From positions 22,398 through 86,397 of the forward strand of contig JANQFV010000021.1 of NCBI GenBank assembly GCA_028277645.1: a DNA stretch of 64,000 nucleotides, read 5' to 3'. This stretch comes from Phycisphaerae bacterium (GTDB lineage: Bacteria; Planctomycetota; Phycisphaerae; UBA1845; Fen-1342). Below, piece after piece: positions 1 to 64,000 of this stretch. The notes below the pieces were generated by a model. That model saw only the letters and a program-made list of their open reading frames with translations, searched no databases and was not told where the DNA came from. Made by a program: the position numbers and the translations under genes. Position 1 is the stretch's first letter. Each line of letters starts with the position of its first letter.

Positions 1-6
1 CCGGTG

Positions 7-2253
7 CTACTCTTCCTTGTTCGGAGCGAGGGCGAAGGCTCGGAGGTCGTAAGCGTCGTACGCGGAGATCGCGTGCCAGCCGTTGGTAGCCTTGGCCCAC
101 ACGCTGAGCGATTCGGCGAAGGCACCCTCGTCGCAGTTCTTCCCCAGCAGGGCGGTGACTGCGAAGTCGTTGGTGAAGTTACCGCTGCCATCACCCGCGT
201 ACGGGGATGCTGTCGTTGCTCCTACTTCCTGCCAACCGGATCCGGTGTTCGCCAGCCAGCCATAACCGCGTTTGATCTTGAACCAGAAGACGGCGTGGTC
301 GTCCGGTTGTTGTGCCTTGAAGGAGATGGTGACCACGTCACCGGCGTCGTAGCGCAGGAGCCCGCAAGTGCCAGCCGTCTCACTTCCGATGGCGGGTTCG
401 GCAATTGATGCCTTGCAGGCGCGGTTGTCGATGTGCAGGTGGAACACGAAACCGTTGTTGTCGATCTCGGCCGCGGTGGCGTTCCGAGCCTCAACCGTCT
501 CGCCATCGCTGGCGTATCCAGTGGGCACGATGAACTCGAACGTCCCCGGCCCCGGTGGAATGCGATTGACGTCCTCGTCGTAAACCTCGAGCTTGATTTC
601 GTACTTGCCGGCTGCGGCCGCCACTCCGCCGGGCAGGTCAAATGATCTTAGAAACCCACTGAAGATGTCGGCAAACCACTCGTCGATTGGCCATCTGGTC
701 GTGGCGTTCGAGTCCGAGGGGGCCGGTGGATCGTGCGGCTTGAACTCGTACAGCGGGATTCCCTTCACCACGGTTGGACCAAGCTTGTACGCGGGAAAGA
801 CGGGCGGCACGCCCGGGCGCTCTTCGACGTAGTGACGTACGACCGGCTCACTGAGATCGTGCCAGTTGCTGGTTCCGGCCTTGCGGTAGCGCCAGCGGTA
901 GTAGGCCGGCTTGTGCGCTCCCGTGAGCGGGATGTCGCTCGAGTGGCCGTGTCGGAACCCCAGGCGCGTGCCGGACGGACTGCCGAAGGGCGCATCCACG
1001 ATGCTGACGGGATTGCTGGCAGGACCGCGGTTGTAGTCCGTCTTTCCGTTGGACTTGATCCGGTAAAGCTGAGTGCCACCTACTGCAAAGGGCATCACCC
1101 ACCGCGTTACACCCGGCGGCGGGTTCACCGGTTGAGTGGGCACGCACGTTCTGGCCGCGGGATCCGTTACTTCCAGTACGACTTCGGTACCGCATTCGTA
1201 GTTCCAGTGGGTGTGGCAGGCCACGCCCGGGTTGTATACGACGTGTAGTGCGCCGTTGATGCACTGCCAGGCTTTGAAGTACAAGTCAGGCTTGTCGCCG
1301 AAACAGTGATACCAGATGGTCGTCTGGAAGCGGCCCTGCTCATCGGTGGGTGTACACGTGATCCAGTCCTTGTGGTAGTAGTGGCTCAACCACTTAAGCT
1401 GTGGCAGGCAGAGGACGTAAAGCAGCTTGCTCGCTACGCTCATCAGCGCCTGGCGCAGATGCGGGGCCGAGATAGCGTTGAACACCGGCTCGAGGTCGGT
1501 CCGGAGCTGGTGGCGCGGCAGCATGTCCTCGATTTTGGCCTCGAAGGAAGCCGCGGCGTGCTCATAGGGCGGCGGAGGTCCCGGCTGCGGATGGGGGCCG
1601 TCGGGCCAGGGCTCAGGCGGCCAGACGCGCGGCGGATGCTCATGTTCCAGTTTATCGAGCACGAACCGCAAGTCATTACGCAGGCGATACAATTCGTGCT
1701 CTGCCAGCTGCAAGATCACATACGGGAAGCTGTCCACCTCGTAGATGCAGACGCACGCACCACAGACACCAAGCTCTTTCGTCGTGCCGTCCGGCAACGT
1801 CAGACGCTTCACCAGGCGACCACGTACGACGCACGGGCACATGAGCCACTTCTTCCAGTCGGGCGGCAAAACCGCAATGTCAAGGTGCTCTTCTGCTGTG
1901 CGCAACCGAATCCGCTTCTCGTACGCACCTCGGCGGACCAGAGTGGACGGCAGCGGGGTCTTGCGCGGCCCTGCCTCCTTCGGCAGCATGTCGCGCATCC
2001 AGGCTGGAACCTCTTCCTCCTTCTCCGATAACGGTGGCCCGAACAAAATTCGCGCGGTGGTGCCCCGCAGTTCCTCGGGCAGTTTCAGTTTTACGGAATC
2101 TCCCTCCCAGGGAGCACACGTCACAAACTGTCCCGTCTGGTCAAACACGTACACCTGGAAGTTCGGTAGCTTCTCGTCTTCGATCTGTTCTAGTCGCACC
2201 GTGACTTTGAGGCGTAGGGGATCAGGTTTCTTCGATTCACTCGCACTATTCAC
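7..2253 (-). CDS. Large hypothetical protein (748 aa), Cys/Trp-rich with a Pro-rich linker and beta-sandwich-like segments
   Basis: Long ORF with non-shadow composition; preceded by a ~480 bp non-coding region; segments such as TDEQGRFQTTIWYHCFGDKPDLYFKAWQ resemble carboxypeptidase-regulatory/transthyretin-like domains. Confidence 0.7.
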   Translation of the reverse strand: MNSASESKKPDPLRLKVTVRLEQIEDEKLPNFQVYVFDQTGQFVTCAPWEGDSVKLKLPEELRGTTARILFGPPLSEKEEEVPAWMRDMLPKEAGPRKTPLPSTLVRRGAYEKRIRLRTAEEHLDIAVLPPDWKKWLMCPCVVRGRLVKRLTLPDGTTKELGVCGACVCIYEVDSFPYVILQLAEHELYRLRNDLRFVLDKLEHEHPPRVWPPEPWPDGPHPQPGPPPPYEHAAASFEAKIEDMLPRHQLRTDLEPVFNAISAPHLRQALMSVASKLLYVLCLPQLKWLSHYYHKDWITCTPTDEQGRFQTTIWYHCFGDKPDLYFKAWQCINGALHVVYNPGVACHTHWNYECGTEVVLEVTDPAARTCVPTQPVNPPPGVTRWVMPFAVGGTQLYRIKSNGKTDYNRGPASNPVSIVDAPFGSPSGTRLGFRHGHSSDIPLTGAHKPAYYRWRYRKAGTSNWHDLSEPVVRHYVEERPGVPPVFPAYKLGPTVVKGIPLYEFKPHDPPAPSDSNATTRWPIDEWFADIFSGFLRSFDLPGGVAAAAGKYEIKLEVYDEDVNRIPPGPGTFEFIVPTGYASDGETVEARNATAAEIDNNGFVFHLHIDNRACKASIAEPAIGSETAGTCGLLRYDAGDVVTISFKAQQPDDHAVFWFKIKRGYGWLANTGSGWQEVGATTASPYAGDGSGNFTNDFAVTALLGKNCDEGAFAESLSVWAKATNGWHAISAYDAYDLRAFALAPNKEE

Positions 2254-2737
2254 GGTAGTCTCCTATGTGCACTTTGAAGCCATTCAACTACTTCCAATTC
2301 GCAAAGCACGCATTGTGTGTAGATTCTGTAGCCTGCACCTCCTCTCAATCGATATGCCCCGCGGTGGCAGATTAGCCACCCAGCCGAACTTCCCTACGAT
2401 CATGATACTCCCGACCGAGGTCTTTCTGCAAAGGGTAATGCGCAATGCGTGGACGCACTGTCAATCGCGTCGTCGATCAACTGCGCCGGTCTCTCGATAC
2501 TTCGCAGATTGCGCATGACGTCCGTACGTTACGAACCTGACAAGAACGCAAGGTGCGCACGAGACTAAAACGTGCTACGCGGTGGTCGGATGTGCAACAC
2601 TCTTACTGGAAACCACGTAGTTGTGGGTTGTGAAGTCAGGTAGATCCGCTTGCCAATTGGTAGTGAAGATGTTGCGCGGCGTGAGCTAATGGAGGCTTGG
2701 AATCAGTAGTATGGCTTGTTCAGAACGGGGGTTAGGC

Positions 2738-3568
2738 TTAGATGAAGTCAACGACCGACGAGTCGGGAACAAGGCCCGCGGCGGCGCCGTCGCGTAGCAA
2801 TCGTCGGACGGCTTCGCGGCCGCGGTCGCCGTAGTCGAGCGTCCACTCATTGACGTACATGCCGACGAAGCGGTCGGCGAGTTGCTGGTCGAGCCCGCGG
2901 CCGAATTGCAGGGCGTACTTCACGGCTTCGTCACGGTTGTCCAGGCCGTATTGGATGCTCGCCCGGATGATGCGGGCGATCTCGCGGCAGTGATCGGGGC
3001 CGAGATCACGCCGAATCGCGTTTCCGCCGAGTGGGAGGGGCAGGCCGGTACGTTCCTTCCACCACACGCCGAGGTCGACGACCAGGTGCAGTCCGTGTTT
3101 TTCGTACGTGAGCTGACCTTCGTGAATCAGCAGGCCGGCGTCGACGCGGCCGGCGACCACCTCGTCCGGAATCTGGTCGAACATCACGACACGCGGCTCG
3201 AACGCGCCCTTGCCCAGCGCAAGCTGGAGCGTGAGGAAGGCTGTCGTCATCTTTCCGGGAATGCCGATGGTCATGCCCTTTAGCTCTTCCAGGGTCGTCG
3301 GCGAACGCGTGACGACCATCGGGCCGTAGTCGTCGCCCATGCTCGATCCGCAGGCGGTCAACGCATACCTGTCGGCGACGTGCGGGTAGGCGTGGATGCT
3401 GATCGCTGTGACTTCGTACTCGCCGCGCAAGGCGCGGTCGTTGAGCGACTGAATGTCCTCGAGAATGTGCTCAAACTGGTATGGTCCCGGGCCGACGCCG
3501 CCCTGGGACAGGCCGTAGAACATGAACGCGTCGTCAGGATCGGGGCTATGCGCGAGGCGAATGAGCAT
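2738..3568 (-). CDS. mqnD: 1,4-dihydroxy-6-naphthoate synthase-like (futalosine menaquinone pathway, MqnD/COG2107 family)
   Basis: MLIRLAHSPDPDDAFMFYGL N-terminus and IGIPGKMTTAFLTLQLALG motif; start placed at internal ATG because the longer ORF start lies beyond it toward an inverted repeat. Confidence 0.8.
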   Translation of the reverse strand: MLIRLAHSPDPDDAFMFYGLSQGGVGPGPYQFEHILEDIQSLNDRALRGEYEVTAISIHAYPHVADRYALTACGSSMGDDYGPMVVTRSPTTLEELKGMTIGIPGKMTTAFLTLQLALGKGAFEPRVVMFDQIPDEVVAGRVDAGLLIHEGQLTYEKHGLHLVVDLGVWWKERTGLPLPLGGNAIRRDLGPDHCREIARIIRASIQYGLDNRDEAVKYALQFGRGLDQQLADRFVGMYVNEWTLDYGDRGREAVRRLLRDGAAAGLVPDSSVVDFI

Positions 3569-3603
3569 GCGGGGTTCCTGGCGGCAACACGACGTACGTA
3601 AGC

Positions 3604-3666
3604 GGTGGAGCGGGCGTCTTACCCGCCGGGACAAGGTCACTCAGCGGGCGAGACGCCCGCTCCACC
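3604..3666. repeat. Imperfect inverted repeat, 23-nt arms (21/23 complementary), 17-nt spacer
   Basis: GGTGGAGCGGGCGTCTTACCCGC ... GCGGGCGAGACGCCCGCTCCACC. Confidence 0.9.
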
Positions 3667-3693
3667 CAGGTGTGCTATTCGTGATCCACTATT

Positions 3694-3903
3694 TCAGGAC
3701 TCGTACTTGAACGACAGCGAGACCTTCGCGCGATACGCCACAACCTTGCCGTCCTCGATCTTCATGTCGAGGTCGCGCACTTCGGCGATCCGCAGATTCT
3801 TGAGCGTCTTGGACGCCTCTTCGACGGCGTTCTTGGCCGCTTTCTCCCACGAGTCCTTGCTGGTACCGACGAGCTCGATGACTTTGTAGACGCTGTCGCT
3901 CAT
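3694..3903 (-). CDS. Dodecin family flavin-binding protein
   Basis: 69 aa: MSDSVYKVIELVGTSKDSWEKAAKNAVEEASKTLKNLRIAEVRDLDMKIEDGKVVAYRAKVSLSFKYES. Confidence 0.92.
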   Translation of the reverse strand: MSDSVYKVIELVGTSKDSWEKAAKNAVEEASKTLKNLRIAEVRDLDMKIEDGKVVAYRAKVSLSFKYES

Positions 3904-4097
3904 GAGAAGCTCCTTAGTATGTAACACTGGTCCGAATGGTGTCCGTCCAGACCGTAACTCAGAGCACTGTCCGCTGCAATAGTCGACGTGTTTGTGGCCG
4001 CGAGTAGCGGCTGCTGTGGATTTTTGTCGGCCCAGCTTCAATACTGCGCTCGTCGCACGTATGTTGAAATCGGACCCGGGTGAGGAACGCGAAACTC

Positions 4098-5729
4098 ATG
4101 TCGCATCGTCGCTTGCTGCTCGTCGTCTGCACAGTTGGTGCTGTTGCCGTGGGTGCTCTCGCACAGACGAGCGCGACGCAGCCGACTTCTGACTGGCCGG
4201 TTTGGGGGGGAAATACCGCTCGATCGGCCCAGTGTGTGGCGGGGAGTATCCCGCACGAGTGGGACGTACATGGCGGGCAGAACATCAAGTGGAAGGTGCG
4301 GCTGGGTTCGTACAGCTATGGCGGGCCGATCATCGCCGACGGTCGCATTTACGTCGGTACGAATAATGCTGCGGAACTGCGTCCCGGCATTGCGGGCGAC
4401 AAGGGCTGCCTGCTGTGCCTGAGCCAAGTCAACGGCAAGCTGCTCTGGCAGGCCACGCACGATAAGTTGCCCAGCGGACCGCCAAACGACTGGCCGGAGC
4501 AAGGCGTAGCGTCGTCGCCAGCGGTCGATGGCGAACGCGTGTACTACGTCAGCAACCGCTGCGAGCTGGTGTGTGCCGACGCCCGGGGTTTTCACGATGA
4601 CGAGAATGATGGGCCGCTGCGCGCCGAGAAGCTGCGCGACAAACTCGACGCCGACTTTGTCTGGATCCTGGATATGATGGGGGAGTTGGACGTCTACCCG
4701 CACAATTTGGCGGCGTGTGCGCCGGTAGTTGTCGGCGATCTTGTCTTCGTCTGCACAAGCAACGGCGTCAATGACGAGCATGATACGCCGCCGAAGCCGG
4801 ACGCTCCGTCGTTCATCGCCGTCAACAAACACACGGGCAAGGTCGTCTGGAAACGCAACGACCCCGGCCGCGACATTCTGCACGGGCAATGGTCCTCGCC
4901 CGCGGTGGCTGTGATCGACGGCGTAACCCAGGCGATCTTTGGCGGCGGCGACGGCGTGTGTTACAGCTTTGCCGCCGAGACAGGGAAGTTGCTGTGGCGG
5001 TTCGACCTGAATCCCAAGGATGCCGTGTGGGAAGAAGCCGGCACGGGAACGAAGACCGCGATCGTCGCTACACCGGTGATTGCGGGGAACACGGTGTATC
5101 TTGCTGTCGGTGACGATCCGGAGCACGCCCTCGCGCCGGGCCATTTCTACGCGATCGATGCCACCAAACGCGGTGATATCACGCAGTCGGGCCGCCTCTG
5201 GCACGTGGGCGAAGAATTCAGCCGGACCATCGCGAGTGTGGCGGTCGCCGACGGGCTCGTGTACGCCACCGATCTGGACGGCTACCTGTCGTGCTTCGAT
5301 GCCAAGACCGGTAAGCGGCACTGGCGGTACGACATGGAGGCTTCGGTGTGGGGTTCGCCGGCGGTGATCGACGGCAAGGTCATGCTCGGCAACACCGACG
5401 GCGAGCTCATCGTGCTCAAGCACGGCAAGGAGCTCGAAGAGCTCGCCCGCAACGACATGCGCCAGCCGATCTACACCACGCCCGTAGGCGTCGGCGACAC
5501 GCTCTACATCGTGACGCAGAGGACGTTGTATGCGATAGCGGCGGGTAATGCGCAAAGTGCCGGAACTCCCCTCCCTAACAGGGAGGGGCTGGGGGAGGGT
5601 GGGGCGTGTGAACTTCTGATGGTTTACCCCCCTGTGGTCCCCCCTGAGAGGGGGGACGGTGCGGGCGCACGCTCCGGCGTCGGAGGGGAGTATGTCGATG
5701 ACTCAGGCCTCCTGGACGGGACCGGGTAG
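4098..5729 (+). CDS. Secreted PQQ-like beta-propeller repeat protein
   Basis: Signal peptide MSHRRLLLVVCTVGAVAVGALAQ; repeated YVGT../G.LLW/ VYATDLDGYLSCFDAKTGKRHW motifs. Confidence 0.85.
   Translation: MSHRRLLLVVCTVGAVAVGALAQTSATQPTSDWPVWGGNTARSAQCVAGSIPHEWDVHGGQNIKWKVRLGSYSYGGPIIADGRIYVGTNNAAELRPGIAGDKGCLLCLSQVNGKLLWQATHDKLPSGPPNDWPEQGVASSPAVDGERVYYVSNRCELVCADARGFHDDENDGPLRAEKLRDKLDADFVWILDMMGELDVYPHNLAACAPVVVGDLVFVCTSNGVNDEHDTPPKPDAPSFIAVNKHTGKVVWKRNDPGRDILHGQWSSPAVAVIDGVTQAIFGGGDGVCYSFAAETGKLLWRFDLNPKDAVWEEAGTGTKTAIVATPVIAGNTVYLAVGDDPEHALAPGHFYAIDATKRGDITQSGRLWHVGEEFSRTIASVAVADGLVYATDLDGYLSCFDAKTGKRHWRYDMEASVWGSPAVIDGKVMLGNTDGELIVLKHGKELEELARNDMRQPIYTTPVGVGDTLYIVTQRTLYAIAAGNAQSAGTPLPNREGLGEGGACELLMVYPPVVPPERGDGAGARSGVGGEYVDDSGLLDGTG
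5568..5588. repeat. Perfect hairpin CCCCTCCCT-AAC-AGGGAGGGG inside the 3' end of the CDS
   Basis: 9-bp stem, 3-nt loop; same stem recurs at 26891-26911. Confidence 0.9.
5637..5657. repeat. Perfect hairpin GTCCCCCC-TGAGA-GGGGGGAC
   Basis: 8-bp stem, 5-nt loop, also inside the CDS 3' end. Confidence 0.9.
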
Positions 5730-5739
5730 GCAATGTGAA

Positions 5740-7050
5740 ATGAGGTACATGATGCGCAGAGACTCATGGTGCGCGGTCGCGGCGCTCACGCTCGTGACGT
5801 TCGGAAGTGCGACGACGACGGCGCAGTGGACGCAGTGGGGCGGGCCGAATCGCGATTTCACGTGTGCGGTCGGCAAGCTCGCTGACACGTGGCCGGACGA
5901 TGGACCGCCAGTGGTTTGGAGCCATTCATTCGCGAGCGGGCATTCGACCATCATCGTCGACGGCGAACGGCTGTACACGATGTGTCGCCGCGGCGATCAG
6001 GATGCGATCGTTGCGCTGAATATCGCAGACGGCGAGATCGTGTGGGAGACGCGTTACGACGCGCCGACCGTGGAAGGCATGCAGCTCGAATTCGGCCCCG
6101 GGCCGCATTCGACGCCGTTGATCGTGGGTGATCGGCTGTTCGCCGTCGGGGCAATGGTCTACTTTCACTGCCTCGACAAGCACGACGGCAAGATTCTGTG
6201 GGCGAAGCAGCTCGCAGACGAGCTCAACGCCAGCAACATGCGCCGCGGCTATGGGGCGAGCCCGATCGCTTACAACGATCTGGTCATCCTCAACACCGGC
6301 GGCGGCGAAGCGGGTCTGACCGCGTTTCGGCAGGACACCGGCGAGATCGCGTGGCAGAGCGAGACGTTTGGACCGGGCTACTCGTCGCCCGTGCTCGTGC
6401 GATTCAACGAAGAAGATCATCTGGTGGTCGCACTCGGCCCCGATCGGCTGGGCATCGACCCTGCGACCGGCAAGACGCGGTGGCGGACGACGGTCGATAG
6501 CCAGTCGTTCGGCATCATGGCCACGCCGCTGTGGATCCCGCCGAACAAGCTGTTCTGCTCGGCGGGCTATGGCGGCGGCAGCCGGTTGTTCGAGCTCAAG
6601 CACGCGGACGGTGAGTACACGCTCGAAGAGCTGTGGCACTACCGCAAGATGCAGGTCGTACACGGCACGATGGCGCGCGTGGACAACATCATCTACGGAT
6701 CGAGCCACGGGAGTTTCGGGCCGGCATTCCTCATGGGGATCAACCTCGACAAGGGTAAGCCCATCTGGCGGAAGCGCGGCGTCGCGAAAGCGAACGTGCT
6801 GCACGCCGACGGCCACCTGCTGATCCTCGACGAGCAGGGCTACCTGATACTCGCGACACCGCACGAGAAGGGTATCGACATCCACGCCAAGGCGAAGGTG
6901 CTGGAGGAGAAGTCGTGGACCGCACCGACGTTGATCGGCACGCGGCTCTACCTGCGGGACAACCACACGATCAAGTGCCTCGACCTGGGGCAGGAGAAGA
7001 TCACCACAGAGGCACAGAGGCACAGAGAAGAAGTGGGGGTGAAATCATGA
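5740..7050 (+). CDS. Secreted PQQ-like beta-propeller repeat protein
   Basis: Signal peptide then QWTQWGGPNRDFTCAVGKLADTWPDDGPPVVW, LNIADGEIVWETRYDAP, CLDKHDGKILWAKQ. Confidence 0.85.
   Translation: MRYMMRRDSWCAVAALTLVTFGSATTTAQWTQWGGPNRDFTCAVGKLADTWPDDGPPVVWSHSFASGHSTIIVDGERLYTMCRRGDQDAIVALNIADGEIVWETRYDAPTVEGMQLEFGPGPHSTPLIVGDRLFAVGAMVYFHCLDKHDGKILWAKQLADELNASNMRRGYGASPIAYNDLVILNTGGGEAGLTAFRQDTGEIAWQSETFGPGYSSPVLVRFNEEDHLVVALGPDRLGIDPATGKTRWRTTVDSQSFGIMATPLWIPPNKLFCSAGYGGGSRLFELKHADGEYTLEELWHYRKMQVVHGTMARVDNIIYGSSHGSFGPAFLMGINLDKGKPIWRKRGVAKANVLHADGHLLILDEQGYLILATPHEKGIDIHAKAKVLEEKSWTAPTLIGTRLYLRDNHTIKCLDLGQEKITTEAQRHREEVGVKS
7003..7027. repeat. Dispersed repeat ACCACAGAGGCACAGAGGCACAGAG, left arm
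   Basis: 24/25 complementary to 7116-7140; encodes TTEAQRHRE tail. Confidence 0.9.
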
Positions 7051-8276
7051 ATACAGCGGACAACTTCAAGCATGCGCGGTGTGGCGCGATGAAAGCAAAG
7101 AACACAAGTTTTAACCTCTGTGCCTCTGTGTCTCTGTGGTTAATCCTCTTCTCCGGAGGCGCGGGAGCGTACGCCGACGAGGTGCCGCCGCGGGCGCTCA
7201 GCGGACAGACGTTGGACGTGCCGGCGGCCCAGCTCGAGTCGGGCGAGGTGTACCACATTACGCCGATGGTCTGCACGCAGCTCGTGTGGACGTCAGAAAC
7301 GCCGCTGCTGCGTGTAGTGGCGACGTGCAATCGCGTGGTCGGCTACGTGGTTGCGCCGTTTGACATTGAGGAGGGGGATTCGCCGCTGCTGGCTGGAGCC
7401 TGGCGGGTGCCGGTGGCGTCGTTCCGCACCGGGCTGCCTGAGCGGGATGCGGAGTTTCACGGTGAGCAGGCGCTCAATGTCGCCGAACACCCAGAGATTA
7501 CGTTCCTGATCACGGATGTGCGGGACACAGAGCAGGCCAGCGAAGAGGGCGAACGGCTGGCGTATTCCCTCACGGTCGACTGCGAGGTGACGGTCAAGGA
7601 GACGACGGCCACGGTCAGCATGCCGATGACGTGGACGTTGCAGCCGTTTACTTGGGGCACGATGCAGCTCAACCTGGGCGACTTCGTTGTGCTGCGCGGG
7701 TCGTTCGAGGTGCCGGTCGAGACGCTGGGGCTACCGGCGCCCGACGAACGCTCACGCGATGCGAGCGCCGCGATGATCCGGTTCGACCTCGCTTTCCTGT
7801 GCAGCACGGTCCGGCCGGACAAGAACATCGACCCGCGTGTGAAGCACGAGGACTACTACAAGCTGCTGAAGTTCCTCACGCTCGTACGCGACTTCAACGA
7901 TCCCGAAGCGGGGTACAGGTTCGGCCGGGAGTATGCGCAGGAGATCTGGAATGACGGCCCGGCGTTGAACCGATTGGCGTGGAGCGTGCTCGATGAGGCG
8001 GATATCGAGCGGCGTGACATGGCGTTTGTCGAGAAGGTCGTCAAACGCGCGAACGAGTTGCTGAAGGGCGAACATGCCGACACGTTGCACACGCTGGCCC
8101 GCTGGCATTACGAGCGCGGCGAGTTGGAAAATGCGGTGAAGTTCGCGCGAAAGGCCTGCGAGCATCTTGAAGGGCTGGCACCGTACGAGGCGGCCCCGAT
8201 TCGGCAGGCGCTGGAGTCTTATCAGGCTGAGTTGAAGGCGCGTGAAGACGGCGCCAAACAGGAGTCTGACGAGTAG
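7047..8276 (+). CDS. YceI-like domain protein with C-terminal TPR/helical region, secreted
   Basis: ATGA overlap with upstream stop; FRTGLPERDAEFHGEQALNVAEHPEITFLITDVRD resembles the YceI core; signal peptide NLCASVSLWLILFSGGAGAYA. Confidence 0.7.
   Translation: MNTADNFKHARCGAMKAKNTSFNLCASVSLWLILFSGGAGAYADEVPPRALSGQTLDVPAAQLESGEVYHITPMVCTQLVWTSETPLLRVVATCNRVVGYVVAPFDIEEGDSPLLAGAWRVPVASFRTGLPERDAEFHGEQALNVAEHPEITFLITDVRDTEQASEEGERLAYSLTVDCEVTVKETTATVSMPMTWTLQPFTWGTMQLNLGDFVVLRGSFEVPVETLGLPAPDERSRDASAAMIRFDLAFLCSTVRPDKNIDPRVKHEDYYKLLKFLTLVRDFNDPEAGYRFGREYAQEIWNDGPALNRLAWSVLDEADIERRDMAFVEKVVKRANELLKGEHADTLHTLARWHYERGELENAVKFARKACEHLEGLAPYEAAPIRQALESYQAELKAREDGAKQESDE
7116..7140. repeat. Dispersed repeat CTCTGTGCCTCTGTGTCTCTGTGGT, right arm (inverted)
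   Basis: Inverted copy of 7003-7027; encodes LCASVSLW of the signal peptide. Confidence 0.9.
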
Positions 8277-8289
8277 CGTTGTCGGCAGG

Positions 8290-11200
8290 TTATTCGCTCC
8301 GCAACGCCGGCAGCAGTGGCGCCCACAACGCGGTCGCGACGGCAATGGTGCCGGCCAGTAGTCCTGCGACGAATATGCCGAGCAGCATCGCCGCGAGCGA
8401 AAACCACGGCACGTTTATGCCGCGTTGGTAGACGTGCGGCGCGATTACCACTGCCGCCGCTACTGCCCCACTCAGCAAACCTATGCCGACGAGAAAAGCG
8501 TTCTCGACGAGCACGGTGAAGCCCAACTCCGTGCGTGAGAAGCCTAGCGTGCGCAACAGCGCCAACTCGCCGCGACGTTCCCAGATGCCGCGCAGCAGCG
8601 CCGCTGCCAGCCCGAACGTGCCGATCAGCAGGCCGAGTCCGCCGAGGGCTTGAAACGTCGAGAGGTAGGTGTTCTGCACGGCGAAGAACTCGCGTTGGCG
8701 TTCGCGTGTCGACGTTGTGGCGAAACCGTAATCGGCGAAAGCGCGTTCCGCGGCGGATTCCACCGACTGCACCTGATCAGGCGGTGTTTCAAGCAGGAAA
8801 AACGCGTAGCCGGACTGCCGCGGGAACAGCCGCACGAACTGCTCTTCGGCGATGATCAACTCGCCCTGGAGGATGCTGCCGCGTGTCAGGGCGACCAGCT
8901 TCAGGCGCGTCGGCGTGCCATTGCCGGCGGTGATCTCGATCTCGTCGCCGAGATTCTTGTGAAGCTGCCAGAGGGCGGACGCTTCGTCCGCGATCGCGGG
9001 CACAACGCCGTCGGGGAGTTGCCGGTTGAGAAGCAGCCAGGGGTTGTCGCGTTCGGCGTCTGACGCTGTCGTGGTGGCGCCGAAGCGGAAGCCGCCGCGG
9101 TGGATCATGTCCTGCGTCGCGCCGAGCAGACGCGGCTCGCGCGGTCGATACAGGTTGAGGCAACTGGTCGCGTCCCCGTCACGCAGGCGGAATGGGTAGA
9201 TGCGGGTGTCGCTAAGTGTGCTGGCGGTGCTCTCTTTCGGATCAAGCGCGGTGCGGCCGGCATTTGTGCCCGGATTGTGCAGGAGTGGTACGGTGGTCTC
9301 AGCGATCAGCGTGAAACCGCCGGTGGGCGATTCGGGCACGTCTGGCGCATCGGTGGGGGTTAAACGCATGGCCTGCAGCGCGACGATCAGGAACGTGGCG
9401 CTCGCGACCAGAGCAGCTACCAGCAGACTTCGTCCGGGCGCTCGTTGCAGGTTGCGTTCGGCGAGTTCGACCAGGTCAACCTTGGTCGACGTTCGCCGTC
9501 CGCGCAGCCAGAATCGGAACTGCACCAACTCTGAAACGAGTAATACCACACCTGCGACGAAGAATGCCGTGGTGATCGCAATTAGCTCGAACACCGCGGA
9601 CAGTGCGATCACGGTCAACGCAAGCATGTATCCAAGGATGGCGGGTATGAATGACCTTCTGCCGAGTTTGCGGCTGGGCTCAGGCACTTGCGTAGCGCCG
9701 GCCAGCAGCATTGGAACGGGAACGCGCGTCAACCCGCGCAGCGCCCATGCGAGCGCGACGGACGCGATGAGTAAGCTGGCGACGAGGCCGACGACGTAGG
9801 TCATGTCCGTTTCGTGCAGCGTCAGGAACGGCGCGTTCGTCGCATCCGACCACCAGGTGCGCAGACCGTGCAGCATCAGGGCCGCGTAGCCGCGCGCCGC
9901 GAGCAGGCCGACTACCGCCGCGTACACGGCCACGAGCATCGACTCGCGCCAGAGCCGCAGCGCGACGTTCCGCCGCGTGAACCCCAGTGCGAGCCACAGG
10001 CCGATGGTTCGCCCGCGTTGTTCGACGTGCAGCCGGAAGAGCAGCGCCACGAGCATTGCCGCCGCCGCGATGACGAACATGCTGAAGCCGACGAATAGAC
10101 TGGAGAAATCCGTTGCGCCCTGGCTGGCGTCGAGCGCCCGCGCGCGCACGTCGACGATGCTGATTGCCGCGTGTGACAGATTGGCACGTGACAGAATCGC
10201 CTCTTCCCATGAAGAGCGCACGGGCTCCAACGGATCGCCGGCGGGCGGAACCACGCGCAGCGACGTCACGCGACCGAAACGATTTGGCAGCGTCGCCCAC
10301 AGACGCTGCGCGTCGGCGAGAGTCACAAACGCCTTGGGCGTGGCGCGGTGCGTGTTCCAGTAGGCCTCGTCCTTGTCGCGGATTCGCGCGAGGTCGATCG
10401 GGAACGGCGGATCCCAGTCGGATATGCGGGTTGCGTCGGAAACGCCCGGATACTCCGGCACGAGGCCCGGGTCCGCCGCGCCGGCGGCGAGTGGCACCAC
10501 GCCCGCAACGCGGAATGTCGTGGATTCGGTCTGTAATTCGCCGGGAGAATCGGTGACGTAGTAGGTCAACCGGAGCATGTCGCCGACCGTGGCGCCGAGA
10601 TCGTTGGCGGCCCAGTCGTTAAGCAGGATTGTCCCGGGTTCGGGAACCGGCACACTGCCGCTGCCTAGCGCGGTCATGGAGTTGGAGCGGTTGGAGAGCG
10701 GTTCGACGCCGGCAACGGTGGAGTATGGGACAGAGCGCCGCGCGTCGCGCTCGATCTGCATCGCGATCGCCAGCCCTGCCAGTGCGCCGGTAACCGGTAA
10801 TCCCGCTGCGTCCGCCGCCTCACGACCAAGGGTCTCTATCGCGGGCGGGATCAGCAACGCGTCGTGCTCGAGCGCGACGTAGCCCAGGTCGGACGCGGTG
10901 CGCAAGGTGATGCCGTAGTCGGCGAGCCTCAGACTCGTGCTCAGTTGCAATTCGCTGATGGGCTTTCTGCTGACGATGGTATTCGCGCGTTCTTCCTGCT
11001 CCAGCGCACGCTGTAATGTCGGGAGCGGAACGAATGCGTTGCGGGGCGTTGCCTGCGTGGCGACCAGGCTGAACCCGGCCACGTTGTTATCCGGGAGTAC
11101 CTGAGCTACCGTGAGGCGCAGGGAAACGATCGGAGTGTCGCGTCGCCCGAGCAATGTCTCTGGTGATATCGCCGGCGCGGCGGGAATTCGCAACAGGACG

Positions 11201-11616
11201 TCATCGCCGACCGACACCCACAACTCATCCGCCAGCGCGGTGTTGAGGATGACGCCACGCGGCGGCAGCTCTGATTGCTCAGTGAGGAAGTCCGGTTGCA
11301 CGCCCATTACCTGCACGCCCGCCGCCGTCGCCGAACGATCTGGACGCGTGGCGCCGCCGCGAACGATGATCATCGGTTGGGCATCGGCTGCAGCGGCATT
11401 GGCTAGTTCTTCGCGGAAATAGCCGGGCGACTGCACGGCGTACGACACCCCCGCGAGGCGGTCCAGTGCGAGGGCACGCAGACTGCCGCGCATCGAGTCG
11501 CCCACGAGCAGCGCGCCGGTCAGTGATGCCGTTCCGGCGGCGACACCGAGCGCGATGGCGAGATAGCTGCGCCAATGGTGTGTGAGATTCCGTCGTTCGA
11601 GCAGGAGGCGGCGCAT
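8290..11616 (-). CDS. ABC transporter permease, FtsX/MacB-like (1108 aa)
   Basis: Two permease halves with FtsX-like TM segments (LVALLFRLHVEQRGRTIGLWLALGFTRRNV; RGIWERRGELALLRTLGFSRTELGFTVLVENAFLVGIGLLSG). Confidence 0.85.
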   Translation of the reverse strand: MRRLLLERRNLTHHWRSYLAIALGVAAGTASLTGALLVGDSMRGSLRALALDRLAGVSYAVQSPGYFREELANAAAADAQPMIIVRGGATRPDRSATAAGVQVMGVQPDFLTEQSELPPRGVILNTALADELWVSVGDDVLLRIPAAPAISPETLLGRRDTPIVSLRLTVAQVLPDNNVAGFSLVATQATPRNAFVPLPTLQRALEQEERANTIVSRKPISELQLSTSLRLADYGITLRTASDLGYVALEHDALLIPPAIETLGREAADAAGLPVTGALAGLAIAMQIERDARRSVPYSTVAGVEPLSNRSNSMTALGSGSVPVPEPGTILLNDWAANDLGATVGDMLRLTYYVTDSPGELQTESTTFRVAGVVPLAAGAADPGLVPEYPGVSDATRISDWDPPFPIDLARIRDKDEAYWNTHRATPKAFVTLADAQRLWATLPNRFGRVTSLRVVPPAGDPLEPVRSSWEEAILSRANLSHAAISIVDVRARALDASQGATDFSSLFVGFSMFVIAAAAMLVALLFRLHVEQRGRTIGLWLALGFTRRNVALRLWRESMLVAVYAAVVGLLAARGYAALMLHGLRTWWSDATNAPFLTLHETDMTYVVGLVASLLIASVALAWALRGLTRVPVPMLLAGATQVPEPSRKLGRRSFIPAILGYMLALTVIALSAVFELIAITTAFFVAGVVLLVSELVQFRFWLRGRRTSTKVDLVELAERNLQRAPGRSLLVAALVASATFLIVALQAMRLTPTDAPDVPESPTGGFTLIAETTVPLLHNPGTNAGRTALDPKESTASTLSDTRIYPFRLRDGDATSCLNLYRPREPRLLGATQDMIHRGGFRFGATTTASDAERDNPWLLLNRQLPDGVVPAIADEASALWQLHKNLGDEIEITAGNGTPTRLKLVALTRGSILQGELIIAEEQFVRLFPRQSGYAFFLLETPPDQVQSVESAAERAFADYGFATTSTRERQREFFAVQNTYLSTFQALGGLGLLIGTFGLAAALLRGIWERRGELALLRTLGFSRTELGFTVLVENAFLVGIGLLSGAVAAAVVIAPHVYQRGINVPWFSLAAMLLGIFVAGLLAGTIAVATALWAPLLPALRSE

Positions 11617-11618
11617 GA

Positions 11619-12287
11619 TCAGCTATCCGCGTGCAGGCAGCCGTCCGTAAGCGCGAAGCGGCGCGCGAAACGGGCCGCGAGCGTGGTGCTGTGCGTGACC
11701 ACGACCAGGATTACATCACGCGAGCGTGGCAGATTTTCGAGCAATTCGCCGACCTGCTCGGCCGTGTCGCGGTCGAGATTCCCAGTCGGCTCGTCAGCGA
11801 GCACCAGGCGCGGCTCGTTGATCAGGGCACGGGCCAGCGCCACTCGTTGTTTCTCGCCGCCGGAGAGCTCGGGTGGACGGTGATCACCGCGGTCGGCGAG
11901 CCCAACGCTGTCCAGTAACTCGCGGGCACGTGTTGCGTCCTCCGGGCGCGGAGAACGCGGGATGGTCGGCAGTAGCACGTTTTCGAGTGCGGAGCACGTC
12001 GGCATCAGGTGGTGGTCCTGGAAGACGAAGCCGACCTTGGTGTTTCGAAACTGGGCGAGGGCCTGTTCGTCGAGCTTCAGCAGGTCCTCGTCGTCCAGCG
12101 TCAGGCTGCCGCCGGTCGGCCGTTCTAGCGTTCCCAGGATGTTGAGGAGCGTGCTCTTGCCGGAGCCGGATGGCCCCAGAATCGCGACTCCTTCGCCGGG
12201 GCCGATCTGCACGGACACGTCGCGCAAGATCGGCAAGTCACCGGAGCGCGTCGGGAACGACTTAGCGATGTTGTGTGCGATGAGCAT
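11619..12287 (-). CDS. ABC transporter ATP-binding protein, LolD/MacB-like
   Basis: Walker A GPSGSGKST, signature LSGGEKQRVALARAL, Walker B LVLADEPTGNLD. Confidence 0.93.
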   Translation of the reverse strand: MLIAHNIAKSFPTRSGDLPILRDVSVQIGPGEGVAILGPSGSGKSTLLNILGTLERPTGGSLTLDDEDLLKLDEQALAQFRNTKVGFVFQDHHLMPTCSALENVLLPTIPRSPRPEDATRARELLDSVGLADRGDHRPPELSGGEKQRVALARALINEPRLVLADEPTGNLDRDTAEQVGELLENLPRSRDVILVVVTHSTTLAARFARRFALTDGCLHADS

Positions 12288-12515
12288 ATTGATAAAGCGC
12301 TTGCGTTGTCGCGTCAGTGTATCGTCCCGATTCCGGACGGCCAGCGGGCGGGTCGTCACGGGAGGCTGCGGGCTTTGCCAGCACGGGTGCGCCGTTCCAC
12401 GCGTAGGTGCAATCATCATGCGACCCTCAGGACCATGGCTCGGCACGTAGTGGGCTTTCAACGTGGCACGGGATGTGCTACCCCTGGCTGTGCAGCCCAA
12501 CGTACGAGATGTTGC

Positions 12516-12917
12516 ATGAACGCGCAGCCACTGCCATCAAACGCCGGCCAGAACCGTCGCGAGCCCCGGCCTCGCGTGCTGATCGTGGAGCCGGACCCGC
12601 TGACGATGTGGTCGCTGGTCAATCATCTGGCGCGGCGGTTCGCCGTCCACTCCACTCCGAACGGCGGCTGGGCCACGGAGTTCCTGGAACGCGAACCAAT
12701 CGACCGGCTGATTCTCTCAAGTGCCCTGCCCGAAGTGGACCTGCTACGGCTGGATGAACTGGCACGCGCGCGCCAGCCGGGGGTGCGCACCGTCTTGCTG
12801 GTAACGGCACGGGACAGCGTAGCACTGCCGCACGCCGTCAAGGTCGAGAAGCCATTCGAACTGGACGACCTCGCCCGCGCGCTCGAAGCCGGGGACTGGG
12901 AACGCCACTCCGCCTGA
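12516..12917 (+). CDS. Response-regulator receiver-like protein, probably degenerate
   Basis: PRVLIVEPDPLTMW... DRLILSSALPEVD ... VEKPFELDDL; receiver fold pattern but phosphoacceptor position appears to be Ser. Confidence 0.6.
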   Translation: MNAQPLPSNAGQNRREPRPRVLIVEPDPLTMWSLVNHLARRFAVHSTPNGGWATEFLEREPIDRLILSSALPEVDLLRLDELARARQPGVRTVLLVTARDSVALPHAVKVEKPFELDDLARALEAGDWERHSA

Positions 12918-13063
12918 ACCCGTCGGCGTGTAAGATATCGAGCTCGACGGCCTTGCGTTCCGGGCGTCGACGGACATAATGGCTGATCTAGTACCGATTT
13001 GGATCGAATTGGAACCCAGGGTCCCGGCGCAGCGGCGACCGGTCCAGGACAGGGCAGCGCTTC

Positions 13064-14647
13064 ATGATCAAAAGCAAGTTCGAGCTCGAAAACCACGGCC
13101 TGCATCCCAGCAAGAACGTCTACTGGAACTCCTCGGTAGCTCATCTCGTCGAGCTCGCGGTCTCGCGCGGCGAGGGTCGGTTGACGGACCGCGGCGCGCT
13201 GGCCGTCCTGACTGGCGAACGCACGGGCCGCTCGCCGAACGACAAGTACATCGTCCGTGACGAGCGCACCGAATCGACGGTGGAGTGGGGCAAGGTCAAT
13301 CAAGCGATGACGCCTGAGGTGTTCGAGACGCTACTGTCGCACACGATAGCGCACATGAACGAACGCGATCTGCACGTGGTGGACGCGTTTGTTGGAGCCG
13401 ATCCGGACTACGCCGTTCCGTTGCGTGTGGTGACCACGTTTGCCTGGCACGCGTTGTTCGCGCGGCAGGTGTTTCGGCGACCGCATCGCGACCAGATGGG
13501 GTCGATGCGGCCCGAATGGCTGGTGCTGGGGGCGCCGCTGTGCAAGGCCGACGCCACGAAACTGGGCCTGCAAAGTGAACGCTACGTCGCGATGGACTTC
13601 ACCCGCAAGATCGTGCTCGTCGCCGGCACGGGCTACGCGGGAGAGATCAAGAAGTCCATGTTCACGATGATGAACTATGTCCTGCCGGAGCAGGGCGTTT
13701 TTCCCATGCACTGTTCGGCGAACGTCGGGAAAGAGGGGGATGTTGCACTGTTCTTCGGACTGTCCGGGACAGGCAAGACCACCCTCAGTGCCGACCCGAA
13801 TCGCTACCTGATCGGGGATGACGAGCACGGCTGGACCGAGAACGGCGTATTTAATTTCGAGGGCGGCTGTTACGCGAAGTGCATCAATCTCACGGCCTCG
13901 AACGAACCGCAGATCTTTGACGCCTTGCGCTGGGGTGCGGTGCTCGAGAACGTTACATACCACCACGATACGCACGTGGTGGACTTTCACGATGATTCGA
14001 TCACCGAGAACACGCGCGCCGGCTATCCGCTGGAGTACATCCCGAACGCAGTCGCCGAAGGCTGGGTTAATCGACACCCGCTCGCAGTGGTATTCTTGAC
14101 GTGTGATGCGTTCGGCGTGCTACCGCCGATCTCGCGTTTGACACCCGAACAGGCCATGTATCACTTCCTCAGCGGCTACACCGCGAAACTGGCGGGGACA
14201 GAGGCCGGCGTCAACGAGCCGCAGGCCACGTTCAGCACCGGTTTCGGCAAGCCGTTTTTGCCGCGCGATCCGATGGAGTACGCCACACTTCTGGCCACAA
14301 AACTGCGCGAGCACAACGCTACGTGCTATCTTATCAACACGGGCTGGTGCCGCGGCCCGCACGGCGTGGGTGAACGCATCGACCTTTTGCAGACGCGCGC
14401 CATGGTGACGGCCGCCCTGTCGGGCAGCCTGATCGAAGCAGAGACTGAAGAGCATCCGGTGTTCGGTTTGCACATGCCCAAGCACGTTCCGGGTGTGCAG
14501 CCCGAACTGCTCAACCCGGAAACGACTTGGCCGGATAAGGGCGCGTACGCCACAAAGGCGCGTGAACTGGCTGGTTTGTTTGCGAAGAACTTCGAGCAAT
14601 ACATTTCTGCGACGGATGAAGTGCGTGCCGCGGGGCCGCGCTTGTAG
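13064..14647 (+). CDS. pckA: Phosphoenolpyruvate carboxykinase (ATP)
   Basis: TGERTGRSPNDKYIVRD, FFGLSGTGKTTLSADPNRYLIGDDEHGW, NTGWCRGPHGVGERIDL. Confidence 0.96.
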   Translation: MIKSKFELENHGLHPSKNVYWNSSVAHLVELAVSRGEGRLTDRGALAVLTGERTGRSPNDKYIVRDERTESTVEWGKVNQAMTPEVFETLLSHTIAHMNERDLHVVDAFVGADPDYAVPLRVVTTFAWHALFARQVFRRPHRDQMGSMRPEWLVLGAPLCKADATKLGLQSERYVAMDFTRKIVLVAGTGYAGEIKKSMFTMMNYVLPEQGVFPMHCSANVGKEGDVALFFGLSGTGKTTLSADPNRYLIGDDEHGWTENGVFNFEGGCYAKCINLTASNEPQIFDALRWGAVLENVTYHHDTHVVDFHDDSITENTRAGYPLEYIPNAVAEGWVNRHPLAVVFLTCDAFGVLPPISRLTPEQAMYHFLSGYTAKLAGTEAGVNEPQATFSTGFGKPFLPRDPMEYATLLATKLREHNATCYLINTGWCRGPHGVGERIDLLQTRAMVTAALSGSLIEAETEEHPVFGLHMPKHVPGVQPELLNPETTWPDKGAYATKARELAGLFAKNFEQYISATDEVRAAGPRL

Positions 14648-14674
14648 TGCGTGCCTGATCGATTCAGCCGGCAC

Positions 14675-15391
14675 CTACGCTTCAATCCTCCGCAGCCGCA
14701 TGGCGGCAAGGATGAGCTCGACTGCTTGCGCTGTGTCGAAGTAGTCGAGGCTGATCGACAGATCGAAATTCGCCGGCTCGTTGGCATTCGCGCCGAAGTG
14801 CTTGCGGCGAAACTCCACGCGCTCGCGATCGATCCGTTCGACCTCGGTTCTTGCCATAGTCTCGGACGTGTTCATGCGGTCTTTCAAGGCTTGCGCACGC
14901 GTTGCCGGTAGGGCGGTGATCTGCACGCGGAGCCCGCGGTCGCGCGGCAGGATCAGGTCGGACGCACGTCCCAGGAACACCGCCGGACCCTTGCGCGCCA
15001 GCGCCAGGACGGTTTCGCTTAGGCGATAGAAGTAGTCGTCACGCCGCAACTCGCCCTGCACCAGCCAGCGGACGGTGTCCTCCAGCCAGCTCACGTCGCG
15101 CTCGTCCATGAGCTCATAGAGGTGTTTACGCATCTGATCGTCGCCGGCCATGTTCTGGAGCAGCTCCCGATCGAACACCGGCCATGCGAGCTGTTCGCCG
15201 AGTTGCGTGGCGACCTGCGAGCCGCCGGAACCGATGGCGCGTGAGAGCGCGATGAATGGCGCGACGGCAGCTTGCTCTTCGATCTCCTTCAGCCGATCCA
15301 CGTGCTGGGCGCGCGTGAACTCCCAGTTACGCATCTGCTTTTCGACGATCTTGGCCAGGTCTCGGCCGGCACCAGACGGTTGTGCGGGCAT
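14675..15391 (-). CDS. Cytidylate kinase-like family protein
   Basis: ALSRAIGSGGSQVATQLGEQLAWPVFDRELLQNMA...; AVFLGRASDLILPRDRGLRVQITALPATRAQALKDR. Confidence 0.8.
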   Translation of the reverse strand: MPAQPSGAGRDLAKIVEKQMRNWEFTRAQHVDRLKEIEEQAAVAPFIALSRAIGSGGSQVATQLGEQLAWPVFDRELLQNMAGDDQMRKHLYELMDERDVSWLEDTVRWLVQGELRRDDYFYRLSETVLALARKGPAVFLGRASDLILPRDRGLRVQITALPATRAQALKDRMNTSETMARTEVERIDRERVEFRRKHFGANANEPANFDLSISLDYFDTAQAVELILAAMRLRRIEA

Positions 15392-15522
15392 GTATCACCT
15401 CCCAGACTGATTATAACCGGCATGATTTAGGCGCACACCGCGTTTGTGCCGCAAACGAGAAGCCGCCGGCACGCGTGTCATCCACGGGGCCGGCGGCAAT
15501 GTGATCCCCTGTCGTGCGTGAG

Positions 15523-16512
15523 CTACACGTAGCTGTTCAGCGACTTCATGTAGTTGGCCCGTTCGAAGGCGGTCGGATCGGGTATGGAGCGCTGGCTCAT
15601 GCTGCCTTTCATCTGCGTGACCGACTCGTAGACGCGCTCCTCCATCCACTGCGTCATCTCGCTGAGGATGTTGGCAACCGCCGCCGGGCCCTGGCGGAGC
15701 AACACGGAGCACACCTGAGTCACGTCAGCGCCGGCCATCAGCATCTTGATCGCGTCGGCACCGGTTGCGATGCCGGTCGTGGCGGCGAGGCTGGCCTCGA
15801 CGTTTCCGTGCAGAATGGCGATCCACCGCAGCGGCAACCGCATCTCGAACGGCGTGCTGAGCACCAGATCGGGCACGACTTCGAGCTGTTCCAGGTCGAT
15901 GTCCGGTTGGTAGAAGCGGTTGAACAGCACGAGGCCGTCGGCGCCGGCCTGATCCAGCTTCTTGGCCATGCTGGCGGTCGCGCTGAAGTACGGGCTGAGC
16001 TTTACCGCGATGGGGATGGTCACCGCCGTCTTGACGGCCTTGAGGATGTCGAGGTAGCGCGTCTCGACGTGTTCGCCGTCGAGGGTGGGGTCGGCCGCTA
16101 CGTAGTAGATGTTCAGTTCCAGCGCGTCGGCGCCGGCTTCCTGCATCTTGGCTGCATACTCCGTCCAGCCGCCCACGCTGCTTCCGTTCAGGCTGGCGAT
16201 GACGGGAATGTCGACCGCCGCTTTAGCCGAGCGGATGAGCTCAAGATATTCGTCGGGCGCGTGCCGATACTCCTCCGGTTCGGGGAAGAAGCTGGTCATC
16301 TCGGCGTAGAACTCGGTGCCGTGCGTCGTATGGTGCTGCAATTCGTCCTGCTCGTGTGCAATCTGCTCTTCAAACAAGGAGTGCAGCACAAGCGCCGCCG
16401 CGCCGTGCTCGGCGAGTTGCTGAATCGAATCCAAGTTAGCGGTCATCGGACTGGCCGACGCGACCACGGGGTTCTTGAGCGTCAGACCGAGGTATTGAGT
16501 CGAAAGGTCCAT
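15523..16512 (-). CDS. Dihydroorotate dehydrogenase-like protein
   Basis: MDLSTQYLGLTLKNPVVASASPMTANLDSIQQLAEHGAAALVLHSLFEEQI; EAGADALELNIYY. Confidence 0.88.
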   Translation of the reverse strand: MDLSTQYLGLTLKNPVVASASPMTANLDSIQQLAEHGAAALVLHSLFEEQIAHEQDELQHHTTHGTEFYAEMTSFFPEPEEYRHAPDEYLELIRSAKAAVDIPVIASLNGSSVGGWTEYAAKMQEAGADALELNIYYVAADPTLDGEHVETRYLDILKAVKTAVTIPIAVKLSPYFSATASMAKKLDQAGADGLVLFNRFYQPDIDLEQLEVVPDLVLSTPFEMRLPLRWIAILHGNVEASLAATTGIATGADAIKMLMAGADVTQVCSVLLRQGPAAVANILSEMTQWMEERVYESVTQMKGSMSQRSIPDPTAFERANYMKSLNSYV

Positions 16513-16545
16513 CGCGGAAGTTCCTTTGGCGTTTGAGTCTCTGCT

Positions 16546-19500
16546 CTAGTTTCCGTTGCCGTCCGCTGCGACCTGCATCGCGGCGAGCTGTTCGTACATG
16601 CCCCAACGACGCGCGACGTCCTGCTTGCCGAGCGCGAGCAGCTTTTTCGCCTGTTCGGGCTTGATCTTGGTCAACATCTTGAAGCGGTTCTGCTTGTACG
16701 CGTAGTCCTCGTAGGCCAGCGTCGGCTTCTTCGAGTCGAGCTGGAGCGGGTTCTTGCCCTCAGCTGCGAGGTCCGGGTTGTAGCGGTAGAGCGGGAAGTG
16801 TCCGCTCTGCACGGCTGCCTTCTGCGTGTCGAAGCCGGTCCGCATGTTAATGCCGTGGGCGATGCAGTGGCTGTAGGCGATGATCAGCGACGGGCCGTCG
16901 TACGCCTCGGCCTCGATGAACGCCTTGACTGTCTGCTGGTCATTGGCACCCATCGCACACGTCGCGACGTAGATGTTCCCGTACGTCATCGAGATCAGGC
17001 CGAGATCTTTCTTACCCATCGGCTTACCGCCGGCGGCAAACTTCGCGATCGCACCGCGCGGTGTGGCCTTCGAGCACTGTCCACCGGTGTTTGAATAGAC
17101 CTCGGTGTCCAGCACGAGGACGTTCACGTTGCGGCCGCTGGCCAGCACGTGATCCAGGCCGCCGTAGCCGATGTCGTAGGCCCAGCCGTCACCACCCACG
17201 ATCCATACGCTCTTTTTCACGAGCATGTCGGCGATTTCGAGCAGTCGGCGGGCGTCGGGGATGTCGACGTTGGCGAGCTTCTGCTTCATGTCGGCCACGC
17301 GCCGGCGCTGACCCTCGATTTCCTCGTCGGTGTGCTGCACGGCGTTGATCAGGCCGGTGGCGAGATCCTCACCGATATTGGCCCGCAGGCGATCAACCAG
17401 CTCGCGGGCATACTCGGCATGCTTGTCGATCGTCAGACGGTAGCCCAGGCCGAACTCGGCGTTGTCCTCGAACAGCGAGTTACACCAGGACGGTCCGCGG
17501 CCCTCGCGGTTGATCACCCACGGAGCGGTCGGCAGGTTGCCACCGTAGATCGATGAACAGCCGGTGGCGTTGGCGATCACGGAGCGATCGCCGAAGAGCT
17601 GGGAGACGAGTTTGTAGTACGGCGTTTCGCCGCAGCCGGAGCAGGCCCCGGAGTACTCGAACAGCGGCTGAAGGAACTGCGAGCCCTTGACCGTGTTGAT
17701 CCGCAGCTTGCTGCGATCGACTTCGGGCAGGTCCAGGAAGAACTCGTAGTTCTCACGCTCCGGCTCGCGCAATGGCGGCTGGAACTCCATATTGATCGCC
17801 TTGAGCCGCACTTCCTTCTTGTTCTTGGCCGGGCAGATCTCGACGCACACGCCGCAGCCGGTGCAATCCTCAGGAGCGACCTGAATGGTGGTCACGCAGC
17901 CTTCGAGTTCCTTGCCGATGTACTTGGCGTGCTTGAAGGTTGCGGGGGCACCGTCGAGGTGTTTGGTCTCGTAGGCCTTCATTCGGATCGCCGCGTGCGG
18001 GCAGACCAGGGCACACTTGCCGCACTGGATGCACACCTCGGGGTCCCAGACCGGGATCTCGAGCGCGATGTTGCGCTTCTCCCAGCGGGTCGTGTAGGTC
18101 GGGAAGGTGCCATCGTGGGGCAGCTTGCTGGTGGGCAGGTCGTCGCCGCGGAAGACGATCATCGGTCCGAGCACTTCCTTGACGAACTCGGGCGCCTCTT
18201 CCGGAACGGCGGGCCGCATCTCGACGGTGCTGGTCGCCTCGGCCGGCACCGGAATCTCGTACATGTTCTTCAGTGCCTGGTCGACGGCGTTCCAGTTTTT
18301 CTTGACGACTTCTTCGCCCTTGCGGCCGTACTCCTTCTTGATCGCGTCCTTGATGGACTGGATCGCTTCGTCACGCGGCAGCACGCCCGAGATGGCGAAA
18401 AAACACGTCTGCATGATCGTGTTCACGCGGGCGCCCATGCCGGTCTCTTTGGCGACCTTGTAGGCATCGATAGCGAACACCTTGAGTTTCTTGTCGATGA
18501 CCTGCTGTTGCACGAAGCGTGGCATGCGATCCCACGTCTCTTCCTGTGGGAAGGGGCTGTTGACCAGGAAGACGGCGCCGTCGATCGCGTTCGTGAGCAG
18601 GTCGTATTTCTCGAGGAACGCCCAGTTGTGGCAGGCCACGAAGTTCGACTTCGAGATGAGGTATGTCGAACGAATCGGCTTCGGCCCGAAACGCAGGTGC
18701 GAGACCGTCATCGAGCCGGCCTTCTTCGAGTCGTAGACGAAGTAGCCCTGCGCGTAGTTCTCGGTGCCCTCGCCGATGATCTTGATCGAGTTCTTGTTGG
18801 CACCCACGGTGCCGTCGGCGCCGAGGCCGTAGAACATGGCCCGCACGACGTCCTTGTCTTCGGTCGTGAAGTTGGCGTCGTAGTCGAGGCTGGTATTCGT
18901 GACGTCTTCCTTGATGCCGATCGTAAAGTGGTTCCGCGGCTCGGCCTGTGCGAGGTTCTCATAGATCGCCGCGACCATGGCCGGCGTGAACTCCTTGCTC
19001 GACAAACCGTAGCGGCCGCCGACGATGCGCTGCAATGCGGCCGGCCGCTTGCCGGCGGCACATGCCTCGCCGAATGCCGTCACGACGTCCTTGTACATGG
19101 GTTCACCGGCCGCGCCAGGCTCCTTCGTGCGGTCCATGACCGCGATCGATTTGGCGGTCGCCGGCAGGGCGTTCATCAGCGCGGTGCCGTCGAACGGGCG
19201 GAACAACCGCACCTTGATCATGCCGACCTTCTCGCCTTGCGCGTTGAGATAGTCGACGGCCTCGTGCGCGGCCTCGGCACCGGAGCCCATGATGATGATT
19301 ACACGTTCGGCGTCGGGAGCTCCGACGTAATCGAACAAGTGGTACTGTCGCCCGGCGACCTGCGCGAAGCGATCCATGATCGACTGCACGATTGCGGGCG
19401 TCTTGTTGTAGAACGGATTGACGGTCTCGCGGGCCTGGAAGAATACGTCCGGATTCTGCGCGGTGCCGCGGATCTTGGGCCTGTCGGGGGTCAGTGCCCG

Positions 19501-20118
19501 ATCACGATGTTCGCTGACGCACTTCTCGTCGATCACCGCGAGCATGTCTTCGGGGGTCAGCTCCTCGATCTTCGACACTTCGTGCGAGCTGCGGAAGCCG
19601 TCGAAGAAGTGGATGAATGGCAGACGGCTCTCCAGGGAAGCCGCGTGCGTGATCAGGGCCAAGTCCATGATTTCCTGGATCGAGCCCGAGGCCAGCATGC
19701 CAAAGCCGGTGGCCCGGCACGCCATCACGTCACTGTGATCGCCAAAGATGCTCAGCGCGTGTGCCGCGACCGTGCGGGCCGACACGTGATACACGGTCGG
19801 CGACAGCTCACCGGCCATCTTGAACATGGTCGGGATCATCAGCAGGAGGCCCTGCGATGCCGTGAACGTGGTGGTCAACGCGCCAGTGGCCGCTGCGCCG
19901 TGAACTGCTGCGCAGGCGCCGCCCTCGCTCTGCATTTCGACGACGTCGGGGATCGTGCCCCAGGCGTTGGGCAGGTCACGGGCGGACCACTCGTCAGCCC
20001 ACTCGCCCATCGGCGAGGAAGGGGTGATCGGGTAGATCGCGATCACCTCGCTCAATTGGTGCGCGACGTGTGCCGCCGCCTGATTGCCGTCGATGGTTAC
20101 CATGCGCCGCTTGCTCAT
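16546..20118 (-). CDS. nifJ: Pyruvate:ferredoxin (flavodoxin) oxidoreductase
   Basis: ~1190 aa; [34 protein letters not shown] and [12 protein letters not shown] ferredoxin motifs, [23 protein letters not shown]. Confidence 0.96.
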   Translation of the reverse strand: [1190 protein letters not shown]

Positions 20119-20477
20119 AAGCCTGCGTCTCCCTTGATCCGGGTCACCAACCCGCGGTGGGGTTTCCCACCCGGATCGGCGTATATCGAAGCCTCGGTAC
20201 GGCCCGGGCGAGTCTGGGTGTGGCGCCGCTGGATGGACAGGCATCCCGCGCGTCCCGGCGACCCGCGCCGAAACATTCTCTCTACTAACTAACCTTGAAC
20301 TCTGCAAGGCGCGTGCCGCAGGCGTCCGCGAATTCGATGCACCGCGTGCGGCTCAAACGCAGTCGGTGCTATCTATGTGGAGGGCACAGGGATGCGGAGT
20401 GTGGATTTCCACGCACAACGCGGGTTTCATCGCTCGCCGAAAGTCGTACTAATTCGGTGCGTTTCCCGCCGCGCGGT

Positions 20478-21173
20478 TCACACGCCAGCCGGCTCGAACA
20501 GGGACTCGCGCTGACGAACGTCCGGCCGCTGGGCGCGCACGTAGCCAAGCAGCCAACCCGCCAGCCGGTCGATGCCGACACGGTTGCGCGCGTCGGTGCA
20601 GATTACCTCCGCGGCCGGGTTGAGCCGCTGCAACTGTTCCACTGTCGCGTCGAGATCAAAATCGACGTGCGACACGAGGTCGTACTTCGAGAGCAGCACA
20701 AGGGCGGCGTCGCGGTAGAGGTCCGCGTACTTCGAAAGCTGCTGTGGACCGTCAGTGATGCTCATTACGGCAATTCGAAGGTGCTGCCCGAGATCCACCC
20801 GACCGGGCTGGATCGCGTTCCCGACGTTTTCGATCAGGAGCAGGTCGAGCTGGTCGAGCGGCAGCTCGTCGGTCGCGCCTTGCACCTGAGCGGCGCTGAC
20901 GTATGTGTCGCGCTGCGTGAATACTTGAACGACGGGGATTCCGGCTGCCTCGAAGGTGGCGGCTTCGGGTGCCGCCGCCGGATCTGCCAAAACCAGGCCC
21001 AGTCGTAGGCGATCGCTCATTCGTCGTGCGACCGCCTCCAGCAGACTGGTCTTGCCGCTGCCCGCAGCGCCGACGACGTTGACGACGGTAACGCCCGCCG
21101 CGTCGAATCGGCGGCGGTTATCCCATGCGGCACGAGGGTACGACGGTAGCTCGCGGATGGTCGGTGTGCTCAT
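20478..21173 (-). CDS. HypB-like G3E-type GTPase
   Basis: NVVGAAGSGKTSLLEAVA P-loop, LLLIENVGNAIQPGRVDLG, KYADLYRDAALVLLSKYDLV. Confidence 0.8.
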   Translation of the reverse strand: MSTPTIRELPSYPRAAWDNRRRFDAAGVTVVNVVGAAGSGKTSLLEAVARRMSDRLRLGLVLADPAAAPEAATFEAAGIPVVQVFTQRDTYVSAAQVQGATDELPLDQLDLLLIENVGNAIQPGRVDLGQHLRIAVMSITDGPQQLSKYADLYRDAALVLLSKYDLVSHVDFDLDATVEQLQRLNPAAEVICTDARNRVGIDRLAGWLLGYVRAQRPDVRQRESLFEPAGV

Positions 21174-21375
21174 TGGCCGTCTCCGGTTGATCGTTCCGCC
21201 AGTTTCTCGGGCTGATATGTCGAGTCTCCGTGTGTCTACAAGTTCGACACAGAGCTTCGGACTGCGATCGACGAACTGCGGCTTCCCCAGTGAATGAGGA
21301 GGCTCCTAACCGGCCTCTAATGAAGAATTACCACAGTTCCGGCCGATCGTCCAGAAAAATCCCGAACCGCGCCCG

Positions 21376-23013
21376 TCATCCTGGCTGCCGCTCGGTCAGA
21401 GTGGAAGTGGCGTTCTCGGTCGCCGGATCTTCGTGCTCGCCGCCGGGGGTGCGATCGATCACGATCTCACTGGAGCGCGTGTCGGGAATTGGCGTGCCCG
21501 GCGCACCGCCCTCGGCCGGAAACGTTACGGTGAAGCGAGACCCTTGGCCGGGTCGCGAACGCACGTGTACGAATCCACCCGCCTGTTCGACGACCTCCCG
21601 CACGATGGACAGGCCGAGACCAGTGCCGGGGATGTTTGCCGCCAACGCGGTGTTGCCTCTGCGAAACGCGTCGAAGAGCGAGGATTGTTCGCTGTCGGCT
21701 GACGTTGGACGTAACGCCGTTTCTTCGATGCCGATGCCGGTGTCCGCGACGGTCACGTAGATGTAGTCATTACTTTGGCGTCGGTTGGCCATCTCCGGCG
21801 GCGGTTCGGGAAGCATGCGTCTATCTGGGACATGTCGGCCGTTGAGAACGGAGACCCAGACAGAGCCCTCCTGTGTGTACTTGATGGCGTTTTCGATCAG
21901 GTTGCCCACGCAATCAGCCAGGTCGACGCGGTCAACGTGTGCCCGCATGTCGGCACCGGGGCCGATGTCGCAGATGTAGCGTAGCCCCTTTTCCCGGGCG
22001 ATCGGGGAGTGTTTCTGACAGAGTTCTCGTACGACCTCGCCGACGTCGCAAAGCGCGTCGCGATGTCGCTGGGGATCCGCCTCCTGGACGCGGGCGAGCG
22101 CGAGCAGTTCTGACACTTGGTCGACGCCTTCTTTGGCCCGTCGGACGATCTTCTCGCAGGTCGCTTTGATCTGGTCGGACTCGGTGACCACGTCGTCGCG
22201 AATCAGGTTGGCCAGCGTCTGCACCATGGCCAGCGGGCTCTTCAGTTGATGAGCGGCGGTTTGCATGAAGCGCGACCGGCGGTGTTGCAGGTCCTGAATG
22301 GCGCGCTGCGAGGTTCGCAGGGCGGCGTTGGCCTGGATCAGTCGCGCTTCACGGCGGTCGAGCACCTTGCCAATGCGGTCGGTGAAGTACAGCGTGCCGA
22401 AGATCGCCGCGGCGTGGATCAGTACGACGACGGTGACGTATTCGGGGACCAGGTAGATGCCGCTCGGGCCGAGCGTGGCGAGAAACGCGTGGTGCGCCAG
22501 CCAGCCTTGCTGCTGTCCGAGGCACATGAGGGAATACAGCAGCGCGGCCCAGCAACTCTGAATTGCGGCCTGCCACGTCCGCAGTAATAACCCGGAGATC
22601 GCGATGTGAAAGAGATAGAAGACCGACATGGGGTTTTCGACCCCGCCGGTCAGGCTCAGGATCCACGTGAGGAAGAACAGGTCCAGCGCGATCTGTCCGC
22701 CCGTGAAGAGTTGGCCGGACCGAATTACCGCGGCTTCGTCACCCTCGGCGTGTTCGAGCTGCGGCCGCAGCAGGTGTGATACGCCAGCCCATATGACGTT
22801 GACCACACCGACGCCCAGCACCACGAACCACAGCTCGACCGGACGTTCCGAGCTGGGCAGCAAGAAGCGCTCGGTACCCAGAATGACCAGCGTTGCGGCC
22901 ACGAACACCCAGCGCAGACGGATGAACCAGTGCAGTTGGAGCAGGACCACGAGCGCATACGGTTTGCCCGGCGTAGTCCGTGGTGCCGCGCTCGACAGGG
23001 GGCTCGTGTCCAT
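21376..23013 (-). CDS. Membrane sensor histidine kinase
   Basis: Multiple N-terminal TM helices; H-box AAHQLKSPLAMVQTLANLIRD; NLIENAIKYTQEG; VADTGIGIE; GTGLGLSIVREVVEQAGG. Confidence 0.92.
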   Translation of the reverse strand: MDTSPLSSAAPRTTPGKPYALVVLLQLHWFIRLRWVFVAATLVILGTERFLLPSSERPVELWFVVLGVGVVNVIWAGVSHLLRPQLEHAEGDEAAVIRSGQLFTGGQIALDLFFLTWILSLTGGVENPMSVFYLFHIAISGLLLRTWQAAIQSCWAALLYSLMCLGQQQGWLAHHAFLATLGPSGIYLVPEYVTVVVLIHAAAIFGTLYFTDRIGKVLDRREARLIQANAALRTSQRAIQDLQHRRSRFMQTAAHQLKSPLAMVQTLANLIRDDVVTESDQIKATCEKIVRRAKEGVDQVSELLALARVQEADPQRHRDALCDVGEVVRELCQKHSPIAREKGLRYICDIGPGADMRAHVDRVDLADCVGNLIENAIKYTQEGSVWVSVLNGRHVPDRRMLPEPPPEMANRRQSNDYIYVTVADTGIGIEETALRPTSADSEQSSLFDAFRRGNTALAANIPGTGLGLSIVREVVEQAGGFVHVRSRPGQGSRFTVTFPAEGGAPGTPIPDTRSSEIVIDRTPGGEHEDPATENATSTLTERQPG

Positions 23014-23414
23014 CAGGCCTGTGTCCTCTCGGTCAGAACACGTTCAACCGCGGCGCGCAGCTCCTTGGCGTTCAGTGGTTTGCTCAGAAATAGCTGGGCG
23101 AGACCCGCGCCGGTGGACTGATCGTCCGCGGCACGGAGGTCAGGCGGTGCGGATGAGACCATGATGATCGGTAAGGTCGCCCAGTGCGGGTCGGCCCGCA
23201 GCCGCGTCGCGAAGTCCAGGCCTTCGGTCGGCGTCGACAGCATGATGTCCAGCAGCAGGGCGTCCGGCGGATCGCTGAGCATGACTTTCGCACCGCTCGT
23301 CGTGGTCGAGCAGCAGGTAACGCGATAGCCCGCCGACGACAGGATGAGCTGCACGACGTCGTGCATGTCAGGATCGTCGTCGATCAGCAGGATGTGCTGG
23401 TGGCTCTCCCGCAT
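23013..23414 (-). CDS. Single-domain response regulator
   Basis: HILLIDDDPDMHDVV, LLLDIMLS, FLSKPLNAKEL; 1-nt junction with the kinase gene. Confidence 0.9.
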   Translation of the reverse strand: MRESHQHILLIDDDPDMHDVVQLILSSAGYRVTCCSTTTSGAKVMLSDPPDALLLDIMLSTPTEGLDFATRLRADPHWATLPIIMVSSAPPDLRAADDQSTGAGLAQLFLSKPLNAKELRAAVERVLTERTQA

Positions 23415-23512
23415 TCAGAACAAATCCTCGCGCGAGTTCGTGAGATGTCGCGTTCGGCAGGGCAGGACGCAGCAGACACAACACGCTGGCCATCGCTGCC
23501 GACGAGCGTCTA

Positions 23513-23749
23513 TTGAGCGTAACACGCATACGAGGCCGGATCAAACGGCTGGCCCCCCGAACAGAGCTCGAAGCGCATCCCGACGTTACGTGGACATCCA
23601 CCATCGGCGATCGGACGCTGACGCTCCAAACGGTGACGGATTGGGCGGTTGTGTGGCAGGTTGGCGAGGCGGTCGAGCGGGCTGAGCTGGCGCCGACGGT
23701 CTACAGTTTCTGGTTTGTGTGGTACGCGATTCGCGGGGGTGGGCGATGA
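23513..23749 (+). CDS. Small hypothetical protein (78 aa, TTG start)
   Basis: Short ORF in an otherwise empty interval; weak composition support only. Confidence 0.3.
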   Translation: MSVTRIRGRIKRLAPRTELEAHPDVTWTSTIGDRTLTLQTVTDWAVVWQVGEAVERAELAPTVYSFWFVWYAIRGGGR

Positions 23750-23797
23750 CGGCAGATAGGGGCTGTCCGTATACTCGTCAGGCACGGAGGATGACAA

Positions 23798-24952
23798 GTG
23801 AACACTGCTTCAAACAGCGGAATCTACGTTCTGCAAGAGAGCGGCGAGCTCGTGACACTCACCGAGCGGCTATACGACACTGAAGATCTGCTTCAGACAT
23901 TGCTGGCGAAGTATCCCAGCATACTCGCTGGCGATCAGATCAGTCCGAGTGCTCCGCGAATGTGGTTGCTGATCAAACGCGAGGCCGAAGTGCCGGATGC
24001 GGAGGGCGCAAGCGGGCGTTGGTCGCTCGATCACCTGTTCCTCGACCAGGACGGTATCCCCACTCTGGTAGAGGTCAAACGCAGCACGGACTCACGTATA
24101 CGCCGCGAGGTGGTTGGTCAGATGCTTGACTATGCCGCCAACGCGATGGCGTACTGGTCCGTCGATTCCGTGGCGACCAGCTTTGAACAGACTTGCACTC
24201 GGGTAGGGAAAGCGGCCGACGAAGTGCTCGCGGAGTTCCTCGGAAAGGACGGTGATCCGGACGGGTTCTGGCAAAAGGTCAAGACCAACCTGCAGGCTGG
24301 CAAATTGCGACTGCTGTTTGTGGCCGATGAGATCCCGCGCGAGTTGCGTAGGATCGTCGAGTTTCTAAATGCCCAGATGGATCCTGCAGAAGTGCTCGCG
24401 GTCGAGATCAAGCAGTACGCCGGGGGGGCGCTGAAGACGTTAGTACCGCGCGTAATCGGGCAGACGGCTGAGGCGGAGGGACGGAAAGGCGTGGGACCTC
24501 GCACTAGCCGCCAGTGGGACGAGTCCAGCTTCTTTGAGGAGTTGGAGCGCCGTGTGGGCCATGAAGATGCACAGGTTGCGCGGGCCTTGTATGACTGGGC
24601 CACCCGGAGTACGCACCGAATCGCGTATGGACGCGGCGCACAGATGGGTTCGCTTTTTCCCACCGTGGACTACGAGTATTCGCACGTGCCGTTCGCGCTA
24701 TGGACAGGCGGTTACGTCGAGACGCAGTTTCAATACGAAGCTACGAAGCCACCGTTCAGTGACGTACAGAAGCGCAGAGAGCTGCTCCGACGGATCAACG
24801 AAGTCCCCGGTTTGTCTCTTCCGGGAGACTCATTCGATCGCCGGCCGAGCGTTCGGCTGACGGAGTTGCGGTCAGCCGAGTTGCGCGACGCGTTTCTGAG
24901 AGTCATGGATTGGTTCTTGGAACAGGTCCGTGAGGATGCTGGCCCGTGCTGA
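23798..24952 (+). CDS. PDDEXK/NucS(DUF91)-like nuclease domain protein
   Basis: LDHLFLDQDGIPTLVEVKRSTDSRIRREVVGQMLDYAANA: D...(E)VK pattern followed by conserved Q..DYA. Confidence 0.65.
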   Translation: MNTASNSGIYVLQESGELVTLTERLYDTEDLLQTLLAKYPSILAGDQISPSAPRMWLLIKREAEVPDAEGASGRWSLDHLFLDQDGIPTLVEVKRSTDSRIRREVVGQMLDYAANAMAYWSVDSVATSFEQTCTRVGKAADEVLAEFLGKDGDPDGFWQKVKTNLQAGKLRLLFVADEIPRELRRIVEFLNAQMDPAEVLAVEIKQYAGGALKTLVPRVIGQTAEAEGRKGVGPRTSRQWDESSFFEELERRVGHEDAQVARALYDWATRSTHRIAYGRGAQMGSLFPTVDYEYSHVPFALWTGGYVETQFQYEATKPPFSDVQKRRELLRRINEVPGLSLPGDSFDRRPSVRLTELRSAELRDAFLRVMDWFLEQVREDAGPC

Positions 24953-24973
24953 TCGTGATCTCAGGGTGATTCG

Positions 24974-25065
24974 CTACTGCAAATACAAACTCGCCCAACT
25001 CGCCAGGAGATCGGCTACGTAGCACGCGTCGGATTCGCGTTCGATCAGCAGGTGGTCGGCGCCGC
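24974..25065 (-). pseudogene. C-terminal remnant of an alpha/beta hydrolase, partial duplicate of the 3' end of 26915-27712
   Basis: 78/87 identical by eye to 26920-27006; in frame encodes ADHLLIERESDACYVADLLASWASLYLQ-stop. Confidence 0.85.
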
Positions 25066-25110
25066 CGTCCTGATCTCCTCAGATGCCACTGCTCCTGCAT
25101 TCCTGTTTGA

Positions 25111-26730
25111 TCAGGACGGAGCCCCGCACTTGATCACCACCAGCGTTGCGTCGTCTTCGAGCACCGTTCGCCCTTCATGAAGCTGCGCCGCCTGGAGGAT
25201 CGCATCCTTGATCTCCGTTGCACTTGCATCCTGGTGGTCCCGGAGCACGTCTTCCATGCCATCGAATCCAAAGAAGTCACCCTTCTGATTTCGCGCCTGC
25301 GAGATGCCGTCTGTGCCGATGACCAGCACGTCGCCTTCCTCGAACCGCACCGTCGTGCCGGCGTCAAACTGCCGGTCGAGCTCGATCCCCAGTGGCAGGT
25401 CGCCGGCGCCCAGGTGCTCGACCATCCCCGTCGCACGCCGCAACAGAATGGCCGGTTCGTGCCCGGCGTTGCTCCAGGTGAGCCGGCGCTCGGCGACGTC
25501 GAGCACGCCATAGAACGTCGTCATGAATGCATTGTCCGGAGACTCGTGTACCAGATGGGCATTGACCGCCTGCATGAGCGACGAGACGTCATCGCCGACC
25601 GTACGCGCCGTACCGCGCAACACCGCCCGGCTGGAACACATCAACAGCGCCGAAGCCACGCCGTGTCCCGTCACGTCGCCCACGACAACGCCCCAACGCT
25701 GCTGCCCCTCCGCCGGTAGAGCGATGTAGTCGAAGTAATCGCCGCCCGTTTCCTGACAGTACTTGATTCCGCCGGCGAACTCGAAGCCCGGTACCTGCGG
25801 CGCGGCGTGTGGGAGCAGGCTGGTCTGAATAGTGGCGGCTTGCGCGAGGTCTTGTTTAATGGCTTCACGATCCCGCAGGCCGCGCACCATCTCATTGAAC
25901 CGCGCGATCAGGCGGTCGAAGTCATCGCCGGTCGCGAGCCCTTCGACCTGGCACGCCAGGTTCCCTTGCCCGACCTGCTCCATCCCGACGGACAGCCGGG
26001 CGAATGAGCGCAACATGACCCGCGACAGTGCCCAGGCAAACAAGAGCGAGATCAGCGCGCCCAGGATGAACGCCGCTGTTGAGTTGATCACGGTGGCCAG
26101 AATCATCATGTTGAAGTACGCCGCCGCCGAGTCGACGCCGGCGATCGCCACCACGTTTCCCGAGCTATCTCGAATCGGCGCGTAAGCGGAAAGCGCCGTT
26201 CCATACTCGTCCGTGACCGGCTTGTCCTCGACGGCCGGCATCTCCCAGGCCTTCATCATCGTGGGGAACCGGCTCATGTCGTAGAGTTGCCCGGCTTCCT
26301 CCTCCCTGTAAGTCACGGTCAACCGTCCCACGCCGGGGTCTTCGGTGCGGCCCAGCACGTACAGGTCTACGACCGTCTCATCCGCGATGGTCTCGCCGGT
26401 CTCCTGATCGATCGCGTTCACGACGGCGTCGCGCATGCTCACCATTTTTGTCCGTGCGGTTTCGAAGCGCGGATCGGTCCGCACGTCCTCCACGTCGCCC
26501 AACGCCTTTATCGCCTCCCCGTCGAGTGCTTCCGCCATCAGCACCACGGTCGCGTACATCAACGACTGCGCCTGCACCAGTTGTTGTCGCCAGAACAACT
26601 GTCCGGTGAAGTGGGCAAACTGGACTGTCGCTGCCGCCCCCAGGACCAGGAAGGCGACGAACAGCTTGGCGCGAAACGACCGCCGAATGAACCCTGGTAT
26701 CAGGCGCGAGAGAATTGACCGACTGGACAT
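25111..26730 (-). CDS. HAMP-domain SpoIIE-family serine phosphatase (RsbU-like)
   Basis: TM-sensor-TM-HAMP then IQTSLLPHAAPQVPGFEFAGGIKYCQETGGDYFDYI, VVGDVTGHGVASALLM, SNAGHEPAILLRR, DATLVVIK. Confidence 0.92.
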   Translation of the reverse strand: MSSRSILSRLIPGFIRRSFRAKLFVAFLVLGAAATVQFAHFTGQLFWRQQLVQAQSLMYATVVLMAEALDGEAIKALGDVEDVRTDPRFETARTKMVSMRDAVVNAIDQETGETIADETVVDLYVLGRTEDPGVGRLTVTYREEEAGQLYDMSRFPTMMKAWEMPAVEDKPVTDEYGTALSAYAPIRDSSGNVVAIAGVDSAAAYFNMMILATVINSTAAFILGALISLLFAWALSRVMLRSFARLSVGMEQVGQGNLACQVEGLATGDDFDRLIARFNEMVRGLRDREAIKQDLAQAATIQTSLLPHAAPQVPGFEFAGGIKYCQETGGDYFDYIALPAEGQQRWGVVVGDVTGHGVASALLMCSSRAVLRGTARTVGDDVSSLMQAVNAHLVHESPDNAFMTTFYGVLDVAERRLTWSNAGHEPAILLRRATGMVEHLGAGDLPLGIELDRQFDAGTTVRFEEGDVLVIGTDGISQARNQKGDFFGFDGMEDVLRDHQDASATEIKDAILQAAQLHEGRTVLEDDATLVVIKCGAPS

Positions 26731-26890
26731 GACCCACCAGATGTACCCCCAACGGTTGGTTCGACGTCTGTCATAGGTCGCATCTTAAGCCGTCTTTGTC
26801 ACTGAGGCGCGTATCCGTTTGACTTGGGGAGGAGCTGGGCCAGCCGCCTGTTCCTTTAGAGTTGCTCGACGCACGGAGACCCTCCCCCGG

Positions 26891-26911
26891 CCCCTCCCTG
26901 AAAGGGAGGGG
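26891..26911. repeat. Perfect hairpin CCCCTCCCT-GAA-AGGGAGGGG next to the hydrolase stop codon
   Basis: Same stem as 5568-5588. Confidence 0.9.
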
Positions 26912-26914
26912 GGT

Positions 26915-27712
26915 TCATGGCAAATACAAACTTGCCCAACTCGCCAGGGCTTCGGCTACGTAGCGGGCGTCGGATTCGCGTTCGATTAGGAGGTGGTCGG
27001 CGCCGTCGAGGGCGATGAAGCTCTTCGGGTGACCGGCGGCATCGAACAGGCGGTGGCCTTCCTCGATTGACACGACTTCATCGTGTGGCGCGTGCATCAC
27101 CAGCAGCGGCAGGCCCAGACGGGCGGCGTCGTCCTTGATGTCGTGCTGGCGCAGGTCGTCGAGCAGCTTGCCTTTGATCCGCACCTGGTTACCCATCACG
27201 TCGACCTTGGTCACCTCGTCGGGGCCGAGGTCGGGCGCCTGACGCGTGAGGAACTCGCGCAGGTGGGCTGTTACCGTCGGGGCTGCGATGGTTGCGACGG
27301 CCGCCGTCTCGGGGATGCGCGGCGCGGCGGCGATCACCGCCGTTCCGCCGAGGCTGTGGCCGATCAGGATGCGCGGGGCTTCGTATTCGGATCGCAGGAA
27401 CTCCGCCGCGGCGACGAGGTCATCGAGGTTGGACGTGAAATTCGTCTCCGCAAAATCGCCGCCGCTCTCGCCGAGGCCGGTGAAGTCGAAGCGCAGCAAC
27501 GCGATCCGCCGATCGACCAGCTCGCGGCTGATCCAGCCGACGGCCTTGAGATCTTTCGTGCAGGTGAAGCAGTGCGCGAACAGGGCGAACGCGCGCGGCC
27601 GATCTGCCGGCAGGTCGAGCCGACCGACGATGGTGTCTCCCAGTGCGCCGGGGAACTGCACTCTGATACGTTGTGGAAGCATGGTGAGCTCCGGACTGCC
27701 GGACTTTTCCAC
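26915..27712 (-). CDS. Alpha/beta hydrolase (start may be 27682)
   Basis: FALFAHCFTCTKDLKAVGWIS, RFDFTGLGESGGDF, ILIGHSLGGTAVIAAA, LVMHAPHDEVV. Confidence 0.9.
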   Translation of the reverse strand: MEKSGSPELTMLPQRIRVQFPGALGDTIVGRLDLPADRPRAFALFAHCFTCTKDLKAVGWISRELVDRRIALLRFDFTGLGESGGDFAETNFTSNLDDLVAAAEFLRSEYEAPRILIGHSLGGTAVIAAAPRIPETAAVATIAAPTVTAHLREFLTRQAPDLGPDEVTKVDVMGNQVRIKGKLLDDLRQHDIKDDAARLGLPLLVMHAPHDEVVSIEEGHRLFDAAGHPKSFIALDGADHLLIERESDARYVAEALASWASLYLP

Positions 27713-27937
27713 GTCGCGTACGTACGACGCGGGTGAGGGTAGTCCAAAACGCGCGTCAGCGGCAGTGCGACTTCAAGTCAACCTGCATTATGGGAAGTTG
27801 CAACGTTCGCGGAGTCGCGATCTGAGGCGAAGCGGACGCGGTCCTGGACGGATTATTGGATTCTGTCGATGCAGGCGCTAGCCGAACGGTGCGCCGCGGG
27901 TGCGCCGGCGGTGCCGGACCTGCGTACGAGGGACCGC

Positions 27938-28840
27938 ATGAAACCCGACACTGATTCCGTCCCGCTCAGTGCGCTGAGCGACTTTACGCTCCTCAACGCC
28001 GCGCCCGGCACCGGATTGCAGCCGCCGGACCCGGCAAACGGTTGTGCGGCTCAGCAGGCCGCCGAGTTTGCGGCGCGCGTGGCGGAGCTGAAACGCCTGC
28101 GTGACGATCTGGGAACGCACACGGCTACGCTGGATGCGCGTTCGGCCGAGCTGGACGCGCGTGCGAAGTCGCTCGACACAATGGAAGCCACGCTTGACGC
28201 ACGGGCCGTGGAAGTTGGCGGAGAGCGTGCATCGCTCGAGGCGCTGCGTCAGCAGCTTGACGAACGCCGGGCCGAACTGGAGAAGACGGCGGGGATGCTC
28301 GAGCGTCGTGATCGTGATCTGGGTTTGCGTGCGCTGGCTCTGTCGGGGCAGCGCGACGCTCTGAGCCGGGATGCGCAGCGGTTCGAGGAGGAACGGCGGG
28401 CGCTGGAAGCGCAGTCGGCGGAGGTCGTCGGGGCTGCGGACGGGGTACACGTGCAGGCGGAGTGTCTGAACCATCAACGTGCGCGTTTGCTGGGCCGTGT
28501 TCACAAGCTCCGCGTGTGGATGAAGGCGATGGACGCCCGCGCCGTGCAACTGACGCAACGGGAAAACGCGTTTAAGCGGCGGTTGCGAGAATTGACCGAC
28601 CGGTCAAAGACGCCGGCTGCGCAGGATGGGCAGCAGTCCGCGCCCGTTGAAACCGCACGCGCTGCGGCGGAGCGAGCGGTCAACGCGATTGACCCGCTAT
28701 TGGAGACGCGGGAGGCGGAGGTCGTGGAGGGGGCTGTAAGCCCTAAGCCATCAGCTATCAGCCGTCAGCCAGCAGCGGCCGTGTCTGGCAGGTCTTCGTA
28801 TGATTGTAGGCAGAAGCGGTCTGTCATGCCTGCCACGTAG
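27938..28840 (+). CDS. Coiled-coil hypothetical protein
   Basis: Long heptad-like stretch LDARSAELDARAKSLDTMEATLDARAVEVGGERASLEALRQQLDERRAELEKTAGMLERR; C-terminus read through a repeat. Confidence 0.65.
   Translation: MKPDTDSVPLSALSDFTLLNAAPGTGLQPPDPANGCAAQQAAEFAARVAELKRLRDDLGTHTATLDARSAELDARAKSLDTMEATLDARAVEVGGERASLEALRQQLDERRAELEKTAGMLERRDRDLGLRALALSGQRDALSRDAQRFEEERRALEAQSAEVVGAADGVHVQAECLNHQRARLLGRVHKLRVWMKAMDARAVQLTQRENAFKRRLRELTDRSKTPAAQDGQQSAPVETARAAAERAVNAIDPLLETREAEVVEGAVSPKPSAISRQPAAAVSGRSSYDCRQKRSVMPAT
28737..28770. repeat. Dispersed repeat TAAGCCCTAAGCCATCAGCTATCAGCCGTCAGCC
   Basis: Second copy at 47769-47809. Confidence 0.9.
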
Positions 28841-29823
28841 TCCGTCACGACGCGGTTGACGCCCTGCGTCTCCACACGCTTATGAAACCGCGGGGGCAAG
28901 AGTTCCGGGTCAGCGCGGTAGTGCTCGAAGACGGCGGTCAGAATTCGCAGAGCGTGCTCGTCGGCCTGTTGCAACGCGGGGCTGCGATAGAGTTGCTCGT
29001 ATAGGAACCGGTCGAGCTCGGCGAGGTATGATTCGATTTCATCAGACAGCAGGCTGGCGCTCCCATCCTCTGATCGTACGTTCGAAAAGACATTGTCGAG
29101 AACGCGGCGCTGTATGCGATCGATCGTCGGGCGCAAGTGGCCGCGCCACGCGTCCGGTGCATCGAGCGCCGGGCCGTCGTAGGCCGCCCGCCAGATCGTC
29201 AGATCATTCAGCCCGGCAGGGTTGAATTGCCCGGCGTACAGTCCATCCTGAAGATCGTGCAGCGCGTAGGCCAAGCGGTCGGCGAGGTCGACAATGCGGC
29301 CTTCCATAGGCGGCGGTTGCCCATCCTGGAGCGGATGCTCGCCGGGATCATCGAACTGTGTGCTGTGTTTGGCTAGGCACTCACGGACCGCGCGCGTGAG
29401 ATTCAGGCCGAGGAAATCCGGATAGGGGTGCTCCAGTACTTCCACGACTCGCAGCGTGTGCTGGTTGTGCTCGAAGCCGCCTTCGCCGGCAAGGCAGTTG
29501 TTGAGTGCCTGTTCGCCGGCATGCCCGAACGGGGGGTGGCCCAGGTCGTGCGCGAGCGCGACGGTCTCGGCCAGGTCAGCGTTGAGGTTCAGTTGCACAG
29601 CGAGCACACGCGACAGATGGGCGACTTCGAGCGTGTGTGTGAGGCGCGTGCGGAAGTGATCGCCGATGGGCAGGACGAAGACCTGCGTCTTGTGCTGGAG
29701 TCGCCGAAACGCGGACGAGTGGACGACACGCTGCCGATCGACCAGCAGCGGTGGCAAGCCCGCGGCATGCGGGTCAGCGTGATCGCGTATCAGGTTGAAT
29801 TGTTTGTCGCGATGCGCACTCAT
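28765..29823 (-). CDS. dgt: Deoxyguanosinetriphosphate triphosphohydrolase-like (HD domain)
   Basis: VVHSSAFRRLQHKTQVF, RTRLTHTLEVAHLSR, ALAHDLGHPPFGHAGEQALN. Confidence 0.93.
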   Translation of the reverse strand: MSAHRDKQFNLIRDHADPHAAGLPPLLVDRQRVVHSSAFRRLQHKTQVFVLPIGDHFRTRLTHTLEVAHLSRVLAVQLNLNADLAETVALAHDLGHPPFGHAGEQALNNCLAGEGGFEHNQHTLRVVEVLEHPYPDFLGLNLTRAVRECLAKHSTQFDDPGEHPLQDGQPPPMEGRIVDLADRLAYALHDLQDGLYAGQFNPAGLNDLTIWRAAYDGPALDAPDAWRGHLRPTIDRIQRRVLDNVFSNVRSEDGSASLLSDEIESYLAELDRFLYEQLYRSPALQQADEHALRILTAVFEHYRADPELLPPRFHKRVETQGVNRVVTDYVAGMTDRFCLQSYEDLPDTAAAG

Positions 29824-29854
29824 GGTATGCGGGAGTATAGCACGCCGGCGCATT

Positions 29855-29949
29855 CGTCATTCCGACAAGCGCAGCGCGGAGGAATCTTGGTCAGGTCGGG
29901 AGTGCATTCCGAAGCGCGGCTAGATTCCTCACTGCGCTTCGGAATGACG
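29855..29949. repeat. Dispersed long inverted repeat (CGTCATTCCGA...GAGGAATCT ... AGATTCCTC...CGGAATGACG)
   Basis: Related copies at 44302-44395 and 55358-55455. Confidence 0.85.
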
Positions 29950-30030
29950 CATTGGCTGCACCCGGAATTACGGGCAGGCGGTGCTCGGAACGATGGGTAA
30001 GCCGCGCTCGGAATGATGGGCTGGGTGAGG

Positions 30031-31908
30031 CTACTTATCCTCGACTTCCGGCAGCTTCATCTCGACGCGGACTACATCGCCTTCGTTAACCGTTTCCACG
30101 ACGAGCCCGGAGCGGTGGAAGATCTTCAACATGCCGCTGTTTTCGACCAGCACGTACGCATGGAAGATCTGGATGCCGTTCTCGCGACCGATTTCGACCA
30201 GGCGGTTGAAGAAGTACGTGCCCAGGCCTTTGCGCTGCCAAGCATCGGCAACGGCGAAGGCGACTTCGGCGGACTGGCCCTCAGCGTCCATCATGTAGCG
30301 GCCTACGCCAACGACCTGCTCCTCACCCGGCTTGCCGCAGAGCCCGATCAGCGCCATCTCGCTACTGTAGTCCACCGTGCAGAACACCTGGAGCTTGCTG
30401 TGCGGCATGGACTTGAGGGCAGCGTGGTAACGGAGGTACTTCGTCTGCTCGCTGAAGTCGTAGAACATCTCCCGCATCATCGGTTCGTCGTCGGGCCGGA
30501 TGGGTCTTACGAACACCTGCTCGCCCGAGCGCGCCGTGAACGTGTCCTCGTACTGCGACGGATACGGAACCTGCGCCGGCGGCATGATCTGATTGGGGTA
30601 GACGATGCGGCGGCGTTTGGCGGCGTGCAGCAGCTCGGAGCGGAAATCGGGGTGCGCGATGCTGATGAGTGACATGGCGCGTTCGCGCATGGTCTTGCCG
30701 TGCAGGTAGGCGACGCCATACTCGGTGACGATGTAATGCGTGTCGCCGCGGGTCGTGATCACGCCGGCGCCTTCCTGGAGCGTTGCCATGATGCGTGAGC
30801 GGAGCCCGTCGGGCGTTTCGGCGGTGGATGGCATGGCGATGATCGGCTTGCCGTTTTTGGCCAGAGCCGCGCCGCGGATGAAGTCGGCGTGCCCGCCGAT
30901 GCCGCTGTAGAGCAGTTGCCCGATCGAGTCGGCCACGACCTGTCCGGTCAGGTCGACCTCCAGAGCAGAGTTGATCGCGATCATGTTCTCGTGCCCACTG
31001 ATCACGACCGGGTTGTTCGTGTACTCGGAGGGGTGCATCTCGATCGACGGGTTGTCGTTCATGTACTCGAACAGTTCGTGGCTGCCCGCCGCGAAGCTGC
31101 CGACGATCTTGCCCTGGTCGAGCGTCTTGTACTTGCCGGTGACGACACCCTGCTGCGCGAGCTTCAGCACACCGTCAGAGAACATCTCGGTGTGGATGCC
31201 GAGGTCGTTCTTGTCAGTGAGCATGGACGCGACCATATCCGGGATGCGGCCGATGCCGAGCTGAAGCGTGGCACCGTCGGGGATCAGTCGCGCGAGGTGC
31301 TGAGCAATCCGTGCGGTTACCTCGTCATGCTCGGGCTCGATGGGCCACTCGAGCAGCGGTTCGTCGTGCTCGACGATGAAATCGATATCCTTGACGTTCA
31401 GGAAGCAATCGCCGTGTGCGCGCGGCATGTGGTGATTCACTTGTGCGATGACGATGCGGGCGGACTCCACCGCTGACTTCGTGATATCGACGGACACGCC
31501 CAGGCTGCAATTCCCATACGCGTCCGGTGGGCTCACGGAGATCAACGCCACATCGATGCGGATGCGGTGTGATTTGAACAGGCCGGGCACCTGCGACAGA
31601 AAAATTGGCGTGTAGTCGGCGCGGGCCTGGTTGACGGCGTCGCGCACAGCGTTGCCGATGAAGAAGGCGTTGGGACGGAAATTCTGTGCGTACTTCGGGT
31701 GCGCATAGGGCGCCACACCCAGCGTCAGCACGTGGACGACCTCGGTATCGGCTAGCCCGTCGCCGGCTTCGGCCATGACGCGGACGAGTTCCTGTGGCTC
31801 GCCGCAGGCTGAACCGATGAACACGCGATCGCCGGCGCGGATGTGACGGACCGCGTCGATCGGGTTGACGATCTTGTCGGGGCACAGATCACGCCACTTG
31901 TCGGACAT
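30031..31908 (-). CDS. Acetyl-CoA hydrolase/CoA-transferase fused to C-terminal GNAT acetyltransferase
   Basis: LQLGIGRIPDMVASML, HTEMFSDGVLKLA, ISGHENMIAINSALEVDLTGQV; C-term FVRPIRPDDEPMMREMFYDFS..VAFAVADAWQRKGLGTYFFNRLVEIGRENG. Confidence 0.9.
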   Translation of the reverse strand: MSDKWRDLCPDKIVNPIDAVRHIRAGDRVFIGSACGEPQELVRVMAEAGDGLADTEVVHVLTLGVAPYAHPKYAQNFRPNAFFIGNAVRDAVNQARADYTPIFLSQVPGLFKSHRIRIDVALISVSPPDAYGNCSLGVSVDITKSAVESARIVIAQVNHHMPRAHGDCFLNVKDIDFIVEHDEPLLEWPIEPEHDEVTARIAQHLARLIPDGATLQLGIGRIPDMVASMLTDKNDLGIHTEMFSDGVLKLAQQGVVTGKYKTLDQGKIVGSFAAGSHELFEYMNDNPSIEMHPSEYTNNPVVISGHENMIAINSALEVDLTGQVVADSIGQLLYSGIGGHADFIRGAALAKNGKPIIAMPSTAETPDGLRSRIMATLQEGAGVITTRGDTHYIVTEYGVAYLHGKTMRERAMSLISIAHPDFRSELLHAAKRRRIVYPNQIMPPAQVPYPSQYEDTFTARSGEQVFVRPIRPDDEPMMREMFYDFSEQTKYLRYHAALKSMPHSKLQVFCTVDYSSEMALIGLCGKPGEEQVVGVGRYMMDAEGQSAEVAFAVADAWQRKGLGTYFFNRLVEIGRENGIQIFHAYVLVENSGMLKIFHRSGLVVETVNEGDVVRVEMKLPEVEDK

Positions 31909-31914
31909 AGCGCT

Positions 31915-34074
31915 CTACTCCGTAAGGATGATGCGGGCGTCGGCGACCATGGCGCCTTCGCCGGTCGGATAGACGATCAGGGGATTGACGTCGAGCTCCT
32001 TGATGCGCGGGTTTTCAGTTACGAGCTGCGACAAGCGCAGGAGGCATTCCGATACGGATTCGACGTCCGACGGCTGCTCGCCGCGCACGCCTTCGAGCAG
32101 CTTGTACGAGCGGATGTCGCGGATCATTTCGGTTGCGACGTTTTCGCGGATTGGTGCGAGTCGGAACGCCACGTCCTTCAGCGCTTCGGTGTAGATGCCG
32201 CCCAGGCCGAACATCAGCAGCGGCCCCATCCGCGGGTCGCGCGACATGCCGAGGATGATCTCCTTGCCCGGCGGGAGCATTTTCTGGACCAGCACGCCCC
32301 AGATCTCGACGTCCTCGCCCGTTTTCTCGCGTACTGACGCGATCATCTCGTTGTACGCCGTGCGCACTTCGTCTTCGGTTTGCAGCTTCAAGCGAACGCC
32401 GCCGACGTCAGTCTTGTGCAGGATCTTCGGCCCCGAGATCTTCATGACGACCGGGAAGCCGATCTCGGCGGCGGAACTGGCGGCTTCATCTGCACTCGTA
32501 GCCAATGCGTACGGCACAATGGGGAACCCGTAGTGACGGAAGACTTCCAGCGCCTTGAGCTCGACAAGATGATCGCGACCGGCGGCGAGTTCTTCATCGA
32601 AGATCTTCGTGACGGCGGCGTGGCCCACTTCGTAAGAGCGGTACGGCAGCAGCGGATGACGCGTCCACTCAGCGAAGCGGCATTTGGCGGCCATCGCCCG
32701 CATCGCGTCTTCGGGAAAATTGAAGCTGGGGACGCCGTGGCTGCGGAGAATCCGGACGCCCTGCGACACGTCGACCAGGCCCATCATGCAGCCCACGATC
32801 GGCTTACCGCAGAAATTCTTGGTGTCGCAGATCACGTCGGCGATCTCGTTCATGTCGGTCATAGTCTGCGGCGTGACGATGACCATGAGCTGGTCGACGT
32901 TTTCGTCGGCCGAGACGGCGTCCAGGGCTACGCGATAGCGGTCGTGTTTCGCGTCTCCGATCACGTCCACCGGATTCTTGACGCTGGCAGTCGCGGGAAG
33001 CTGGTAGCGCAATGACTTGAGCGTGTATTCCTGGAAGCGGGGCAGCAACATCCCCGAGCGAATGCACGCGTCGGTGGCCATGATGCCCGGACCCCCGGCG
33101 TTGGTGACGACACCCGTGCGCCAGCCGCCGGGCAGTTTGGGATCGACGAACACTTCGGCACAGTCGAACAGCTCCTTGACCGAATCGACACGCAGCACGC
33201 CGGCTTGGGCCAGGGCCGCGTCGTAGATTTCATCCGAGCCGGCGAGCGAGCCGGTGTGCGACGCCGCGGCGGCAGCACCTTCCTGTGTGCGGCCGGTCTT
33301 GATGGCCAGGATGGGCTTGGCGTTCGGCCCGTGCGTGATGCGCTCGCAGGTCTGGATGAACTCCGGGCCGTGCGAGAGCTCCTCCACATACATTAGAATC
33401 GCCTTGGTGTTCGGATCGCCGGCAAGTGCCAGCAGGAGATCCGTCTCCTTCACCGCGACCTTGTTGCCGAAACTCACGAAGCGCGAGAAGCCGATGCCCA
33501 CGCCCTTCGCATAATCGAGCAACGCCGTACACAAAGCTCCGCTCTGCGATATCAAACCGAACGGACCAGCGGTCGGCATGTCGCGGGCGAACGTGGCGTT
33601 CATTCGCACGGTCGAGGCGGCGTTGATCACGCCCAGGCAGTTCGGACCGACGATTGTCAGGTCTCGCTCAGTCGCCAGGTCCCGTAAGGCGTTTTCGCGC
33701 TGGACACCCTCGCCACCGATCTCCTTGAAGCCGGCGGAAATCACGACGAAGTGGTGCGTCCCACGCTCGGCGCACGCCTCGACGATGCCGTGAATGTGCG
33801 GCGCCGGCACAACCAGGACGGCAAGGTCGATCGGCTCGTCGATCGCGTTGATGTTCGGGACGCAGCGATTGCCCAGAATGCTGCGGGCCTTGGGGTTCAC
33901 GGGATACACGACGCCGGTGTAGCCGCCCATGACCAGGTTGGTCATGATCGCGTTGCCGACCGAGCCGCTGGTCCGCGACGCGCCGATCACAGCGATCGAC
34001 TGCGGTGCGAAGAGCGGTTCCAGATCTACGGCTGGTGCCGTTGTGAGGGCGTCGTCTGAGACGGTCTGGGGCAT
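31915..34074 (-). CDS. Acetate--CoA ligase (ADP-forming), fused alpha/beta
   Basis: LFAPQSIAVIGASRTSGSVGNAIMTNL, IVGPNCLGVIN, SQSGALCTALLDYA; C-term ATP-grasp GFPVVMKISGPKILHKTDVGGVRL. Confidence 0.93.
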   Translation of the reverse strand: MPQTVSDDALTTAPAVDLEPLFAPQSIAVIGASRTSGSVGNAIMTNLVMGGYTGVVYPVNPKARSILGNRCVPNINAIDEPIDLAVLVVPAPHIHGIVEACAERGTHHFVVISAGFKEIGGEGVQRENALRDLATERDLTIVGPNCLGVINAASTVRMNATFARDMPTAGPFGLISQSGALCTALLDYAKGVGIGFSRFVSFGNKVAVKETDLLLALAGDPNTKAILMYVEELSHGPEFIQTCERITHGPNAKPILAIKTGRTQEGAAAAASHTGSLAGSDEIYDAALAQAGVLRVDSVKELFDCAEVFVDPKLPGGWRTGVVTNAGGPGIMATDACIRSGMLLPRFQEYTLKSLRYQLPATASVKNPVDVIGDAKHDRYRVALDAVSADENVDQLMVIVTPQTMTDMNEIADVICDTKNFCGKPIVGCMMGLVDVSQGVRILRSHGVPSFNFPEDAMRAMAAKCRFAEWTRHPLLPYRSYEVGHAAVTKIFDEELAAGRDHLVELKALEVFRHYGFPIVPYALATSADEAASSAAEIGFPVVMKISGPKILHKTDVGGVRLKLQTEDEVRTAYNEMIASVREKTGEDVEIWGVLVQKMLPPGKEIILGMSRDPRMGPLLMFGLGGIYTEALKDVAFRLAPIRENVATEMIRDIRSYKLLEGVRGEQPSDVESVSECLLRLSQLVTENPRIKELDVNPLIVYPTGEGAMVADARIILTE

Positions 34075-34286
34075 AGCACGCAACTCCGTTGGGGAATCTG
34101 CCACACACTGTTCGAACGCGGGGCGCCACTCATGATCGCCAGCGGCCGTGGGCAGCGCCTGCGGCATTGCAAGTGTGTCCCGGCGTGATCCCATGGAGGA
34201 ATCACATGGGACGCTGCTGCGGAGGTGCAATAGGCGTACCAAACCAATCGAGGGACGCCCACGCAGCGCAAATGGTCAGCAGCGAA

Positions 34287-35714
34287 TCAACTTGCCGCAG
34301 TCACGCCGGCATCTGACGTAGCGGCCGGGTCCATTCGATCGTCCAGTAGCCGGTACGTCCACAGCACGATCATGATCGCCCAGGCCAATAGAGCGGCCGC
34401 GACAATTTGGTGCAGCGTGGTGATTGTGACGTCCAGTGCCGTGGGCCGGCGATCGAGTGAGTCGTCGCCACTGACGATCAGCGCGACGATCCCCAGCGTT
34501 AGTTGGACGGCGATCAGGACCAACATGCTGAGCCCCAGTTGGCGGAAGACGGGCATGCGTCGATACAGGCCCCAGACGCGCACGCCGACCGCGACGGACA
34601 GCAGCGTGACAAAGACCGCCATCGTGATGTGGAGCGTTAGCGCCCACTGGCCGGACTCGATCAATTCCGCCGGGTTGGCGTTCAGGCCGTAGCGGTCCGT
34701 GAACATGTGCAGTGCCCAGGTGAAGTGCCGTACCAGTGCTCCCAGCACGAGCTGGACGATCAGCGCGATGATGAGTGTGATGCCGAATACGCGGTCGGTG
34801 CTGACCGCCGGCGCGGGCAGGTGCGTCATGGCCTGCTTCCAGGCACGCGAGCGCAATACTGCGACCACAATCAACCCGCCGAACACCACCTGTCCGAAGA
34901 CGCCGTGAATGATCGCGAGCACGATGCTGGGTGCCGTGTGCTCCAGCTCGGTGCTAAAGGTAAAGCGACCGGTGACGCGCAGGCCGCCGAGAATACCCTG
35001 GACAATGACCATGCCGAGGACGAACCAAGTCACCGTGCGAAGCAGGTTGTTGCGGTCGGTGAACTGGACGTGAAACGCCAGCACAAGCGTGGTCAATCCG
35101 ACGAGTGAGCCCAGCAGGCGGTGGGCATGCTCCAGATATACGCCGCCGGTCATGCGGGCCAGCGGGTAGAGGAACATGTTGTAGCCTTCGGTGTTGGGCC
35201 AGTCGACGACGGCCAAGCCCTCGTCGAAGCCGGTGACCAAGCCGCCCGCACCGAGCAGAACGAATGTCGCGACGCTCGCGATTGCGGGGAACAGGCCGGG
35301 CCAATCAAGCTCATGCGTGTCGTCGCCGCGGATCGTGCGACCGAATGACGCGCCGAGCACGCCGAGTACCACGCCGACCAGCAGCGTGCCTGGTACCCAC
35401 AGCAGCGCGCCGGACTTGATCTCGTTCGGTGTGTCGCCGCTGATCATGCTGCCGACGATGAGCAGGTTGAGCAGACCGGTGATCAGCCCGGCCAGCGCCG
35501 CGGTGCGCAGACCGTCCGCGGCGTAGCGTCCCGCGATAATGCCACCGACGAGTTGACACGCGATCAACAGCGCGAAGAGCAGTGGGGCGGGGACGGCGTC
35601 GCCGAAAAGGCGGCAGAAGTAGCCGACAGTCCACATCGCGACGGTCGTTCCGAAGCCGATCGCGAGCACCGCGCCACGCGGGCGTGATGAAGGTTGGGCA
35701 GTGCTGTACGGCAC
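34287..35714 (-). CDS. COX15/CtaA family heme A synthase with extra N-terminal TM region
   Basis: GGLVTGFDEGLAVVDWPNTEGYNMFLYPLARMTGGVYLEHAHRLLGSLVGL; LVLGALVRHFTWALHMFTD. Confidence 0.85.
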   Translation of the reverse strand: MPYSTAQPSSRPRGAVLAIGFGTTVAMWTVGYFCRLFGDAVPAPLLFALLIACQLVGGIIAGRYAADGLRTAALAGLITGLLNLLIVGSMISGDTPNEIKSGALLWVPGTLLVGVVLGVLGASFGRTIRGDDTHELDWPGLFPAIASVATFVLLGAGGLVTGFDEGLAVVDWPNTEGYNMFLYPLARMTGGVYLEHAHRLLGSLVGLTTLVLAFHVQFTDRNNLLRTVTWFVLGMVIVQGILGGLRVTGRFTFSTELEHTAPSIVLAIIHGVFGQVVFGGLIVVAVLRSRAWKQAMTHLPAPAVSTDRVFGITLIIALIVQLVLGALVRHFTWALHMFTDRYGLNANPAELIESGQWALTLHITMAVFVTLLSVAVGVRVWGLYRRMPVFRQLGLSMLVLIAVQLTLGIVALIVSGDDSLDRRPTALDVTITTLHQIVAAALLAWAIMIVLWTYRLLDDRMDPAATSDAGVTAAS

Positions 35715-35850
35715 GGCGTCGATAGCAGGGCTCCGGCTACGGGGTCAGTCGATGGATAATCGGGGAAGAATAGCCGCGCGCAGTTATACCCGCCAGCGCG
35801 GGGTACGTGGCTTCGCGGTATTCAACAATCGGGTGTGGCGGTGTTACGGA

Positions 35851-36105
35851 TCAGGGGACGTTTACGACGCCGGTGATTTCGGGGATCTGCTCGCGGAGAT
35901 TGCGCTCCACCCCGGCCTGCAGCGTCATGGCGGCGTGCGGGCATCCGCGGCAGGCGCCCTTCAAGCGCACCTGCGCGATCTTGTCGTCGGTGAGACCGAG
36001 GAATTCGATGTCGCCCCCGTCCGCCTGTATGTAGGGCCGCAGGGCGTCGATCACTTCGCGGGCGCGCTCGTCAAGGGACGAACCGGGATTCGGTGCTTCA
36101 GCCAT
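35851..36105 (-). CDS. NifU-like C-terminal domain Fe-S protein
   Basis: VIDALRPYIQADGGDIEFLGLTDDKIAQVRLKGACRGCPHAAMTLQAGVE. Confidence 0.92.
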   Translation of the reverse strand: MAEAPNPGSSLDERAREVIDALRPYIQADGGDIEFLGLTDDKIAQVRLKGACRGCPHAAMTLQAGVERNLREQIPEITGVVNVP

Positions 36106-36250
36106 GGGGAGCGACTCCTCAAACCCAGCGCATTCTGGACCACGTCAACCCAACACACCTCGGTCGGACCGTATTTGAGGATAGCGAGTGGTCGGCCTGC
36201 TCGCAAAAAGAAATGTCGGTCCGGGAATACTCGTTCTCCGAACGGCAGAC

Positions 36251-37939
36251 TCAGGCGTCTGCAACGATCTGGAGGATGCGCTCGCTCACGTCGTGGACCC
36301 ATTTTCGGCCGTTGTGATCTGTTTCATAACGCTCGCGCAGTTGCCGGCCGAGCTGCTCGCGGGCGTCGTCGTCAGTGATCAGCTCCCTCAGGCGCGCGGC
36401 GTAGGCTTCGTCGGTCGCGGGATTCACGGCGTGCTCGCCCAGGTACTTGTGCCCGGCTGCCGCCAAGCTGGTGTTGTCCACCATCATGCCGACGACGGGC
36501 TTCGACGCGGCCGCCGCTTCGCACACGGCGATGCCACCGCCTGCGGGATACTCGTTGAGATAAACATCGAACGTCTTCGTCCAACGTCCTGCCTCGCGCG
36601 TCGATCCGGCGAAGCGGACGCGCGGACGCGGGCCGCCGCAGAGGTCCTGGCCGAACGCCTGCACCTGCGGCTCGAACGAACCCGGGCCGACCACGATGTA
36701 GGTGCTGTTCGGGCACGCCCGCAGGACGGACGCGACCGTCTGGCAGAAGCGCGGGCTCATGCGCTTGCCGAGGTGGTTTCCAATCGTGCCCAGGATGACG
36801 TGGTTCTCGGGGACGTTCAGTTGCGCACGCGCGTACGGCTCGAGCTGGTCGAGGTGCGACATATCCACGCCGCCGAACGGCGAAGTGCCGTACGGAATTC
36901 CGCGTTCGCGACAGAGGAACGCGAGCTCCTCCATAGACTCGGCGTACTCGAAGAACTGGTAATCGACCTGCGGACAGTGCAGCGGAATGCCCATGCCATA
37001 GTCCACCTGCCACGGCGCACACTGCCAGGCGCACAGCATCCAATCCACTGGCGTCGCGAGCGAGCCGTGGAACCAGGCGACGTCGATATCGAGCTCTGCC
37101 AATTGCTGGTGCAGGTCGGCGGCGGCGGCGAGCAAGTTGCGGCGATTGCGCGGCATGATGACCGGAATGCCGAGCTTCTGCTGAATGTACTGAATCCGTC
37201 GCGGACCGCGCTCGGTGGAGTAGCCCGCGTGGAACGGCTGCACGACGTGCTCCTGCATCTGGGCGAGCGACTCGGTCACGACGAGGTACGTCTCGAACTG
37301 CGCCTGATCCATGTGCGTCAGGGCGGTGTTCATGACGCGCGAGGTCGAGTGATCGCCGTCGACCAGTTGCGCGGTGACGTGCGCCAGACGCAAACGGCCG
37401 TCCGCGCGTGAGCGACGCTGTTTACGGACGGCGGGGCGGATGCCGATCTGCCGGGCCGCGCGCGGTGCGACCAGCGCGTAGCAGTCGACCATGCGGCGAA
37501 TATCGGCCGGTGTGCCAAGCCGGCGGGCGCCGTGCTGGAAGTCCCAGGTCGCTGCCCCCATCGCATAGAGCAACGCCGGCAGGAACTCGTCGCGACGTCC
37601 TGCGTGTTCGGCGGCGCTCAACCACAGATCGAACGCCAGGCCGGTGTTGCCGACTTTCGCCGCACTCTCGACGGCCTCGATGAGTACGCGTGGGTGTCTG
37701 AACTCCAGGTCGTCGCAGGCCTCCCGCAGCAGCCGGGCGGAGTCGTGCTGAGCCTGCCGGAGCAGCAGGTGCGCCGCGAACCGCTTGGCAGCGCCGCGCG
37801 TGCCGCGATCGCTGCTGTGTACCAGCGCGTGCAGCTCGTTCTGATCGATTGGCTGACCTTGTTCAGCCTGCCGGGTCAGCACGTTGAGTCGCTCGGCCGG
37901 CGTGGCAGCATTGGCGGCGTTCTGGGTGGCGGACTGCAT
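36251..37939 (-). CDS. SPINDLY/O-GlcNAc-transferase-like glycosyltransferase
   Basis: GTIGNHLGKRMSPRFCQTVASVLRACPNSTYIVVGPGS; DVYLNEYPAGGGIAVCEAAAASKPVVGM. Confidence 0.7.
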   Translation of the reverse strand: MQSATQNAANAATPAERLNVLTRQAEQGQPIDQNELHALVHSSDRGTRGAAKRFAAHLLLRQAQHDSARLLREACDDLEFRHPRVLIEAVESAAKVGNTGLAFDLWLSAAEHAGRRDEFLPALLYAMGAATWDFQHGARRLGTPADIRRMVDCYALVAPRAARQIGIRPAVRKQRRSRADGRLRLAHVTAQLVDGDHSTSRVMNTALTHMDQAQFETYLVVTESLAQMQEHVVQPFHAGYSTERGPRRIQYIQQKLGIPVIMPRNRRNLLAAAADLHQQLAELDIDVAWFHGSLATPVDWMLCAWQCAPWQVDYGMGIPLHCPQVDYQFFEYAESMEELAFLCRERGIPYGTSPFGGVDMSHLDQLEPYARAQLNVPENHVILGTIGNHLGKRMSPRFCQTVASVLRACPNSTYIVVGPGSFEPQVQAFGQDLCGGPRPRVRFAGSTREAGRWTKTFDVYLNEYPAGGGIAVCEAAAASKPVVGMMVDNTSLAAAGHKYLGEHAVNPATDEAYAARLRELITDDDAREQLGRQLRERYETDHNGRKWVHDVSERILQIVADA

Positions 37940-38166
37940 GGGGCACCTTCGGCGCAGGGGAACGGGGCCTGTGGAGACACAGATCATCTCATCGGCGGTC
38001 GCCGCGATCCGAGCGGCAGGTGGCGACGCAGCAGCGCAATAGTGGCTCGCCAACTCACGGCCGCGCACGGGCCACGTCGATGGACGCAATGTGGCGTCGT
38101 ACGTCGCCGACGCGTAGGCCGCGCGCTCGATGCGGGACGGCCCGGGTCTCAAGGACGAGGTGTGCC

Positions 38167-39195
38167 GTGCAGTCGATTCTGATTACCGGCGGGGCGGGTT
38201 TTATCGGGTCCAACTTCGTCGACTACCTGCGGAAGTGTCGGCCCGGCGTCGAGATTCACGTGCTCGACGCGCTGACCTACGCCGGCGATCCGGACAATCT
38301 CTCACCGCGGATCATGGACTACCCGGACTTCCACTTCTGGTACGGCAATGTGTGCAACGCGGATCTGGTCGACCGCGTCATGCAGCAGGTGGACACCGTG
38401 ATTCACTTCGCGGCCGAGTCACACGTCGCCCGCAGCATCTTCGACAACGCTGTCTTCTTCCAGACCGACGTGATGGGCACGCAGGTCATCGCGAATCAGG
38501 TGCTCAAGCACCGTCGACGCATCCGCCGGTTCGTGCATATTTCCACGTCGGAGGTGTATGGCACTGCCTTGGCGCCGGTGATGGACGAGAATCATCCGCT
38601 GAACCCGCTGACGCCGTACGCATCTGCCAAGTGCGGGGCTGATCGGCTGGTGTATTCGTACTGGAAGACGTACGACATTCCCGCGGTAATCATCCGGCCG
38701 TTCAACCAGTACGGCCCGCACCAGCACCTCGAAAAGTGTGTGCCGCGGTTCATCACGGCGGCGCTGGAGGACGAGCCGCTGACGATTCACGGCGACGGCT
38801 CCGCTGCGCGGGACTGGGTCTACGTGCGTGATACGTGTGCCGCGCTGCTGGCGGTTCTGGAAGCGCCGCTGGATGACGTGCTCGGGCAGGTGATCAACCT
38901 CGGCACCGGGTCGGCGGTGAGCGTGGCCCAGATCGCACAGACGATCCTGGAACTGACCAGTCACGACGAATCGCTCATGCAGACCGTGCCAGACCGGCCC
39001 GGCCAGGTGCAGCGGCATATCAGCTCGACTGAGAAGGCGGCTCGCCTGCTCGGCTGGCGAGCCCGTACCGACATCGAGACCGGCCTCGAACGCACGCTCG
39101 CCTGGTATCGCGAGAACGAGGACTGGTGGCGCCGCCGCATGTGGATGCGCAACGTCGAGCTCACGATGGCCGACGGCAGCAAGGTGCTGCACTAG
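38167..39195 (+). CDS. NAD-dependent epimerase/dehydratase (dTDP-glucose 4,6-dehydratase-like)
   Basis: GTG start; ILITGGAGFIGSNFVDYL, HFAAESHVARSIFDN, YASAKCGADRLVYSY, RPFNQYGPHQHLEK. Confidence 0.9.
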   Translation: MQSILITGGAGFIGSNFVDYLRKCRPGVEIHVLDALTYAGDPDNLSPRIMDYPDFHFWYGNVCNADLVDRVMQQVDTVIHFAAESHVARSIFDNAVFFQTDVMGTQVIANQVLKHRRRIRRFVHISTSEVYGTALAPVMDENHPLNPLTPYASAKCGADRLVYSYWKTYDIPAVIIRPFNQYGPHQHLEKCVPRFITAALEDEPLTIHGDGSAARDWVYVRDTCAALLAVLEAPLDDVLGQVINLGTGSAVSVAQIAQTILELTSHDESLMQTVPDRPGQVQRHISSTEKAARLLGWRARTDIETGLERTLAWYRENEDWWRRRMWMRNVELTMADGSKVLH

Positions 39196-39218
39196 CGATC
39201 TGGGGGAAGCGTCACCTG

Positions 39219-39291
39219 TGCCACTGCTACTTGGGCAGTGGCATAGCGGAAAGGGCGCAGCGCGGGAATTACCACTGCTCAAGAGTAGTGG
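39219..39291. repeat. Two related hairpins around a GTGGCA(T/C)AGCGG motif
   Basis: TGCCACTGC-TACTTGG-GCAGTGGCA (39219-39243) and CCACTGCTCAAGAGTAGTGG (39272-39291). Confidence 0.85.
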
Positions 39292-39384
39292 CACAGCGGG
39301 GGATTCCCCACGACCCGCCAATCTCGCCTACAATCCCCCGACCTGTATGACCCCGAAACGTTTAGCGGATTGGTGAGGAACGTC

Positions 39385-40155
39385 GTGCCCGACGGTTCTG
39401 GGAACGCTGAAGAAGTGCCCGCGGCTCCGGCGCGTGATGACGCGATGGCGCTGCTGCGCCGTCTCGGACCGGCGGGGCCGCTGGCGATCATCGCCGCGAC
39501 GCTGCCGGCGATCGGGGGCTTTGCGCTGCTCGGGACGCTCACCATCGTCGGGCCCTGGCTGCGCTCACACCAGGAAGCCGGCGTCGCGTTGTACGTGGTC
39601 GGCTTCGCTGTGCTCGCGGGGCTTGCCATTCTGCCGACCTACGCCCAGGCCATTCTCGGCGGTTGGGCCTTCAAATTCGCGGTCGGGTTCCCCGCGGCGC
39701 TGGCTGGGTTCGTGGGCGGCTCACTGATCGGCTACTTCATCGCGCGCCGGGCCACGGGCGACCGCGTGGTCGGAATCATCAACGAGAAACCGAAGTGGCG
39801 GGCGGTCTACGAAGCCCTGCTGCATAGCGGCTTCTGGCGGACACTGCTTATCATTGCACTGGTGCGCGTCCCGCTCAATTCGCCGTTCGCGATCACGAAT
39901 CTGGTGATGGCGGCCACCCGCGTGCCGCTGTCGGCGTATTTCATCGGCACACTGGTGGGTATGGCACCCCGCACGGCGGCGGCGGTCTGGATCGCGGCAA
40001 ACCTGCAGGAACTGACCGTCAGCGGTACGAAACAGCCCTGGATGTGGATCGCCAGCATCGTGGTGACGGTGATCGTGGTGATCATCGTGGGTGTGATCGC
40101 GAATCACGCTGTGGCCCGCGTGACGAAAGCGGAACCGGCAAGAGAGACCACGTAA
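39385..40155 (+). CDS. VTT-domain (TVP38/TMEM64-like) membrane protein
   Basis: AQAILGGWAFKFAVGFPAALAGFVGGSLIGYFIARRATGDRV; start GTG approximate. Confidence 0.75.
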   Translation: MPDGSGNAEEVPAAPARDDAMALLRRLGPAGPLAIIAATLPAIGGFALLGTLTIVGPWLRSHQEAGVALYVVGFAVLAGLAILPTYAQAILGGWAFKFAVGFPAALAGFVGGSLIGYFIARRATGDRVVGIINEKPKWRAVYEALLHSGFWRTLLIIALVRVPLNSPFAITNLVMAATRVPLSAYFIGTLVGMAPRTAAAVWIAANLQELTVSGTKQPWMWIASIVVTVIVVIIVGVIANHAVARVTKAEPARETT

Positions 40156-40249
40156 CGATTGGTTTCTTTGGTTTTCCGCGTTTTCGGGAACCTGTCCGGG
40201 GGATTGCCGTCCAACCTATAATGGTGGCAGGTGCGGCCGCGGAGTTGAG

Positions 40250-41497
40250 GTGCGCATGCGTCCTGCAGAGGAAACCGGGCTTAACGCCGTCTCCGGGAGG
40301 CTAGGGGCACTTCTCGCGGTCTTGCTGCTGATCTGCGTTGCTCCGGCCATGCTCGGGGACATCTTCCACCTCGAGGGCGGCGGGCGCCTGGAGGGCACGC
40401 TCGAACAGGAGATCGACGGCAACTACCGGATTCGGACCACGGTGGGCATCGTCACCGTGCCGGCGTCTTCCGTGGAGCGCATCGAGGAGGCCGAGACGCC
40501 ACTTGATGAGTACGAGCGGCTGCGCGATCAGACGGCAGGCACGCCCGAGGCGCAGGTGCAACTGGCCGAGTGGTGCGCGGAACAGGGTCTGCGGGGGCAA
40601 CGCCGCCAGCATCTGCGACGCGCGATCGAGCTCGATCCGAATTGTGAACCGGCGCGGCTGGCGTTGGGATATGTGCGGGTCGGTGAATTGTGGGTGGATG
40701 GCCGCAAGGTCACGCAGCGGGAAGAGAAGGCCGCGGCGGCGGCGGAAGCGGAGGATCCGGAGAAGCTTGCACGCGCGATTCAGGCCCAGTGGTATCGGCG
40801 AATTCGGGCGATCAAGAGCTCGTTGCTCGACGCATCGCTGGAACGTTTGGTCCGCGACGGGCAGCGGAAGATCCGCGAGATTCGCGATCCGCTAGCCATC
40901 CTCCCGCTGACGAAGGTGCTGAGCGAGGGCTCAGTGGCCTGCCGACAGTTACTGGTCGAGGTTCTGCGCGGATTTCCGCAGGACGAGTCCACCATGAACC
41001 TCGCCCTGTTGGCGTTGCTCGACCCGAACGAAGCGGTTCGACACGGCGCGCTCGCCGAGCTGCGCCGCCGTGAAGATCCGCGCGTGATTCCCAACTACCG
41101 CGAAGGTGTTCGTAACGGTAACGATCTGATTCTCCGCCGCAGTGCAATCGCGTTGGGCGAACTCGGCGCCGCCGAAGCGGTGCCCGACCTGATCGACCGG
41201 CTGACGGCCCGGCGCAATCGTTGGGTAGAAGTGCCGGTGAAGCAGTACGTTCGTCGACTCCCAAGGTTGTTCAACGGGCAGACGATTGTCAGCCTGGGCG
41301 GCAGCGATCTGCGTGTTGCCCACACGCCACAGGTTGGCCTGTGGCGGATTGCCGACCAGGTCGAAAACGAGTGGCAGTATCGCCAGGTGACGGTGTATCG
41401 CACCGAAGTGCTCGAAGCGCTGAAGAAGCTGACCGGGCAGAACTTCGGGTTCGAGCACGAAGCGTGGCGCCGTTGGTACAAGGAGCACACCCAATGA
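40250..41497 (+). CDS. Secreted hypothetical protein with HEAT-like repeats
   Basis: DPNEAVRHGALAELRRREDPRVIPNYREGVRNGNDLILRRSAIALGELGAAEAVPDLIDRL. Confidence 0.7.
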   Translation: MRMRPAEETGLNAVSGRLGALLAVLLLICVAPAMLGDIFHLEGGGRLEGTLEQEIDGNYRIRTTVGIVTVPASSVERIEEAETPLDEYERLRDQTAGTPEAQVQLAEWCAEQGLRGQRRQHLRRAIELDPNCEPARLALGYVRVGELWVDGRKVTQREEKAAAAAEAEDPEKLARAIQAQWYRRIRAIKSSLLDASLERLVRDGQRKIREIRDPLAILPLTKVLSEGSVACRQLLVEVLRGFPQDESTMNLALLALLDPNEAVRHGALAELRRREDPRVIPNYREGVRNGNDLILRRSAIALGELGAAEAVPDLIDRLTARRNRWVEVPVKQYVRRLPRLFNGQTIVSLGGSDLRVAHTPQVGLWRIADQVENEWQYRQVTVYRTEVLEALKKLTGQNFGFEHEAWRRWYKEHTQ

Positions 41498-42657
41498 TCC
41501 GGCGCAGCATGATTCTCATCGCGGCCGCGTTTGCGGCTGGCATTGTTCAGGCTCAGGATGATCGTGCGCTAATCGAGCAGGCCGCGCTTCAGACAGGGCG
41601 CCCAATCGCCCCGACTGGTGCCGAGCGCGGCGCGGTTCCGCCCATGACGGAAGAACAGTCCGCGCGGGCCGAGGCCAACGTCGCGCTGGCAAAGCTCCAA
41701 CTCGTGCTGGCACGCAAAGCGTTCGCCGCGAAGGAGTACGAGCAGGCGGCGGTGAAGGCACTGCACGTACACGCGTTGCTGCGGCAGCTTCCGCCGGAAA
41801 TCGGCGTCGAGGAGCTCGCGCTGCAGGCCGACGGGCTGCTGTTGCGCGCGTCTCGCGAAGGTGTGAAGATCGACCAGCTCGAGCGCGATGCCGTGGAAAC
41901 TACGCCGTTCGCCCCTGGTGATGCGGAGATGGACCGCGCCACGCAGGCTGCGGCGCGCATCGGGCAGCGCTACGACGGGGCGCCCCGGCGCGAGATCGAC
42001 ACCAGCGGCGACGTGCGCGCGTTGCGCGACCGGACGATGCGTCAACAAGCGGCGGACGAGTTTCAGTATCGGCCCGGCCGCGCGCTGGTCGACGCTGGGG
42101 CATTGCGCGCCGAGGCGGAGCAAAGTGTGCAGTACGAGGCTGGGTTGCGCGAGGCGATCAAAACCGACGAGATTCGCGCCCTGCTCGCGGCGGACGAAGC
42201 CCGCGTGATACCCAGTGGCGTCATGTCTTACCCGAATGACTGGTGGGAGCGCGTTGAGCGACGGAAGAAATGGGCCGGCGGACAGATCGCCCGTTCCGAG
42301 AGCCGGATCGGCAAGGACGGGCAGGAGTGGTACGTGGCGATCTACGACATTCGCGACCTGACATACGTGCCGCCGGACTTTGATCCGCACTGGAACGCCA
42401 GCATCCGCGAAGATCTGCGCGATCTGCACGATCGGCGTGAGTTCTGGGATCATGCCTACCTGTTCTTTGGCCGGAATGATCCGTACGACGGGTTGATGAC
42501 ACTGAACTTCTTCGGTGGCCTCGACCCGATCGCCCGCCGCGGCCCGAAGTACAGCTATGAGCGCCAGCGCCAGATCATGAACACGATCGAGGCGATGGTC
42601 GGTGGCGAGGTGCGCGACACGCAGGAGCCGCCGGAGCTGGCACCGGCGCCGCGATAG
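41494..42657 (+). CDS. Secreted hypothetical protein, translationally coupled (ATGA) to upstream HEAT-like gene
   Basis: Signal peptide MIRRSMILIAAAFAAGIVQAQ; 4-nt overlap. Confidence 0.75.
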   Translation: MIRRSMILIAAAFAAGIVQAQDDRALIEQAALQTGRPIAPTGAERGAVPPMTEEQSARAEANVALAKLQLVLARKAFAAKEYEQAAVKALHVHALLRQLPPEIGVEELALQADGLLLRASREGVKIDQLERDAVETTPFAPGDAEMDRATQAAARIGQRYDGAPRREIDTSGDVRALRDRTMRQQAADEFQYRPGRALVDAGALRAEAEQSVQYEAGLREAIKTDEIRALLAADEARVIPSGVMSYPNDWWERVERRKKWAGGQIARSESRIGKDGQEWYVAIYDIRDLTYVPPDFDPHWNASIREDLRDLHDRREFWDHAYLFFGRNDPYDGLMTLNFFGGLDPIARRGPKYSYERQRQIMNTIEAMVGGEVRDTQEPPELAPAPR

Positions 42658-42696
42658 GTCTGGCAGCATCCCCCGCTTTCGAGGACCACAGCGTCT

Positions 42697-43926
42697 TCAG
42701 CTACTCGCCGCGCGTTTGGAGCGGCGCCCGCCGGAGATGATGTCGAGCTTTAATTCGTCGGGCCATCCGGAGACGTGGATCTCGCTGCGACCTTCGAGGA
42801 TTTCGACCAGACGCTTGCCAATGAATTTGCCGCGCCAACCGGTGAGCAGCTCGGGTTTCTTCTCGCCGCGTCCGGCGTGGTATTCGAGCAGATCGCGCAG
42901 CCGCTGCGTGCTGCCGAGCAGGTTGCGACTGAGGCGTTCCTCAAAGCAGATGGCCTGCGTCACGGCCGACAGCAGATCGAGCATGATCTTGGTCATGGGC
43001 GAGTCTTCATGCCGTTCGCGCGGCTTCGGCCACTCGTTTTTCGGCGTTTCGGAGACTTCTTCGATGATTGCGAGCAGCTCGCGCGTGACCTTGCGGTTGC
43101 GCGCCTGCGGGAAGCCGCGCATCACTTCGAGGTCGCTCTGCTTCTTCGGGCGACGACGGGCGATCTCCACCAGCACGTCGTCTCGCATCATCGCGCGAAT
43201 CGGCCGGTTCTTGGTTCGCGCCCACGCCTCCCGCCATTCCACCAGTCGTTCGAGCACAAGGAGTCCGAGTCCATCTAGGCGCCGGCTGCCCTTGAGGCGC
43301 AGGGCCCGGTCCTCGGTCGGCACGCGATAGAACGACTCTTCCTCGAAGCAGCGCAACTCCTCCGTCAGCCAGGCAGTGCGCTTGGCCTTCGCGATTTGCG
43401 CGCTGAGCTTGCGGTACACATCCGGCAGATAGAGCACGTCTTCCGTGGCATAGCGGATCTGTGCTTCCGTCAGCGGCCGTCGCAGCCAGTCGGTCAGCGT
43501 CTGTCCCTTGGCGATTCGCCGGCGCATGAGCAGCTCGACCAAGTGGACCAGGCTCAGCGGGTATCCGTGGCCGACGAACCCGGCAGCGATCTGCACGTCG
43601 AAGATGTTGCGAGGAATGAGCCCGGTTGAGCGGAGACAGACTTCAAAGTCTTCCTTACCGGCGTGGACGATTGTCACGATGGACGGGTCGGCGACGAGTT
43701 CCCAGAAGGGCGACGCGTCGATGCCGTCCACCGGATCAATAAGGACGACGCCATCTTCGCCGTGAACCTGGATCAGGCACAGCGTGGCATCGTAGGTGTC
43801 GTCGCGGATAAACTCGGTGTCGAACGCGAATGTGCCGGCCGCACGCCACGCCTTGCAATGGGCTTCCAGCGTGGTCTGGTCGGTGACGAGTTCGGGATCC
43901 GGAATGCGCAGCTCGGGTCGTCGCAT
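42697..43926 (-). CDS. rnd: Ribonuclease D
   Basis: FAFDTEFIRDDTYDATLCLIQV, VHAGKEDFEVCLRSTG, FDVQIAAGFVGHGYPLSLVHLV, YATEDVLYLPDVYRKL, HRDC-like region. Confidence 0.93.
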   Translation of the reverse strand: MRRPELRIPDPELVTDQTTLEAHCKAWRAAGTFAFDTEFIRDDTYDATLCLIQVHGEDGVVLIDPVDGIDASPFWELVADPSIVTIVHAGKEDFEVCLRSTGLIPRNIFDVQIAAGFVGHGYPLSLVHLVELLMRRRIAKGQTLTDWLRRPLTEAQIRYATEDVLYLPDVYRKLSAQIAKAKRTAWLTEELRCFEEESFYRVPTEDRALRLKGSRRLDGLGLLVLERLVEWREAWARTKNRPIRAMMRDDVLVEIARRRPKKQSDLEVMRGFPQARNRKVTRELLAIIEEVSETPKNEWPKPRERHEDSPMTKIMLDLLSAVTQAICFEERLSRNLLGSTQRLRDLLEYHAGRGEKKPELLTGWRGKFIGKRLVEILEGRSEIHVSGWPDELKLDIISGGRRSKRAASS

Positions 43927-44301
43927 AATTCGCCGCGGCCGCTCGGCGGGCGCCTGGTCAGCCGGGCCCCAACGCTGCCGCGCGTACGTACGTACCCGGA
44001 AGCGCCTGGTCTGTCCAGCACAGCGCGGCGACCAGGGCCACTCCGCGGGGGCAGTAGTCAATAAGGGTCTTGTCGGCGAGGGACCTGTTCGCTGCTCGAG
44101 GCGTCCGTGCCCGTTGCATCGAACCGGCTGGCGGCGCAGCACCGGGCCGCGCGCCCTCGCACGTCAAGACCCGTGCCATCCGTGGCACATGTGCGGACAT
44201 ACGGCAGGCGTCCACGCGCGTGTTATCGGTGGAACGGGTTACAGAAGGTAAGAGTTTGGACAGCGGGTTGGGTCTGCGGCGCACAAACTGCGCCGGGCAA
44301 C

Positions 44302-44395
44302 CGTTATTCCGACGAGCGTCGCGTGGAGGAATCTGCGCCAATCACACGGCGCTCCTGGGACGTGGCTAGATTCTTCGCTGTGCTCAGAATGACTC
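44302..44395. repeat. Dispersed long inverted repeat, copy 2
   Basis: TTATTCCGACGAGCGTCGCGTGGAGGAATCT...CTAGATTCTTCGCTGTGCTCAGAATGACT. Confidence 0.8.
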
Positions 44396-44491
44396 GGGCG
44401 GTAGCTACTCCCGGCAGCAAAGAAAGCGGACGTGCAGGATCATCAGATCCGGCACGCCCATTGAATGCGATTGACTGAGTATCAGCGCGGT

Positions 44492-45319
44492 TTAGCCCTC
44501 GCCGATCTCGAAGCGGTAGACCTTGTTGATCGTCAGCTCCGGCGATACCTCACGCAGGGCCTGGCCGACCGACTTCTTGTCGTCTTTCACGAACGGCTGC
44601 TCGAGCAGTACGATCTCGCTGTACCACTTGTTGATCTTGCCAGTCACGATCTTCTCAATGATCTGCTCAGGCTTGCCCTTGACCGACTCCGTCGCCAGCT
44701 CACGTTCGCGCTCAACGTCCTCGGCGGGTACTTCCTCTCGCCGGGCGTACGGCGGCCGCATCGCGACGATGTGCATGCACACGTCAGCTTTCAACTCGTC
44801 CGGACAGTCGCCGCTGAATTCCACCAGGACACCTTTCTTGCCGTCGTGGTGCAGGTAGCGGCCGACGTTGCCAGCGCACGTTGCCACGCGCCCGAGCTTG
44901 ATGTTCTCGCGAATGCGGTTGACGACGTCTTGCAGGAACGTGTCGATCGTGACGGCCGGGTCGTGCGCGGTCGGCTGAGCAAGCAGACTTTCCGGTGTCG
45001 GATCACTGACGGCCAGCGCGGCCTGCTGCGCGGACGCGACGAGCTTCTGGAAGTCCTCGGTGTTCGACACCGGTTCGGTTTCACAGAGCACTTCGACGAT
45101 CACGCCGCGGCCGGAGCCCGGATCGATCTCGCAGACGACGCGGCCTTCGGACGTGGCCTTGCCGGCACGTTTGCCGATCTGGGCCATGCCTTTCTTGCGC
45201 AGCACTTCGATCGCCGCGGCCTCGTCGCCGTTGCACTCGGTGAGGGCCTTCTTGCACTCCATCATTGGCAGGCCGGTTTTCTCTCGCAGGGCCTTAACGT
45301 CCGCGGCCGAGATTCCCAT
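44492..45319 (-). CDS. tsf: Translation elongation factor Ts
   Basis: ADVKALREKTGLPMMECKKALTECNGDEAAAIEVLRKKG. Confidence 0.97.
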   Translation of the reverse strand: MGISAADVKALREKTGLPMMECKKALTECNGDEAAAIEVLRKKGMAQIGKRAGKATSEGRVVCEIDPGSGRGVIVEVLCETEPVSNTEDFQKLVASAQQAALAVSDPTPESLLAQPTAHDPAVTIDTFLQDVVNRIRENIKLGRVATCAGNVGRYLHHDGKKGVLVEFSGDCPDELKADVCMHIVAMRPPYARREEVPAEDVERERELATESVKGKPEQIIEKIVTGKINKWYSEIVLLEQPFVKDDKKSVGQALREVSPELTINKVYRFEIGEG

Positions 45320-45428
45320 GGTTGGTATCCTCCGGTTGCTTTCCGGTCAGCGGTCCGACCGCGGCGCGCCTCCGCGTGTCGGACCGAAAGGTCTTCGTGA
45401 TTCTTCAGCGCGTCCCTCTTTGACGTCG

Positions 45429-46346
45429 CTACGCCAGCGTGTTTTCAGGGCCGGCGTCGGGGGCCGGGGCTTGCGGTTCAGCCGGTGCTTCGGGAGCCGG
45501 TGCGGTCGGTGCCGGAGCTTCCGGAGCGGGCGCCGCCGGTGGGGGCGCTGCCACGGCCACTGTTTCGGCCGGTGCCGGTGCTTCGGCCGCGGGCCGGCGG
45601 GGTCGCCGCCGCGGTCCTGCTGCAGCAGTCTCGCGTTCGGCACGTTCGGCCGGTGCCGGACGGGCCTTGCGGCCTTCTTCGACGGCGTCGGCCAGCTCGC
45701 GTGCGACCAATTCGATCGCGCGCATTGCGTCGTCGTTACCGGGAATCACGATGTCGGCTGTATCCGGATCACTATCGGTGTCGGTCAGACACACGCGCGG
45801 AATCTTGAGCGACGCGGCCTCGCGGAGCCCGTTGTGTTCCTTGCGGACGTCGATTACCACCAGGGCCCCGGGCAGCCGGTTCATCTTGCGGATGCCGTTG
45901 AGGTTGCGGCGGATCTTGCTCAGCTCGCGCGTGAGCATGGACTTCATCTTCTTCGAATAGTCGGTGTCCCACTTGGGACTCTCGACCAGGGCTTCGAGCT
46001 CTTCGAGCCGCTGGAGCCGCGAGCGGATCGTGCGGAAGTTGGTCAGCGTGCCGCCGAGCCAGCGTTCGGTGACGTAGTGCATGCCGCAACGGTCGGCGTG
46101 GCGCTGAATGATCTCGCGGGCCTGGCGCTTGGTGCCGACGAACAGCACGTCGCCGCCTTTTTCGACGACGCGCGTGACGAACTTGCGGGCCTTGAGCAGG
46201 CCGCGCAGCGTCTCGCGGATGTCGACGATGTGGATCTTGTTCCGGGCCCCGTAGATGTAGGGGGCCATCTTGGGATTCCAGCGGCTGCACCGGTGGCCGA
46301 AGTGGATGCCGGCATCCAGCAGCTCTTTCACCAACGTGGATGACAA
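45429..46346 (-). CDS. rpsB: 30S ribosomal protein S2 with Ala/Pro-rich C-terminal extension
   Basis: [35 protein letters not shown]; ~80-aa low-complexity tail. Confidence 0.97.
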
Positions 46347-46736
46347 GTGTGTACCTCCTCTCCCTGACGAGAGAGATCGAACAGCCTCCCGGGCGACCCC
46401 CGAGGCTTCTTCAGTGAACTATCCAGCGGGCCCACCATTGGACCACGACAGGCGGCGGACGCCCATTCCGCAGATTTGACAGAATATCCACCGCAACGTG
46501 GTTTCGTCAAGCGGAGGACCGCGCGGACCTGTTCTGCAGAGGACTCCGTTACCGCGCACGATGCACCACGGTCTCGGCAACACGTCCGTTGTTGCAGGTA
46601 CGCGCCGTGCGACTTGCCACCCCTCAACACCCCCCGGTCGCGCTTCCGATAGTACCTCCGGATAGTCCGCGCTGTGCGGGCGGCCTGGTCGGCGGATGCG
46701 GTATGTCCGCTCCGACCCGCCGCTGTGGTGAGATCC

Positions 46737-47771
46737 GTGGGCGACGTTCTCGATCAAAGCGAAATCGACGCTTTGCTGGCGTCTGTGCAGACCCAGGAAG
46801 ACGGTGGCGGCACGGCCGTCGCGACCGAGGAAGCCGGCTCGGTACCGACCGCTGGCGGTACGCGGGGGGATGAGGTCGGCGTCATTGCGGCGTACGACTT
46901 CAAGCGGCCGGAGCGTGTCAGCAAAGATCACATTCGCGCGATCGGCTCGATCCACGACGGCTTTGCCCGCAATTTTGGCGCTACGCTGTCCGGTTTTCTG
47001 CGTACCATCATCGAGGTCCGCGTCGTCGGCGTGGAGCAGCTTACCTACAGCGAATTCATCCACTCGCTTCCGAACCCGACCTGTTTCGTCACCATGAGCG
47101 CGCCCCCGCTCGAAGGGCGGATGTGCCTCGAACTCAGCCCGCTGATCGTCTACCCGATCATCGACCGGCTGCTGGGCGGCAGCAACGCTAACCTGTTCAT
47201 CCCGCAGCGGCCGCTGACGGCGATCGAGTGGCGGCTGATGCACCGGCTCGTGGATCGAGCGCTCGAGCACCTTTCCGACGTGTGGCGCAACATGGTCGAC
47301 GCCAAGTTCGAGGTGCTGGAGACCGAGAGTAATCCGCAGCTCGTCCACATCGTTGCGCCCACCGAGGTGGTGGTGTTCATCACCTTCGAGATCAAGATGG
47401 GTCAGTCCGCGGGCACGATGAGCATCTGCATTCCGTTCAACACGATCGAGTCGGTGCTGTCGAAGCTGACAACCCAGTCGTGGTTTGGTTATCGGCCCAA
47501 GGGCATCAGCGACGTCGAGAAGAAACGCATCCACCGCAACCTGACCAACTCGGCCGTCAATCTGACCGCGTTCCTCGGCCGTGCCAGGCTGAAGGTCAAC
47601 GAGCTGCGCGAGTTGCGCCCTGGCGACATCGTTCAACTCGACAAAGAGCAGCACGAAGAGATGATTCTCCAGATCCAGGGGCGGAACAAGTACGCCGGCG
47701 TGCCTGGTCAGATCCGCGGTCGCCGAGCACTGCGGCTCACGCGATCGGCTGCGATTGATGAGAGACTGTAA
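46737..47771 (+). CDS. fliM: Flagellar motor switch protein FliM
   Basis: GDVLDQSEIDALLASVQ, YDFKRPERVSKDHIRAIGSIHDGFARNFGATLSGFLR, LGGSNANLFIPQRPLTAIEWRLM. Confidence 0.93.
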   Translation: MGDVLDQSEIDALLASVQTQEDGGGTAVATEEAGSVPTAGGTRGDEVGVIAAYDFKRPERVSKDHIRAIGSIHDGFARNFGATLSGFLRTIIEVRVVGVEQLTYSEFIHSLPNPTCFVTMSAPPLEGRMCLELSPLIVYPIIDRLLGGSNANLFIPQRPLTAIEWRLMHRLVDRALEHLSDVWRNMVDAKFEVLETESNPQLVHIVAPTEVVVFITFEIKMGQSAGTMSICIPFNTIESVLSKLTTQSWFGYRPKGISDVEKKRIHRNLTNSAVNLTAFLGRARLKVNELRELRPGDIVQLDKEQHEEMILQIQGRNKYAGVPGQIRGRRALRLTRSAAIDERL

Positions 47772-47809
47772 GCCGTAAGCCTTAAGCCATCAGCTATCAG
47801 CTGTCAGCC
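47769..47809. repeat. Dispersed repeat TAAGCCGTAAGCCTTAAGCCATCAGCTATCAGCTGTCAGCC
   Basis: First three bases are the fliM stop codon; second copy at 28737-28770. Confidence 0.9.
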
Positions 47810-47973
47810 GGAGGGGCAGCGGACACTTCCGTTAATGTCGGTGGCGTGCGCATTGTTGAGTTCACCCATGCTGGTGTGCTACTATCAGGACTGAACCGGT
47901 TTGAAGACCGAGGCAGCGGAAGAGGTGTCCCGGCGGAACGGCCGGGCGCAGGTCATATTCCAGGAGGCGACAG

Positions 47974-50900
47974 ATGCACGCGCGCACCATCCTACTTGCA
48001 TTGACGCTAACGATTCCGGCAGGTGCGCCCGCTTTGGCGCAGATCACCATCGGCGCGGGGCCGTGGATCGGCACCGATGTCGCCGGGAACACGTATTACG
48101 AGGAGTTCCAGGACTGGACGGCGGCGGATTGCCGGGCGATGGACGGGGCGGGGGCGTTCGTCGGCGGGCGGTACAACTTCAACGACGGTTACGACGACTC
48201 GCGCGACCTGATCGCCTTCTACTCACGCGTGGAGGGCGACTACGTCTACTTCCGTGCTGATCTCTATGACCTCGCGCTCAATGCCGAGAACGGCAACCTC
48301 GACATCTATGTCGCGATCGACTGTGCCTTCGGCGGCCAGGTCTGGATGCCGGACTTCACCGACGTGCAGGTCGAGTACGCGTGGGAGGTCTGCATCAAGC
48401 TGTACGACACGGCCAACTACGGCGTCATCGACCAGAACTGGAACTCGATCGGTGGATTCATCGGCGCGTACTACCACAGCCAGATCGATGCAGTCGAGTT
48501 CGGCATCACGAAGCAGACGCTGCTGAACCAGGGTTGGGACGGCTTCAGCACGATGTACTTCACCGTCATGACCACCAAGGACGGGAGCAACTTCGGCGCC
48601 GGCGAGATCGGCGACGGGAATGTGAGCGATGCGACGGACTGTTTCTTTGACGATGGCCGCGGCTTCGACGATGGCGTGATTCACGGAGCGATTGCCTCGA
48701 ACGCCCAGAGTGGCCGGGCCAAGTACGCGACGATCGCGCACGGCAACCAGTCGATCAACCAGTCCGACGATCTCCGCGTGCATATCTACGACCCGCCGAC
48801 GACCAACAAGACGGGCTTCATCCGGACGCTGCAAACGCACGAGATCTTCAACGTCCCGCTGAACGTCCACATGAGCGGCTCATTGATCGTGAGCTGCCTG
48901 TGGTCGCATGCTTCGCCGACGGACAATCCGCTGACGGACGGCCCCGGCTTTCTCAACTGGGTCGGCGGTTTCATCAACAACGATCAGAACGACGGCCAGC
49001 CCGGTTCGCTGATCGGCGGCGTGTTCGCCGAGCATATCATGCCGTACTTCGAGGGGGACGTGAACGCCCGCAGTATCGAGCTGTTCAACGAATTGGTCGA
49101 CGATCTCTATGGCACGACCGTCGGCGACATGCGTGTCATGCACACGCCCGAGCGGGTGATTCGATCGGATTCGACCGGATTGACGCCGCTGGACGGGCAC
49201 ACGTTCGCGGACATCGAGAGCAGCGGCTATGAGGCGACGTACATCGACGAGGTAACGCACCTGCACTGGTGGTTCTATCCCGGCGACGCGTGGAGCGGAG
49301 CCAACGGTGGGTTCGACGCACCGCGGCATCACAAGATCCACCTGATCAACGGTGTCTACTGCTTCGTGATCAATGACCGCGAGGACCAGGCCAAGTTCGG
49401 CCCGCACGACGGTGGCATGGCACTAGATACGCGCTTCACACTCGTGGACAAGGCGTCGCAGGCGGACCAGGCGCAGCTCACGTTGATCTTCGACGATTGG
49501 GAGGCGTTGGCCGGCAAGAGCTTCGATCCGGCGCAGGGCATCTCAATTGAGAACAACAATCAGTGGCAGTATCAGCAGACGATCCGTTGGGCTGCAAATC
49601 ACCCGTGGATTGAGATGGTCAACCTGAAGGATGTACTAGACCGCGCTGTCAATCCCGGGAATCCCGAGTATGACGCGAGCTGGGTAATCGATCACGGCTA
49701 TCTCTACAATCTGAGCATTCAGACGTACGAGTGGCTCAAGCACGCCGCCGAAGACAGCTACCACTACTGGTACTACAACGAAAATGCCGGCTTCACGGGG
49801 AATGAGCAGGATTTTTTCGAGCTTGTGCCGGTGTTGACCGGTGCGCAGGGTGATTATCACCAGCGCTTTCCGGGCAGCGAGCCGTGGGATGATGCCTCGG
49901 CAAACTCCAAAGACCTTGCTTCCGGTTCGGTCTTCCTGCCCAGCGGCAAGAAGCACGGCGATCTGAACTCGCCCGGTACGCTGATGCGCGACGCGTGGGA
50001 TCTCATCGACGCAGCACCCGCCGGTGCATTACGGACGCTTGCGGAACTGGCCTATGTCACGTTGATCTACGAAACGGCCTGGCACGAAGAGGACTATGGC
50101 GCCACGCATCACTACCAGGGCACGAACTTCGGCAACCCCTGGCCGGTGCCCGATCCGACCTGGGACGGCGTGAACACCTGGGCCCTGCGGCTACAGAATC
50201 ACGTACGCAGCGTGGGCTTTCTGACGGAGGCGGCAAGCTGGGCGGAGGATGTTCATGCGGGATCGATTGGACCGGTGACGCAGGTCGCCGCGCTTGACCT
50301 CGACCAGGACGGGCAGGACGAGTACGTGATCTACAACAACCGCGCATTCGCCGTCTTCGAGCGCTGGGGCGGTCGGCTCGTACACGGCTTCGCAGTCGAC
50401 GATGTCGGGAACGATGCGTGGCAGGTCCTCGGCTCGCCGGTGGCGAACCCCTCTGAGCCAGGTGAAGAGGAGCGCACCGGCACGGCGGCCAATCGCTGCA
50501 GCACGTTCAAGGATATGAGCACGAGCTACGTCGATGCGGAGTACAGTGTATCACTCGGCGACGATTATCTGGAATTTACTTCGCCCGACAGCAAGATCGT
50601 CAAGCGCATCACGTTACCGGACGGCGGTGCGTCGTTGAAGGCCGCGTACACGAATACCACGGGTAGTGACCATTACGTCCGCGTGGGCGCGTCGCCGAAC
50701 GTGTATGACCTGGTGCTGCACGGTCGCGACAACCTGACCACGAGTCAGACCGGTGACTACTACGAAGTTGCTAACACGCAAGGCGGCCTCGTGCGCGTAC
50801 ATTTCGGCACGGCCAGTCTCAACGCCAGCCCCGCTGACGCCGGCTACGAGAACCGTGAGTTGGCGCTGACCGAGCAGATCGAGGTCTTCGGCGGCGGCAG

Positions 50901-51120
50901 CTTCGCCTTCGGCGTGCAGATCGGGCAGGGAATGTTCGACGACGACGTGGACGGTGACGTCGATGGTGCCGACTACGTCGCGCTCGAGAGTTGCCTGGAC
51001 GGCCCGGACACCGCGACTGCGTGCGGCTCCCCGCTCGTGATTCGTGACTGGGACAGCGACCTGGATTTCGATCTAGCGGATATGGCCGAGATGCAGGCGA
51101 GCACTGGCACTGCATACTGA
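47974..51120 (+). CDS. Large secreted protein, possibly GH57-like carbohydrate-active, with C-terminal dockerin-like EF-hand module
   Basis: Signal peptide MHARTILLALTLTIPAGAPALAQ; C-term DDDVDGDVDGADYVALESCL...RDWDSDLDFDLADMAEMQ. Confidence 0.7.
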   Translation: MHARTILLALTLTIPAGAPALAQITIGAGPWIGTDVAGNTYYEEFQDWTAADCRAMDGAGAFVGGRYNFNDGYDDSRDLIAFYSRVEGDYVYFRADLYDLALNAENGNLDIYVAIDCAFGGQVWMPDFTDVQVEYAWEVCIKLYDTANYGVIDQNWNSIGGFIGAYYHSQIDAVEFGITKQTLLNQGWDGFSTMYFTVMTTKDGSNFGAGEIGDGNVSDATDCFFDDGRGFDDGVIHGAIASNAQSGRAKYATIAHGNQSINQSDDLRVHIYDPPTTNKTGFIRTLQTHEIFNVPLNVHMSGSLIVSCLWSHASPTDNPLTDGPGFLNWVGGFINNDQNDGQPGSLIGGVFAEHIMPYFEGDVNARSIELFNELVDDLYGTTVGDMRVMHTPERVIRSDSTGLTPLDGHTFADIESSGYEATYIDEVTHLHWWFYPGDAWSGANGGFDAPRHHKIHLINGVYCFVINDREDQAKFGPHDGGMALDTRFTLVDKASQADQAQLTLIFDDWEALAGKSFDPAQGISIENNNQWQYQQTIRWAANHPWIEMVNLKDVLDRAVNPGNPEYDASWVIDHGYLYNLSIQTYEWLKHAAEDSYHYWYYNENAGFTGNEQDFFELVPVLTGAQGDYHQRFPGSEPWDDASANSKDLASGSVFLPSGKKHGDLNSPGTLMRDAWDLIDAAPAGALRTLAELAYVTLIYETAWHEEDYGATHHYQGTNFGNPWPVPDPTWDGVNTWALRLQNHVRSVGFLTEAASWAEDVHAGSIGPVTQVAALDLDQDGQDEYVIYNNRAFAVFERWGGRLVHGFAVDDVGNDAWQVLGSPVANPSEPGEEERTGTAANRCSTFKDMSTSYVDAEYSVSLGDDYLEFTSPDSKIVKRITLPDGGASLKAAYTNTTGSDHYVRVGASPNVYDLVLHGRDNLTTSQTGDYYEVANTQGGLVRVHFGTASLNASPADAGYENRELALTEQIEVFGGGSFAFGVQIGQGMFDDDVDGDVDGADYVALESCLDGPDTATACGSPLVIRDWDSDLDFDLADMAEMQASTGTAY

Positions 51121-51177
51121 TTCCGAGTGCTGTGCTCGGCAGACGCTTGGGGCCGCGCGGCGTATACTCCGGAGTAG

Positions 51178-53115
51178 ATGGATCTCTTCGCCGAACAACG
51201 CGAAGCGGCGCTGCAGGCGGTGCATCCCCTAGCAGTGCGCCTGCGTCCCCGCACACTTGATGAATTCGTCGGGCAGGAGCACTTCGCCGGTTCCGGCCGG
51301 CAGCTACGCCGGATGTTGGAGGCGGACCGGCTGACCAGCGCAATCCTGTACGGGCCGCCCGGCTGTGGCAAGACGACGCTGGCGCGGCTCATCGCGGGGC
51401 ACACGCAGGCGGAGTTTGTGCAGTTGCACGCGGCCGAAGCCGGCGTCAAGGATGTGCGGCAGGTGATCGATGCGGCGCGCGAGCGGCTGCTCGGCGGTCA
51501 GCGCACGGTCTTGTTCCTCGACGAGATTCACCGTTTCAATCGCGCCCAGCAGGATGTGCTGCTCAAGGATGTCGAAGAGGGCGTGCTGATCCTGATCGGC
51601 GCGACGACGGAGAACCCGTTCTTCACGGTCAATAGCCCGCTGATTTCGCGCAGCCAGATCTTTGAGTTCAAGCCGCTCACGCCGGAGGAGATCGAGGTGC
51701 TGCTGCGTCGAGCGCTGGCGGATACAGAGCGCGGATTGGGTAAGCTCAATGTAACGTGTGATAACGATGCGCTGCGCTTCTTCGCCGAACGGGCGGACGG
51801 CGACGCTCGTCGGGCGCTGAACGCGCTGGAGGTAGCGGCGTTGTCGCAGCGTGTAGCTCAGCCGCCCTCGGCTGAGAATTTTGCTCAACCGTCCTCGGTT
51901 GAGCACTCAGCCAAGCCGGCAAGACTCAGGTATTGCCGTAACCTCCCCCACATTCACCCCAACGGCCGGCCAGTATTCATCACGTTTTGTACAGCAAACC
52001 GTTGGATTCTGCCGGAGCCGGTGCGTGGTGCGGTGCTGGAGCACTGCCTGCACGATCACGGGAAGAAGCTGTTCGTACACGGCGTCGTTGTGATGCCCGA
52101 CCACGTTCACATGGTGTGTACTCCTCTCGAAGATGGTCAGGGTCAACCGTACGGGTTGGCGGAACTGCTGAACGGGATCAAGGGGGCGTCGGCGCACACG
52201 GTCAATCGACTGCTCAAGCGACGAGGTTCTGTCTGGCAACCGGAGTCGTTCGATCGCGTACTGCGTACGGATGAGAAGATGGAGGAGAAGGTCGCGTATC
52301 TTTGCGCGAATCCGGTGCGCAAAGGGTTGGTGGCTGACGAGGAAAAGTACCCGTGGATCTGGCGCGAGTGGATTGAAGGGACGCAGATGCGAGGGGGGGA
52401 GAGTGGTGAACAGGGGAGTGCTCAGTCGGGGGCGACTGAGCCGGGTTCTCAGCCGAGGGCGGCTGAGCTCCATATTTCGCTCGAGGTGGCCGCCGAGTCG
52501 ATGCAGCTCAAAGCTGTTCCGTACGACGCGTCCGGTGACGCGCACTACGACATCGCGTCGGCGTTTATCAAATCGATGCGCGGCAGCGACCCGGACGCGA
52601 CACTCTACTGGCTGGCCCGGATGCTCGAGGGTGGCGAGGACCCACGCTTTATTGCCAGGCGCATTGCGATCGCTGCGTCAGAGGACGTGGGCAATGCCGA
52701 CCCGCAGGCAGCCATGCTGGCGGCGGCGGCTATCCAGATCACGCAGACCGTCGGCCTGCCCGAGTGCGAGTACGCGCTCGCGCAAGCCGCCGTGTACAAC
52801 GCCCTGGCGCCGAAATCGAACGCCGTGACAAAGGCCATCGCTGCGGCCAAACTGGACGTCCGCGCCGGCGTGACATTGCCAGTCCCCGAGCATCTGCGCG
52901 ACGCGAGCTATCGCGGCGCGGCCCGGCTCGGTCACGGGCAGGATTATCAGTACCCGCACGACGATCCGTCGGGATACGTAACCCAGGACTATCTAGGCAC
53001 GGCCAAATCCTATTACAATCCAACGCAGCGAGGTGTCGAGGGGCAACTGGCGGCGGCTTGGCGCGCGCTACGCCAGCGTCATGCTCAAGGGCCTGTGGAC
53101 GAACAGAAGACCTGA
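51178..53115 (+). CDS. rarA: RarA/MgsA-type AAA+ recombination factor interrupted in frame by a Y1 (REP-associated) transposase domain; single 645-aa ORF
   Basis: RarA N-part with GPPGCGKTTLARLIAG, LFLDEIHRFN, GDARRALNALEVAAL; C-part AFIKSMRGSDPDATLYWLARMLEGGEDPRFIARRIAIAASEDVGNADP; central block with MPDHVHM and AYLCANPVRKGLV. Confidence 0.93.
   Translation: MDLFAEQREAALQAVHPLAVRLRPRTLDEFVGQEHFAGSGRQLRRMLEADRLTSAILYGPPGCGKTTLARLIAGHTQAEFVQLHAAEAGVKDVRQVIDAARERLLGGQRTVLFLDEIHRFNRAQQDVLLKDVEEGVLILIGATTENPFFTVNSPLISRSQIFEFKPLTPEEIEVLLRRALADTERGLGKLNVTCDNDALRFFAERADGDARRALNALEVAALSQRVAQPPSAENFAQPSSVEHSAKPARLRYCRNLPHIHPNGRPVFITFCTANRWILPEPVRGAVLEHCLHDHGKKLFVHGVVVMPDHVHMVCTPLEDGQGQPYGLAELLNGIKGASAHTVNRLLKRRGSVWQPESFDRVLRTDEKMEEKVAYLCANPVRKGLVADEEKYPWIWREWIEGTQMRGGESGEQGSAQSGATEPGSQPRAAELHISLEVAAESMQLKAVPYDASGDAHYDIASAFIKSMRGSDPDATLYWLARMLEGGEDPRFIARRIAIAASEDVGNADPQAAMLAAAAIQITQTVGLPECEYALAQAAVYNALAPKSNAVTKAIAAAKLDVRAGVTLPVPEHLRDASYRGAARLGHGQDYQYPHDDPSGYVTQDYLGTAKSYYNPTQRGVEGQLAAAWRALRQRHAQGPVDEQKT
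51857..51876. repeat. REP-like hairpin CTCAGCCG-CCCT-CGGCTGAG (left 1)
   Basis: Perfect 8-bp stem. Confidence 0.92.
51883..51904. repeat. REP-like hairpin GCTCAACCG-TCCT-CGGTTGAGC (left 2)
   Basis: Perfect 9-bp stem. Confidence 0.92.
52421..52440. repeat. REP-like hairpin CTCAGTCG-GGGG-CGACTGAG (right 1)
   Basis: Perfect 8-bp stem; purine-rich loop. Confidence 0.92.
52448..52467. repeat. REP-like hairpin CTCAGCCG-AGGG-CGGCTGAG (right 2)
   Basis: Exact reverse complement of left 1. Confidence 0.92.
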
Positions 53116-53117
53116 TC

Positions 53118-53687
53118 GTGCAGAAGAAAGCACTACGCCAAAGTCTCCGCGACCAACTTTCGGCGATTCCGCCGGGCGCCCTGCAGCAACGCAGTGCTGC
53201 TGCGTGTCGCCTGCTGTGTGCGCAGCGAGAGTACCAGCGGGCCGAGATCATCATGCTGTTTCTCTCGACGGCGACCGAAGTCGACAGCCAGCAACTCGCG
53301 CTGACTGCCTGGAGCGATGCGAAGCGCGTGTTGGCTCCGCGCGTGAGCTGGGACCAGCGTCGGATGTTGCCGATCGAGATCAAGTCGTTGGGCAGCGATG
53401 TCGACGAGGGCTACATGGGTATTCGCGAGCCCATCGAGGGACTCCCGGTGCCCGTGTTCGAGATCGATCTGGTGGTCGTCCCCGGCCTGGGCTTCGACGG
53501 CATCGGCAACCGGCTCGGCCGCGGCCGCGGCTTCTACGACCGCTTTCTGTCACACCCGGATTACAGGGGTGTATCCTGCGGCCTCGCGCTTGAAGAGCAG
53601 TTCGTCGATTCGATTCCGACCGGACTGCACGACAAGCGGATTGACATGCTCGTGACCGATCAGCAGGTTCGCCGATTCAAGCGCTAG
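53118..53687 (+). CDS. 5-formyltetrahydrofolate cyclo-ligase
   Basis: GTG start; VVPGLGFDGIGNRLGRGRGFYDRFL. Confidence 0.93.
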   Translation: MQKKALRQSLRDQLSAIPPGALQQRSAAACRLLCAQREYQRAEIIMLFLSTATEVDSQQLALTAWSDAKRVLAPRVSWDQRRMLPIEIKSLGSDVDEGYMGIREPIEGLPVPVFEIDLVVVPGLGFDGIGNRLGRGRGFYDRFLSHPDYRGVSCGLALEEQFVDSIPTGLHDKRIDMLVTDQQVRRFKR

Positions 53688-53700
53688 GATCTGTTTCGAA

Positions 53701-55344
53701 ATGAGCACCGCCATCGGCCGCCGCCGTTATCTGACGAATTTCGAACCTCACCGCGTTCCGCACCTGTTTACGGACACGCTCGTCATCGGCTCCGGTGGTG
53801 CCGGCTTGCAGGCGGCGCTGGCTGCCGCGGAGCATGGCGATGTGCTGGTCGTCACCAAGGACGCGATGGAGCACTCGGCGACGGCGTGGGCGCAGGGCGG
53901 CATCGCGGCCGCGCTGTTCCCAGGTGATTCCCCCGAACAACACGCCGAAGACACGCTGCGTGTTGCGTACGGCCTGGGGCATCGCAAACTGATCGCGGAC
54001 GTCATGGCGGTGGCACCCAAACTGATCCGCAGCTTGGAGGATTTGGGGGCGAAGTTCGATTATCGCGGGGCGGATCTGGCTGCCGGTCGGGAGGGCGGTC
54101 ATACGCAGTCGCGCATCATCCACAGCCAGGACGAAACCGGCAAGGAAGTGATGCGCGTACTGATCGATCGTGTGCGGGCACACCCGCGTATTCGCGTGTT
54201 TGAAGAGTGTTTCGCGATTGATTTGCTCACGCACGAGGGACGCAACGTCGGCGCCGTGACACACCATGACAAGTATGGCCACCAGATGTTCTGGGCCACG
54301 ACGACCGTGCTCGCCACCGGCGGCTGCGGCTGCATCTACCGCGAGTCGACCAACCCGCGCGTTGTGACGGGCGACGGGTTGGCGATGGCCCTGCGGGCCG
54401 GTGCTGTGCTGCGCGACATGGAGATGATCCAGTTTCACCCTACGGTGCTTTATGTTGCGGGCGCGGCGCGCACGTTGTTGAGCGAGGCCGTGCGCGGCGA
54501 TGGCGCATACTTGGTGAATCGCAAGGGTGAGCGTTTCATGCCGCGTTACGACGAGCGGGGTGAACTGGCGCCACGCGACGTCGTCAGCCGCGCAATTACG
54601 GCGGAGATGCGCCGCGAGAATACGTCCTGCGTCTATCTCGATATGCGGCATTTCAAGCCAGGGCGTTTTGCGGAGCGTTTCCCCAATCTCGACCGCCTCT
54701 GTCAGGACTTCGATCTGCACGCGGAGCGCGACCTGATCCCCGTGCGTCCCAGCGCGCACTACACCGTCGGCGGCATCGTCGTAGATGAGAACGCGGAGAC
54801 ACCGCTCCCGGGTCTGCTGGCGTGTGGTGAAGTAGCTTCGACCGGGCTGCACGGCGCGAATCGGCTCGCGAGCAACTCGCTGCTCGAGAGTCTGGTCCTG
54901 GGTTGGCGCGCCGGCGGACGGGCAGCGGAGCGCGCTCGCAACGGCAATCGTTTCGACCGACCGTTGCCGATCAGTCATCTCCTGCCACCGTCGCCGCGGA
55001 CGGCGCTGGACATCGTCGATGTGGCGAACAGTCTGCGGAGTGTGATGTCGCGTAACGTCGCGGTCGAGCGCGTCAGCGATCGTCTCCAGGAGACGCTCGA
55101 AATCATTGACTTCTGGGCCCGTTACGTGATGGACAAGGTGTTCGTCGATCCGTCCGCGTGGGAGACGCAGAACATGCTCACGGTCGCGCACTGTGTGACG
55201 CAGGGCGCATTCACGCGCTGCGAGTCCCGCGGCGTACACTTCCGAACCGATTTCCCCGATGCCGCCGATCAGTGGCAGCGCCACGTCGATCTTGTACGTG
55301 CCGAGGGCAACGTTCAGGTGTCCACGAGCGCCGTCGCGAACTAG
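53701..55344 (+). CDS. nadB: L-aspartate oxidase
   Basis: TLVIGSGGAGLQAALAAAEHG, SATAWAQGGIAAAL, FHPTVLY, RPSAHYTVGGIVVDENAETPLPGLLACGEVASTGLHGANRLASNSLLE. Confidence 0.95.
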   Translation: MSTAIGRRRYLTNFEPHRVPHLFTDTLVIGSGGAGLQAALAAAEHGDVLVVTKDAMEHSATAWAQGGIAAALFPGDSPEQHAEDTLRVAYGLGHRKLIADVMAVAPKLIRSLEDLGAKFDYRGADLAAGREGGHTQSRIIHSQDETGKEVMRVLIDRVRAHPRIRVFEECFAIDLLTHEGRNVGAVTHHDKYGHQMFWATTTVLATGGCGCIYRESTNPRVVTGDGLAMALRAGAVLRDMEMIQFHPTVLYVAGAARTLLSEAVRGDGAYLVNRKGERFMPRYDERGELAPRDVVSRAITAEMRRENTSCVYLDMRHFKPGRFAERFPNLDRLCQDFDLHAERDLIPVRPSAHYTVGGIVVDENAETPLPGLLACGEVASTGLHGANRLASNSLLESLVLGWRAGGRAAERARNGNRFDRPLPISHLLPPSPRTALDIVDVANSLRSVMSRNVAVERVSDRLQETLEIIDFWARYVMDKVFVDPSAWETQNMLTVAHCVTQGAFTRCESRGVHFRTDFPDAADQWQRHVDLVRAEGNVQVSTSAVAN

Positions 55345-55357
55345 TGTAGCGCTCTCC

Positions 55358-55455
55358 CGTCATTCCGACGAAGCGAAGCACCCGAGGAATCTACGCGCGA
55401 ATTCGAGCATCGTTCCACCTCGGAGTCAGATCCCTCGGCTGCGCTCGGGATGACG
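55358..55455. repeat. Dispersed long inverted repeat, copy 3
   Basis: CGTCATTCCGACGAAGCGAAGCACCCGAGGAATCT...AGATCCCTCGGCTGCGCTCGGGATGACG, between convergent nadB and MFS genes. Confidence 0.85.
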
Positions 55456-55476
55456 AGACACGCTATCAGTGAGCGG

Positions 55477-56676
55477 TCAATCCGGTGGCAACGTCACGCT
55501 CGAATCATCAGCTTCATGGTGCCGTACGCGCACCGTCGCCAGCAGCATACCCGCCAGCGCCGCGACGCTCGCCGCCGTGACATATGGCGCGCCGAGGCCG
55601 ATACCGCTGATGGCGACACCCGCCAGCCCGGCACCCAACGCGCGCCCAAGCGCTGTGGCGGATTGGTGGTATCCAAGCAACGCTCCCTGGCGCGTGTGAT
55701 CGACGCAGTGCGAGACCAGCGCTGTGACGGTGGGCATGCACAGCGACACGCCGGCGCCGAGCACCGCCATGGCGGTGATAACTCCCCACGCGGCCGGCGC
55801 TGTCGCGATCCAGAGCGTGCAGGTTACCGTCAGCGCGAGGCCGACCAGCGCGAGTGGACGATCTCCGACACGCGGCGAGAGCGTCCGCACGACGCCACCC
55901 TGCACGATCGTGCCAATCAGTCCGAAGAACGCGAACGCGTACCCGGTTTGCGCCTCGGTGAAAGCATAGCGTCGATCGGCCAGCAGTCCGAACGAGGCGG
56001 TCACCTGCGCCAATGCCAGCGTCATCAGGAAAGTGACCGCAAGCAGGATCCCGACGTTCGGCTCGCGGAGCAGCTTGTTTTGCGGTGCCGTTCTGTCAGT
56101 TGCTGTGTGCGCTTGCGAGTTAGCACTCCGTGCCGGAATGAAACTCAGCGCGACGATCACGGCGATGCCCTGAATGACTGCACCTGCCCAGCCGACAGCG
56201 GCGTGGCCGCCCAGCCGGGTTACCTCGCCGCCTATCAGCGGACCGAGGATCATTGACACGCCAAATGCTGCTCCGACGAGCCCCATGCCCGCGCCACGCC
56301 GTCGCGCGTCAGTATGATCCGCCACAACGGCTGCGGATAGTGCCGCCTGCGCACCGAAGATGCCGGTAATGGCCCGGCTCGCTGCGAGCCAGCCGACGTT
56401 CGGCGCGAGCGCCCAAGCCACGGATCCCATCATGGTTCCGAGGCTAGAAAGCGCTACGAGCGGTCTGCGGCCGAACCGGTCGGATAGTCGTCCGAACACA
56501 GGATTCAAGAAGACCTTCGGTCCGCCTTGCAGCATGAACAGCAAGCCAACGTACATCCCCGTCCGTTCCGGCGACGCGCCCAGCTCCTCGCAGTAGAAGT
56601 TCATCACCGGAAAAACTGACCAGAGAACCAGCCCCTCGCAGAAGACAATGACAGCGGCAGCGATGATGGGAGACAT
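55477..56676 (-). CDS. MFS transporter
   Basis: 12-TM-like; GRLSDRFGRRPLVALSSLGTMMGS. Confidence 0.92.
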   Translation of the reverse strand: MSPIIAAAVIVFCEGLVLWSVFPVMNFYCEELGASPERTGMYVGLLFMLQGGPKVFLNPVFGRLSDRFGRRPLVALSSLGTMMGSVAWALAPNVGWLAASRAITGIFGAQAALSAAVVADHTDARRRGAGMGLVGAAFGVSMILGPLIGGEVTRLGGHAAVGWAGAVIQGIAVIVALSFIPARSANSQAHTATDRTAPQNKLLREPNVGILLAVTFLMTLALAQVTASFGLLADRRYAFTEAQTGYAFAFFGLIGTIVQGGVVRTLSPRVGDRPLALVGLALTVTCTLWIATAPAAWGVITAMAVLGAGVSLCMPTVTALVSHCVDHTRQGALLGYHQSATALGRALGAGLAGVAISGIGLGAPYVTAASVAALAGMLLATVRVRHHEADDSSVTLPPD

Positions 56677-56716
56677 AGCGCGCAGAGGGATTCGAGGGTG
56701 AGGGTTCGACGCTTCT

Positions 56717-57796
56717 TCACGCCGGGGTGGCTAGTTCTCGCAGGGATTCCAGGGTCTCGTAGGGGCCTTGTACGATCAGCTCGTCGTTCGGTTGGAGCTG
56801 CACGTCCGGCGGTGGCATGAGGTGCGTCGTGCCGGACGCGTCACGTCGCTCGACAATGCCTACGCCGTGGGCGCTCATGATCTCGGACACCGTCTTCTGA
56901 CACAGCGGCCCGCCGGCGCGGACGTACCAGCGTTGCATCACGATCAGGCGACCATTGATCACGTGGCTGTTGACGATGGACGGCTCGACGGCGGACATCA
57001 CAAATGTCGGCGCCGAGATGGCGGACTGCGACATCGCAATCTTGATGCCGAAGCCCTCGCGGATCTTGTCGGCCATGTTCTGATCGAACATGCGCAGCAC
57101 AAGATTGACGCTCGGGTTCAGCTTGCGGGCGTCGAGCGCGATCTCCAGATTGCCAAGATCGTCGTTCGTCGCGATGATCACACTCTTGGCCTTGGCGACA
57201 TTAGCCTCTTCCAACAGCGTCTCACGCCGGGCGTCGCCGATGAACAGCGGCGCACCGGAACGGCGGACCTCCTCGGCAAACTCGTTGTCCGGCTTCCGCT
57301 CGATGACGACCACGGCTTCGCCGAGCTGCTGCAGCAGCCGGAACGTGCGAATACCCAGTTTCCCCAGCCCGACGAGGATCACGTGATTGGTTAATGACGC
57401 AGCCATGATCTTGCACCAGGTTCGTTCGTTACGTTTGCGATCGCGGAGCATCAGCGCGAACTCCACGATCCCCTCAATGACGACGATTAGCCCCAAGACC
57501 GGCACAACGAAGTACAGCACCCGCAGCACGGCCGAGTCGGGAAATTCCGCCGGCGGCTCACCAAATGCGAGTGCCCACGTGTAGAAGACCGCTTTCGCGA
57601 ATGAGTGTTGCGTCTCCGGCTGGAATAGCCAGAAGCAGACGCCACCCGCCAGCACGAGCGCCGCCATCAACAGTAATCGCATGCGGAAGCGCGCAAACAC
57701 GACGCGGACAAAGCACCACTCGCGCCACGCGCGCGACAGCGCGGGGTGCCGCCGGCTGCTGGGCAGCCGTAATTCGTCAAGTTCGCTAACGTGCAT
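56717..57796 (-). CDS. RCK/TrkA-N domain ion-channel-like protein
   Basis: Two TM segments then VILVGLGKLGIRTFRLLQQLGEAVVVIERK Rossmann and TrkA-C-like tail. Confidence 0.85.
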   Translation of the reverse strand: MHVSELDELRLPSSRRHPALSRAWREWCFVRVVFARFRMRLLLMAALVLAGGVCFWLFQPETQHSFAKAVFYTWALAFGEPPAEFPDSAVLRVLYFVVPVLGLIVVIEGIVEFALMLRDRKRNERTWCKIMAASLTNHVILVGLGKLGIRTFRLLQQLGEAVVVIERKPDNEFAEEVRRSGAPLFIGDARRETLLEEANVAKAKSVIIATNDDLGNLEIALDARKLNPSVNLVLRMFDQNMADKIREGFGIKIAMSQSAISAPTFVMSAVEPSIVNSHVINGRLIVMQRWYVRAGGPLCQKTVSEIMSAHGVGIVERRDASGTTHLMPPPDVQLQPNDELIVQGPYETLESLRELATPA

Positions 57797-57832
57797 TGTC
57801 GTGGCCCAGCGTCCCGCAAAGGTCAGGCGGCG

Positions 57833-59308
57833 TCAACTCAACCGGTCGCTGACCAAGCGTTTGGCCATCTGTGGGTTGGCTCTTCCGCCGGAGAGTTGCA
57901 TGACCTGTCCGACGAGGTAGCCACGGGCCGCGTCCGCCTTCTTCGGATCTTCGCGAGCGGTGTTGATGGCGGTCGCATGCTGTGGATCGGAGAATACCTC
58001 ATCGACCCACTGTGCGATCTGCTCCAAATCGCTGGTCTGCAGCACGCCGATGCGCCGCGCGACTTCCAACGGCTGCTCGTCGTTATCGAGCAGGAGTTCA
58101 GCCACCTGTGCCGCTGCCGTCGCGTTGAGCTGCCCGTCCGTCACCAGATTTGCAAGTCCGGCAAGCTGTGTCGGCGACACGTTCAGTTCCGCGATAGTCA
58201 CGCCGCGCTCGTTAGCGAAGCGCGACCAGCACCCCAGAAACTGCTTGCCGAGAACCACCGGATCGCCGCCGGCGTCTGCCGCATGGTCCATCAGGTCCGC
58301 GGTCGCACGGTCGTCGACCAGCGCTGGCGCGTCATCCGGCGGCAGCTTGAACGCGTGAACGAACCGCGCCGTGCGTGCGACTGGCAACTCCGGCAGGTCG
58401 ATGCGCACCCGAGTGATCCACTCGTTCGTCAGCGTTACCGACGGCAGGTCCGGCTCGGGAAAGTAGCGGTAATCGTCGGCCTCTTCCTTCCCACGCTGCG
58501 GTACGGTGACGCCGCGGGCATCGTTCCAGCCACGATTCGACTTATTCCCCGGCGTGGCAGTAACGCTGGTGTCGCACCATTCATCGACCTGCCGCTCGAT
58601 TTCATATGCAACCGCCGCCCGCAGCGCCCGGAACGAATTCAGGTTCTTGATCTCGACGATCGGCGTCGTGTGCGTGGCACCATCGTGCGTGATTTTCACG
58701 TTTACATTCGGTTCGAATCGCATTTGACCTTTCTGCATGACGGCTTCGCTGACATCCAGGTAGTGCATCAGCCGCTGCAACTCGACGGCAAACGCGTACA
58801 CCTGATCGGCCGCGTTCAGCTCCGGCTCGGTGACGATTTCCAGCAGCGGGATGCCGGCGCGGTTAAAGTCCACGCCCGTTGCGTGTTCCAGATCGTGGAC
58901 ATTCTTACCCGCATCTTCCTCGAGCAGCGCGTGGCGGATGCGGAGGCGCGTAAACCCGCCGGCGTGCGGAAACTCGAAAGAACCGCCCCCGTACAGCGGC
59001 CGGCCGTGCTGCGTAATCTGGTAATTCCGGGGCAAGTCCGGGTAGAAGTAGCTCTTGCGGGCCCAATTCGTCGAGTCAGGGATGGTACATTTCAGCGCGA
59101 CTCCGGCCCGCACGGCCAACTCGAGCGCATGCCGATTGAGCACGGGCAGGGTACCGGGCAGCCCCAGGCAGACTGGGCAGGTGAGGGTGTTGGGCGGCGC
59201 GCCGAATTCGACAGGGCAACCACAGAACAGCTTCGTGCGCGTGGCGAGTTGCACGTGTACTTCGAGGCCGATGATCGGCTCGACAACAAGCCCGTGCATT
59301 CGGATCAT
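57833..59308 (-). CDS. gatB: Asp/Glu-tRNA amidotransferase subunit B
   Basis: EPIIGLEVHVQLATRTKLFCGCP, RKSYFYPDLPRNYQITQ, EADDYRYFPEPDLP. Confidence 0.97.
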   Translation of the reverse strand: MIRMHGLVVEPIIGLEVHVQLATRTKLFCGCPVEFGAPPNTLTCPVCLGLPGTLPVLNRHALELAVRAGVALKCTIPDSTNWARKSYFYPDLPRNYQITQHGRPLYGGGSFEFPHAGGFTRLRIRHALLEEDAGKNVHDLEHATGVDFNRAGIPLLEIVTEPELNAADQVYAFAVELQRLMHYLDVSEAVMQKGQMRFEPNVNVKITHDGATHTTPIVEIKNLNSFRALRAAVAYEIERQVDEWCDTSVTATPGNKSNRGWNDARGVTVPQRGKEEADDYRYFPEPDLPSVTLTNEWITRVRIDLPELPVARTARFVHAFKLPPDDAPALVDDRATADLMDHAADAGGDPVVLGKQFLGCWSRFANERGVTIAELNVSPTQLAGLANLVTDGQLNATAAAQVAELLLDNDEQPLEVARRIGVLQTSDLEQIAQWVDEVFSDPQHATAINTAREDPKKADAARGYLVGQVMQLSGGRANPQMAKRLVSDRLS

Positions 59309-59770
59309 GTCGGTACGATATCGACGATGATACGGGCGAACCAGTCGCGCCGCCTTGCGATTAACGCGCAGACGTGCTATATAGACCTTTTTGGCCGTCA
59401 AGCCCGGCTCAACCCGGCGCGGTCAGACGCCGCCTCGCACGATTCGATCGTCGCACCCGGCGGCAGGCCTCGGAAAACACGGGCGGCGGTCAGGGAAGTG
59501 CCGATCCGCCCGTTCTCGGGAGGAATCCTCCGCGGCGCATCTTTCGGGGTGCGACGCAAGGCGAATCAACGGACGGCAGGATTCCCCACGCCGCCGTGAT
59601 GATGTTTGACCCGCGGCCTGATTTGCAGCGCGGGCGAGCCAGATGGATAACGACAGTGCCCCAACCGGCGCGGAAGCGCAGCGCTCGTGTGTGCGGGCGG
59701 ATGCACCCCGGCCGGGAGCATTGGTTCACATTCAAAGCCAGCGCTAAGGAAGCTGGATTGAATTGAGGAG

Positions 59771-61753
59771 ATGACGATGCCGCAGGTAGGAAACACAGGT
59801 TCGGGTGAACGCGTCTTCAACCCGCCCGCCGACTTCTCGTCCAAGGCGCACATCCGCGATCTCGACGAATATCGCAAGATGTATGAGAAGTCGATCCAGG
59901 ATCCCGAGGGCTTCTGGAGCGAGATCGCCAACGGCTTCTTCTGGAAAGAGCCGTGGACCAAGGTCCGCGAGTACGACTTCAAGGACACGATCTCGATCAA
60001 GTGGTTCATCGGCGCCAAGACCAACATCACCTACAACTGCCTCGATCGCCATCTCGATACCCGCGGCGACCAAGTCGCCATTATCTGGGAAGGCAACGAG
60101 CCCGGCGAAGACGCCAAGCTGACCTACCGCGAGTTGCACGCGGAAGTCTGCAAGTTCGCGAACGTGCTCAAGAGCCACGGCGTCAAGCGGGGCGACCGCG
60201 TTTCGATCTACATGCCGATGGTCGCGGAGCTGGCGATCGCGATGCTGGGTTGTGCCCGCATCGGTGCGGTCCACTCGATCGTCTTCGGCGGCTTCTCGCC
60301 GGATTCGCTGGCCGACCGAATCGTCGACTCGACCTGCGAGTACCTGGTCACGACGGATGGTGTGATGCGTGGTGCCAAGGCCGTCACGCTGAAGGCCAAC
60401 GCCGACGCTGCGATGGATCTGGCTGCGAAGCAGGGTGTGAACGTCAAGAACTGCGTGGTGTACAAGCGTGTCGGCGACAAGGTCGACTGCAACATGAAGG
60501 CCGGCCGCGATCACTGGTGGCACGACGTGATGGCGAATGCCTCGGCCGAGTGCGAGCCCGAGTGGATGGATTCTGAAGATCCGCTCTTCATCCTGTACAC
60601 CTCCGGCTCGACGGGCAAGCCCAAGGGCGTGCTGCACACGACCGGTGGCTACATGGTCTACACGGCCATGACGCACAAGTACGTCTTCGACTATCACGAC
60701 GGCGACATCTACTGGTGTACGGCCGACATCGGCTGGGTGACCGGCCACTCGTACATCGTTTACGGCCCGCTGTGCAACGGTGCCACGACACTGATGTTCG
60801 AGGGTGTTCCGACATACCCGGACGCCGGCCGCTTCTGGGACGTGTGTGACAAGTACAAGGTTAACCAGTTCTACACCGCCCCGACCGCCATCCGCGCCCT
60901 GATGCGTGAAGGTGAGGGCCCGGTGCAGAGCCGCGACCTGTCCAGCCTGCGGCTGCTCGGCAGCGTGGGCGAGCCGATCAACCCCGAAGCCTGGATGTGG
61001 TATCACCGCAATGTCGGTAAGGAACGCTGCCCGATCGTCGATACGTGGTGGCAGACCGAGACCGGCGGCATCCTGATCACGCCGCTGCCGGGCGCCACGC
61101 CCCTGAAGCCGGGGTCGGCGACGCTGCCGTTCTTCGGCGTGCGGCCGATGATCCTGGACGACAAGGGCGAGGAGAAAACCGGCGCGACCGAAGGCGCTCT
61201 GTTCGTTGCCGAGCCGTGGCCGGGCATCATGCGGACGGTCTACGGCCAGCACGAACGCTTCAAAGAGACGTACTTCAGCCGCGTGCCGGGCTTCTACTTC
61301 ACCGGCGACGGCTGCCGCCGCGATGAGGATGGCTACTACTGGATCACCGGTCGTATCGACGACGTGATCAACGTCTCCGGTCACCGCATGGGCACCGCCG
61401 AGGTCGAGAGTGCCCTGGTGTCGCACACGGCCGTCGCCGAGGCGGCAGTAGTGGGCTATCCGCACGAGATCAAGGGCCAGGGCATCTACGCGTACGTGAC
61501 GCTGAAGGTCGGCCATGAGTACACCGACGGCCTGAAGAAGGAGCTCGTCAAGCACGTGCGTTCGGAGATCGGCCCGATCGCAACGCCCGACGTGATCCAT
61601 TGGGCCCCGGGTCTGCCCAAGACCCGCTCCGGCAAGATCATGCGGCGCATTCTGCGCAAGATCGCCGAGAACGAGCCGGATAAGGTCGGCGATACGTCGA
61701 CGCTGGCGGACCCGAGCGTCGTGCAGAACCTGATCGAGAACAAGCCGGCCTAG
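59771..61753 (+). CDS. acs: Acetyl-CoA synthetase (AMP-forming)
   Basis: [76 protein letters not shown]. Confidence 0.97.
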
Positions 61754-61899
61754 TTAATGCAGGCAACCGCGGGTCCGGCGGCGCGCCGGACCCGCTCTAT
61801 TCCATAGACATACACAAGCGCCGTGGCCCTGTGGTCACGCGCAAACCGGTCCGGCTGACGAACGCCGCTGCCCCCTCGGCGGACAGATAGGATCCACGC

Positions 61900-63297
61900 A
61901 TGAACTGGCGAGGCTTAGTTGTCGTACTCGCAGGGCTCAGTCTGAATCTCTCCTTCGGGGTGCTGTACGCCTGGAGCGTGTTCAGCAAGCAACTGACGTC
62001 AACTGTTGAACAGGGCGGCTACGGCTGGTCGGGCACAGCCGCGACACTGCCGTACACACTCGCGATTGCCGTGTTCGCTGCATCCATGGTCCCTGCGGGT
62101 CGTCTACAGGACCGGCTGGGGCCCCGGGCGGTGTGCTCTGCGGGCGCCGTGTTGTGCGGCCTGGGGCTGATCGTCGCCAGCCTGGGCTCACCACAATCCA
62201 TCTGGCCCGTGCTCGTGGGCTTTGGGGTACTGTCGGGGCTGGGGATCGGTCTGGGTTACGCGGCCTGTACGCCGGCCGCAGTGAAGTGGTTCTCGTCTTC
62301 CAAGAAGGGTTTAATCACCGGCATCGTGGTGGCTGGATTTGGCATCGCGCCGGTCTACATCGCGCCGATGACCAAGTACCTGCTGGCTGAATATGGTATC
62401 GGAACCTCCTTCCAGATCCTGGGTGCGTTGTTCATCGTGTTCGCCGGTGGGGCGGCGCAACTGGTGACAAACCCGAAGCGTAGCGCCGCGGCGGTCCCCC
62501 AGCGCTCATCGTCCGCGGTCGCGACGGCCAGCTCCCGAGATCAGGATTGGACCGGCATGTTGAAGTCCGGGGTGTTCTACTCCCTGTTCCTGCAATACGC
62601 CTGCGCCGCGACGGCCGGGCTGATGGTCATCGGGCACATCGCCAAGATCGTGGCCACCCAATCGGGCAACGCCATTCAATCGGGTTTCATCTTCGTCGCG
62701 GTGCTGGCCATCTTTAACGCCTGCGGGCGTGTGGTGGCCGGGATGGTATCGGACATCATCGGGCGCGCATCGGCCATGGTGTGCGTGTTCACCATGCAGT
62801 GCGTCGTGATGTTCACGTTCACCCAACTGACGACGATGGGGGCGCTTCTGGCGGGGACGGCCTTCGTCGGCTTCAACTACGGAGCGTGTCTGTCGCTCTT
62901 CCCCGCATCGGTCGCCGACCGCTGGGGTACGAAGTACCTGGGCATCAACTACGGGATCATGTTCCTGGCCTGGGGTGTGGGCGGCGTCTTCGGACCACTG
63001 CTGGCCGGTGCCTGTGCTGATATGACCGGCTCGTATGCCACTGCGTATTACGTCGCCGCCTGTCTGCTGGGCATCGCGTCATTCCTGGCGTTGTTGAGCC
63101 AGATCGGCCTGGAGTACCGCTCGGGTGAGGGCGAGTTGGTGATCACGCTACCAAAGCCGTTCCGTCGCAATGGCACGCATCGGGGGCAGGCGGTAGTCAG
63201 CCCCGAACCCACGTCCGACGACGCGTCCCGCCTCGTGCGCGAGACGACCGCCGCAGAGTCCGGTGCAGAAGCGGTCTGCCGAGAGACGGAGGTGTGA
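61900..63297 (+). CDS. MFS transporter, OFA (oxalate/formate antiporter-like) family
   Basis: LNLSFGVLYAWSVFSKQL; GYAACTPAAVKWFSSSKKGLITGIVVAGFG. Confidence 0.9.
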   Translation: MNWRGLVVVLAGLSLNLSFGVLYAWSVFSKQLTSTVEQGGYGWSGTAATLPYTLAIAVFAASMVPAGRLQDRLGPRAVCSAGAVLCGLGLIVASLGSPQSIWPVLVGFGVLSGLGIGLGYAACTPAAVKWFSSSKKGLITGIVVAGFGIAPVYIAPMTKYLLAEYGIGTSFQILGALFIVFAGGAAQLVTNPKRSAAAVPQRSSSAVATASSRDQDWTGMLKSGVFYSLFLQYACAATAGLMVIGHIAKIVATQSGNAIQSGFIFVAVLAIFNACGRVVAGMVSDIIGRASAMVCVFTMQCVVMFTFTQLTTMGALLAGTAFVGFNYGACLSLFPASVADRWGTKYLGINYGIMFLAWGVGGVFGPLLAGACADMTGSYATAYYVAACLLGIASFLALLSQIGLEYRSGEGELVITLPKPFRRNGTHRGQAVVSPEPTSDDASRLVRETTAAESGAEAVCRETEV

Positions 63298-63437
63298 TCG
63301 TCGTCTGACGCGTACAGGCGTCCGGCTGACATGATTCGGTGAAGTTCAGCGGCGCGTCGCCGGGACAATCTGGTCCGGATGAACGCGCCGCTCTTGTGGA
63401 TCGTTGGCCGGGATGCCGCAGCATTGCGCACAACGCA

Positions 63438-64000
63438 TCAGGTGCCACCGAGGAAGTCGTAGCTGATCTTTTTCTGCACGGCCTCGATCTGCACGAACGA
63501 CTGCTTCAAGAGCGATTCTTCGATGGGCCCCAGCCGCCGGTGGTTGACGAAGTTGTCCGGGGACTGACCCGCCTGGATCGCGGCGACCTGCTGGCGCAGA
63601 CGGAGGCGCATGAGCACGTCGTAAGCGATGACGATTTCGTCCCGCGTCGATTCGCGCAGTGCCCCTGTTTCGACCAGCGCGTTGAGCCGCTCCAGCGTAT
63701 TCGTGTCGCCAAGCCCGTCACGTAGCGCGTAGAGACGTGCAAAGCTGACGATGGGCATCATGGCGTCTTTCAGATTGACCTGGCCCGGCTGGACAGCGTC
63801 CGGACTATCGGCGAGCGCCCGGCCGAACATCCGCAACTGGGGCTTGAACAGCAACGAGTTCTGAGCGAAGTGCGGCAGGAACGCCGGAGTCGGGCGCAAC
63901 GCGTCGTTCACGTGCCGGCGCAGCTCGTGGACCAGTTCCACGTCGCCAACCACGCAGCGGAAGTCAAAGAAGATGCTGAACTCCAGGAGTTCCTGCGGCT
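63438..64000 (-). CDS. DUF294-type putative nucleotidyltransferase, C-terminal part; runs off the window
   Basis: Frame is open to the window edge: ELLEFSIFFDFRCVVGDVELVHELRRHVNDALR. Confidence 0.75.
   Translation of the reverse strand, partial: PQELLEFSIFFDFRCVVGDVELVHELRRHVNDALRPTPAFLPHFAQNSLLFKPQLRMFGRALADSPDAVQPGQVNLKDAMMPIVSFARLYALRDGLGDTNTLERLNALVETGALRESTRDEIVIAYDVLMRLRLRQQVAAIQAGQSPDNFVNHRRLGPIEESLLKQSFVQIEAVQKKISYDFLGGT

Follow-up and report, generated by a model that had tools for sequence, protein, structure and literature searches.

We found that the rarA gene in our window (the whole 64,000-nucleotide stretch of Phycisphaerae DNA that was analyzed) is interrupted in frame by a RAYT with REP ends. 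The best explanation, to which we assign a probability of roughly three in four, is a mobile element that preserves the reading frame, occupies a permissive loop of RarA, and is expressed through the host frame. A RAYT in frame within rarA, in a single 645-codon ORF, had been predicted from the sequence, and this was borne out: the translation runs to 645 aa with no stop, and the frame is clean across both junctions between rarA and the insert. The fused gene is organized as follows.

51178 to 53115, plus strand: fused ORF rarA(N)-REP-RAYT-REP-rarA(C) of 645 codons followed by a stop codon, translated without interruption
51178 to 51849, plus strand: RarA N-terminal half (residues 1-224), comprising the AAA+ domain, its Walker A (GPPGCGKTT), and its Walker B (FLDEIH); 3PVS residues 13-220 align
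51853 to 51908, plus strand: left REP pair, with the GTAG tag at 51853-51856, palindromes at 51856-51877 and 51883-51904, and the in-frame reading VAQPPSAENFAQPSSVEHS
51937 to 52368, plus strand: RAYT (Y1/HUH transposase) core, residues 254-397; best PDB match 4ER8 TnpA-REP
52102 to 52110, plus strand: HUH motif His309-Val-His311, with each His conserved in all embedded (58/58) and all free (63/63) relatives
52297 to 52299, plus strand: catalytic tyrosine Tyr374 (AYLCANP), kept in 58/58 embedded relatives
52416 to 52472, plus strand: right REP pair, an inverted copy of the left, with palindromes at 52420-52441 and 52447-52468 and the tag complement at 52468-52471
52471 to 53115, plus strand: RarA C-terminal half (residues 432-645), carrying the remainder of AAA_assoc_2 plus MgsA_C; 3PVS residues 239-441 align

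Pfam and NCBIfam placed the AAA+ and MgsA_C halves on either side of a Y1/REP-associated transposase segment, with the Pfam family AAA_assoc_2 split in two by the insert. The fused protein carries the domains of RarA/MgsA (PF12002, E 1.4e-63, and PF00004). When E. coli RarA/MgsA (PDB 3PVS) was aligned to it, both halves matched over their full domains, and about 200 extra residues stood in place of the short E. coli linker 221-238. In all 25 aligned rarA relatives the same loop is an empty site, reading ...ALEVAVLSQ-(short linker)-HVTLEVAAES..., which agrees with the predicted insertion into a variable linker and supplies the empty sites that had been looked for in relatives. Because the linker varies, the ends of the insert are uncertain by a few bases. 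The boundaries originally proposed (225/226 to 431) held on the C-terminal side, where RarA resumes at residue 432; the N half extends to about residue 224. All AAA+ residues checked (K65, T66, D115, E116, N146, and R158) are identical between the window and the 25 relatives. RarA and RAYT were modeled apart, as combined RarA plus RAYT alignments were misaligned; a full-chain model gave low confidence for the RAYT part owing to the lack of RAYT relatives there. The AF2 model of the RarA halves had a pLDDT of mostly 80 to 97 around the insert. With the HUH and tyrosine residues also kept, sequence and models are consistent with the earlier view that both RarA and RAYT appear preserved.

We searched 61 genomes with the fused protein, and none of the other 60 had an insert of the RAYT kind at the rarA site. 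The fusion sought in relatives was therefore found in 1 of 61 genomes. No second, intact rarA was found in the window's own genome (a 4.55-Mb draft, 94% complete), and among the genomes, most of which are MAGs, no pair of the same species was found in which one member had the rarA insert and the other lacked it. Two genomes of one genus (G026 and G016; loci L013 and L014) have an in-frame hairpin in the rarA loop that holds the window RAYT. The predicted energies of these hairpins are -90 and -86 kcal/mol over 141 nt, and their sequence is unrelated to the window insert.

RarA is dispensable in E. coli, and loss of rarA function would also be tolerated. The GC3 of the insert (0.71) is slightly below that of the host halves (0.77 to 0.80). 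Both the nonessential status of rarA and this lower GC3 favor a passenger that inactivated rarA, its frame open only through recent insertion. We consider such inactivation unlikely, since the AAA+ and C-terminal residues of RarA are conserved and, in relatives, the same kind of element is tolerated in ileS and alaS genes of which no second copy was found.

The insert in rarA has the structure REP-RAYT-REP, spans about 620 bp, and is free of stops from end to end in one frame. The original prediction recognized the RAYT but made no mention of the flanking REP ends that form part of the insert. Inverted repeats of 57 nt (51852-51908 and 52416-52472; 81% complementary) bound the insert, and two palindromes of ~22 nt lie within each (5 matches versus 0.06 expected). 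The ends are inverted GT[AG]G-tagged REPs of the RAYT kind, with GTAG on the left and a right end that reads GGAG; the GTAG tag is typical of REPs. Similar REP ends surround RAYTs in many relatives. The cognate REP is low-copy in the window's genome, with about seven further palindromes of the type (up to 2 mismatches) and one 55-nt match at 85%, a point that counts against the mobile-element reading. A REP palindrome in the same genome (G000:C19:79888-79907, L045) lies about 100 bp past the end of an uninterrupted purH. REP arrays read in frame often adjoin the RAYT insert in other host genes. Three loci (L058, L069, and L072) have long in-frame tandem arrays of REP-coded peptides (e.g., GSIGVPPVSSAQSP and HRRDACATPGEEGD) in ileS or purH loops, next to the embedded RAYT. 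No Rfam families were detected at the rarA-RAYT locus.

The window RAYT has an HUH motif (His309 and His311), one tyrosine (Tyr374), and a Y1 fold. The AF2 model of the core (mean pLDDT, 81.7) matched best the crystal structure of E. coli TnpA-REP, 4ER8, a match also recovered by sequence profile. Against NCBIfam NF047646 (REP-associated tyrosine transposase), the fused protein scored 76.9 bits (cut-off, 80; E 1.4e-21). The Y---Q motif of class 1 TnpA (PMC6006769) is absent, with N at position +4 after Tyr374 here and in 57 of 58 embedded rows. The Y1/HUH fold is, according to the model, shared with IS200/IS605 TnpA, but the window RAYT has Y...N rather than Y...Q after the tyrosine, and its REP ends are of the RAYT type.

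The element resembles the RAYT/TnpA-REP with flanking REPs (REPtron) of E. coli (4ER8), with which it shares the HUH motif with one tyrosine, the WQ and Y...NP motifs of RAYTs (PMC6006769), and inverted tagged hairpins at both ends. TnpA-REP binds and cleaves single-stranded REP DNA via the GTAG tag (PMC8266576). With its catalytic residues and tagged hairpin ends, the window RAYT could act on single-stranded REP DNA. Known RAYTs have been characterized as free-standing, mostly single-copy genes that are seemingly unable to move themselves (PMC3116915), whereas the window RAYT lies inside a host ORF and does not have its own start codon. Downstream of codon 222, the first in-frame ATG is at codon 306, just ahead of the HUH motif, which excludes a separate ATG-started whole RAYT. 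A GTG start at codon 282 or 286 would cost the RAYT its conserved N-terminal strand.

The search with the fused protein also gave RAYT matches inside very long frames in relatives. On inspection, these frames proved to encode glycine dehydrogenase, isoleucyl-tRNA synthetase, and PurH, each with a RAYT inserted in frame. Scans at the contig, order, and phylum levels added valS, leuS, rdgB, Hsp70/HscA, restriction-modification genes, and a PLD-helicase as hosts and, in Verrucomicrobiota, alaS, recG, priA, and metH; NCBIfam and Pfam confirmed host identity for representatives. At the order level, 37 of 39 matches (E<=1e-30) were embedded (19 in purH, 10 in ileS, 3 in gcvP, 2 in leuS, 2 in restriction-modification genes, and 1 in rarA). 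The distance from the RAYT to the frame end showed nearly two peaks: free-standing RAYTs mostly lay within 30 residues of it, and embedded copies about 90 residues or more away unless the contig ended. Related RAYTs also lie in frame within restriction-modification proteins (MmeI-like and type ISP) at L198, L196, L081, and L087. What the hosts have in common is a permissive loop, occupied in frame, within a conserved gene, rather than a role in replication-fork repair.

Among the genomes tested, no copies of ileS, purH, and alaS other than the RAYT-bearing ones were found, and in these the sequence on either side of the insert covers the family model. One genome (G015; 99% complete, 7 contigs) has RAYTs in its only ileS, its only purH, and also gcvP; in the window's own genome, ileS and purH are without a RAYT. 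A cell could not survive without IleRS or AlaRS, and with sole copies interrupted, large in-frame inserts of this type must therefore be tolerated. Of the 58 embedded RAYTs, 6 had an ATG in the 30 codons preceding the core; among 62 free-standing RAYTs, 38 did (Fisher P = 4.5e-9). Conserved catalytic residues together with scarce ATGs fit functional enzymes expressed through the host frame.

A few embedded copies on draft contigs are truncated or broken (e.g., a second ileS copy at L066). That ileS contig (G019 contig C212) has RAYTs at 2131-2547 and 4304-4641, at both known ileS sites; the second RAYT is divided between two reading frames, and a stretch of N separates the pair. Draft MAGs make up most of the genomes, which might hint at an assembly or binning artifact. 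We give this almost no credence: in-frame insertions with palindromic ends occur in dozens of independent assemblies, often at equivalent sites, and both junctions of the window ORF are clean. As for antisense embedding, 1 of 63 free RAYTs lay under a long ORF in another frame, a weak indicator given that antisense frames are often closed. One free-standing RAYT (L212; G123 contig C203) has a long opposite-strand open frame across it and may be an antisense embedded copy or a product of chance.

We built a tree of 121 RAYTs (58 distinct embedded) from a 143-column alignment, whose shortness limits resolution. One clade of 42 rows was entirely embedded, as was one Verrucomicrobia clade. Within the 42-row clade, purH (19 rows) and ileS (10 rows) required one label change each; their RAYTs form host-gene-specific clades. 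The window RAYT belongs to a clade (support, 99/93) that also has insertions in gcvP and restriction-modification genes and free-standing RAYTs of other phyla. Its lineage is therefore able to stand alone, and the grouping fits a mobile lineage. For purH, the host tree and the RAYT tree agreed in part only. RAYT identity did not track host identity (rho of -0.10 for purH and 0.12 for ileS, with noisy host values). These trees and identities do not distinguish among homing, gene transfer, and vertical descent with loss.

The original prediction had suggested that the RAYT may be a domesticated fusion or a means of coupling REP mobilization to stalled forks. If it served as an additional functional domain of RarA, linking REP processing to stalled forks, this would account for the apparent intactness of both parts in sequence and models. 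RarA and RAYT families both act on DNA at replication structures, a further point for domestication. We nevertheless find domestication very unlikely, as rarA carries a RAYT in only 1 of the 61 genomes and the same type of element occupies unrelated hosts (gcvP, purH, ileS, valS, and alaS), metabolic and translation genes unconnected to forks. On account of this range of host genes, we rejected a RarA-specific function of the RAYT. Selfish persistence of the element, we infer, is more likely than RarA-specific domestication.

Embedded RAYTs share with inteins that carry homing endonucleases a parasitic enzyme inside conserved essential genes and, in purH and ileS, one lineage per host gene. 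The insert could, in an intein- or mobile-intron-like manner, be removed after transcription or translation (by protein splicing, RNA splicing, or translational bypassing). The intein-like host range and host-gene-specific purH and ileS lineages would be in keeping with removal, as would potential base pairing between the inverted ends in RNA. We regard removal as very improbable. No Hint splicing domain or intein family was among the best 25 Pfam and best 25 NCBIfam matches of the fused protein, and the frame is open through the REPs and RAYT in nearly all embedded cases, which RNA-level removal or bypassing would not need. Unlike an intein, the window insert appears to stay in the protein.

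In-frame REPs within protein genes (PMC3733652) and REPs inside RAYT genes (PMC6006769) were already known. Intragenic REPs and Rickettsia palindromic elements (RPE) similarly place in-frame palindromes in genes, among them those for repair proteins and tRNA synthetases (PMC3733652), but they add palindromes alone (20 to 30 residues, at most about 80). The window insert has such an in-frame palindrome and in addition brings a whole transposase with its catalytic residues intact. In the open-access literature, we found neither a description of embedded RAYTs nor any account of whole transposases that retain their catalytic residues inside essential genes while the frame stays open. A 2018 survey of the superfamily removed proteins of unexpected length, treating them as gene fusions or annotation errors (PMC6006769), and the embedded class may have been filtered out there.

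Under the preferred reading of a frame-preserving mobile element, the RAYT would have moved into the RarA loop as REP-bounded single-stranded DNA, and the surviving insertions would be those that kept the frame. The rarA loop is a repeated target of insertions, and REPs in permissive loops may serve RAYT elements as landing pads. Host and transposase would form one 645-aa protein, with the RAYT made as an internal domain of RarA. Given the lack of an in-frame ATG before the HUH motif, the RAYT is probably produced only in this way, with RarA still folding around it. We infer single-chain translation, RarA activity, transposase activity, and mobility of the fusion.

The window element would be one member of a broader class of RAYTs, found in Planctomycetota and Verrucomicrobiota, that settle in permissive loops within conserved genes and rely on the host for expression. 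This points to a little-noticed group of genetic parasites housed within functioning genes. More tentatively, and with odds a little under even, embedded RAYTs could be a splicing-free counterpart of inteins: loop-specialized HUH-transposase lineages (in purH, ileS, valS, gcvP, alaS, and others) that gave up their own start codon, are made only as internal domains of host enzymes, and spread or persist through their action on in-frame REP hairpins in those loops. If embedded copies are translated, they would offer mobile elements a route to add large domains to core enzymes, let a transposase borrow host expression, and provide a natural setting in which to test whether RAYTs can move themselves.
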